Assembly: GCF_900142545.1 (NCBI RefSeq)
Contig: NZ_FRBF01000025.1
Span: 1 to 32,937 of the forward strand
Length of the DNA: 32,937 bases
Origin: Fibrobacter sp. UWT2
Lineage (GTDB): Bacteria > Fibrobacterota > Fibrobacteria > Fibrobacterales > Fibrobacteraceae
Reading direction: 5' to 3'
In this document: positions 1 through 32,937 of the stretch, one piece after another
Numbering within the stretch: position 1 is the stretch's first letter
How the letters are laid out: each line of letters starts with the position of its first letter
The notes under the pieces: generated by a model
The model's database searches: none
Told to the model about the DNA's origin: nothing
Seen by the model: only the letters and a program-made list of their open reading frames with translations
Made by a program: the position numbers and the translations under genes

Positions 1-91
1 ATACTGTTGCTTCCTTTGCCGGGAAGGGGTGAATAAAAACGGCGAACCTCCTTATCCTGCGCTCGCGAAGTGACTTTTTAAGGGTCAACTA
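1..91. repeat. 91-bp terminal inverted repeat, left copy
   Basis: Positions 1-91 are the exact reverse complement of 32843-32933, with all 91 bases matching. The two copies lie at the two ends of the window and point in opposite directions. The inner boundary is sharp: after base 91 the left flank reads TTTAGG while the right flank (reverse complement) reads GATACT. No complete gene is visible in it; one frame ends in GEPPYPALAK and a stop. It most likely is a dispersed repeat at which the assembly ended, but a real inverted repeat is possible. Confidence 0.9.
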
Positions 92-173
92 TTTAGGTTA
101 CAAATTTGATGTACTATATATACAAAAATATTTCGCAAATGGGAGCGGTCAGGCAAAAAAATTGTAAAATTTT

Positions 174-187
174 TATTCCAACTTGGA
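174..187. repeat. Palindromic site TATTCCAACTTGGA
   Basis: The core CCAA-C-TTGG is a perfect palindrome. A near-identical site (centre G instead of C) lies at 1189-1202, so the pair brackets the Rpn nuclease gene. It may be an operator or the edge of a small mobile unit; neither is proven. Confidence 0.4.
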
Positions 188-197
188 CTATAAAAGT

Positions 198-222
198 TAA
201 AAACCCGGCTTCCGCCGGGTTT
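198..222 (-). terminator. Rho-independent terminator of the Rpn gene
   Basis: Nine-base-pair stem AAACCCGGC/GCCGGGTTT at 201-209 and 214-222 with a four-base loop. Read on the minus strand it is followed by a T-rich run, 29 bases after the end of the minus-strand Rpn gene. Confidence 0.8.
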
Positions 223-250
223 CAATAGTCGATTTTAAGGGGTTAAACAG

Positions 251-1063
251 CTATTTTCCAAGCTTTTCTTTAATCGCAAAGACTTCTTCTTCAGAAAGCT
301 TAGAAACACGCACTACCTTTTCAACGGAATCACCATCCGCAAGCATAGCCGCAGCCATTTCGAGCTTGGCTTCGGCTTTTCCTTCCACCTTGCCCTCTTC
401 CTTGCTTTCATGAAGGTCATATTCGTAAGTCATATACTTGTTCCTTATGAGAGTGTCGGATTTGTAATAAGACACCTGGTCATTGATAGTTTCTGCTTCA
501 CGAGAGTCCGCATTCCTTGTCGCAAAGTACTTCATGTACGCCTTGACGACTGGATCCGTAAAATCCTCGTACCTTTTAAATATATAAAAGTTTTTGAAGG
601 TGCGGTCGTTCAATGTGACGCTAGTATCCTCTCGCGCCCTGTTTTCAAAGTGATAACAGGGGAACCCGTGCCCAAAAATATCCATCGGGCAAAGGAAAAT
701 GACGTATTGTTCCTTGAGGCTGGTGTAATAGCCACCCTTCGAAAGAGCCACGCCGTCGCCCACGCTCTGGTAGTACCTGGCTCGCTGCGGGAGTTCCTTG
801 GTATCGACCATCTGCATTTCTAAATCAAACGACCGAATCGTTTCTCCGTTTTCATTGGTTTCGCGAGCAAACACATCGTAGCGGACTCCCTTATGCTCTG
901 CATCGTAACTCAAGACCGCTTCCGGAACAGGGGTTTCCAGATGGTCGATTTTTATGCCTAACAAATGCTCGATGAATGGTTGCGCGATGTGTTTGTTACT
1001 GAATACGAGTCCGAACATAATTGGGTCGGTTATGTCAAGGTCGTCAAAAGACTTGATATTCAT
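251..1063 (-). CDS. Rpn/PD-(D/E)XK nuclease family transposase-like protein
   Basis: The 270-residue protein looks like the Rpn (YhgA-like) recombination-promoting nucleases, often labelled PD-(D/E)XK nuclease family transposases. The opening 'DDLDITDPIMFGLVF' and the pairing of Asp63 (RYDVFA) with Glu82-x-Gln84 (FDLEMQ) fit the PD-(D/E)XK active site. The C-terminal stretch EEGKVEGKAEAKLEMA and the following short helical segment are typical of this family, where the tail is often variable. The ATG at 1063 has an AAAGGA ribosome site upstream. Family members cut DNA and stimulate recA-independent recombination; they usually occur as many paralogues per genome, so this gene need not be an active mobile element. 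It stands alone, is bracketed by CCAA-N-TTGG palindromes and lies next to the left terminal repeat. Confidence 0.85.
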   Translation of the reverse strand: MNIKSFDDLDITDPIMFGLVFSNKHIAQPFIEHLLGIKIDHLETPVPEAVLSYDAEHKGVRYDVFARETNENGETIRSFDLEMQMVDTKELPQRARYYQSVGDGVALSKGGYYTSLKEQYVIFLCPMDIFGHGFPCYHFENRAREDTSVTLNDRTFKNFYIFKRYEDFTDPVVKAYMKYFATRNADSREAETINDQVSYYKSDTLIRNKYMTYEYDLHESKEEGKVEGKAEAKLEMAAAMLADGDSVEKVVRVSKLSEEEVFAIKEKLGK

Positions 1064-1188
1064 TTGTTTTTCCTTTTATGTTAAGTTATGGACACTCCCT
1101 ATTACTTAACACGCTCTTTTCAGTAAATAGGAACCAAATTTTCTGTAAAACTTTTGTAAAAAGGGAAAACGCACTTTTTCGCGCTCTA

Positions 1189-1202
1189 TATTCCAAGTTG
1201 GA
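1189..1202. repeat. Palindromic site TATTCCAAGTTGGA
   Basis: Near copy of the site at 174-187 with the central base changed from C to G. It lies about 100 bases before the prepilin start and 126 bases beyond the start of the Rpn gene, so it could serve either promoter. Confidence 0.4.
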
Positions 1203-1300
1203 GTAAGAAAAATGTCATTTTTTTGTCACAGATCACAGACGTATGTAAACTTTTGTTTTATATTTATGTTGTTAAACCTCAATTAAAAGGAGGTTGTATT

Positions 1301-2155
1301 ATGCTGACTGAAATTTTAAAGAAAATTGGCGAGTTCTGCTCGCTCAAGACGCCGCAAGGTGAAGCTCGGAACAAATGGAAGAGCGGTTTTACCATCATAG
1401 AACTGATGGTGGTCATTATTATTATCAACCTTCTTTCGGGCGTAGCCGTACCGAAGTTCACCGACTATATCGAAAGAACAAAACAAAGAATCGACCTGAT
1501 GAAGCTTTATTACCTACGCGACGCCCTTAACAGGGCTATGTACGAAGGCGATGTTTTCGATATAGACGAATCTCAAACTTGCGACGGTGTAAAAAACAAC
1601 AAAGAAAAATTGAGCCAATGGTTAGCCACCGATAGCGGTGTAACATTGTTCATTATGGAACTACACAACGAGCTTGAGGCCAATTTCCAAGCAAAAAACA
1701 ATAACAGATTTACAGACGTCCAAAATATGTGCGGAGTCCTTTCTGGTGGTGGTTTTTGGGCCGACGCTTTCAAAGATGCCGGTTTCGGTGCCATAGCCGA
1801 CATTCTTTACGCTAGAGACCATAAACAAGGCAACAAAATACTAAGTGGAGAAACTTACGACGCCTACCCAGTAAAAATCAATGGCTCTGACTGGTGGAGA
1901 ACACACCCTCGTCAGCCTATTTTCATCAGCAGAGCACTGAACGGCGACCCCAACGCTCCCCTAACCGCATCCAAAATCGGCGGGCAAAATAGATACAAAT
2001 TTAAAACCAGATGGGCTAACGCAAACGCAAAAACCCATTCCCTTGAAGTTTTCATCCAGAACGCACAAGGCACCAATAACAAAAAACCGTTCACAACACG
2101 TCAAGGAGTCTGTTTTTCAACAGAACCAGTCCTCTGCACAGCGAAGTGGTGGTAA
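1301..2155 (+). CDS. Type IV prepilin / type II secretion pseudopilin-like protein
   Basis: The chosen ATG at 1301 follows a strong AAGGAGG site and gives 284 residues; an in-frame start at 1223 lacks such a site. The N-terminus has a prepilin signature: a basic leader ending KSG, then FTIIELMVVIIIINLLSGVAV, cut here as FTIIELMVVIIIINL plus LSGVAV. Cleavage is expected after the Gly and leaves Phe1 and Glu5. A hydrophobic helix follows and then a long Asn/Gly-rich globular part with six or so Cys. The globular domain is much larger than in a major pilin and is not recognised. No pilus assembly genes are nearby, so it is an orphan pilin-like protein, of the kind F. succinogenes carries in numbers and that has been linked to cellulose adhesion. 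AT content is higher than in the following operon. Confidence 0.8.
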   Translation: MLTEILKKIGEFCSLKTPQGEARNKWKSGFTIIELMVVIIIINLLSGVAVPKFTDYIERTKQRIDLMKLYYLRDALNRAMYEGDVFDIDESQTCDGVKNNKEKLSQWLATDSGVTLFIMELHNELEANFQAKNNNRFTDVQNMCGVLSGGGFWADAFKDAGFGAIADILYARDHKQGNKILSGETYDAYPVKINGSDWWRTHPRQPIFISRALNGDPNAPLTASKIGGQNRYKFKTRWANANAKTHSLEVFIQNAQGTNNKKPFTTRQGVCFSTEPVLCTAKWW

Positions 2156-2177
2156 TACCGCCCATCAACACTCTTCC

Positions 2178-2205
2178 GGTCGCCCCACGGGCGGCCTTTC
2201 TTTTT
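2178..2205 (+). terminator. Rho-independent terminator after the prepilin gene
   Basis: Stem GGTCGCC (2178-2184) with GGCGGCC (2190-2196), one G-U pair, followed by TTTCTTTTT. It lies 22 bases after the prepilin stop and before the HIT gene. Confidence 0.8.
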
Positions 2206-2222
2206 ACTACTTTATAATCACT

Positions 2223-2579
2223 ATGAGTGAAAATTGTCTTTTCTGCAAAATCATCAAGGGTGAAATCCCTTCCAAGAAAATCTACGAAGATGACGACGTG
2301 TTCGCCTTCTACGACATTGCCCCGCAGGCTCCGGTGCACTTTTTGGTGGTGCCCAAGCGCCACATTTCCACAATCATGGACATGCAGCCGGCCGACTGCG
2401 AACTGGTGGGCAAAATGCTTTACCGCGCACAAATTATCGCCAAGGAACTCGGCATCGAAGAATCGGGCGCACGCTTCGTATTCAACTGCAAGGCCGACGC
2501 GGGCCAGACGGTGTTCCATATCCACCTGCACGTGCTTGGCGGCCAGGTCATGGGTTGGCCTCCGTTCCCGAAAGACTAA
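2223..2579 (+). CDS. HIT family protein (histidine triad nucleotide hydrolase)
   Basis: The 118-residue protein is the usual length of a HINT-branch histidine triad protein. The catalytic triad is His99-x-His101-x-His103 (HIHLHVLGG), and the N-terminal Cys5-x-x-Cys8 pair with the start of the triad region is typical of zinc-binding members. Such enzymes hydrolyse adenosine 5'-phosphoramidates and similar nucleotide adducts in the cytoplasm. The start at 2223 was chosen because the family begins 'ENCLFCKI'. A TATAAT hexamer ends four bases before this ATG, so the mRNA may be leaderless. The stop codon is directly followed by the recO start, which implies cotranscription. Confidence 0.92.
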   Translation: MSENCLFCKIIKGEIPSKKIYEDDDVFAFYDIAPQAPVHFLVVPKRHISTIMDMQPADCELVGKMLYRAQIIAKELGIEESGARFVFNCKADAGQTVFHIHLHVLGGQVMGWPPFPKD

Positions 2580-3407
2580 ATGATCAAAACTCAGGCGATA
2601 GTACTCCACCGGTTTGCGTATAGCGACTCGAGCTTTATCGTGAAAGCGCTCACCGAAGAGTGCGGCGTGGTGAGTTTTATTATCAAGGGCGCCAAGCGCA
2701 AGGAATCGCCCTTCAAGGGGGCGCTTGACCCGCTGGCACTCTCCGAGGTAGTGTTCCGGCAGAACCCGGCCAAAGAGTTGCAGTTCATTAAAGAGACATC
2801 CATCTTGAACTGGCATGCACACTTGCGGGCCTCGCTCATGGACTTGGCGATTGCTCAGGTGATGGCCGAAATCGTGCTGCGGTATGCGCCACCGGCCACT
2901 CCGATTCCCGAGGAGTTCGCCTTGCTAAAGCAGGCGCTCGCGGAATTCGACTCCCCCACAGGCACCACGAGCGACACTGCTGTTACAAGCGCGCCGGGGT
3001 CAGTAAATTCGCCGGGCAAAACGAGTGCCGACTCGGTATTCAGCCGCTGGTTGCTCAATATTTGCGACTTGTGGGGCTACCACCTGGAACTTGGCGTGTG
3101 CAGCCGCTGCGAAAGGCCACTCGCCGAACCTGCGGCGGACTTTTTCCCGGAATCGGGCGCGCTCATTTGCAAGCATTGCCAGGGTGTACAGAGTGCGCGA
3201 GCCCGCGCAGAGACGTTGCAGGGGCTCTGGGAACTGAATTTAGCGCAAAACAACCCCGAGCAGGCGCTACAAAAACTCACGGGGCGCGTCTTTGTGGAGA
3301 ACGCTTTGCTATCTTATCTACGCAATCACATCGGATTCCTGAAAGAAATCCATTCCCTTTCATGGCTACAGGAGGTTCGTAAGTTATGCTCAGCCCAATC
3401 GACATAA
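2580..3407 (+). CDS. recO: DNA repair protein RecO
   Basis: RecO anneals DNA strands and, with RecR, loads RecA on SSB-coated gaps. The 275-residue protein starts with the typical OB-fold segment (IKTQAIVLHRFAYSDSS, residues 2-18) followed by KGAKR. The zinc knuckle is Cys174-x-x-Cys177 and Cys197-x-x-Cys200. Residues 125-150 form a Ser/Thr/Gly-rich insert without predicted structure between the OB fold and the helical zinc domain, which is unusual for the family. The gene begins at the base after the HIT stop codon and overlaps panB by 22 bases, so the three genes form one operon, though their functions are unrelated. Confidence 0.9.
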   Translation: MIKTQAIVLHRFAYSDSSFIVKALTEECGVVSFIIKGAKRKESPFKGALDPLALSEVVFRQNPAKELQFIKETSILNWHAHLRASLMDLAIAQVMAEIVLRYAPPATPIPEEFALLKQALAEFDSPTGTTSDTAVTSAPGSVNSPGKTSADSVFSRWLLNICDLWGYHLELGVCSRCERPLAEPAADFFPESGALICKHCQGVQSARARAETLQGLWELNLAQNNPEQALQKLTGRVFVENALLSYLRNHIGFLKEIHSLSWLQEVRKLCSAQST

Positions 3408-4129
3408 AGAACAAGAAGCAAAAAGGCGAAAAAGTTTCGATGATTACCGCCTACGACTACGCATTTGCCCAGATGGCAGAGGCGGCAGGCGTAGACCAGA
3501 TTCTGGTAGGCGACAGTCTCGCCAACACCATGCTCGGCTACAAGAGTACCCGCGAAATCGGCATGAACGAGATGCTGATTTTTGTGGCGGCGGTTTGCCG
3601 CGGCGCCCCCAATACCCACGTGGTGGCCGACATGCCCTATTTGAGCGATAAGGATCCGCAGACAGCATACGATAACGCCCGCCGCTTTATGGACGTGGGT
3701 GCTTCTTGCGTAAAAATCGAGGGTACCCCCGCGGGCGTGCACGAATACTTGCTGAGCCACGACATTCCCATTTGCGCGCACCTCGGACTTTTGCCGCAGA
3801 CGGCCGAAAACTTCAAGCAGAAGGGCCGCACCGAAGAAGAAGCGGCCGCAATCATCAAGGCTGCCAAGTATGTAGATGACCTGGGTTGTTTCGAGATAGT
3901 GCTGGAGCACATTCCCGAGGAGCTCGGCACCAAGATTACCGGCATGGTGAACGCGGTGACGATCGGTATTGGCGGCGGAAAGTTCACGGACGGTCAAGTG
4001 CTCGTGATGCACGACGCCTTGGGTATGCACCCGCGCAAGCTGCCCCCGTTTGCAACGAAGTTCGTCGACATGTACAGTTTAGGTGTCGAAGGATTCAAGA
4101 AGTATATTGAGAGCGTAAAATCGCTCTAA
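3386..4129 (+). CDS. panB: 3-methyl-2-oxobutanoate hydroxymethyltransferase
   Basis: PanB adds a hydroxymethyl group from methylene-tetrahydrofolate to 2-oxoisovalerate, the first committed step to pantothenate and coenzyme A. The 247-residue protein has the conserved blocks: MITAYDY, VGDSL with Asp43, ADMPY with Asp82 (magnesium ligands), VKIEG with Lys110 and Glu112, HLGLLPQ and the IGIGGG turn. It is somewhat shorter than the common 260-270 residues. The start has an AGGAGG site inside the end of recO. A terminator follows at 4168, so the operon ends here; other pan genes are not in the window. Confidence 0.95.
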   Translation: MLSPIDIKNKKQKGEKVSMITAYDYAFAQMAEAAGVDQILVGDSLANTMLGYKSTREIGMNEMLIFVAAVCRGAPNTHVVADMPYLSDKDPQTAYDNARRFMDVGASCVKIEGTPAGVHEYLLSHDIPICAHLGLLPQTAENFKQKGRTEEEAAAIIKAAKYVDDLGCFEIVLEHIPEELGTKITGMVNAVTIGIGGGKFTDGQVLVMHDALGMHPRKLPPFATKFVDMYSLGVEGFKKYIESVKSL

Positions 4130-4167
4130 TTGTCTTCATATTGTCTCGCTAACAAAAAAATGCGCGC

Positions 4168-4198
4168 GAAGCGGTGCATGAGCACTGCTTCTTTTTTT
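4168..4198 (+). terminator. Terminator of the HIT-recO-panB operon
   Basis: Ten-base-pair stem GAAGCGGTGC/GCACTGCTTC (one G-T pair) with loop ATGA, then seven T. It lies 38 bases after panB. Confidence 0.9.
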
Positions 4199-4209
4199 CA
4201 ATAAACATC

Positions 4210-4238
4210 TTGACAGTCTCCAAAAAGGAATTTATATT
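4210..4238 (+). promoter_or_regulatory. Consensus -35/-10 promoter P1 upstream of the NYN gene
   Basis: TTGACA at 4210-4215, a 17-base spacer and TATATT at 4233-4238. The -35 is a perfect sigma-70 hexamer and the spacer is optimal. It starts 12 bases beyond the panB terminator. A small inverted repeat AGTGC/GCACT (4242-4259) overlaps the expected start site. Confidence 0.65.
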
Positions 4239-4276
4239 TATAGTGCACAAAAAAGCACTTATACAAACACAAACCA

Positions 4277-4305
4277 TTGACAAGACTAAAGGAATAATGT
4301 ATATT
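4277..4305 (+). promoter_or_regulatory. Consensus -35/-10 promoter P2 upstream of the NYN gene
   Basis: TTGACA at 4277-4282, again a 17-base spacer, and TATATT at 4300-4305. It repeats the architecture of P1 67 bases downstream and leaves a leader of about 85 bases before the NYN start at 4399. Confidence 0.65.
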
Positions 4306-4398
4306 GGCAACAGATAATGACCGAAAAAAGGGTTTATATTAAACACGCAAGTGTCCCTTGAGTAGGTCTTTTTTTGTGCCCTTATTAATGGAGGGTAT

Positions 4399-5025
4399 AT
4401 GGAAACGGCAGTAATGATTGATGGAGCCTTTCTAAGGAAAAAATTTCATTCCAAATTCAAAAAAGATATAACTCCTACAGACGTTCAAACCTTTACACAC
4501 TGCATACTTCAAAAATCTGGGCTAGAAAACAATTCCTTTAGGGCCTATTTCTACGACTGTAGTCCATGTACAGCCAAGACCTCGTTGCCCGTGACAAATA
4601 GAGCTTTTCTTTTTGATTCCCAACCTCAATATCAAAAGGGTCTTGACTTATTGTCAGGCATTTCCCAATTAGATTTTTTCGCCGTAAGACTTGGCCAACT
4701 TCAATTTTCCGGCTGGTCTCTGAAAAAAAAGTGCTATACACAGCCCACCCCTTACACAGACGACTGTTTCGTTCCAAACCTTTCTCAAAAGGGTGTAGAT
4801 ATAAAGATTGGCCTAGATATGGCTTGGATTGGATACCAAAACATAGCCAAACATATCGTTTTGGTAACCGGTGACAGCGATTTCATCCCAGCCATCAAAG
4901 TTGCTCGTAAAAGCGGGGTTTTCGTCTGGCTCTACACATTAGCTCATAACGTAAAGGCCGAATTGAAAATGAACGCCGACGTTTCAAAATCAGATGATCT
5001 TCGGTGCTTAATGCAAAGTTCGTAG
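4399..5025 (+). CDS. NYN domain (LabA/DUF88-type) putative ribonuclease
   Basis: The 208-residue protein shows the PIN-like NYN fold signature: an N-terminal MIDGAF with Asp8, then KGVDIKIGLD with Asp134 and Asp140, and VTGDSDF with Asp159 and Asp161. These acidic residues form the metal site expected of a nuclease. The family is predicted or shown to act on RNA; the target here is unknown. GGAGGG precedes the ATG at only three bases, which is close. Base composition is clearly more AT-rich than panB or the ppx genes, and the gene has its own tandem promoters and a terminator at 5105, so it is an independent unit possibly gained by transfer. No obvious antitoxin partner is next to it. Confidence 0.85.
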   Translation: METAVMIDGAFLRKKFHSKFKKDITPTDVQTFTHCILQKSGLENNSFRAYFYDCSPCTAKTSLPVTNRAFLFDSQPQYQKGLDLLSGISQLDFFAVRLGQLQFSGWSLKKKCYTQPTPYTDDCFVPNLSQKGVDIKIGLDMAWIGYQNIAKHIVLVTGDSDFIPAIKVARKSGVFVWLYTLAHNVKAELKMNADVSKSDDLRCLMQSS

Positions 5026-5104
5026 TAAAAATCGTGCGATAGAATCCTAACGCATTGAGTAACAAGCATTTCCAAAATTACATACAAACTAAAAATTATT
5101 TTTT

Positions 5105-5140
5105 ATGAAGTGAACGGCATCACTTCATAATCTTTTTTTT
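5105..5140 (+). terminator. Terminator after the NYN gene
   Basis: Perfect nine-base-pair stem ATGAAGTGA/TCACTTCAT with loop ACGGCA, then AATC and eight T. It lies 79 bases after the NYN stop. Confidence 0.85.
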
Positions 5141-5250
5141 GTAAAAAAACAACTTTTTTTTAATTTTTTTTGAAAAAGGTGTTGATTATTTGTGAAAATA
5201 AGTTATTTTATACACAGCTAATTCACAACATAACCATAAGGAAGAAAAAA

Positions 5251-5568
5251 ATGGCTACTACAAAGACTGCAAAGAAGCCGGCTGCTAAGAAGCCCGCTGC
5301 TAAGAAACCCGCTGCCGCTAAGAAGCCGGCCGCTGCTAAGAAGCCCGCTGCTGCAAAGAAGCCGGCTGCTAAGAAGCCCGCCGCCAAGAAGCCGGCCGCT
5401 GCTAAGAAGCCCGCTGCTGCAAAGAAGCCCGCTGCAAAGAAGCCCGCTGCAAAGAAGCCCGCCGCCAAGAAGCCGGCTGCTGCTAAGAAGCCCGCTGCTA
5501 AGAAGCCGGCCGCTAAGAAGCCCGCTGCTGCAAAGAAGCCGGCTGCTAAGAAGGCTGCAAAGAAGTAA
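5251..5568 (+). CDS. Histone H1-like (KKPAA)n repeat protein
   Basis: The 105-residue protein is almost entirely 17 tandem KKPAA or KKPAAA units after a short MATTKTA start, ending KKAAKK. It contains essentially only Lys, Ala and Pro. Such proteins resemble eukaryotic H1 tails and the AlgP or HctB-type bacterial proteins, and are expected to bind DNA non-specifically through Lys. AAGGAAG precedes the ATG at 5251; a further in-frame upstream start at 5170 has no good ribosome site. The gene is monocistronic, with an AT-rich upstream region and a strong terminator. The near-identical codons in each unit make unit number prone to slippage. Function as a nucleoid protein is inference. Confidence 0.8.
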   Translation: MATTKTAKKPAAKKPAAKKPAAAKKPAAAKKPAAAKKPAAKKPAAKKPAAAKKPAAAKKPAAKKPAAKKPAAKKPAAAKKPAAKKPAAKKPAAAKKPAAKKAAKK

Positions 5569-5591
5569 TTCAACAATTTCTCCTTTGTTGA

Positions 5592-5626
5592 CGAGCCCTG
5601 AACTTGTTTCAGGGTTCGTTTTTTTT
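5592..5626 (+). terminator. Terminator after the H1-like gene
   Basis: Eleven-base-pair stem (one G-T pair) built on CCCTGAA/TTCAGGG with a five-base loop, followed by eight T. The arm CTGAAC resembles the hairpin repeat family found elsewhere in the window. Confidence 0.9.
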
Positions 5627-5645
5627 ATGGGCGGGGCGCGTTTTC

Positions 5646-5653
5646 TATTTTTG
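5646..5653 (+). promoter_or_regulatory. TAnnTTTG promoter box 4 nt before a start codon
   Basis: TATTTTTG fits the Bacteroidetes-type -7 element TAnnTTTG. Only GGGT separates it from the ATG at 5658, so transcription would begin at or next to the start codon. No clear TTTG -33 element is seen upstream. Confidence 0.5.
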
Positions 5654-5657
5654 GGGT

Positions 5658-6059
5658 ATGATTTCAGAAAAAGACCTCGCCGAACTCGAAAAAATCCCCT
5701 ACGAACAGCGCATTGAGCGCGTCGAAAAACTTTTAGAAGGCAAAAACGAGCCGCGCGCCTTTGAGCTCGGGCTTTTGCTCGCCTTGAAGATGGGGCAAGA
5801 GATTCGCGAAGGCAAGGAACTTGGATCTGATTCGGGCGACTTGGTCGCCAGCTGGAGCGGAAAGCACCCGGATTCAGTCGTGGAAGAAGCAATTGCGTTT
5901 GCGAAAGAGTTCCTGATGAACCCGGCGGGGATTGCAGAAAAGATTAAGCGGGGGTTGCAGAAACAGGATGCTGATGCTGATAGTCATCAGCATGACGAGC
6001 AGAAACAGGATGCCGATGCTGACCTGCGTCAGCATGACCGTGAGGGCAACGAGGCGTAG
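5658..6059 (+). CDS. Small acidic protein of unknown function with repeat-derived tail
   Basis: The 133-residue protein is not recognised. Residues 1-100 are rich in Glu, Leu and Lys and look all-helical, with no signal peptide. Residues 101-128 are two 14-residue copies of QKQDADADxxQHDx encoded by a 42-bp tandem DNA repeat that contains a hairpin element. The tail therefore probably arose by insertion of repeat DNA rather than by selection for protein function. The start at 5658 is the first ATG after a TAnnTTTG box. One base separates the stop codon from the Ppx/GppA gene, so the two are likely cotranscribed and perhaps translationally coupled. Confidence 0.6.
   Translation: MISEKDLAELEKIPYEQRIERVEKLLEGKNEPRAFELGLLLALKMGQEIREGKELGSDSGDLVASWSGKHPDSVVEEAIAFAKEFLMNPAGIAEKIKRGLQKQDADADSHQHDEQKQDADADLRQHDREGNEA
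5958..6041 (+). repeat. Two 42-bp tandem repeats with hairpins inside a coding region
   Basis: Copies at 5958-5999 and 6000-6041 both start CAGAAACAGGATG. Each holds a palindrome followed by GAC: arms ATGCTGAT/ATCAGCAT at 5974-5993 and ATGCTGAC/GTCAGCAT at 6016-6035. The innermost pair changes from T-A to C-G, so pairing is kept. Repeat length is a multiple of three, so the reading frame survives. Confidence 0.85.
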
Positions 6060-6060
6060 A

Positions 6061-6933
6061 ATGGATAACAAGCTGATAGCGACGGTTGATATCGGGAGTC
6101 ACAGCTGCATTCTGCTGATTGCGGCGTTTGAGGAGGGGGTGCTGGTTCCCAAGCTCCAGAAGGTGGAAGTCTGCCGACTGGGCGAAGATATTTACGAACA
6201 CGGCGCCATTACCGAAAAGCGAATCAAGGAACTAGAAGCCATCATGACGAAGTTCCGCATGGACCTGCACGCGCTGGGCGCAAACCTCAAGGCCGCGGTG
6301 ATGACCGAAGCCATGCGCAACGCCGAGAACCCGGACGAAGTGATTGCCGCTGTCGAAAAGGCGCTCTGGATCAAGCCGCGAATCATCAGCGGCGAAGAAG
6401 AAGGCAAGCTCACCTACCGCTCGGTCAAGGAATGGCACGGCGAAGGCCTCGTGACTATTGACATTGGCGGCGGTTCCACGGAACTCAGCAACGGCGACAA
6501 CACGTTCTCGATTCCAGTGGGCGCACTCAAGATGTTCAAGGCCATGGGTCCGATCCCTGGCCCCGAATACAAGAAGTTCGTGAAGGAAACCTTCAAGGAA
6601 GTCAGCTTCAAGGGCATGACCAAGAAGCCGGTGTACTTGATTGGCGGCACCGGTACGGCACTTGCGATGGTCTACCTGAACAAGCAGCAGTTCGACTACA
6701 AGGCGATCGAAGGCCTGGAACTTTCCATTAGCGATCTGGATGCCGTGACGACAAAAATTTCGAACCTGTCCAAGGAACTGCGCGCCATGCTCCCGGGCCT
6801 TGAAAACGGCCGTCACGAAGTGATTATTTGCGGGCTGTTCTGGCTGAAGTCGCTCCTGGAAAAACTCCGCGTCGAAACATTTAAGATTAGTACAGCCGGT
6901 TTAAGATTCGGACTACTTTATGAGAATCAATAA
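6061..6933 (+). CDS. Ppx/GppA family phosphatase (exopolyphosphatase / pppGpp phosphatase)
   Basis: The 290-residue protein has the actin-like ATPase-fold motifs of Ppx/GppA enzymes: VDIGSHS at residues 8-14, SGEEEGKLTYR in the middle, TIDIGGGSTEL as the second phosphate-binding motif, and a later IGGTGTA. These enzymes remove terminal phosphate from polyphosphate or convert pppGpp to ppGpp in the cytoplasm. Its length matches the short class that lacks the C-terminal HD-type domain. Which substrate is used cannot be told from sequence. The gene follows the small acidic protein by one base and overlaps the pseudouridine synthase by 14 bases. Confidence 0.88.
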   Translation: MDNKLIATVDIGSHSCILLIAAFEEGVLVPKLQKVEVCRLGEDIYEHGAITEKRIKELEAIMTKFRMDLHALGANLKAAVMTEAMRNAENPDEVIAAVEKALWIKPRIISGEEEGKLTYRSVKEWHGEGLVTIDIGGGSTELSNGDNTFSIPVGALKMFKAMGPIPGPEYKKFVKETFKEVSFKGMTKKPVYLIGGTGTALAMVYLNKQQFDYKAIEGLELSISDLDAVTTKISNLSKELRAMLPGLENGRHEVIICGLFWLKSLLEKLRVETFKISTAGLRFGLLYENQ

Positions 6934-7639
6934 GTTCATTTCTCTCTGTGGAATTGCGAGCCGCCGCGCGGCAGACACCTTGATTGAAGAAGGTCGCGTG
7001 CAGGTGAATGGCGAAGTCATTAAGGACCTCGGCCACCAGGTCGACGAGAACGCCGACAACGTCGTTGTCGACGGCAAGCCTGCCAAACTCCCGCGCAAGA
7101 CGACGACCATCATGTTCCACAAGCCGGCCGGCTGCGTTTGCACCAAGACCGACCCGCAAGGCCGCCGCACGGTGTACGACTACTTGCCGCCCGCTTACCA
7201 GAGCCTAAAGTATGTGGGTCGCCTCGACTTGCAGAGCCGCGGACTGTTGCTGTTTACCGACGATGGCGAACTGCTGCACCGACTCACGCACCCGAGTTAC
7301 GAAATTCCGCGCAGCTACTATGTGTGGACGGACCGTCCGCTGAGCGAGCACGCCGCGCAAAAGCTGGTCGACGGCGTAGACATCCGCGAAGAAGGCGCCG
7401 AACAAGAAGAAATCGCATTCGCCACCGACATTTATTTAGAGAAAGGCTTTGCCGAACTCGTGCTGATCGAAGGCAAGAACCGCGAAATCCGCCGCATGAT
7501 GCGCGCCGTAGGTTACGAGATTCGCGACCTCAAGCGCGTGAGTTACTGCAAGCTGACTTTGGGCGACTTGCCCGCCGGCGAATTCCGCGAACTCACCGCC
7601 GACGAACTCAACAAAATCCGCCAGGCCGTTCACGTTTAG
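6920..7639 (+). CDS. RsuA/RluB-family pseudouridine synthase
   Basis: The 239-residue protein has an N-terminal S4 RNA-binding domain (residues 1-47, starting MRINKFISLCGIASRR) and the pseudouridine synthase catalytic motif GRLDLQSRGLLLFTDDG, where Asp103 is the nucleophile. A later GKNREIRRM block is also typical. Members isomerise uridine in 23S (RluB/E/F) or 16S (RsuA) rRNA; the subgroup was not resolved here. It starts inside the end of the Ppx/GppA gene. A repeat hairpin lies in the 33-base gap before the next gene. Confidence 0.92.
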   Translation: MRINKFISLCGIASRRAADTLIEEGRVQVNGEVIKDLGHQVDENADNVVVDGKPAKLPRKTTTIMFHKPAGCVCTKTDPQGRRTVYDYLPPAYQSLKYVGRLDLQSRGLLLFTDDGELLHRLTHPSYEIPRSYYVWTDRPLSEHAAQKLVDGVDIREEGAEQEEIAFATDIYLEKGFAELVLIEGKNREIRRMMRAVGYEIRDLKRVSYCKLTLGDLPAGEFRELTADELNKIRQAVHV

Positions 7640-7663
7640 ATCCTTCGACAAGCTCAGGATGAC
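7640..7663. repeat. Hairpin-GAC repeat element (REP-like)
   Basis: A 24-nt element with outer arms ATCCT and AGGAT, central ACAAG and trailing GAC. It matches the size, loop and GAC tail of the other copies in this window, though the inner stem is mismatched. It resembles the 'CCTTCGACAAGCTCAGGATG' repeat common in many bacterial genomes. Confidence 0.6.
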
Positions 7664-7672
7664 ACTCTAGCT

Positions 7673-8506
7673 ATGAATGGCAGAACTCTTTATATTGGTG
7701 ATGTGCATGGTTGCGCAGATGAACTCGAGCGCATTGTAGACGCATTCGGTTTTGTTCGCGGCAAGGACACGCTGTATCAAACGGGCGACATCATCAACAA
7801 GGGCCCCGACATGTTGCGGGCACTGCAGTTCGTGAAGGACAACGGGATCCTCACAGTGCGCGGCAATCACGAAGAGCATTTGATTCGTGCGCTGGAACTG
7901 CCCGAAAGCGGCTGGACCGAGAAGCAACGCGCCCGCTTCGCCAAGCTCCCGATGGAAACATGGCACGCAATATCCGCCGAAGTAAGCACTTGGCCTCTGT
8001 GGCGCGACACCCCACACGCTCTGCTGGTTCACGCCGGTTTAGAGCCCGGCAAGGTCAGACTAGAGGACATGGACCGGGAAGTTATTTTGTCCGTAAGATA
8101 CTGGAACGACCGTCCGTGGTTTGAACAAATTAACTGGAACAAGACAGTCGTATTTGGCCACTGGGCCAAGATGGGATTCGTGAACCGCCCCGGATTTATT
8201 GGGCTCGACGCCGGCTGCGTGTACGGTAAAAAGCTGATGGCCTGGTGCCCTGAAGAAGACAAATTCTACGAAGTGCCTGCCGCTCGCGAATATTCTCCGG
8301 TCAAAGACAAGGCGAAAACCGCCATCGACGCCCCTTGCATTGTGCCGGGGGACCAGTTGCCCGAAGCCAAGCAGCCGAAGACTTTCGAAGATATTAAAGC
8401 GAAGATTGCAAGCGGCGACATCGCTCTCGCCGACGACAGCGAACATGCCAAAGAAATCCGCAAAGCCTCGCCCAGCGTCGCCGCCGAGTGGGCCGGGTAC
8501 ATTTAA
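7673..8506 (+). CDS. ApaH/PrpE-like metallophosphoesterase
   Basis: The 277-residue protein carries the calcineurin-like phosphoesterase motifs in order: GDVHG (Asp10, His12), GDIINKGP (Asp39), GNHEE (Asn65, His66), LVHAGL (His120) and FGHW (His163). The order and the 'INKGP' variant fit the symmetrical diadenosine tetraphosphatase (ApaH) or bacterial PPP phosphatase branch. It probably cleaves Ap4A or phosphoproteins; substrate choice is open. About 60 residues at the C-terminus beyond the catalytic core are Lys/Ala/Asp-rich and look disordered. The stop overlaps the stop of the convergent MORN gene by four bases. Confidence 0.85.
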   Translation: MNGRTLYIGDVHGCADELERIVDAFGFVRGKDTLYQTGDIINKGPDMLRALQFVKDNGILTVRGNHEEHLIRALELPESGWTEKQRARFAKLPMETWHAISAEVSTWPLWRDTPHALLVHAGLEPGKVRLEDMDREVILSVRYWNDRPWFEQINWNKTVVFGHWAKMGFVNRPGFIGLDAGCVYGKKLMAWCPEEDKFYEVPAAREYSPVKDKAKTAIDAPCIVPGDQLPEAKQPKTFEDIKAKIASGDIALADDSEHAKEIRKASPSVAAEWAGYI

Positions 8507-9111
8507 AAGTCGCAGTTTTTAACGCAGCGGTTCTGTTCAAATACCGCTTCGAGAACTTTCAATCCCTTGTTATAGCGACGATATGCGCCATGGCGCAGCC
8601 CATGCTCCAAAGTCATTTCTTCTTTGAGGCTACCTAGTTCGTCGAAAACTTTTGCAACGCCGTGCAGATGCCCGCGCACATACGGCAGTTTACGTCGAAG
8701 AGTTCCCTTGTCGTCCCACTCTTCAGTAAGGCCATCCAAGATTCCGTTCTTGTAGGATTCACGGGACTTTTTCATTCCGTTTTCAAAATAGACCGTCGTG
8801 AACCCTTCTTCGATACCATCTTTGTAACCGACGGTTTGCCAAAGTTTTCCGTTGTCGTAATAACTCCTGAACACGCCGTCGAGTTTGCCGTTTTTGTACG
8901 GAGCCTCGATTGCGATCTTGCCGTTCGGGTGATAACTGTAGGCTATACCCTCGCGGACATTTGTTCCCTTCTGCACCGTATAGATGCGGGACAGCGAATT
9001 GTCTGCGTAAAATTCTTTTATCGTATCAAGCGCCACCGTCGGCGAATTTTGCGCCAGCGCAATCGAGCACAGCCCACATAGAGAAATACACAACGAAATC
9101 AACGCTTTCAT
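8503..9111 (-). CDS. Exported MORN-repeat (YwqK-like) protein
   Basis: Starting at the ATG at 9111 gives 202 residues with a clear signal peptide (MKALISLCISLCGLC, cleavage near ALAQN). The mature part is a row of about six MORN-type repeats with the pattern YxNGKxxGxxxxYxxNG, such as YKNGKLDGVFRSYYDNGKL. Proteins of this type are often labelled YwqK-family antitoxins, but no toxin gene is next to it and the signal peptide points to a periplasmic or outer-membrane location; the role is unknown. The start was chosen over an ATG eight codons upstream because a TAnnTTTG box ends six bases before it and the signal peptide begins there. Confidence 0.75.
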   Translation of the reverse strand: MKALISLCISLCGLCSIALAQNSPTVALDTIKEFYADNSLSRIYTVQKGTNVREGIAYSYHPNGKIAIEAPYKNGKLDGVFRSYYDNGKLWQTVGYKDGIEEGFTTVYFENGMKKSRESYKNGILDGLTEEWDDKGTLRRKLPYVRGHLHGVAKVFDELGSLKEEMTLEHGLRHGAYRRYNKGLKVLEAVFEQNRCVKNCDF

Positions 9112-9117
9112 CGAAAC

Positions 9118-9125
9118 CAAATGTA
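9118..9125 (-). promoter_or_regulatory. TAnnTTTG promoter box before the MORN gene
   Basis: On the minus strand TACATTTG is followed by GTTTCG and the ATG at 9111. This spacing predicts a leaderless or nearly leaderless transcript. No Shine-Dalgarno sequence is visible. Confidence 0.5.
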
Positions 9126-9162
9126 GCTTTATCATCGATAATTATGTATTTTGCCATTGCTT

Positions 9163-10668
9163 ATGCGCATTACTTTTTTAAATCCCCCGTTTCATCCGAT
9201 GTTCAGTCGCGAGTCGCGCAGTCCGTGCGTGACCAAGTCTTCTACCCTTTACTGGCCCATGTTTTTGAGCTACGCCGCCGGCACTGTCGAAGCCGACGGT
9301 AACGAGATTCAGCTCATTGATAGCCCGGCCATGGAACTTGACCTCGCGCAGACTCTGGATGGTATCAAGAAGTTTGACCCCGAGCTCGTGGTTTGCAGCA
9401 CGAGTACGCCGAGTATTCTGAACGACCTCAAGGTGGTGCACGCCATTAAAGAAGCGCTCCCGAAAACGAAGATCGCTATCATGGGTACGCACGCTACCGC
9501 CGAGCCGCTCGAATCTATGGAAATGGAACCGAGCCTCGACTTCGTGATTATCGGCGAAGCGGACTACACCGCAAGGAACCTCGCCCGCTACCTGCGTGGC
9601 GACATCAAAGATATTTCTAGCATCGCTGGCCTCGCCTTCCGCAAGGCTGATGGCACGGTTGACTTCCAGCCGGAAGGCCCGAAGATCGAAAACCTCGATG
9701 AAATCCCCTGGGTCTCTAAGGTTTACCGCAAGTACCTTTACAGCTGCTACAAGAAGTATTTCTACGGCGCCAACCTGAACCCGCTGATTGTGATTCTGTC
9801 GGGCCGCGGCTGCCCGAACCGCTGCAGCTACTGCGTGATTCCGCAGACGTTGAACGGCCACAAATTCCGCCGCCGCTCTCCGAAAGATGTGGTAGACGAA
9901 CTGCAGTACATCAAGGAAAACTTTGACGACCTCGGCGAAGTATTCTTCGAAGACGACACGTTTACCGCAAGCCACGAACACGTTCGCGAAATCTGCAACT
10001 TGATTTTGGAACGCGGCCTCAAGATTACTTGGAGCTGCAACGCTCGCGCCGATGTTCCGCTCGACTTGCTCAAGCTCATGAAGAAGGCCGGTGGCCGCGA
10101 AATGTGCGTGGGCTTCGAAAGCGCCAGCCCGGTGGTTCTCGAAAACATCCACAAGGGTGTCAAGAATACCGACAAGGCAATTGAGTTCACGAAGAATGCC
10201 CGCAAGGCGGGACTCTTGGTGCACGGTTGCTTTATGGTGGGTAACCCGGGCGACACGCCGGAAACGCTCCGCATGACGCTCGACTACGCCAAGAAGTTGA
10301 ACCCGAATACGGCTCAGTTCTACCCCATTATGGCATACCCCGGCACCGAAGCTTACAAGGAAGCTTTGGAAAGCGGCGCATTGCAGACAAAGGATTACAA
10401 CCAGTGGCTGGACAAGGACGGTTTCCACCGCACCACCATCCAGCGCGGCGAACTCACCAGCCAGGCACTCGTCGACTTCTGCGACAAGGCCCGCCGTGAA
10501 TTCTACCTGCGTCCGAGTTACATTCTGCGTCAGGGAATCATGGCCATCAAGAACCCGCGTGAACGCTACCGCGTGATGCGTGGATTCGGCACACTCGTGA
10601 AGCACTTGTTCCGCAAGCATGGGCAGCTGGCACCAGTCGCAAGACAAGCCCCGACAGTGAAGGAATAA
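9163..10668 (+). CDS. B12-binding domain radical SAM protein
   Basis: The ATG at 9163 gives 501 residues beginning MRITFLNPP, the usual opening of this family; a TTG four codons earlier is less likely. Residues 1-150 form a cobalamin-binding-like domain (GTHATAEP and IIGEADYT segments). The radical SAM cluster motif is Cys217-x3-Cys221-x2-Cys224 (RGCPNRCSYC), followed by FFEDDTF and a GFES segment typical of the SAM barrel. Such proteins do methylations or other radical modifications of lipids, peptides or cofactors; the substrate is unknown. A C-terminal part of about 100 residues is rich in Arg and Tyr. It is divergent from the MORN gene, with 51 bases between them. TATTTTG lies 9 bases before the start. 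Confidence 0.85.
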   Translation: MRITFLNPPFHPMFSRESRSPCVTKSSTLYWPMFLSYAAGTVEADGNEIQLIDSPAMELDLAQTLDGIKKFDPELVVCSTSTPSILNDLKVVHAIKEALPKTKIAIMGTHATAEPLESMEMEPSLDFVIIGEADYTARNLARYLRGDIKDISSIAGLAFRKADGTVDFQPEGPKIENLDEIPWVSKVYRKYLYSCYKKYFYGANLNPLIVILSGRGCPNRCSYCVIPQTLNGHKFRRRSPKDVVDELQYIKENFDDLGEVFFEDDTFTASHEHVREICNLILERGLKITWSCNARADVPLDLLKLMKKAGGREMCVGFESASPVVLENIHKGVKNTDKAIEFTKNARKAGLLVHGCFMVGNPGDTPETLRMTLDYAKKLNPNTAQFYPIMAYPGTEAYKEALESGALQTKDYNQWLDKDGFHRTTIQRGELTSQALVDFCDKARREFYLRPSYILRQGIMAIKNPRERYRVMRGFGTLVKHLFRKHGQLAPVARQAPTVKE

Positions 10669-10677
10669 ACGCTAATT

Positions 10678-10770
10678 GTCATCCTGAGCGAAGCCCATAG
10701 GGCAAAGTCGATATACGAAACTAGTCAACTTGTTGACTTAGTTGAGTTAGGTTCGAAGGAGCAGGATCCA
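10678..10770. repeat. Intergenic repeat-like region with inverted ends
   Basis: GTCATCCTGAGCGAAG at 10678 is the reverse-strand form of the REP-like element at 7640. ATCCTG (10681) and CAGGAT (10762) are inverted to each other and enclose a palindrome AGTCAA/TTGACT at 10723-10738. It looks like a composite of repeat copies between two convergent genes. Confidence 0.5.
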
Positions 10771-10780
10771 GTATATAAGA

Positions 10781-10815
10781 AAGCCGCAGCGATGAACTGC
10801 GGCTTTTCTTTATTT
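10781..10815. terminator. Bidirectional terminator between radical SAM gene and argD
   Basis: Perfect nine-base-pair stem AAGCCGCAG/CTGCGGCTT with a seven-base loop. T-rich stretches follow on both strands, so it can serve both convergent genes. Confidence 0.85.
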
Positions 10816-10833
10816 GCCCCTGAAACAAAGCCG

Positions 10834-10857
10834 ATGCTGAACCAAGTTCAGCATGAC
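10834..10857 (+). repeat. Hairpin-GAC repeat element
   Basis: Arms ATGCTGAAC and GTTCAGCAT (nine pairs), loop CAA, then GAC; total 24 nt. It is the best-formed member of the family in the window. Confidence 0.8.
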
Positions 10858-10885
10858 GTTGGGAATGCTGACCCTGAGAATGCCG

Positions 10886-10909
10886 ACTCTGAACCAAGTT
10901 CAGAGTGAC
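10886..10909 (+). repeat. Hairpin-GAC repeat element
   Basis: Arms ACTCTGAAC and GTTCAGAGT (nine pairs), loop CAA, then GAC. Compared with the copy at 10834 the outer pairs differ on both arms, so base pairing is retained. Confidence 0.8.
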
Positions 10910-10922
10910 AATGTAGGCGGAT

Positions 10923-12128
10923 TTACTTCGCAGCGGCGGAGGCGAATGCGCGGCCGAGCTTCTCCAATGCTTCGGCGACTTCGGCTTCGCTCACGTTCAG
11001 CGGCGGGAGCATACGCAGCACGTTGCCCTTGGCGCTAAGCACCATGAGCTTTTCGTTGCGGGCGGCAGCGATGATGTTGCCGACCGGCATAGATTCGTCG
11101 AGGGCCACACCGAGAATCAAACCTTCGCCGCGGATCTCCTTGGCAAATGCATACTTTTCGGTAAGAGCCTTGAGGCCAGCCTTAATCTGAGCGGAACGTT
11201 CGGCGACATTCTTGAGGAGGCCCGGAATCTGCTTCACGACAGCGAGACCTGCGGCGCATGCAATCGGGTTACCGCCGAATGTGGTACCATGGTCGCCAGC
11301 CTTAAGCTGGTCAGCAATCTTCTGGCGCAGGAGCACCGCACCGAGCGGGAGACCGCCACCGATACCCTTAGCAAGAGAAACGAGATCCGGATTTAAGCCG
11401 TACTTTTCGAAACCGAGGAAGGTTCCGAGACGGCCCACACCAGCCTGCACTTCGTCAACAATCACGAGGCAGCCGCATTCTTTCTGCAGGCTGTTGATGG
11501 TTGCGACCATTTCAGCGGAAAGCGTCATCACGCCACCTTCGGCAGCGAGGCTTTCGAGCATAATAGCGCAAGTATCCTTGTTGACTTCTTTCTTCAAAGC
11601 TTCGCAGTCGTTCCAAGTCACGTGCACGAAGTCACCCGGCATAGAGCCGAAACCTTCGCGGATAGCCGGCTGGCCCGTTGCAGAAAGAGCGGCGAAAGTA
11701 CGGCCGTGGAAGCTGTTAATGAAAGTCACGATCTTCTGGCGATTCTTTTCGCCCTTCCGGTCAAAGTACTTACGTGCGAACTTGATAGCGCCTTCGTTGG
11801 CTTCGGTACCGGAGTTGCAGAAGAATGCCTTGTCGAACTTGGTGATTTCAAGGAGAGCCTTGCCGAGTTCAATCTGCGGGTAGTTCGGGTAAAGGTTGCT
11901 GATGTGATTGAAGTGGTTCATCTGTTCCACCACAGCATCCTTGATGGCCTGGTTCTGGTGACCGAGCGCATTCACGGCGATACCAGCCACGAAGTCGAGG
12001 TACTTGTTGCCCTGATCGTCGTAGAGGTAAGAGCCTTCGCCCTTCACGAAGTTGATGTCAGCCTTGCCGTAGAGCGGCGCGATAATTTGTTTGTCCTGTT
12101 CGAGCAGGTTAGCGCAAGATTGTGCCAT
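10923..12128 (-). CDS. argD: Acetylornithine aminotransferase
   Basis: ArgD transfers an amino group from glutamate to N-acetylglutamate semialdehyde, making N-acetylornithine for arginine synthesis. The 401-residue protein is a class III PLP aminotransferase: SGTEAN at 106-111 binds phosphate, Asp225 in IVDEVQ binds the pyridine nitrogen, and Lys254 in SLAKGIGGG forms the Schiff base. Length and lysine position match E. coli ArgD. Its start overlaps the end of argB by 20 bases, so the pair is cotranscribed and catalyses steps two and four of the pathway. The related succinyl-, GABA- and ornithine aminotransferases are less likely because of the argB context. Confidence 0.93.
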   Translation of the reverse strand: MAQSCANLLEQDKQIIAPLYGKADINFVKGEGSYLYDDQGNKYLDFVAGIAVNALGHQNQAIKDAVVEQMNHFNHISNLYPNYPQIELGKALLEITKFDKAFFCNSGTEANEGAIKFARKYFDRKGEKNRQKIVTFINSFHGRTFAALSATGQPAIREGFGSMPGDFVHVTWNDCEALKKEVNKDTCAIMLESLAAEGGVMTLSAEMVATINSLQKECGCLVIVDEVQAGVGRLGTFLGFEKYGLNPDLVSLAKGIGGGLPLGAVLLRQKIADQLKAGDHGTTFGGNPIACAAGLAVVKQIPGLLKNVAERSAQIKAGLKALTEKYAFAKEIRGEGLILGVALDESMPVGNIIAAARNEKLMVLSAKGNVLRMLPPLNVSEAEVAEALEKLGRAFASAAAK

Positions 12129-12885
12129 AGTTTAAATCTCCATTAATTTGTTTGCCAAAGTGTTCCGCGTCCTTCCAACCCACGATGTGGATGCTCTTGA
12201 GTCCTCGTCGGATCGACTTGAAACTCTCGCGGACTTTGGGAATCATACCGCCGGAGATGACGCCAGCTTCAATCAGCTTTTCGGCGTCCGCTTCGCTCAG
12301 TTCGGGAATTACATTCTTGTTTTCGTCCATTACGCCCGGCACGTCGCTCACCAGTACAAACTGGTCCGCTTCGAGTGCCACAGCCAGTTCGCTTGCAGCA
12401 GTGTCTGCGTTCACGTTCCAGCTCTGACCATCGCCAATGGAAATCGGGCTGACCACCGGAGTCCAACCGGCCGCCCACAGGTCAGCGACAATCTTCGGAT
12501 TGACCTTCTTGATTTCGCCCACCAGGCCAAGGTCCACCTTGCCCTGTTTCTTTTCGACCTGGAACAGGTTCGCGTCTACGCCCGAAATACCGACGGCGCC
12601 ACAGCCGTTGTTCAGGAGCATGCGCACAAGCTTCTTGTTCACGTGGCCAGAGAGGGTCATCTCGACCATCTTCATGATGCCAGGAGTAGTCACTCGGAGG
12701 CCGTCGATGAATGTCGGTTGTTCCTTCAGCAAGGCGATATTTTCGTTGATGTCCTTGCCACCACCGTGAACCACGGCCACCTGACAGCCACTACCGGGGA
12801 GTGTAGAGACTGCCGACACAAAATCAGCGAGCTTGGCTTCGTCGATTGCCAGGCTGCCACCAATTTTTACAACCACTTTTTTCAT
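12109..12885 (-). CDS. argB: Acetylglutamate kinase
   Basis: ArgB phosphorylates N-acetylglutamate with ATP, the second step of arginine synthesis. The 258-residue protein has Lys7 in VVVKIGGS, the VHGGGKDIN loop (residues 39-47), Arg64 in DGLRVT, NVNADTAA with Asp161, and Lys217 in GGMIPKV, all in the places known from E. coli ArgB. It lacks the N-terminal helix extension found in arginine-inhibited hexameric forms, so feedback control by arginine at the enzyme is doubtful. An AGGAA site precedes the ATG. A TAnnTTTG box lies 37 bases upstream, with a 7-bp tandem repeat in the -35 region. Confidence 0.93.
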   Translation of the reverse strand: MKKVVVKIGGSLAIDEAKLADFVSAVSTLPGSGCQVAVVHGGGKDINENIALLKEQPTFIDGLRVTTPGIMKMVEMTLSGHVNKKLVRMLLNNGCGAVGISGVDANLFQVEKKQGKVDLGLVGEIKKVNPKIVADLWAAGWTPVVSPISIGDGQSWNVNADTAASELAVALEADQFVLVSDVPGVMDENKNVIPELSEADAEKLIEAGVISGGMIPKVRESFKSIRRGLKSIHIVGWKDAEHFGKQINGDLNYGTILR

Positions 12886-12921
12886 CGTGTGCGAGTTCCT
12901 CTCGTTTTATTTTTACGGAGA

Positions 12922-12929
12922 CAAATTTA
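12922..12929 (-). promoter_or_regulatory. TAnnTTTG promoter box of argBD
   Basis: TAAATTTG on the minus strand, 36 bases before the argB start codon, leaves a leader of about 30 bases with an AGGAA ribosome site. No good TTTG -33 element is seen; that area is a tandem repeat. Confidence 0.5.
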
Positions 12930-12933
12930 GAAA

Positions 12934-12961
12934 AGTAGACAGTAGGCAGTAGGAAGTAGAC
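12934..12961. repeat. Four 7-bp tandem repeats (AGTAGRM)
   Basis: AGTAGAC, AGTAGGC, AGTAGGA and AGTAGAC follow each other without gaps. They lie directly upstream of the argB -7 box, that is in the -35 region of the predicted promoter. Confidence 0.8.
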
Positions 12962-13086
12962 AGGAAAAAGCCCTCATTATCCCTTTTTGAATGTTTTTTG
13001 TAATTTTTCAACTTTTCCTTTTTTAACAGAACAAGATTTTGTTATATTGCATATATAAACTCAACCAAGACACAAAGAGGTATATT

Positions 13087-13284
13087 ATGGCAATCACGAA
13101 AGTTTGGCTGGACGAATCCAGTGACGAATGCGTCTCCTGCGGCGCTTGCGAAGCTACTTGCGACGCAGTGTTCGAAGTTCCTGAAAAGATGAAGGTCAAG
13201 GAAGGCGTTGACTATTCCGCTTATGAAAGCGAAATCAAGGACGCTGCTGACAGCTGCCCGGCCGGCGTGATTAAGTACGAGTAG
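13087..13284 (+). CDS. Small [4Fe-4S] ferredoxin
   Basis: The 65-residue protein has Cys15-x2-Cys18-x2-Cys21 and a distant Cys57-Pro (DSCPAG), the ligand set of a single [4Fe-4S] ferredoxin of the Desulfovibrio type; Cys25 is an extra Cys and may form a disulfide or be a relic of a second cluster. The protein is strongly acidic, as expected for a low-potential electron carrier. AGAGG precedes the ATG. It is a single-gene unit with a strong terminator, so its partner enzymes cannot be inferred from neighbours. Confidence 0.92.
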   Translation: MAITKVWLDESSDECVSCGACEATCDAVFEVPEKMKVKEGVDYSAYESEIKDAADSCPAGVIKYE

Positions 13285-13310
13285 TTTCTAGTACTCTACT
13301 AAAACTTTTA

Positions 13311-13341
13311 AAGCTCTGTCTTTTAGACAGAGCTCTTTTTT
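13311..13341 (+). terminator. Terminator of the ferredoxin gene
   Basis: Perfect nine-base-pair stem AGCTCTGTC/GACAGAGCT with loop TTTTA, then C and seven T. Confidence 0.9.
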
Positions 13342-13359
13342 ATGCCGATGTCTATGCCG

Positions 13360-13383
13360 ATGCCGGAACGAGTCCGGCATGAC
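13360..13383 (+). repeat. Hairpin-GAC repeat element
   Basis: Arms ATGCCGGA and TCCGGCAT, then GAC; total 24 nt. Relative to the copy at 10834 stem positions 5 and 7 change from T-A and A-T to C-G and G-C. It lies between two convergent genes. Confidence 0.8.
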
Positions 13384-13391
13384 GATTCAGG

Positions 13392-14813
13392 TTACTTTGC
13401 GTATTTTTCGTATTCGGCTTTGACCCATTCAGCGGAGCGGGCGACCGATTCAATCTTTACTTCATCGATGACGCCGTTCCAAGTGTCGTTCGGCACTTCG
13501 GAGCCGCCAATACGGAACGGCAGCGGGGCAGCAACTTCCTTGGGCGTAAACGGGACACCGGCCTTGTTGCTCACGAGTTCGCCGTTAATGTAGAAGTACA
13601 GTTTGCCACCTTCGTTAACGAGCACCAGCAGCGACCATTCATTCATAGGCAGCGTGCCACCACGTTCGACATTGCCCTTGGCAAGCCATGCATAGCCATA
13701 GCCCGACAAGTCCATGCCATCGCCCACGGCAACAAAGGAACTCGTCATAAATTCATACTGCAGCTGGAACCTGGACAATCCGGCAACCCAGTCTTCACGT
13801 TCTGCAAAGAGAAGCTGGTAAATGCCATCGCCACGGTAACCGCTCCACTTGGTCCATGCGCTCATGGTAAAGTCACCTGCACAGGGGTCAATATCGCCCA
13901 CTTTGACGAACTGACCAACCTTGAGCAGAATGCCCTTGCCCGACACACCTTCCACGTAGTTCACGGAATCGGCGACCGAGCCGTCATTGTTATAGACCTT
14001 AGCAACACTATCGGAGCCATCCATGTGGAGGTTCAAGGAAATCGCAAGTTCTTCCGTAGTATCGACAGCGGAAGTATCTTTTGCAGTAGTGTCAGGCACC
14101 ACCGGTTCCGGCGTAGCGGTATCTTGCGGAACAGAGATACCATCGGGCACGTTCACCATAATGCCACCGTAAGCGGCGCCACTATAGTAATGGTAATCCG
14201 AAATCGTGAGCCAACCTTCGTTCTTGTTTTCGAGAGACGGAATCTTGAGAGTGTCGCCCACGACAGCCGTCATGAAGTTGAATCGGGCCTGTGACTGATC
14301 GCTCGCCACATACGCCAGCGAGATTTCGCCCACGGGCATGGATTCAAATGCAAACGAGCCATCGGAATTGACGGGAGCGACTTCGCTACGGCCCACAATG
14401 CGCATGTAACCGGACTTGGCCTCGGCAACACTGCTTTCGAGTCTGCGCGGGTGGCCGACCATCACGAGGGCGGCACCACTATGCTGAATACGGGAAAGGC
14501 CTGATTCGGAACCGTTCTCGGCGAACAGCACCACAGAGCGCGTACTGTCGAACTTCAAACTGAAAATACCATTATCGTCGGCTTCCACCACCACAGAATC
14601 TTCGATGGAGGTTTTATTCCAGTTGTCGTAATAGGCTACCACGCGGGCGCGGGCCACGGGTTGATTCGCCTCGGTCACCACGATTCCGCTTGCAATGGAG
14701 TTACCGATATCGGTCACGCCACCGGCAGTTTCGTCACTCTTGGAACAAGAAGTCAAACCTGCTGCAAAAAGAGCCAAAGCCACACCAGAGGCATATTTGA
14801 ACAATCTATCCAT
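13392..14813 (-). CDS. LamG-domain lipoprotein (TIGR02147-linked)
   Basis: The 473-residue protein has a lipoprotein signal: a basic start MDRLFK, a hydrophobic stretch and a lipobox GLTSC with Cys23. Residues about 38-105 look like a carboxypeptidase-regulatory-like beta domain. A Pro/Thr-rich linker (about 228-252) leads to a LamG/concanavalin-like domain (about 255-470) with segments such as FTMSAWTKW, LYFYINGEL and WNGVIDEVKI. It should be anchored to the outer membrane and bind carbohydrate or another surface ligand. Its ATG shares one base with the stop of the TIGR02147 gene (TAATG), so the two are coupled. The ligand is unknown. Confidence 0.8.
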   Translation of the reverse strand: MDRLFKYASGVALALFAAGLTSCSKSDETAGGVTDIGNSIASGIVVTEANQPVARARVVAYYDNWNKTSIEDSVVVEADDNGIFSLKFDSTRSVVLFAENGSESGLSRIQHSGAALVMVGHPRRLESSVAEAKSGYMRIVGRSEVAPVNSDGSFAFESMPVGEISLAYVASDQSQARFNFMTAVVGDTLKIPSLENKNEGWLTISDYHYYSGAAYGGIMVNVPDGISVPQDTATPEPVVPDTTAKDTSAVDTTEELAISLNLHMDGSDSVAKVYNNDGSVADSVNYVEGVSGKGILLKVGQFVKVGDIDPCAGDFTMSAWTKWSGYRGDGIYQLLFAEREDWVAGLSRFQLQYEFMTSSFVAVGDGMDLSGYGYAWLAKGNVERGGTLPMNEWSLLVLVNEGGKLYFYINGELVSNKAGVPFTPKEVAAPLPFRIGGSEVPNDTWNGVIDEVKIESVARSAEWVKAEYEKYAK

Positions 14814-15655
14814 TATTTTGCCTCCTTTTCAATCTTCTTACTCATCGGGAACGCCACAAGCATCATCTCGTAAACCCGCTCCACATTAGGGTCGTTCGCC
14901 GCCTTCGCAATAATCTTCTTGCGGGCGTCTTCAAGAACTTCGACAGCGTAATTATAAGAACTTTCACTCATGGCCAAGGTAGTGAACGCCGCAAAACGTT
15001 CGTTCTTGGGCATGGATTCTACAGCACCAATAGCATGCTGAATGTATTCGCGGCGAATCTGGCGCAAAGAAATCGGCGGAATTTCGGCGGCATCGAGCAT
15101 TTGCGAAGTTTCTTCGTAATGGTCGCCCACCTTCTTGATCAAATTCCATTCCAGAAGTTTCTTGACAGCGTCGCGGGCCTCTTCGGTCGAGATTTGCGGC
15201 GTAAGCATGCGGGCAAGCACCATGTAGTCGTCGTGCCAGTCGGCATTCACCGCCATTTCGCGAACCACCGGATAGTACCACTTGCTAAAGTAGGCCTGTT
15301 CACGAGTAGTCACGTGTGTAAATTCGATTTGTTTGCGGATCTGGACAATCTGTTCCCAGGCGTTTTCGCGCTCGTTCACCTGTTGCGCCTGGTTGTACTG
15401 CACCAGGGCCTCGAAATACGCCTTCTGCAACGGCTCGAAATCCATCGCCTTCGCGATTTTTTCGATAGACTTTGGCGTCAGGTTAAAACGCCCGCGGATC
15501 ACGTTCAAGCAGTAAGATGAGCTGCTGAACCCCGCCTTCGCCGCGAAGAATCGGTGCGAAAAGACGGCCCGCATTTTCTTCTGTTCCTCAAAGTAGTCTT
15601 GCAGGAACTTGCGGAAGTCGTCGTAATCAAACAGATGTTCTAGCGCAATACACAT
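14813..15655 (-). CDS. TIGR02147 family regulator-like protein
   Basis: The 280-residue protein matches the TIGR02147 (DUF4423) type: an N-terminal FDYDDFRKFLQDYFEE segment, a putative helix-turn-helix at about residues 35-70 (HRFFAAKAGFSSSSYCLNVI, then LTPKSIEKIAKAM), and an all-helical C-terminal half. The family was first described as a large paralogue set in Fibrobacter and is thought to regulate; no target has been shown to my knowledge. The gene is first in an operon with a LamG lipoprotein. Its start lies one base after a 16-base element shared with the first CotH gene, and two 14-bp direct repeats sit upstream, suggesting autoregulation. Confidence 0.85.
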   Translation of the reverse strand: MCIALEHLFDYDDFRKFLQDYFEEQKKMRAVFSHRFFAAKAGFSSSSYCLNVIRGRFNLTPKSIEKIAKAMDFEPLQKAYFEALVQYNQAQQVNERENAWEQIVQIRKQIEFTHVTTREQAYFSKWYYPVVREMAVNADWHDDYMVLARMLTPQISTEEARDAVKKLLEWNLIKKVGDHYEETSQMLDAAEIPPISLRQIRREYIQHAIGAVESMPKNERFAAFTTLAMSESSYNYAVEVLEDARKKIIAKAANDPNVERVYEMMLVAFPMSKKIEKEAK

Positions 15656-15670
15656 ACCCTTAAAATAAAT

Positions 15671-15715
15671 AATTTTTACACACCAGGCAATAGCCCGAGA
15701 AAATTTTTACACACC
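15671..15715 (-). promoter_or_regulatory. Two 14-bp direct repeats upstream of the TIGR02147 gene
   Basis: On the minus strand GGTGTGTAAAAATT occurs at 15702-15715 and again at 15671-15684. The period is 31 bases, close to three helical turns, so both sites face the same side of DNA. The proximal copy ends 15 bases from the start codon. They may be operators for the adjacent regulator or part of the promoter. Confidence 0.6.
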
Positions 15716-15752
15716 CCCCGACCTTTTTCGGACTTATTTTGACGGAAATCAC

Positions 15753-15779
15753 AAAAAGCGGGACCATTGGTCCCGCTTT
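15753..15779 (-). terminator. Terminator of tex
   Basis: Perfect eleven-base-pair stem AAAGCGGGACC/GGTCCCGCTTT with a three-base loop. On the minus strand it ends in five T, 48 bases after the tex stop. Confidence 0.9.
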
Positions 15780-15826
15780 CAAACCATAAGAAAAGTTTAC
15801 ACGAACGTAAGGGCGCCCGTGTTGCG

Positions 15827-18226
15827 CTACATTCCCTTCTTCATGTTTTTCAACAGGGCGCTCATCTTGCCGGGCATGGCAGCGGCTTTCTTCGGAGCTG
15901 CACCCGGGCGGTCCTTGCCGGCGATTTTTGCCTTAAGGTCTGCGAGGGTGGCATGGCCCTGAATGCCGCCCTGCGGGCGGGCATTGCCGCGGTTATCGCG
16001 GCCGTGGCCACCGAATCCGCCGCGGTTACCACCAGCGCGCTGGCCACGCGGGCCATTAGCACCGGCACCGGCAACGCCGTCGGTAGATTCCTGCTTCATC
16101 GAAAGGCTAATGCGCTTCTGACCCACATCGACTGCGACCACGCGCACCTTCACGATATCGCCCACGGTCAAAACCGTCTTGGCGTCTTCTACGAACTTGT
16201 CGCTGATTTCAGAAACGTGCACGAGGCCGTCCTGGTGAACGCCAATGTCCACGAAGGCACCGAAGTTTGCCACGTTCGTCACGACACCTTCCATCCAGCT
16301 GCCCGTAATCAGGTCCTGAATGGTGCGAATCTTGTCGTCGAATTTGGCGTAGCGGAATTCCTTACGCGGGTCGCGGCTCGGTTTCTGGAGTTCCTTCATG
16401 ATATCGTCCAAAGTAGCCTTACCCACTTCGTCGGAGAGGAATTCTTCGAGGTTGATCGCCTTCACGGCTTCGGCGTTACCCACCATGTCCTTCACAGAAA
16501 CGCCAGCCTTTTCAGCCATCTTTTCCACGAGGGCGTAGTTTTCCGGGTGAACGGCAGAATCATCCAGCGGGTTTTCGGCACCCGGAATGCGCATAAAGCC
16601 TGCAGCCTGTTCAAAGGCCTTCGGGCCAAAGCCCTTCACGTTCTTAAGGGCTTCGCGGCTAGCGTAAGCACCGTTTTCTTCGCGGTACTTCACAATCGCT
16701 TCGGACAAAGTATTGCTGAGGCCAGCCACATGAGAAAGCAGCGGAGCAGAAGCGCTGTTCACGTCGACACCGACCATGTTCACGCAGCTTTCCACCACTT
16801 CGTCCAGGCGCTTCTTGAGTTCGCGCTGGTTCACGTCGTGCTGGTACTGGCCCACGCCAATGGACTGCGGATCGACCTTCACGAGTTCAGCAAGCGGATC
16901 CTGCAAGCGGCGGCCAATGGAGATGGCGCCACGAGTGGTCACGTCTTCCTTCGGGAATTCCTGGATAGCAATCATGCTTGCGCTATACACAGATGCGCCC
17001 GCTTCCGAAACAATCACGCGCGGAGGAACCTTGCCCTTGAACTTGGCAGACATTTCGGCGCAGAATGCATCCGTTTCGCGGCTAGCGGTACCGTTACCGA
17101 TAGCGATCAAGTCAATCTTGTACTTGTCGATAAGGCCCATCAGGTACACGGCGGCACCGGCCTTGTCATTCCACGGTTCGTGCGGCTTGATGATGCCGTG
17201 ATCCATGAACTTGCCGTTTTCGTCGAGCACTGCCACCTTGCAACCCGTACGGAAACCCGGGTCAAGGGCGAGCACTGCCTTGTGGCCAGCCGGAGCGGCG
17301 AGCAAAACGTCCTGAAGGTTCTTGCTGAACACCTTGAAAGCTTCTTCTTCGGCGGCATCCTTCAACAGGAGGCGCACTTCGCTTTCCATACTCGGCTGAA
17401 GCAGGCGTTCCCAAGCATCCTGGCACATGGCTTCCAGATACGGAGTCCAAGTGGTGTTGCCCTTGATAATCTGCTGCTTGAGGTAGCCGATCATTTCTTC
17501 GTTCGGCACTTCGATAGAAAGGCGGAGCACCTTTTCCTTTTCGCCGCGGCGGAGAGCCAGCATACGGTGGCTCGGAATCTTGGACACCTGTTCGCTGTAA
17601 TCGTAGTAATCCTTGAACTTGGTTTCCTGGCCTTCGAAATCCTTCTTGACCTTGGAAATCATGACACCGGTCTTTTCCATCTTGTTACGCAGGTACTGAC
17701 GGAATTCGGCGTTGTCGGCCACTTCTTCGGCCAAAATGTCGGCAGCACCCTTGAGAGCAGCCTTCGGGTCGGCAAGGCCCTTTTCTTCGGAAAGGTAAAT
17801 CAGGGCAATCTGTTCTGCCGTGTTGCCAGTTTCTTCCTGTGCCCACATGAGGCGAGCCAAAGGTTCGAGGCCCAGTTCCTTTGCAGCCGTTGCGCGAGTG
17901 CGCTTCTTCGGCTTGTACGGGGCGTAAATATCTTCGAGGAGGGTCTTGTCCTTACAGGCTTCGATCTGTGCCTTGAGTTCGGGCGTGAGCTTGCCCTGTT
18001 CTTTGATGCTCTTGAGAATCGTTTCTTTACGGTCTACCAGTTCTTGCAGGTAGTCGCGACGGTGACTGATGTCGCGCAGTTCAATTTCGTTCAATGTACC
18101 CGTCTGGTCTTTACGGTAACGGGCGATAAAGGGGATGGTGCCACCCTGGTCCATCAGTTCGAGCGCCTTGGCGACGCGCCATACTTCAAGGTTAAGCTCT
18201 TCGGCAATAATTGCAGAAAAATCCAT
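15827..18226 (-). CDS. tex: Tex family S1 RNA-binding protein
   Basis: The 799-residue protein has the Tex/Spt6 order: an N-terminal helical region (1-310) with FIARYRKD at 33-40, a YqgF-like RNase H fold (about 317-450, ALDPGFRTG), helix-hairpin-helix repeats (about 500-560, NVKGFGPKAFEQ), and an S1 domain (about 643-712, GVVTNVANFGAFVDIG). Tex binds nucleic acid and is associated with transcription in other bacteria. After S1, residues 718-755 are Gly/Arg/Asn-rich (RGG-like), followed by a Lys/Ala-rich end; this tail is longer than in E. coli and should add RNA affinity. It stands alone with its own terminator. Confidence 0.95.
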   Translation of the reverse strand: MDFSAIIAEELNLEVWRVAKALELMDQGGTIPFIARYRKDQTGTLNEIELRDISHRRDYLQELVDRKETILKSIKEQGKLTPELKAQIEACKDKTLLEDIYAPYKPKKRTRATAAKELGLEPLARLMWAQEETGNTAEQIALIYLSEEKGLADPKAALKGAADILAEEVADNAEFRQYLRNKMEKTGVMISKVKKDFEGQETKFKDYYDYSEQVSKIPSHRMLALRRGEKEKVLRLSIEVPNEEMIGYLKQQIIKGNTTWTPYLEAMCQDAWERLLQPSMESEVRLLLKDAAEEEAFKVFSKNLQDVLLAAPAGHKAVLALDPGFRTGCKVAVLDENGKFMDHGIIKPHEPWNDKAGAAVYLMGLIDKYKIDLIAIGNGTASRETDAFCAEMSAKFKGKVPPRVIVSEAGASVYSASMIAIQEFPKEDVTTRGAISIGRRLQDPLAELVKVDPQSIGVGQYQHDVNQRELKKRLDEVVESCVNMVGVDVNSASAPLLSHVAGLSNTLSEAIVKYREENGAYASREALKNVKGFGPKAFEQAAGFMRIPGAENPLDDSAVHPENYALVEKMAEKAGVSVKDMVGNAEAVKAINLEEFLSDEVGKATLDDIMKELQKPSRDPRKEFRYAKFDDKIRTIQDLITGSWMEGVVTNVANFGAFVDIGVHQDGLVHVSEISDKFVEDAKTVLTVGDIVKVRVVAVDVGQKRISLSMKQESTDGVAGAGANGPRGQRAGGNRGGFGGHGRDNRGNARPQGGIQGHATLADLKAKIAGKDRPGAAPKKAAAMPGKMSALLKNMKKGM

Positions 18227-18380
18227 AATATGTAGTTTCCGTTATATGTATTTCGGTTGAGGGTCTTAAAGCCCTGAGTCCAACCCAGCACCGCAGTGCG
18301 GGGTACCCTAGAAGTTTTCCTAAGGTATGGGGAATATAGATAATTCCGATGACAGCTGAGTGTCAAAAAGGGCCTATTCT

Positions 18381-18434
18381 CCGTAAGTTTATTGTAGCGA
18401 AATTGTTAACTCACGGTCTCTCAACAACTTACGG
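18381..18434. repeat. Inverted repeat CCGTAAGTT ... AACTTACGG
   Basis: Nine-base arms at 18381-18389 and 18426-18434 are perfect complements, separated by 36 bases that hold a second weaker pair (TTGTT/AACAA). It ends 37 bases before the queF promoter box. It could be an operator pair or a small structured RNA. Confidence 0.45.
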
Positions 18435-18449
18435 CACACACAGCAAACC

Positions 18450-18479
18450 TTTGGAATCTTGAATAATTTTCTATCTTTG
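18450..18479 (+). promoter_or_regulatory. TTTG-N18-TAnnTTTG promoter of queF
   Basis: TTTG at 18450-18453, an 18-base spacer, and TATCTTTG at 18472-18479. This is the two-part promoter known from Bacteroidetes. The expected start site falls a few bases downstream, at the 5' edge of the riboswitch stem. Confidence 0.7.
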
Positions 18480-18483
18480 GGTC

Positions 18484-18526
18484 GGTCAGTTCGAAACCCA
18501 TCCTGACTTTAAACAAAACTAGGAGA
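18484..18526 (+). ncRNA. preQ1-I-like riboswitch upstream of queF
   Basis: The stem GTCAG (18485-18489) pairs with CTGAC (18503-18507). The loop starts TTCG and carries AAACCC, and the A-rich tail AAACAAAACTAGGAG runs into the ribosome site before the ATG at 18531. Stem, loop and tail closely resemble the preQ1 class I aptamer as known from Thermoanaerobacter tengcongensis. Here the ribosome site lies in the tail, so ligand binding should block translation initiation. The downstream genes make and import queuosine precursors, which fits. Confidence 0.85.
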
Positions 18527-18530
18527 CTTT

Positions 18531-19007
18531 ATGCGTTCAGAAGCTGAACTCGAAGGCGTAACCCTACTGGGCAATACGAAAACCCAATACAAGACCACCT
18601 ACAGCCCCGAAGTGCTGGAAAAGTTCCCAAACAAGCATCCGGGTAACGACTATATGGTCACCTTCAACTGCCCGGAATTCACTAGCCTCTGCCCGAAAAC
18701 CGGCCAGCCGGACTTTGCCGAAATCAAGATCAACTACATTCCGGACCAGTACCTGGTTGAATCCAAGTCCCTGAAGCTTTACATGTTCTCGTTCCGTAAC
18801 CACGGTGACTTCCACGAAGACTGCGTAAACATCATCATGAAGGATTTGGTCAAGCTGCTGGAACCCAAGTATTTGGAAGTCGAAGGCATCTTTATGCCGC
18901 GTGGCGGTATTTCGCTTTACCCGTTTGCCAACTACGGCAAGCCGGGCACCGAATTCGAAACCCTCGCCAAGACCCGTCTGTTCACCGCCATCGATAGGAG
19001 AAAGTAA
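18531..19007 (+). CDS. queF: NADPH-dependent 7-cyano-7-deazaguanine reductase
   Basis: QueF reduces preQ0 to preQ1 on the way to queuosine in tRNA. The 158-residue protein is the short (type I) form. Cys54 in [11 protein letters not shown] forms the thioimide with preQ0, Asp61 follows, and the QueF signature ESKSLKLY is at residues 77-84, followed by [10 protein letters not shown] with Glu96. The first codon is set by the AGGAG site in the riboswitch tail. The gene is one base from the transporter gene and the two should be controlled together by preQ1. Confidence 0.95.
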
Positions 19008-19008
19008 G

Positions 19009-19725
19009 ATGCCGTTCCAGAACGAAATCATCCTTATCGCCTCTATCTTCGTGTTCTTCGGCGGACTCGTCGGCTTTTTCCGCTTCTTTGGCAAGCAGGG
19101 CATTTTCGCCTGGACGGTAATCTGCACGATCGCCGCCAACATCGAAGTGCTGATTCTGGTGCACGCCTTCGGTCTCGACACCACGCTCGGCAACGTGATT
19201 TTTGCATCGTCGTTCCTGGCCACCGATATCATGAGCGAAATCTTCGGCAAGAAAGACGCCAGCCGCTGCGTCAAAATCGGCATCCTCGCGAACGTGACCT
19301 TCATTCTGATTTCGCAGAGTTGGTTCCTGTACATTCCGGCCGCAGGCGACACTATGGCAGAACCGATTCGCACCGTATTCGCCAACACCCCGCGCGTGAT
19401 GCTTGCGAGCCTGTTCGCCTACGCCATTTGCGAAATGTACGATGTGTGGGCCTACCACGCCGTTTGGAAATGGTCCGAAAAGAAGTTCGGCGACAAGCGC
19501 GGTTTCTTGTGGCTGCGTAACAACGGTTCTACGCTGGTGAGCCAGTTGATTAACGTGGTCGTATTCAACCTGCTCGCCTTCGCTGGCGTGTTCCCGTGGA
19601 ATACGATTGGTGAAATCCTGATTTTCGGTTACGGCATCTTCATCGTGACATCATTGATGGACACACCGTTCGTGTACCTTGCACGCCGCATCGCCGAAAA
19701 GCATCCGGAACTGATGAAAGACTAA
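19009..19725 (+). CDS. Queuosine precursor transporter (VUT/YhhQ family)
   Basis: The 238-residue protein has about six to seven membrane segments and the VUT (PF02592-type) core ATDIMSEIFGKKDASRCVKI near residues 72-91. YhhQ of this family imports preQ0 and preQ1. The position one base after queF under a preQ1-type riboswitch supports the same role. Salvage and reduction would thus be regulated together; whether the cell also makes preQ0 cannot be told from this window. The stop overlaps the stop of sstT by four bases. Confidence 0.88.
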   Translation: MPFQNEIILIASIFVFFGGLVGFFRFFGKQGIFAWTVICTIAANIEVLILVHAFGLDTTLGNVIFASSFLATDIMSEIFGKKDASRCVKIGILANVTFILISQSWFLYIPAAGDTMAEPIRTVFANTPRVMLASLFAYAICEMYDVWAYHAVWKWSEKKFGDKRGFLWLRNNGSTLVSQLINVVVFNLLAFAGVFPWNTIGEILIFGYGIFIVTSLMDTPFVYLARRIAEKHPELMKD

Positions 19726-20984
19726 TCTTCGACTTTATGGTCGTGGAATAATTCTTTAGGCAAGGGCTTACCCTGCTTGCGCCAAGCGGCGTATTCGGCC
19801 GTTGCCGTGAAGATGGCATCCGTCGTAGAGTTCAGGGCCGTTTCCATACTGTCTTGAACCACGCCGATAATAAAGCCGATGGCCACCACCTGCATGGCAA
19901 TGTCGGTCGAAATGCCGAAGGGAGCGCATGCCAGCGGAATCAGGAGAAGCGAGCCGCCAGCCACACCGCTAGTACCGCAGGCGCCAATGGTTGCAAGCAA
20001 GCAAACAATCAACGTCGAGGTTAACGAGACCGGCACTCCGAGGGTATGCACCGTCGCAAGCGCCATGACCGTAATAGTAATTGCCGCACCGCTCATGTTG
20101 ATGGTCGCACCCAGCGGAATAGAAACGGAATAAAATTCGCGGTCGAGCCCGAGCCTTTTACAAAGAGCCATGTTCACAGGAATGTTCGCGGCGGAACTGC
20201 GGGTAAAGAAAGCCGTAACGGCACTGCTCTTGAGGCACTTGAGCACCAGCGGATACGGGTCATGACGCAACACAAGCCCCACAAGAGCCGGCACAATCAC
20301 AAGTGCCACAAAGAGCATGGTGATAACCAGAACCAGGATGAGCGAACCGTAGGTCTTGAAAATACCGATTCCGTTCGTAGAAACCGAGGTGTACATGATG
20401 CCCATGATACCGAACGGAGCAAGGTTAATAATCCAGCGCACCACCATCGACACGGCATTCGACATATCTTGCAACACCGTAAGCGTCACCGGGCTTGCAA
20501 TCTTCTTGACGGCAAACCCCAAAAAGGCAGCCCACACCAGAATGCCTATATAATTAGCATCAGAAATAGAGGCAAACGGATTCGACACCGCATTTACCAA
20601 CAAATTATGCAAGATTTCATAAATATCGGTAGGGACCACCGAGACATCGGCAGACACAGCTAAATCTAGGTTCTGCGGGAATAGGAGACTCGCCCCCAAG
20701 GCAACAAACGAAGCAAGCAACGTGCTCACCAAGTACAAAATAATCACGCGGGCAAAGCGACGGTCAAAACGCGAATTGCCAGTGGCAAGCGAACAAATAA
20801 TCAAAATGAACACAAGCACTGGCGCCACTGCCTTAAGCGCACCCACGAACAAAACGCCGAATTCGCTAATCCATTTTTGCGACGGCAAAAGCGCACCCAG
20901 GAGAGCGCCCACGACTATCGAAATCGCGATACGGAGCACCAGGTTCGCACTATTATATTTATTGATTAAAGCCTTTAATTTCAT
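19722..20984 (-). CDS. sstT: Serine/threonine:sodium symporter
   Basis: The 420-residue protein is a dicarboxylate/amino acid:cation symporter (glutamate-transporter fold). The pattern FFTRSSAANIPVNMALCKRL, GATINMSGAAITI and QDSMETALNSTTD corresponds to the SstT branch, which imports Ser and Thr with sodium. The start was set at 20984, after a GTGGAGG site, because the in-frame extension up to 21095 lacks a ribosome site and overlaps the next promoter. It is divergent from the glycosyltransferase gene with a gap of 144 bases. Confidence 0.9.
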   Translation of the reverse strand: MKLKALINKYNSANLVLRIAISIVVGALLGALLPSQKWISEFGVLFVGALKAVAPVLVFILIICSLATGNSRFDRRFARVIILYLVSTLLASFVALGASLLFPQNLDLAVSADVSVVPTDIYEILHNLLVNAVSNPFASISDANYIGILVWAAFLGFAVKKIASPVTLTVLQDMSNAVSMVVRWIINLAPFGIMGIMYTSVSTNGIGIFKTYGSLILVLVITMLFVALVIVPALVGLVLRHDPYPLVLKCLKSSAVTAFFTRSSAANIPVNMALCKRLGLDREFYSVSIPLGATINMSGAAITITVMALATVHTLGVPVSLTSTLIVCLLATIGACGTSGVAGGSLLLIPLACAPFGISTDIAMQVVAIGFIIGVVQDSMETALNSTTDAIFTATAEYAAWRKQGKPLPKELFHDHKVED

Positions 20985-21128
20985 GGCAGGCCTCCACTTT
21001 CCTATGTGTAATATAAATATAATTTTGCGGTTTTTGGGACAAAAACGAAAGGTGCGCAAAAAATCAAGGCCATTTTGGCGGGCGTCATTTTCCAAAGCCG
21101 CCCTGATGAACTAAATTTTGCGCGGAAA

Positions 21129-22262
21129 ATGTTTTTTACGGTGCTCACATACCTGGTCATCGGCCTTTTGGCTGTGTTCGGACTATTCTATATAGTCTTG
21201 GAGGCGCGGTTCTTCCGTGCGCTGGGTTCGGTGCGCGTGGGCAATTCCGATGTGGAGCCCGCCCCCAAGGTAAGCATCTTGATTGCCGCCCGCAATGAAT
21301 CGGTGGGTATTCGGGCTACATTGGACTCGGTTTTAGCTCAAGACTACCGCGGTGACTGGGATGTTTGGGTGGCCGACGACCGCAGCGACGACGATACGCC
21401 GAAAATTTTGGCCGATTATGCCGCCAAGAACCCCAGACTGCATGTTCTGACAATTAAAGAGATTCCGGAAGGGGTCAGCCCCAAAAAGCATGCGCTTTCA
21501 CTGCTGATCGAGGCCTGCGAAGGCGAAATTCTGTGCCTGACCGACGCCGACTGCCTGGTAAAGCCCACCTGGGTCACGGGAATTGTCGCCGAATTCGAAC
21601 CGGGCATTGAACTAGTAGCCGGGCATTCGTACATTCCTACAATCCCCGGTAAGTCAAGCATCCTTATCTGCATGCAGGCGGTCGAGACCCTCATTTACCG
21701 AGTCGCCGGCACCGCGGGCCTCGCGATGCGACTCCCGCTCACAAGCACCGGCAACAACCTCGCCTACCGCAAGAGCTTCTTCAAAAGCGTGCATGGATTC
21801 GATAACGTCATCAAAATTCAGAGCGGCGACGACGACCTGCTGATGCAGAAACTGGCCGCTGACCGCCCCTGGGCCATGCGCTACTGCATCGCCGAGTCCA
21901 CCTTCGTGACCACCAACGGCAAGGAAACCCTCAAGGAACTCTGGGAACAACGCAAGCGTTGGGCCTCGAAGACTATATACTATACACCGAAAATCGTCTT
22001 TGTGCTCTCTATGGTGTTCCTGTTCCTGGTCATGCAATGTATCGCAGCAGCATTTGCACCGTTCAGCTTTAACGTTTTGATTGCGACGATTATCGCGTTT
22101 GTCGCCAAGTGTATCGGCGATTTGGTTTTAATACTCCGCGGGCTCAGGATATTCAAGCAGGAGCACCTTTTAAAATGGTGTATCCCGGTTGAATTCATTC
22201 ACGCCCCCTTTACCGTGCTGGCCGTGCTTTTTGGCCTGTTCGGACGATTTAAATGGAAATAA
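21129..22262 (+). CDS. Membrane glycosyltransferase family 2
   Basis: The 377-residue protein has one N-terminal membrane helix (residues 3-23), a GT-A domain and about three C-terminal helices. GT2 residues are seen in order: WVADDRSDDDT, TDADCL (DxD-type, sugar-nucleotide and metal), SGDDDLLM (base) and QRKRWASK (QxxRW). The arrangement fits processive or lipid-acceptor GT2 enzymes that make polysaccharide or glycolipid. The donor sugar is unknown. The start at 21129 is preferred over a TTG at 21075; CTAAATTTTG ends eight bases before it. The stop overlaps the first possible topB ATG. Confidence 0.82.
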   Translation: MFFTVLTYLVIGLLAVFGLFYIVLEARFFRALGSVRVGNSDVEPAPKVSILIAARNESVGIRATLDSVLAQDYRGDWDVWVADDRSDDDTPKILADYAAKNPRLHVLTIKEIPEGVSPKKHALSLLIEACEGEILCLTDADCLVKPTWVTGIVAEFEPGIELVAGHSYIPTIPGKSSILICMQAVETLIYRVAGTAGLAMRLPLTSTGNNLAYRKSFFKSVHGFDNVIKIQSGDDDLLMQKLAADRPWAMRYCIAESTFVTTNGKETLKELWEQRKRWASKTIYYTPKIVFVLSMVFLFLVMQCIAAAFAPFSFNVLIATIIAFVAKCIGDLVLILRGLRIFKQEHLLKWCIPVEFIHAPFTVLAVLFGLFGRFKWK

Positions 22263-24808
22263 TGATGGCAACTACAACAAAAAAAGCAACAGCCGTTAAG
22301 GCAACAAAGACCGCAGCGACAAAGACTACCGCTGCAAAGAAAACTGCAACGAAGGCAGCTAAGACTCCGGTCGAAGGCAAGACCCTGATTATCGCCGAAA
22401 AACCGAGTGTAGCCCTAGACCTAGTGCGCGTGCTCGGCCAAAAGAACTTTAAGAACGAAAAGACCCACTACGAAAGCGACACCACCATCGTGAGCCATGC
22501 CATCGGCCACCTGGTTGAAATCGCCGACCCCAAGGAAATCGACGAAAAGTACAAGAAGTGGGAAATGAGCACGCTCCCCATGCTCCCCAAGGAATTTCCG
22601 CTTGTTGCCACACCAGCGACCAAGGGCCAGCTTTCCGCTTTAAGCAAGCTCATCAAGCGCAAGGACGTGACGACCATCGTGAACGCATGCGATGCGGGCC
22701 GCGAAGGTGAACTGATTTTCTTCTATATATTACAGTATGTGCTCAAGGGCAAGTTCACTGGCAAGACCATCAAGCGCCTGTGGATGCAGAGTATGACCCC
22801 AGCCGCCATCAAGGAAGCATTCGAAAACATGCGCGATGGCTCCGAAATGGAAAACCTGAAGGCCGCCGCCCTTTGCCGTAGCGAAGCCGACTGGCTGATT
22901 GGCATGAACGGAAGCCGCGGCCTTACCGCCTACAATAGTTCCATGGGCGGATTCCAGGTGACCCCGTGCGGCCGTGTGCAGACGCCGACGCTCGCCATTA
23001 TCGTGAACCGCGAAGAAGAACGCCTGCAGTTTGTGCCGCAGAAGTTCTGGACCGTGGAAGCCGAATTCGACAACGACGGCAGCCACTACCCCGGCAAGTG
23101 GTTCACCACCAGCAAGGAAGACGGCAAGGACAAGGTCAAGCAGATTTTTGACGAAAAGAAAGTCAAGGAAATCTTGAAGAAGTGCAAGGGCAAGGCCGGC
23201 ACTGTGGAAGAAACGTCTGCTCCCTCGCTCCAGAAGTGCGGTCCGCTGTACGACTTGACCACGCTGCAGCGCGAAGCAAATAACCGCTTCGGCTTTAGCG
23301 CCAAGACCACCCTTTCGATTGCACAGGCTTTGTACGAACGCCACAAGGCAACCACCTACCCGCGTACCGACAGCCGTTGCTTGCCCGAAGACTACGTGGC
23401 TCCGGTGAAGGCAACCCTCGGAAAGATTGAAGGCCCGCTCGCCAAGTTCGCCGAGACCGCCCTCAAGAACAACTGGGTCGTGAAGACTCCCAAGGTGTTC
23501 GACAACTCCAAGATTTCGGACCACTTCGCCATCATCCCCACCGGCGTGATGCCCTCGGGCCTGACCGAAGCCGAACAAAAGATTTTCACGATGATTTGCC
23601 AGCGATTCATCGCTGTGTTCTTCCCGCCTGCCAAGTACGAAAACACCACCCGCGTAACAACCGTGGAAGGTGAAACCTTCCTCACCGAAGGCAAGGTGCT
23701 GGTAGACCCGGGCTTCAAGGCCGTGTACGGCAAGGACAGTGACGACGAATCGAGCATCCCGGCACTCAAGGGCAAATCTGCCAAGACAGTCGCCCTCGAA
23801 GAAAAGGAAGACTTTACCAAGCCGCCTGCACACTACACTGAAAGCACGCTCCTCTCGATGATGGAAAGCGCCGGTAAGCTGGTGGAAGACGAAGAACTCC
23901 GCGACGCCATGAAGGAACGCGGACTTGGAACGCCGGCAACGCGCGCCGCCATTATCGAAAAGCTCGTCAGCGACAAGTACGTGGTTCGCGACGGCAAGGA
24001 CATGATTCCGACCGCCAAGGCATTCGACCTCATCAAGGTGCTGAAGGCCATGGACATCGAAGCGCTCACCAGCCCGGAACTCACCGGTAACTGGGAATAT
24101 AAAATGGAGCAAATCGAGAAGGGCAAGGAAACCCGCGAAAAGTTCATGGAAGGCATCGTCGACATGACGCGCACCATGGTGAAAAACATCAAGGGTTTCA
24201 AGGAAGAAAGCACCACCGGCGAAGCCCCGTTTAGCCCCGTGAACGGCAAGAAGGTTTTCGAGACCGTAAGCCGCTACACCACCGAAGACGGCATCGTGAT
24301 CCGCAAGATGATTGGCGGCAAGAGACTCACTCCGGAAGAAATCACCGAGCTCTTGACCAACAGGAAGATTGGCCCGCTCACCGGATTCCGTAGCAAGCGT
24401 GGCGCCGAATTCTCAGCCGTCGTGATTATCAACGACGAAAACAAGATTGAATTTGTATTCGATGAAAAGCCCGAAGAAGTAGAAGTCGGAGCCGAAGTCG
24501 GCAAGTCGCCTGTAGACGGCGCCGCCGTATACGAGACCATGACCGGCTACGTGAGCGATTCTTACCTGAAGAAGGAACCCAGCGGCATTACGCTTCCGAA
24601 GATTCTCTTGGGCAAGGAAATTCCGCTGGAAGAAATCAAGAAGATGCTCGCCGGCGAAAAGACCTCGCTCCTCAAGGGTTTCCGCAGCAACAAGACCCAC
24701 CGCACCTTTGACGCATACCTTTATTTGGATAAAGGCGGCAAGCTCAAGTTCGACTTCCCGCCCCGTGAATTCAAACCGAGACGCTTTGGCAAGAAGAAGG
24801 CCGAGTAG
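22262..24808 (+). CDS. topB: DNA topoisomerase III with H1-like N-terminal tail
   Basis: A type IA topoisomerase, which passes single strands through a transient break and resolves recombination or replication intermediates. From the ATG at 22262, which shares one base with the preceding stop (TAATG), it has 848 residues; ATGs at 22253 and 22265 are alternatives. Residues 3-38 are a Lys/Ala/Thr-rich tail of H1 type, absent from normal TopB. The Toprim domain starts IIAEKPSVA, with DAGREGE as its acidic motif; the active tyrosine is in TTYPRTDSR, near residue 366. The C-terminus has two repeats of about 80 residues (PVNGKKVFE and PVDGAAVYE starts, GFRSxKxxRxF ends), similar to Toprim_Crpt modules, instead of zinc fingers. 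Confidence 0.92.
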   Translation: MMATTTKKATAVKATKTAATKTTAAKKTATKAAKTPVEGKTLIIAEKPSVALDLVRVLGQKNFKNEKTHYESDTTIVSHAIGHLVEIADPKEIDEKYKKWEMSTLPMLPKEFPLVATPATKGQLSALSKLIKRKDVTTIVNACDAGREGELIFFYILQYVLKGKFTGKTIKRLWMQSMTPAAIKEAFENMRDGSEMENLKAAALCRSEADWLIGMNGSRGLTAYNSSMGGFQVTPCGRVQTPTLAIIVNREEERLQFVPQKFWTVEAEFDNDGSHYPGKWFTTSKEDGKDKVKQIFDEKKVKEILKKCKGKAGTVEETSAPSLQKCGPLYDLTTLQREANNRFGFSAKTTLSIAQALYERHKATTYPRTDSRCLPEDYVAPVKATLGKIEGPLAKFAETALKNNWVVKTPKVFDNSKISDHFAIIPTGVMPSGLTEAEQKIFTMICQRFIAVFFPPAKYENTTRVTTVEGETFLTEGKVLVDPGFKAVYGKDSDDESSIPALKGKSAKTVALEEKEDFTKPPAHYTESTLLSMMESAGKLVEDEELRDAMKERGLGTPATRAAIIEKLVSDKYVVRDGKDMIPTAKAFDLIKVLKAMDIEALTSPELTGNWEYKMEQIEKGKETREKFMEGIVDMTRTMVKNIKGFKEESTTGEAPFSPVNGKKVFETVSRYTTEDGIVIRKMIGGKRLTPEEITELLTNRKIGPLTGFRSKRGAEFSAVVIINDENKIEFVFDEKPEEVEVGAEVGKSPVDGAAVYETMTGYVSDSYLKKEPSGITLPKILLGKEIPLEEIKKMLAGEKTSLLKGFRSNKTHRTFDAYLYLDKGGKLKFDFPPREFKPRRFGKKKAE

Positions 24809-24817
24809 CCCCGCGGA

Positions 24818-26032
24818 ATGTATCTTAAACGAGCAGCAACAATCTTTTTAGCGGCATTTGCCTTTGCGCAGGCGGAGGATTCTCAGCCTGACGTACAGTT
24901 CGTTCCGTTGAACTCTTTGACGGAATCGCTTGCTAATGTACCGTACACCGCCGAAGCCTTGCCGCAAAACGATTCTGCGCAAACGCCTTATGGCCTCCCC
25001 CGCGAGCTCTTGCCGCTGTGGGATTCGCTGACGATCAAGCAGAAAGCGGCGCAGATGGTGATGGTGTACATGACGCCTGCATCGTTCATGCTTGAGCACG
25101 AATTCGGCGGATACCTGGTGATGAAAAATCACCTGAAGAATTTGGATAAATTCACCGATAACATCCGCACCGTCAACGAGAACATGCGAATCAAGCCGCT
25201 CGTGGCCGCCGACCAGGAAGGCGGCTACGTGAACCGCATCTCGGTTGTGGCGCCGCAATGGGAGCACACCCCGAGCGCTAAGCAAATGCGCGCCATGAGT
25301 GAAGATTCCATTCGCGCGCTCGCCAAAAGAATCGGTGCTGTGCTCGACAGTGTAGGAATCAACTTGAATTTGGCCCCCGTGCTCGACCCCGCCAAGGACA
25401 GCCGCGGCAAAAATTCGTTCATGGAAGAATCCAAGCGTTCTTGGGGCGAAGACACCTTGAATGCACCTAAGGTCCGCGCCTTTGTGCAGGGCATGCGCGA
25501 AAGCAACGTGGCCTGCGTATCGAAGCATTTCCCAGGTTACGATTCCTGGACCAACAGCGACCACCAAATCGCCGTGAGTTCAACCCCCAGGGCTAAAGTC
25601 GCGAAGAACGTAGAATTCTTCAAAACGCTCGCCAGCGACATTCCCGTAACTATGATGAGCAGCGTAAGCTTCGTGCGCATCTCAAGCCGTCCTGCCGTAT
25701 TCGAGCCGAAAATTGTGAAGATGGCACGCGACATGTCGCCTGAAACAGTCTTCCTTACCGACGACCTGTGGGGCGTAAGTCTGCGCGCCTGGGTAAGCGG
25801 CAACGAACGCGTGCGCAGCAAGAACTACCCCGCCAAGGACTTCAGGAAACTCGTTCGCACTGCCTTGATGGCAGGCAACGACATGTTCATGATTACGTAC
25901 CCGCAGAAAGCAGTTGAAATGGTGAATTACCTCGCCGCGCTTTCGAAGCAAAGCAAGTACTACCGCGAACGAATTGAGGAATCCTCCGCCCGCATACTTA
26001 AAATGAAGTATAAGGCGGGGATAATTAAGTAA
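24818..26032 (+). CDS. Exported glycoside hydrolase family 3 (NagZ-like)
   Basis: The 404-residue protein has a signal peptide (LKRAATIFLAAFAFAQA) and a single GH3 N-terminal barrel. VAADQEGGYVNR and NLAPVLDP are conserved GH3 blocks. KHFPGYDSWTNSDH corresponds to the NagZ loop with its Asp-His pair, although the usual KHFPGHG is changed to KHFPGY. The nucleophile is the first Asp in LTDDLWG. It likely is a beta-N-acetylhexosaminidase or related glucosidase acting in the periplasm or outside. The gene begins nine bases after topB, so it is probably in the same transcript. Confidence 0.85.
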   Translation: MYLKRAATIFLAAFAFAQAEDSQPDVQFVPLNSLTESLANVPYTAEALPQNDSAQTPYGLPRELLPLWDSLTIKQKAAQMVMVYMTPASFMLEHEFGGYLVMKNHLKNLDKFTDNIRTVNENMRIKPLVAADQEGGYVNRISVVAPQWEHTPSAKQMRAMSEDSIRALAKRIGAVLDSVGINLNLAPVLDPAKDSRGKNSFMEESKRSWGEDTLNAPKVRAFVQGMRESNVACVSKHFPGYDSWTNSDHQIAVSSTPRAKVAKNVEFFKTLASDIPVTMMSSVSFVRISSRPAVFEPKIVKMARDMSPETVFLTDDLWGVSLRAWVSGNERVRSKNYPAKDFRKLVRTALMAGNDMFMITYPQKAVEMVNYLAALSKQSKYYRERIEESSARILKMKYKAGIIK

Positions 26033-26041
26033 AAAAAGCTG

Positions 26042-26065
26042 AACCCGGACCGAGTCCGGATTGAC
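26042..26065 (+). repeat. Hairpin-GAC repeat element
   Basis: Inner arms CCGGAC and GTCCGG with loop CGA, outer A-T pairs with one mismatch, then GAC; 24 nt in all. It lies just after the GH3 stop, between convergent genes. Confidence 0.75.
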
Positions 26066-26082
26066 ACTTCAGGCGAGAGTCA

Positions 26083-26650
26083 TCAGATAGCATCGACTTT
26101 CGCTTTTTTCGGGGTCGAGAGATTCTTGACTTCCTTAAGAATCTTTTCCGGCCCGACTTTATTGTAAGCAAGCTTCAGGATTTCTGCAGCTGCAAGCGCG
26201 TCATCTAAAGCTCGGTGATGATTGAATTCCGGCAGCTCCAACGCCTGCGTCAACTTATGCAAGCTGTAGCTCGGAAGTCCAGGGAAAAAGCGGCGAGCAA
26301 TCTTGACCGTACAAAGCCTCGGCGGGTCAATCTTAATGCAACAACGCTTGAGTTCCGTACGCATGAACTTGCTATCGAACTGCACATTGTGCGCCACAAA
26401 GATGCGTTCCTTCAATAGTTCCGCAACTTCTTCGGCAATCGATGCAAACTGTGGCTTGCCGCGAACCATTTCGTCCGTAATACCCGTAAGGTTCTGCACA
26501 AAAGGCTGAATCGGCATTCCCGGATCCACCAGCGCCGAAAAAGTCTTGACCACTTCGCAATCGTCCATCAGCACAATACCGACTTCGGTAATGCGCCCGA
26601 CTTCAGCTGTCCCCCCCCGTCGTTTCTAAATCTACAACTGCAAACTTCAT
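26083..26650 (-). pseudogene. DEDDh exonuclease (DnaQ-like) with frameshift in a G8 run
   Basis: Read from the ATG at 26650 the protein starts MKFAVVDLETTGG and then meets a stop three codons later. If one base is removed from the run of eight G (minus strand, 26611-26618), the frame continues as TAEVGRITEVGIVLMDD and runs to 26083, giving 188 residues. The restored protein has DLETT (Asp7, Glu9), HNVQFDSKF and HRALDDA, the full DEDDh site of DNA polymerase III epsilon-type 3'-5' exonucleases. Everything beyond the run is intact, so the shift is recent, a sequencing error, or a switchable tract. The start is six bases after the stop of the gene at 26656. Confidence 0.8.
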
Positions 26651-26655
26651 GGGGG

Positions 26656-27264
26656 CTACTTAATAGGGATATCGAACTCCAGCGACTGGCGGGCAGATTC
26701 GCTCACCACCTTCGCCTTGAGCACCTTGGATTTAGGCTTTGCAAAAAGGGGCACGACCATCAAATTAGAAACCTTGCTACTTTCGACAGTGGGTTTCGCC
26801 TCGCTATCGCGAGCCGTCTGCGAGAAAATCGGCTTCTTGCCCTTATCGTAAATGTAATACGTCAGCTCGCGGGTATAACCCGGCTTAATCTGGCTCGTCG
26901 GCACCTGAAAATACACCATGCCGCCCTTGGGCACCTTGCGCAAACTGTCACGGATTTCTTCTTCGGTGGCGAATTCGCCATCCATCATCATGCGAATATC
27001 TTTTTTAATCTTGTTGGCGCTTTCGTAGCTCACTGTAATCTGAAACTTGGCGTCTTCAGGAATGGCGCTAGGGCGCACATCGCGGATTTTGGAATTGTTC
27101 TGGTGGTATTCCCAACGGCCGTTATCATGCAGAATCACCGTTGAACCGTTCGAAGCTGTGGCGATCATGTCTTCAGCAAAGACCCCTGTCGCCGAAAGCA
27201 ACAGAATCATCGCTATAACCCATAAAAATCCAACCGACCCACATACCCAAACGTTAAACTTCAT
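26656..27264 (-). CDS. Exported protein of unknown function
   Basis: The 202-residue protein starts with a long signal peptide or membrane anchor (GFLWVIAMILLLSATGVFAED). The next segment ATASNGSTVILHDNGRWEYH resembles the small 'V-L-x-x-D-G-x-W' motif of some uncharacterised periplasmic proteins. The rest is rich in charged residues with beta-like patterns and no catalytic motif. A GAGGATCCC context precedes the ATG. The exonuclease gene begins six bases after its stop, so the two form an operon. No function is proposed. Confidence 0.65.
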   Translation of the reverse strand: MKFNVWVCGSVGFLWVIAMILLLSATGVFAEDMIATASNGSTVILHDNGRWEYHQNNSKIRDVRPSAIPEDAKFQITVSYESANKIKKDIRMMMDGEFATEEEIRDSLRKVPKGGMVYFQVPTSQIKPGYTRELTYYIYDKGKKPIFSQTARDSEAKPTVESSKVSNLMVVPLFAKPKSKVLKAKVVSESARQSLEFDIPIK

Positions 27265-27428
27265 GGGATCCTCTTACACTAAAACTCCATAGCGTAATAT
27301 AAATGAATACCAGCGAAAAAGACCCAGAAAGAGCAAAAAAAAGCGAAAAATAAGAAAAAGCCGCCATTCCAATCCCAAAACGTCACTTTTTTTGATTAAT
27401 CCCGAATCGTTTTATTTATTTTAAGGGC

Positions 27429-28688
27429 ATGAATTTCCCGATTTCCGCTTTTGTTTTCGCCGCATTGCTTTTTTGCGCCTGCAGCAACAGCGAAGGGGAA
27501 TTTACCGGAACAGCAGAAATCCCCGCAACAGCGGATTATCTACCTTTAAACGATACGGAATACCCTTACGCAGGAATCCCGAGAATCGTTATCGAAACCG
27601 AAAATCGAACCCCCGTCAAAGACCGCAAAACCGAAATCCCTGCCAAGCTGCAAATATGGGGCGAGAACGCCCCCGAAAGCGAAGTGTTGGATTTGACCAT
27701 CAAGGGAAGGGGCAATTCCACCTTGGACATGCCCAAGAAAGGCTATAAAATTGAATTCGTCGACAAACAGCCCATGCTGGGAATGCCCGCCGACCGGGAT
27801 TGGGCGCTAATCGGAAACTACGCCGACAAGACCTTAATGAAGAACCTGTTGGCCTTTCGGCTTTCGGCCGGACTGGGCGCCTATTACACGCCCCGGAGTC
27901 AATTCGCCGAACTGTACCTGAACCGGGAATACCTGGGAGTCTACCAACTCACCGAGACCCTCAAAATCGGAAAGAACAGAATCAGGGTACCGTCGCCAAG
28001 CACGACCTTTCTTGTCGAAATCGACGCAAAATCCCACAAGGACGAACACATTTATTTAACCAACTTGGGAAAAGCGCTCAACATCCATTACCCCAAAGAG
28101 CTGAACACCCTGTCTCAGGACACGCTGATTTCGTTCGTCAACAATTTCGAATCCTATGTTCAGTTCATGAAAGAGTACAAATCGTTGTCTTTAGACCAAT
28201 GGATCAATATCAAGGAATACATTCTTTATTACTGGATTCAGGAATTCGCGAAGAACCTGGACGCCAACTTTTACACAAGCGTCTATTTCACATGGTCCAT
28301 CGACAGTCGCATTTTTATGGGCCCCGTATGGGACTTCGACCAGGCTTTCGGAGGCCATAACGACACCAAAGACACTATACCATCGGAATACGGAATTCGT
28401 GACCGTTATTGGAACAAATACCTGTTCGAAGACACAACCTTCTTGCTAAAGGCCCAAGAATTCTGGGAATCGCACAGGAACGTTTTCATGTCGGTTCTGG
28501 ATACAATCGACCGCTACCGAGCCGTGCTAGAAAAGCCCGCCCAAAACAACTTTAAGCGCTGGGACACTCCCTATGCGACCTATGACGAAGCCGTGCATGA
28601 GCTTAGGAACTGGGTCGCCATGCGCTTTATCTGGATCGACCAGGAACAGAAAAAGCTGAAAAGTGAGCTCAATCACACCGTTGACTAA
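27429..28688 (+). CDS. CotH-kinase family lipoprotein (copy 1)
   Basis: The 419-residue protein has a lipoprotein signal with Cys18 in LLFCACSNSEG. The CotH domain covers about residues 35-410: GRGNSTLDMPKKGYKIEF holds the nucleotide-binding-type Gly/Lys segment, GNYADKTLMKN and LYLNREYLGVYQLTET are family blocks, and GPVWDFDQAFGGH (Asp302, Asp304) resembles the metal site. CotH proteins of spore formers are atypical protein kinases; a non-sporulating host and a lipid anchor imply a surface substrate, which is unknown. A 16-base element shared with the TIGR02147 gene ends one base before the ATG. A related copy follows directly. Confidence 0.88.
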   Translation: MNFPISAFVFAALLFCACSNSEGEFTGTAEIPATADYLPLNDTEYPYAGIPRIVIETENRTPVKDRKTEIPAKLQIWGENAPESEVLDLTIKGRGNSTLDMPKKGYKIEFVDKQPMLGMPADRDWALIGNYADKTLMKNLLAFRLSAGLGAYYTPRSQFAELYLNREYLGVYQLTETLKIGKNRIRVPSPSTTFLVEIDAKSHKDEHIYLTNLGKALNIHYPKELNTLSQDTLISFVNNFESYVQFMKEYKSLSLDQWINIKEYILYYWIQEFAKNLDANFYTSVYFTWSIDSRIFMGPVWDFDQAFGGHNDTKDTIPSEYGIRDRYWNKYLFEDTTFLLKAQEFWESHRNVFMSVLDTIDRYRAVLEKPAQNNFKRWDTPYATYDEAVHELRNWVAMRFIWIDQEQKKLKSELNHTVD

Positions 28689-28738
28689 TCATCAAGATGA
28701 GTAATAAAAAAAACATTAACAGCAGTTTACAAACAGTA

Positions 28739-28746
28739 TATATTTG
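28739..28746 (+). promoter_or_regulatory. TAnnTTTG promoter box before CotH copy 2
   Basis: TATATTTG is followed by TGGAC and the ATG at 28752. As with the boxes at 5646 and 9118 the gap to the start codon is only five bases. Confidence 0.5.
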
Positions 28747-28751
28747 TGGAC

Positions 28752-30149
28752 ATGCGAGATTGTTCCGCAAAGATACTCCACCTACTCCTAGGCGCCATTA
28801 TCGGGTGCCTAGTTTTTGGATGTAGCAATAGCGAAGGGACAGACACTGTCGGAACAGAAATCATAGCCGTAGTTGAGAATAGCAGCGACGAAATTGCAGA
28901 CTCCATCCCATCTCAAGAAACATCTTCCGCAAAGATCATCGATTACCTCCCCATCGACGACACGGAATACCCCTATGCAGGCATTCCGCGCATTGTAATT
29001 GAGACAGAGAACTACCGGGAAATCAGGGACCGTGAAACCGAAATCCCCGCCAAGCTACAAATCTGGGGCGAGCATGCCCCCGAAAGTGAAATCTTGGATT
29101 TGACCATAAGGGGGAGGGGGAATACTTCGTGGGACGCTCCCAAAACAAGTTTTAAAATTGAATTTATCAACAAGCAAGAAATGCTTGGAATGCCTAAAGA
29201 CAGAGACTGGGCTTTAATTGCAAATTATGCAGACAAGACTCTGATGAAGAATTATTTAGCATACCATTTGTCCGCAGAACTGGGCGCACATTACGCACCT
29301 CGATGCGAGTTTGTCGAAGTGTATTTAAATAAGGAGTATCTTGGCGTCTATCTACTTACAGAAACCGTAAAAATTGGGAAAAACCGGATTAACATTCCCA
29401 ACAATACAAATTCCTATGTTGTCGAAGTTGACGGCAAATATCGAAAAGACGAACAAATTATCTTTTCAAACATTATAAAAAATAGCGGGAACGGCAAAGC
29501 GTTCAAAGTCCACAATCCCAAGAACGCAGCAGAAGGTTCACTAATTACACTTCAAGATCACATTCAGGATTTTGAGAGGTATCTGAAAAATATTGATAAT
29601 TCCTACGAAAACAACATCGCCCAATGGCTCGACATTGATGAATTCATAAAACACTATTGGATACAAGAATTTTCTAAAAACCCTGATGCAGGTTTTTATA
29701 CAAGTAACTACGCCCCAGAATTGGGCTTTTTCACAAGCGTGTTCTTCACCTGGACAAAGAACGATGTTATACGAATGGGACCCGTTTGGGATTTCGACCT
29801 AGCATTCGGAGGTCACGCCGACAAGAACCTTGATCAACCACAAAACTGGCATTTTAAAAATGCTTATTGGAACTATTACCTATTTAAAGATTCAACGATT
29901 CAACAATTATGCCGCAATTTTTGGGTCAACCAAAAAGATTATTTTTCATCAACCCTCAACACCATCGATTCCATACAATCTTACCTAAATTCCGCAGCGA
30001 GTAACAACTTTAAACGGTGGAATATTCTGTCCAGTACCAGCTATAATTTCCATCCATTCGCTTATTCGAATTACAGCAAAGCAATCGTTGATTTAAAAAA
30101 TTGGATAAGTCAAAGAATATTGTGGATTGATTCCAATTTAGATTACTAG
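28752..30149 (+). CDS. CotH-kinase family lipoprotein (copy 2)
   Basis: From the ATG at 28752 the protein has 465 residues; a GTG two codons upstream overlaps the promoter box. The lipobox ends in Cys24 (CLVFGCSNSEG). A Ser/Glu-rich spacer of about 35 residues, longer than in copy 1, leads to the CotH domain. The opening of the domain (DTEYPYAGIPRIVIETEN, TEIPAKLQIWGE) is nearly identical to copy 1; later parts diverge. The kinase-like blocks are GRGNTSWDAP, ANYADKTLMKN and GPVWDFDLAFGGH. The second half is much more AT-rich than copy 1. It is separated from the convergent HAD gene by three bases. Confidence 0.88.
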   Translation: MRDCSAKILHLLLGAIIGCLVFGCSNSEGTDTVGTEIIAVVENSSDEIADSIPSQETSSAKIIDYLPIDDTEYPYAGIPRIVIETENYREIRDRETEIPAKLQIWGEHAPESEILDLTIRGRGNTSWDAPKTSFKIEFINKQEMLGMPKDRDWALIANYADKTLMKNYLAYHLSAELGAHYAPRCEFVEVYLNKEYLGVYLLTETVKIGKNRINIPNNTNSYVVEVDGKYRKDEQIIFSNIIKNSGNGKAFKVHNPKNAAEGSLITLQDHIQDFERYLKNIDNSYENNIAQWLDIDEFIKHYWIQEFSKNPDAGFYTSNYAPELGFFTSVFFTWTKNDVIRMGPVWDFDLAFGGHADKNLDQPQNWHFKNAYWNYYLFKDSTIQQLCRNFWVNQKDYFSSTLNTIDSIQSYLNSAASNNFKRWNILSSTSYNFHPFAYSNYSKAIVDLKNWISQRILWIDSNLDY

Positions 30150-30152
30150 AAA

Positions 30153-31889
30153 TTATATTCTTGACATAATCCGAACATACAAACAAAACACAAGTGCAAT
30201 TGGATAATAACCTATTGCCAAGGCGGGGTGGTTCACGAGTTTTCGTTGGACCTTGCAAAACATTCCTAAATAGCGATCCGGATGCAAGAACAATTCAATG
30301 ACATTTATTTTTACGTCCTTAATAGTTTTGTCTTTTTGCTTTCCCGTAGAACAATTGTCAAAGCGATTCTTATCCAATTCATTTAACCATTCGCATCGTT
30401 CTTTTGAATTAAAGACAACCGATTTTAGAACTATCCGGGCACACTGTTTTAGAGGGACTTCATTATTTCCCAACCACGCACACAGACCTTTGAAATGCAA
30501 CAACATCCGTTCCTGCATTTCACGGATATATTTGTCATATAAATATTCTTCTTTTTCATTAGTTTTCAAGCGAGCCCTCACTATCCCAGACTCTTCATAA
30601 TACGAGTCAACAGAACCATGAGGTGCCGTAAGAATCTGTTCATACATGGAACAATTTGTACACAGCACTCCATAGTAGGCCGTATTTGGCGCATTTTCGC
30701 CCATATCAAAAAGCAACCCCTTTCTCACACATTGATTCGGAATATTCATTTTCTCTTTTCGTCTTGAACCAATGTAGAAACCAACTGTATTCCACCCCGA
30801 AATAGAAGCTATAGTTTGTTGAGAATGGTTATACCAGCCTTCATCAACTATAAACAAGGTGTCTCCGCTTTTAAACGATTGCAAATATTTTAGCAACAAG
30901 TCCTTTGATTCTTCATCATCTCTCGCTGCAAAGCACACTTTTCTAGAATTTAAACAATATGCACTTTCAATTCGTTCGCATTCAGGGACTACATTTTTTT
31001 GATACACATCAAAAAGTTCCTGTAACAAATACCCACCTCTGCTCAAGAACGCCAGTTTATGCGCATTGTTTCTTTTCGCCTCTGAAAACAGTCTCTGTAT
31101 AAAAGCGAACAAGACTACGGAATACTCTTCGAAGCACGAATTTTTATAGAGCCAATTTGATTTTTTCGATACAATCTTCTTGGAATAATCCCATTTAAAT
31201 CGTTTACTCAAATTAGTATATATTTTATGACGAATCGGGAAATACCTAACGGCAGCAACACCTTGCTTTTTCGCCGACAGGACATCATCCCTTTTACTAT
31301 CACCGAGCATCACTACATTTTTGGGGTCAACATTTATTTTTTCAAGGACATACTTATAAAGCGCCCCCGTTCTTTTACTGGCATTGCACTCCGAGGAAAT
31401 AAAGACGCCATCAAAAAGATTGCTTACCCCTAGCGATTTAAAGAAAGAATCATAGGCTTTTTGGGGCATATAGAAGTCAGACACCAAATAGACCTTCTTG
31501 CCTTTCTGCTTCAGTAGATAAAGTGCGTCAACAACTTTTTTATTCGGATACTGACAACCCAATTCGATTGATTCATCAACCGAGTAACTTAAATTCAAAA
31601 ATTGCTCAAATTCTACATGCCCCTCTAAACGAGCTAAACTATAAATTTCTGAAACCAAGTTTCTATACGGCGGCTCATCAAATTCCTTTCGAAGATTCAA
31701 CAGGGCTTTTTTTCGATAAAACGCCAAGCTGCTTTCATCAACACAATTAGGTTCCACGTTTAATTTCGCAAGAAGTCTTCTAGCCCACAACCTATATATC
31801 TGATGAGAATGTATATATCGAAAAACCAGCGTATCGAAATAATCAACGAATACCACATCGTAGGGAAGGAGTTTTTTCAACAGATTCAT
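30153..31889 (-). CDS. Large HAD-superfamily protein of a surface-polysaccharide type
   Basis: The 578-residue protein begins with a HAD domain (residues 1-220): VDYFDTLVF with Asp16 as nucleophile, VSDFYMP as motif II, a Lys in SECNASKRTGAL, and MLGDSKRDD as motif III. At the +2 position of motif I there is Phe18 instead of the usual Asp, as in some HAD branches. Residues about 250-578 carry a second domain with AFLSRGGYLLQEL and VDEGW, a pattern seen in proteins coded in polysaccharide loci; its role is not known. Its ATG overlaps the stop of GH5 (ATGA). Base composition is AT-rich. Confidence 0.7.
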   Translation of the reverse strand: MNLLKKLLPYDVVFVDYFDTLVFRYIHSHQIYRLWARRLLAKLNVEPNCVDESSLAFYRKKALLNLRKEFDEPPYRNLVSEIYSLARLEGHVEFEQFLNLSYSVDESIELGCQYPNKKVVDALYLLKQKGKKVYLVSDFYMPQKAYDSFFKSLGVSNLFDGVFISSECNASKRTGALYKYVLEKINVDPKNVVMLGDSKRDDVLSAKKQGVAAVRYFPIRHKIYTNLSKRFKWDYSKKIVSKKSNWLYKNSCFEEYSVVLFAFIQRLFSEAKRNNAHKLAFLSRGGYLLQELFDVYQKNVVPECERIESAYCLNSRKVCFAARDDEESKDLLLKYLQSFKSGDTLFIVDEGWYNHSQQTIASISGWNTVGFYIGSRRKEKMNIPNQCVRKGLLFDMGENAPNTAYYGVLCTNCSMYEQILTAPHGSVDSYYEESGIVRARLKTNEKEEYLYDKYIREMQERMLLHFKGLCAWLGNNEVPLKQCARIVLKSVVFNSKERCEWLNELDKNRFDNCSTGKQKDKTIKDVKINVIELFLHPDRYLGMFCKVQRKLVNHPALAIGYYPIALVFCLYVRIMSRI

Positions 31890-32842
31890 TTTACGCTTCC
31901 TTTTAATATTTTCATTAATTGAGAATCTATTGTCTGATCATAATTCCAAATTCCAAAACCAGCACCATTCATTCCCCAGAAAGTATAAGAAATATTGTAT
32001 TCATCAAACAACGAAACAAGATCTTCAAGCCAACGTTTGCGCGCATCTAAATCAGGTACATTTCGTCGACAGCCAATTTCCCCTACATTCAAGGGGATTC
32101 CATATTTCTTGGCAACTTTTACGGCATTAGCAATTTCCGCTCTTATTGTTTTCTTGTCATATGTAGACAAGCCATATTTCAACTTTTGTTTTAAAGAATC
32201 AGGAAGTCGCCTATAAGAACTATCAGGAATCGTCTGCCCCGGATAGACGGCAGGGCCGTCATAATACTTTAATTCGGTCCACGACGCCTTGTAATGGGTA
32301 AGTACGGAAGGTTGATAGAAATGGAAAGACAGAATCAGCTTTTTGTCGTTTTGGGGAATTTTCAGATACTTAAAAGTCCACAATTGGTTGCCCCGATTCG
32401 ACCCAATCACAAGAAAACGATCCTTCTCTTTTTGACGAATCTGTTTAATCCATTTTGCGACCAGTTTATTCCATTTATCATGTTCATTGATTGGCGCTGC
32501 AGGCTCATTCAAGCATTCATAAGCCAGGGAATCTACTGAATATTTAGAGAATTCCTGTTGTAATTTTGACCAAACATTCAAAAAATGCTGTTCGGCAGAT
32601 GAATCTGAAAAAAGAATATTTTTCTCATTCAAGAAAAAATGAACCCTAGAACGATGAAGGTCTAAAACAACCTTCAAACCTTTTCCAATCGCATAATCTA
32701 TACGATCTTGCAACAAAGTGAATTCGGCGTTTCGGTACGCCAAGCTGTCATCAAACAATACGGTTTCATTAACAGGTATACGAATATGGTCAAAGCCCAA
32801 CGAGCAAAGCAAATCAATCTTAGAATGAGAAAAAAGAGTATC
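31886..32842 (-). CDS. GH5 cellulase-like protein, 5' end cut by the repeat
   Basis: The readable part shows a GH5 barrel: LGFDHIRIPVNE, ECLNEPAAP with the acid/base Glu, LILSFHFYQP with catalytic His and Tyr, NVGEIGCRR with the nucleophile Glu, and FWGMNGAGFGIW. GH5 enzymes cut beta-1,4-glucans such as cellulose. In-frame coding continues upstream to the edge of the terminal repeat (DTLFSHSKIDLLCS) but a stop lies inside the repeat at 32861-32863. The usual N-terminus with a signal peptide and the 'GxNISHW' block is therefore missing. A TTG at 32812 could be used but would cut into the barrel. The gene overlaps the HAD gene by four bases. Confidence 0.8.
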   Translation of the reverse strand, partial: DTLFSHSKIDLLCSLGFDHIRIPVNETVLFDDSLAYRNAEFTLLQDRIDYAIGKGLKVVLDLHRSRVHFFLNEKNILFSDSSAEQHFLNVWSKLQQEFSKYSVDSLAYECLNEPAAPINEHDKWNKLVAKWIKQIRQKEKDRFLVIGSNRGNQLWTFKYLKIPQNDKKLILSFHFYQPSVLTHYKASWTELKYYDGPAVYPGQTIPDSSYRRLPDSLKQKLKYGLSTYDKKTIRAEIANAVKVAKKYGIPLNVGEIGCRRNVPDLDARKRWLEDLVSLFDEYNISYTFWGMNGAGFGIWNYDQTIDSQLMKILKGSVK

Positions 32843-32933
32843 TAGTTGACCCTTAAAAAGTCACTTCGCGAGCGCAGGATAAGGAGGTTCGCCGTTTTTA
32901 TTCACCCCTTCCCGGCAAAGGAAGCAACAGTAT
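32843..32933. repeat. 91-bp terminal inverted repeat, right copy
   Basis: Exact reverse complement of positions 1-91. Four further bases follow to the window end. It truncates the GH5 gene. Read outward it starts TTGACCC and carries AAGGAGG, but no start codon follows at a useful distance. Confidence 0.9.
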
Positions 32934-32937
32934 AGCC

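Follow-up and report, generated by a model that had tools for sequence, protein, structure and literature searches.

In-frame REP-type Units at the End of a Protein Gene

The gene for a 133-residue protein in Fibrobacter sp. UWT2 ends in two tandem units that are very probably in-frame copies of a dispersed CGTC-tagged REP-type repeat, inserted in a tolerant and probably unstructured protein tail. The gene lies in the analyzed window, a stretch of 32,937 nucleotides that constitutes one contig of the 3.49-Mb source genome (G000). It occupies positions 5658..6059 of the plus strand (open reading frame 5658-6056, stop codon 6057-6059), and family searches returned no significant match for its product. 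Two tandem 42-bp units, each carrying a palindrome plus GAC, had been proposed in an initial annotation of this DNA, and both were recovered in frame on the plus strand. Unit 1 (5958-5999) comprises codons 101-114 and encodes QKQDADADSHQHDE; unit 2 (6000-6041) comprises codons 115-128 and encodes QKQDADADLRQHDR. The units are 85% identical over 40 nt, and their leaders are nearly identical in the source genome.

Each unit contains a hairpin with an 8-bp stem, a 4-nt loop, and a GAC tag. Hairpin 1 (5973-5996, plus strand) has the stem ATGCTGAT/ATCAGCAT and the loop AGTC, and hairpin 2 (6015-6038, plus strand) has the stem ATGCTGAC/GTCAGCAT and the loop CTGC. Read on the minus strand together with the next base, the tag is CGTC for hairpin 1 and the degenerate GGTC for hairpin 2. 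The innermost stem pair is T-A in the former and C-G in the latter, which verified the compensatory difference claimed initially. In a structure model built from six sequences, which was weak overall (mean pLDDT of 57.6), residues 102-133 had pLDDT values below 50, consistent with a disordered tail.

Dispersed Members of the Hairpin Family

The pattern GATGCTGA-N3..8-TCAGCATGAC matched 15 times in the 3.49-Mb source genome, and the reversed control pattern did not match at all. The unit hairpins exceed chance, and their family is dispersed rather than local. The 24-nt core of unit 2 has an identical intergenic copy (G000:C3:258865-258888), and tandem groups of the family form intergenic arrays with 41-nt spacing on contigs C3, C6, and C11. 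Within the window, an intergenic family member was located at 10833..10857 (GATGCTGAACCAAGTTCAGCATGAC), related intergenic hairpins at 10882..10912 (CTCTGAACCAAGTTCAGAGTGAC) and 13359..13383 (GATGCCGGAACGAGTCCGGCATGAC), and, by repeat-family comparison, a degenerate intergenic member of the unit-hairpin type at 26038..26066, all on the plus strand.

In a 693-kb portion of the source genome, the trinucleotide that most often followed AT-flanked palindromes (8 bp or longer) was GAC (16 of 79), with TTT, as in terminators, in second place (11 of 79). A sample of 1.49 Mb (43% of the genome) contained 40 tagged elements, 30 of which lay outside called genes even though 83% of the sample is coding; the mostly intergenic distribution was thus observed directly. 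Across the genus, the unit-hairpin family was present in 24 of 80 genomes and a second tagged family, GTCATCCTGAGCG...CGAAGGATC, in 76 of 80. G077 and G079 together held 28 copies of the unit-hairpin family, only 4 of them intragenic (2 in the orthologue of the 133-residue protein gene and 2 in BirA).

These copies bear on whether the tail is an ordinary protein-level tandem repeat, in which a 42-bp segment of an acidic, histidine-rich tail was duplicated and the hairpin arises incidentally from the codons. The near-identical leaders in the source genome indicate that a duplication or homogenization did happen, and because of them the insertion account also needs such a step. Nevertheless, we consider the protein-level repeat very improbable. 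Copies of the 24 nt of unit 2 exist in BirA and in DNA that encodes no protein, and such dispersed copies largely refute it; moreover, one stem pair has changed in a compensated way between the two hairpins, and the tails of other species hold hairpins unrelated to these.

An adaptation of the 42-nt unit spacing to the reading frame, as against 41 nt in the intergenic arrays of the source genome, is not claimed, array spacings in the genus being 40, 41, 43, 48, and 90 nt. A separate array in another species (G037:C30:19077-20206) consists of 11 copies of GATGCTGACCTGCGTCAGCATGAC with spacings of 48 and 85-90 nt.

Variation of the Tail among Congeneric Species

Orthologues of the 133-residue protein gene were found in 74 of 80 congeneric genomes. 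As evident from the comparison for which the initial annotation had called, approximately residues 1-98 are kept across the genus and the tail is hypervariable. Tagged elements of six types occurred in the tails of 11 of the 74 species. Both units were found elsewhere only in G076 and G077, where the two hairpins are the same but the leaders have diverged. In the tail of G079, a CATCCTGAG element (SPTCHPERSDSEVEGSS) comes after a half copy of unit 1; this element is also present in the tails of G044 and G017. Other tails bear ATCCCGGG-TCGAG-CCCGGGAT-GAC (G004), ATCCCCG...CGGGGAT-GAC (G070), ATGCC...GGCAT-GAC (G019 and G064), or GTC-ATCCTGG...AGGATCC (G050), and those of G039, G002, G058, and G074 are empty. 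Presence and absence of whole elements, and occupation of one site by different elements, were therefore seen directly. Distant orthologues with a conserved tail, the finding that the initial annotation had named as contrary to its reading, were not seen.

Untagged inserts in the tail differ as well, for example an 84-nt block that is present in G049 and missing in G014. Palindromic inserts without a GAC tag were noted in further species (loci L024, L026, and L028 compared with L025; L075), such as TGCCCTGGACCTGTTCCAGGGCA in G068. Between the source genome and G077, the hairpins were identical at 47 of 48 bases and the core at 272 of 300; a stronger conservation of the hairpins is suggestive at most.

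Differences between tails might instead reflect exchange of whole tails between species by homologous recombination rather than insertion. Such an explanation finds a basis in G079 and G044/G017, which sit on separate tree branches and share both the CATCCTGAG element and its right flank. As a general account we consider it unlikely: recombination is unable to generate the first copies, and unrelated in-frame elements occur at other loci, including BirA and RNase HII (filled in G079 versus empty in G058). Insertion of elements remains the preferred reading, and some tails may additionally have spread by interspecies recombination, as the sharing among these three species would suggest.

Reading Frame of the Tail and the Downstream ppx Gene

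The stop codon of the 133-residue protein gene ends 1 nt before the start, at 6061, of a gene for a Ppx/GppA-family phosphatase (6061..6933, plus strand; PF02541, E value of 2.8e-35). In 61 of 74 genomes the orthologue and ppx overlap by 8 or 11 nt, with the open reading frame ending inside the ppx start. Changes in the distance from the conserved core to ppx were counted on a tree built without the tail. At least 46 changes were required, of which only 3 altered the phase, whereas two-thirds would be expected to do so under unconstrained indels (binomial P of about 1e-17). The upkeep of the frame was thus observed directly, and so many length changes with so few phase changes imply, as far as sequence comparison can tell, that the tail is read in frame. 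The frame into ppx is probably maintained for translational coupling of both genes.

The hairpins are located directly 5' of the start of ppx, in an overlapping pair of genes, and might be retained for an effect on ppx at the RNA or DNA level, through mRNA stability, coupling, or attenuation, with coding being secondary. In the text of Di Nocera et al. (2013; PMC3733652), REPs are reported mostly downstream of genes and as probably transcribed. We nonetheless regard a regulatory role as distinctly unlikely. Most orthologues have no hairpin at this site, the region folded no better than shuffled sequences (z of -1.25), similar elements reside inside enzymes at a distance from gene starts, and the frame of the tail is maintained. 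A search of the tail region against Rfam gave no match.

In-frame Elements in Other Proteins

A search of other proteins for the encoded segment had been suggested initially. It was successful: BirA of G076, G077, and G079 contains ADADLRQHD, encoded by the 24-nt element of unit 2 in the identical frame. Clear internal in-frame cases were sought in 1.49 Mb (43%) of the source genome. Tagged hairpins were found in an RlmL-like methyltransferase (C2:81978-83381), with two units 48 nt apart, in BirA (C3:200683-201597), in a radical-SAM methylthiotransferase-like protein (C4:70791-72092), and in TrpCF (C4:142701-144218, L243), which reads FAEKIRV[CHPERSANGVEGS]PLLVGVITDP. Related species added RNase HII in G079, HrpB in G079 and G044, and a DEAD-box helicase of G079 with two copies, the last two proteins being named from sequence rather than by family search. 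The insert of TrpCF, CHPERSANGVEGS, is inside the PRAI domain, and an element is found at that position in the related species G079 (L145) as well.

The extra segment of BirA maps to GILVELTGKTGDAAQIVIGAGIN of Escherichia coli BirA, which forms a short connection in the solved structure. Comparison of the loop (loci L247-L276 and G000:C3:200683-201597) covered 29 readable species. A full tagged hairpin was present in 9 of them (five types, one reversed) and a partial one in 1, and most others had a short loop. This loop is the second site, after the tail of the 133-residue protein, that has repeatedly accepted elements. The variable loop of RNase HII in related species (L177-L188) holds three kinds of filler: the tagged palindrome of G079, SLTTSHQPLTT from CCACTAACCACTA-like repeats (G000, G044, G040, and G039), and AEVLGSPLKAQGS (G004, G077, G076, and G002).

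One intragenic hairpin of the source genome (C4:125970) was set aside for its appearance, which is unlike the family. For two others close to the N termini of called genes (C1:256084 and C3:57443), the true gene start may be farther downstream, beyond the hairpin.

Comparison with Known Repeat Systems

Rickettsia, a difficult subject for experiments, provides the best-known examples of palindromic repeats inserted in frame into proteins. The initial annotation had invoked the Rickettsia palindromic elements, and the likeness holds: in both cases, short palindromes stand in frame in unrelated proteins and are missing in orthologues. Fibrobacter belongs to another phylum, and in it the element that fills a given protein site varies from species to species. 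A stem of the ATTCCC type, similar to that of the Neisseria dRS3 repeats, which cluster in large arrays, occurs in Fibrobacter in intergenic DNA as well as in the BirA gene of G058.

The text of PMC3733652 describes CGTC-tagged REPs as numerous dispersed and mostly intergenic copies with an unpaired CGTC, TGTC, or CCTC tag at one end, an 8-9 bp stem whose first bases are AT, and a loop of 4-5 nt; some copies lie in frame within genes, and no dedicated transposase is associated with them. It assigns Rickettsia RPE-4 to the CGTC-4 repeats and both RPE-6 and Neisseria dRS3 to the CGTC-1 repeats. By anatomy, the Fibrobacter elements fit this superfamily. The tags are CGTC in unit 1, GGTC in unit 2, and mostly TGTC or CGTC in the other copies of the source genome; the 8-bp stems start with AT, the loops AGTC and CTGC have the appropriate length, and three-quarters of the sampled elements are outside called genes. 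A profile search of the source genome for the Y1 (RAYT-type) transposase, PF01797, was negative. With a length of about 24-40 bp, the elements are short REPs like those of the RPE-4/RPE-6 superfamily and shorter than the RPE-1 type, so that the proposed Rickettsia link was upheld in this narrower form; it is based on the classification given in the text of PMC3733652 rather than on direct comparison with Rickettsia genomes.

Two features differ. The tagged strand continues after the stem with CAG or CGG, or with CTC in other copies, instead of a short tail fitting CCA; because the source text ascribes such a tail to most but not all CGTC-REP families, the mismatch was not treated as excluding. 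Arrays in the same orientation with spacings of 40-48 nt are common in Fibrobacter, unlike CGTC REPs, among which, according to the text of PMC3733652, head-head dimers prevail and clusters are rare. The same text provides a precedent for shared sites in two Xanthomonas species that carry different REPs at about the same place in recB. GTAG REPs and REPINs with RAYT resemble the Fibrobacter elements in size, palindrome, dispersed copies, and occasional intragenic copies; their tag differs from the GTC-type tag found here, and PF01797 is missing from the source genome.

The kind of phenomenon is already known, and Fibrobacter is a new, well resolved case of it. New are the group of hosts, the acceptor sites that are used recurrently, and the dense series of alleles with and without elements. 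No paper linking Fibrobacter to palindromic elements or REPs came up in literature searches, and Fibrobacter is not named in the text of PMC3733652 proper, as distinct from its figures and supplements, in which an earlier notice is possible.

Proposed Origin and Spread

An element would be copied into a new site by a mobilizer acting in trans. The insertion would survive only if it were a multiple of three bases, kept the frame free of stops, and landed in a loop or tail, such that purifying selection would leave only frame-neutral insertions in tolerant places. The two-unit array probably predates the split of the G000 and G076/G077 lineages, because their hairpins match in identity and order. 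Translation of the tail would have been maintained because its stop codon falls at or within the start of ppx, probably coupling the translation of the two genes, and the added peptide is most likely functionless and simply tolerated.

A resident Y1/RAYT transposase was rejected as the mobilizer. PF01797 was found in 27 of 80 congeners with no visible relation to the distribution of elements, and it is absent from the element carriers G000, G004, G044, G076, and G079. Flanks gave no signal of target-site duplication, the longest shared word averaging 4.3 nt compared with 4.0 nt at shifted places; the sole long word was the tandem leader of the two units in the 133-residue protein gene.

It is a real possibility, which we put forward tentatively, that several unrelated tagged-palindrome families are still invading Fibrobacter proteins and repeatedly fill the same few sites via a mobilizer other than the known RAYTs. 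If so, ongoing invasion would be rewriting linkers of core enzymes species by species, as in the tail of the 133-residue protein, the BirA loop, and the RNase HII loop. Fibrobacter is a rumen bacterium. Tens of free-living species of this genus offer empty and filled versions of the tail, BirA, and RNase HII, an allele series that allows tests of movement without a known transposase, of which protein sites accept elements, and of the relevance of the added peptides.

Other Features of the Window

Upstream of the 133-residue protein gene, positions 5251-5568 encode a histone H1-like protein of AAKKPAA repeats. Just 3' of it, at about 5596-5625, an imperfect palindrome of the CCTGAACTTGTTTCAGG type with a T-run resembles the REP stems and is probably the terminator of this gene. 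The contig ends carry a perfect 91-nt inverted repeat (1-91 and 32843-32933), which is probably a repeated sequence at which the assembly broke off.
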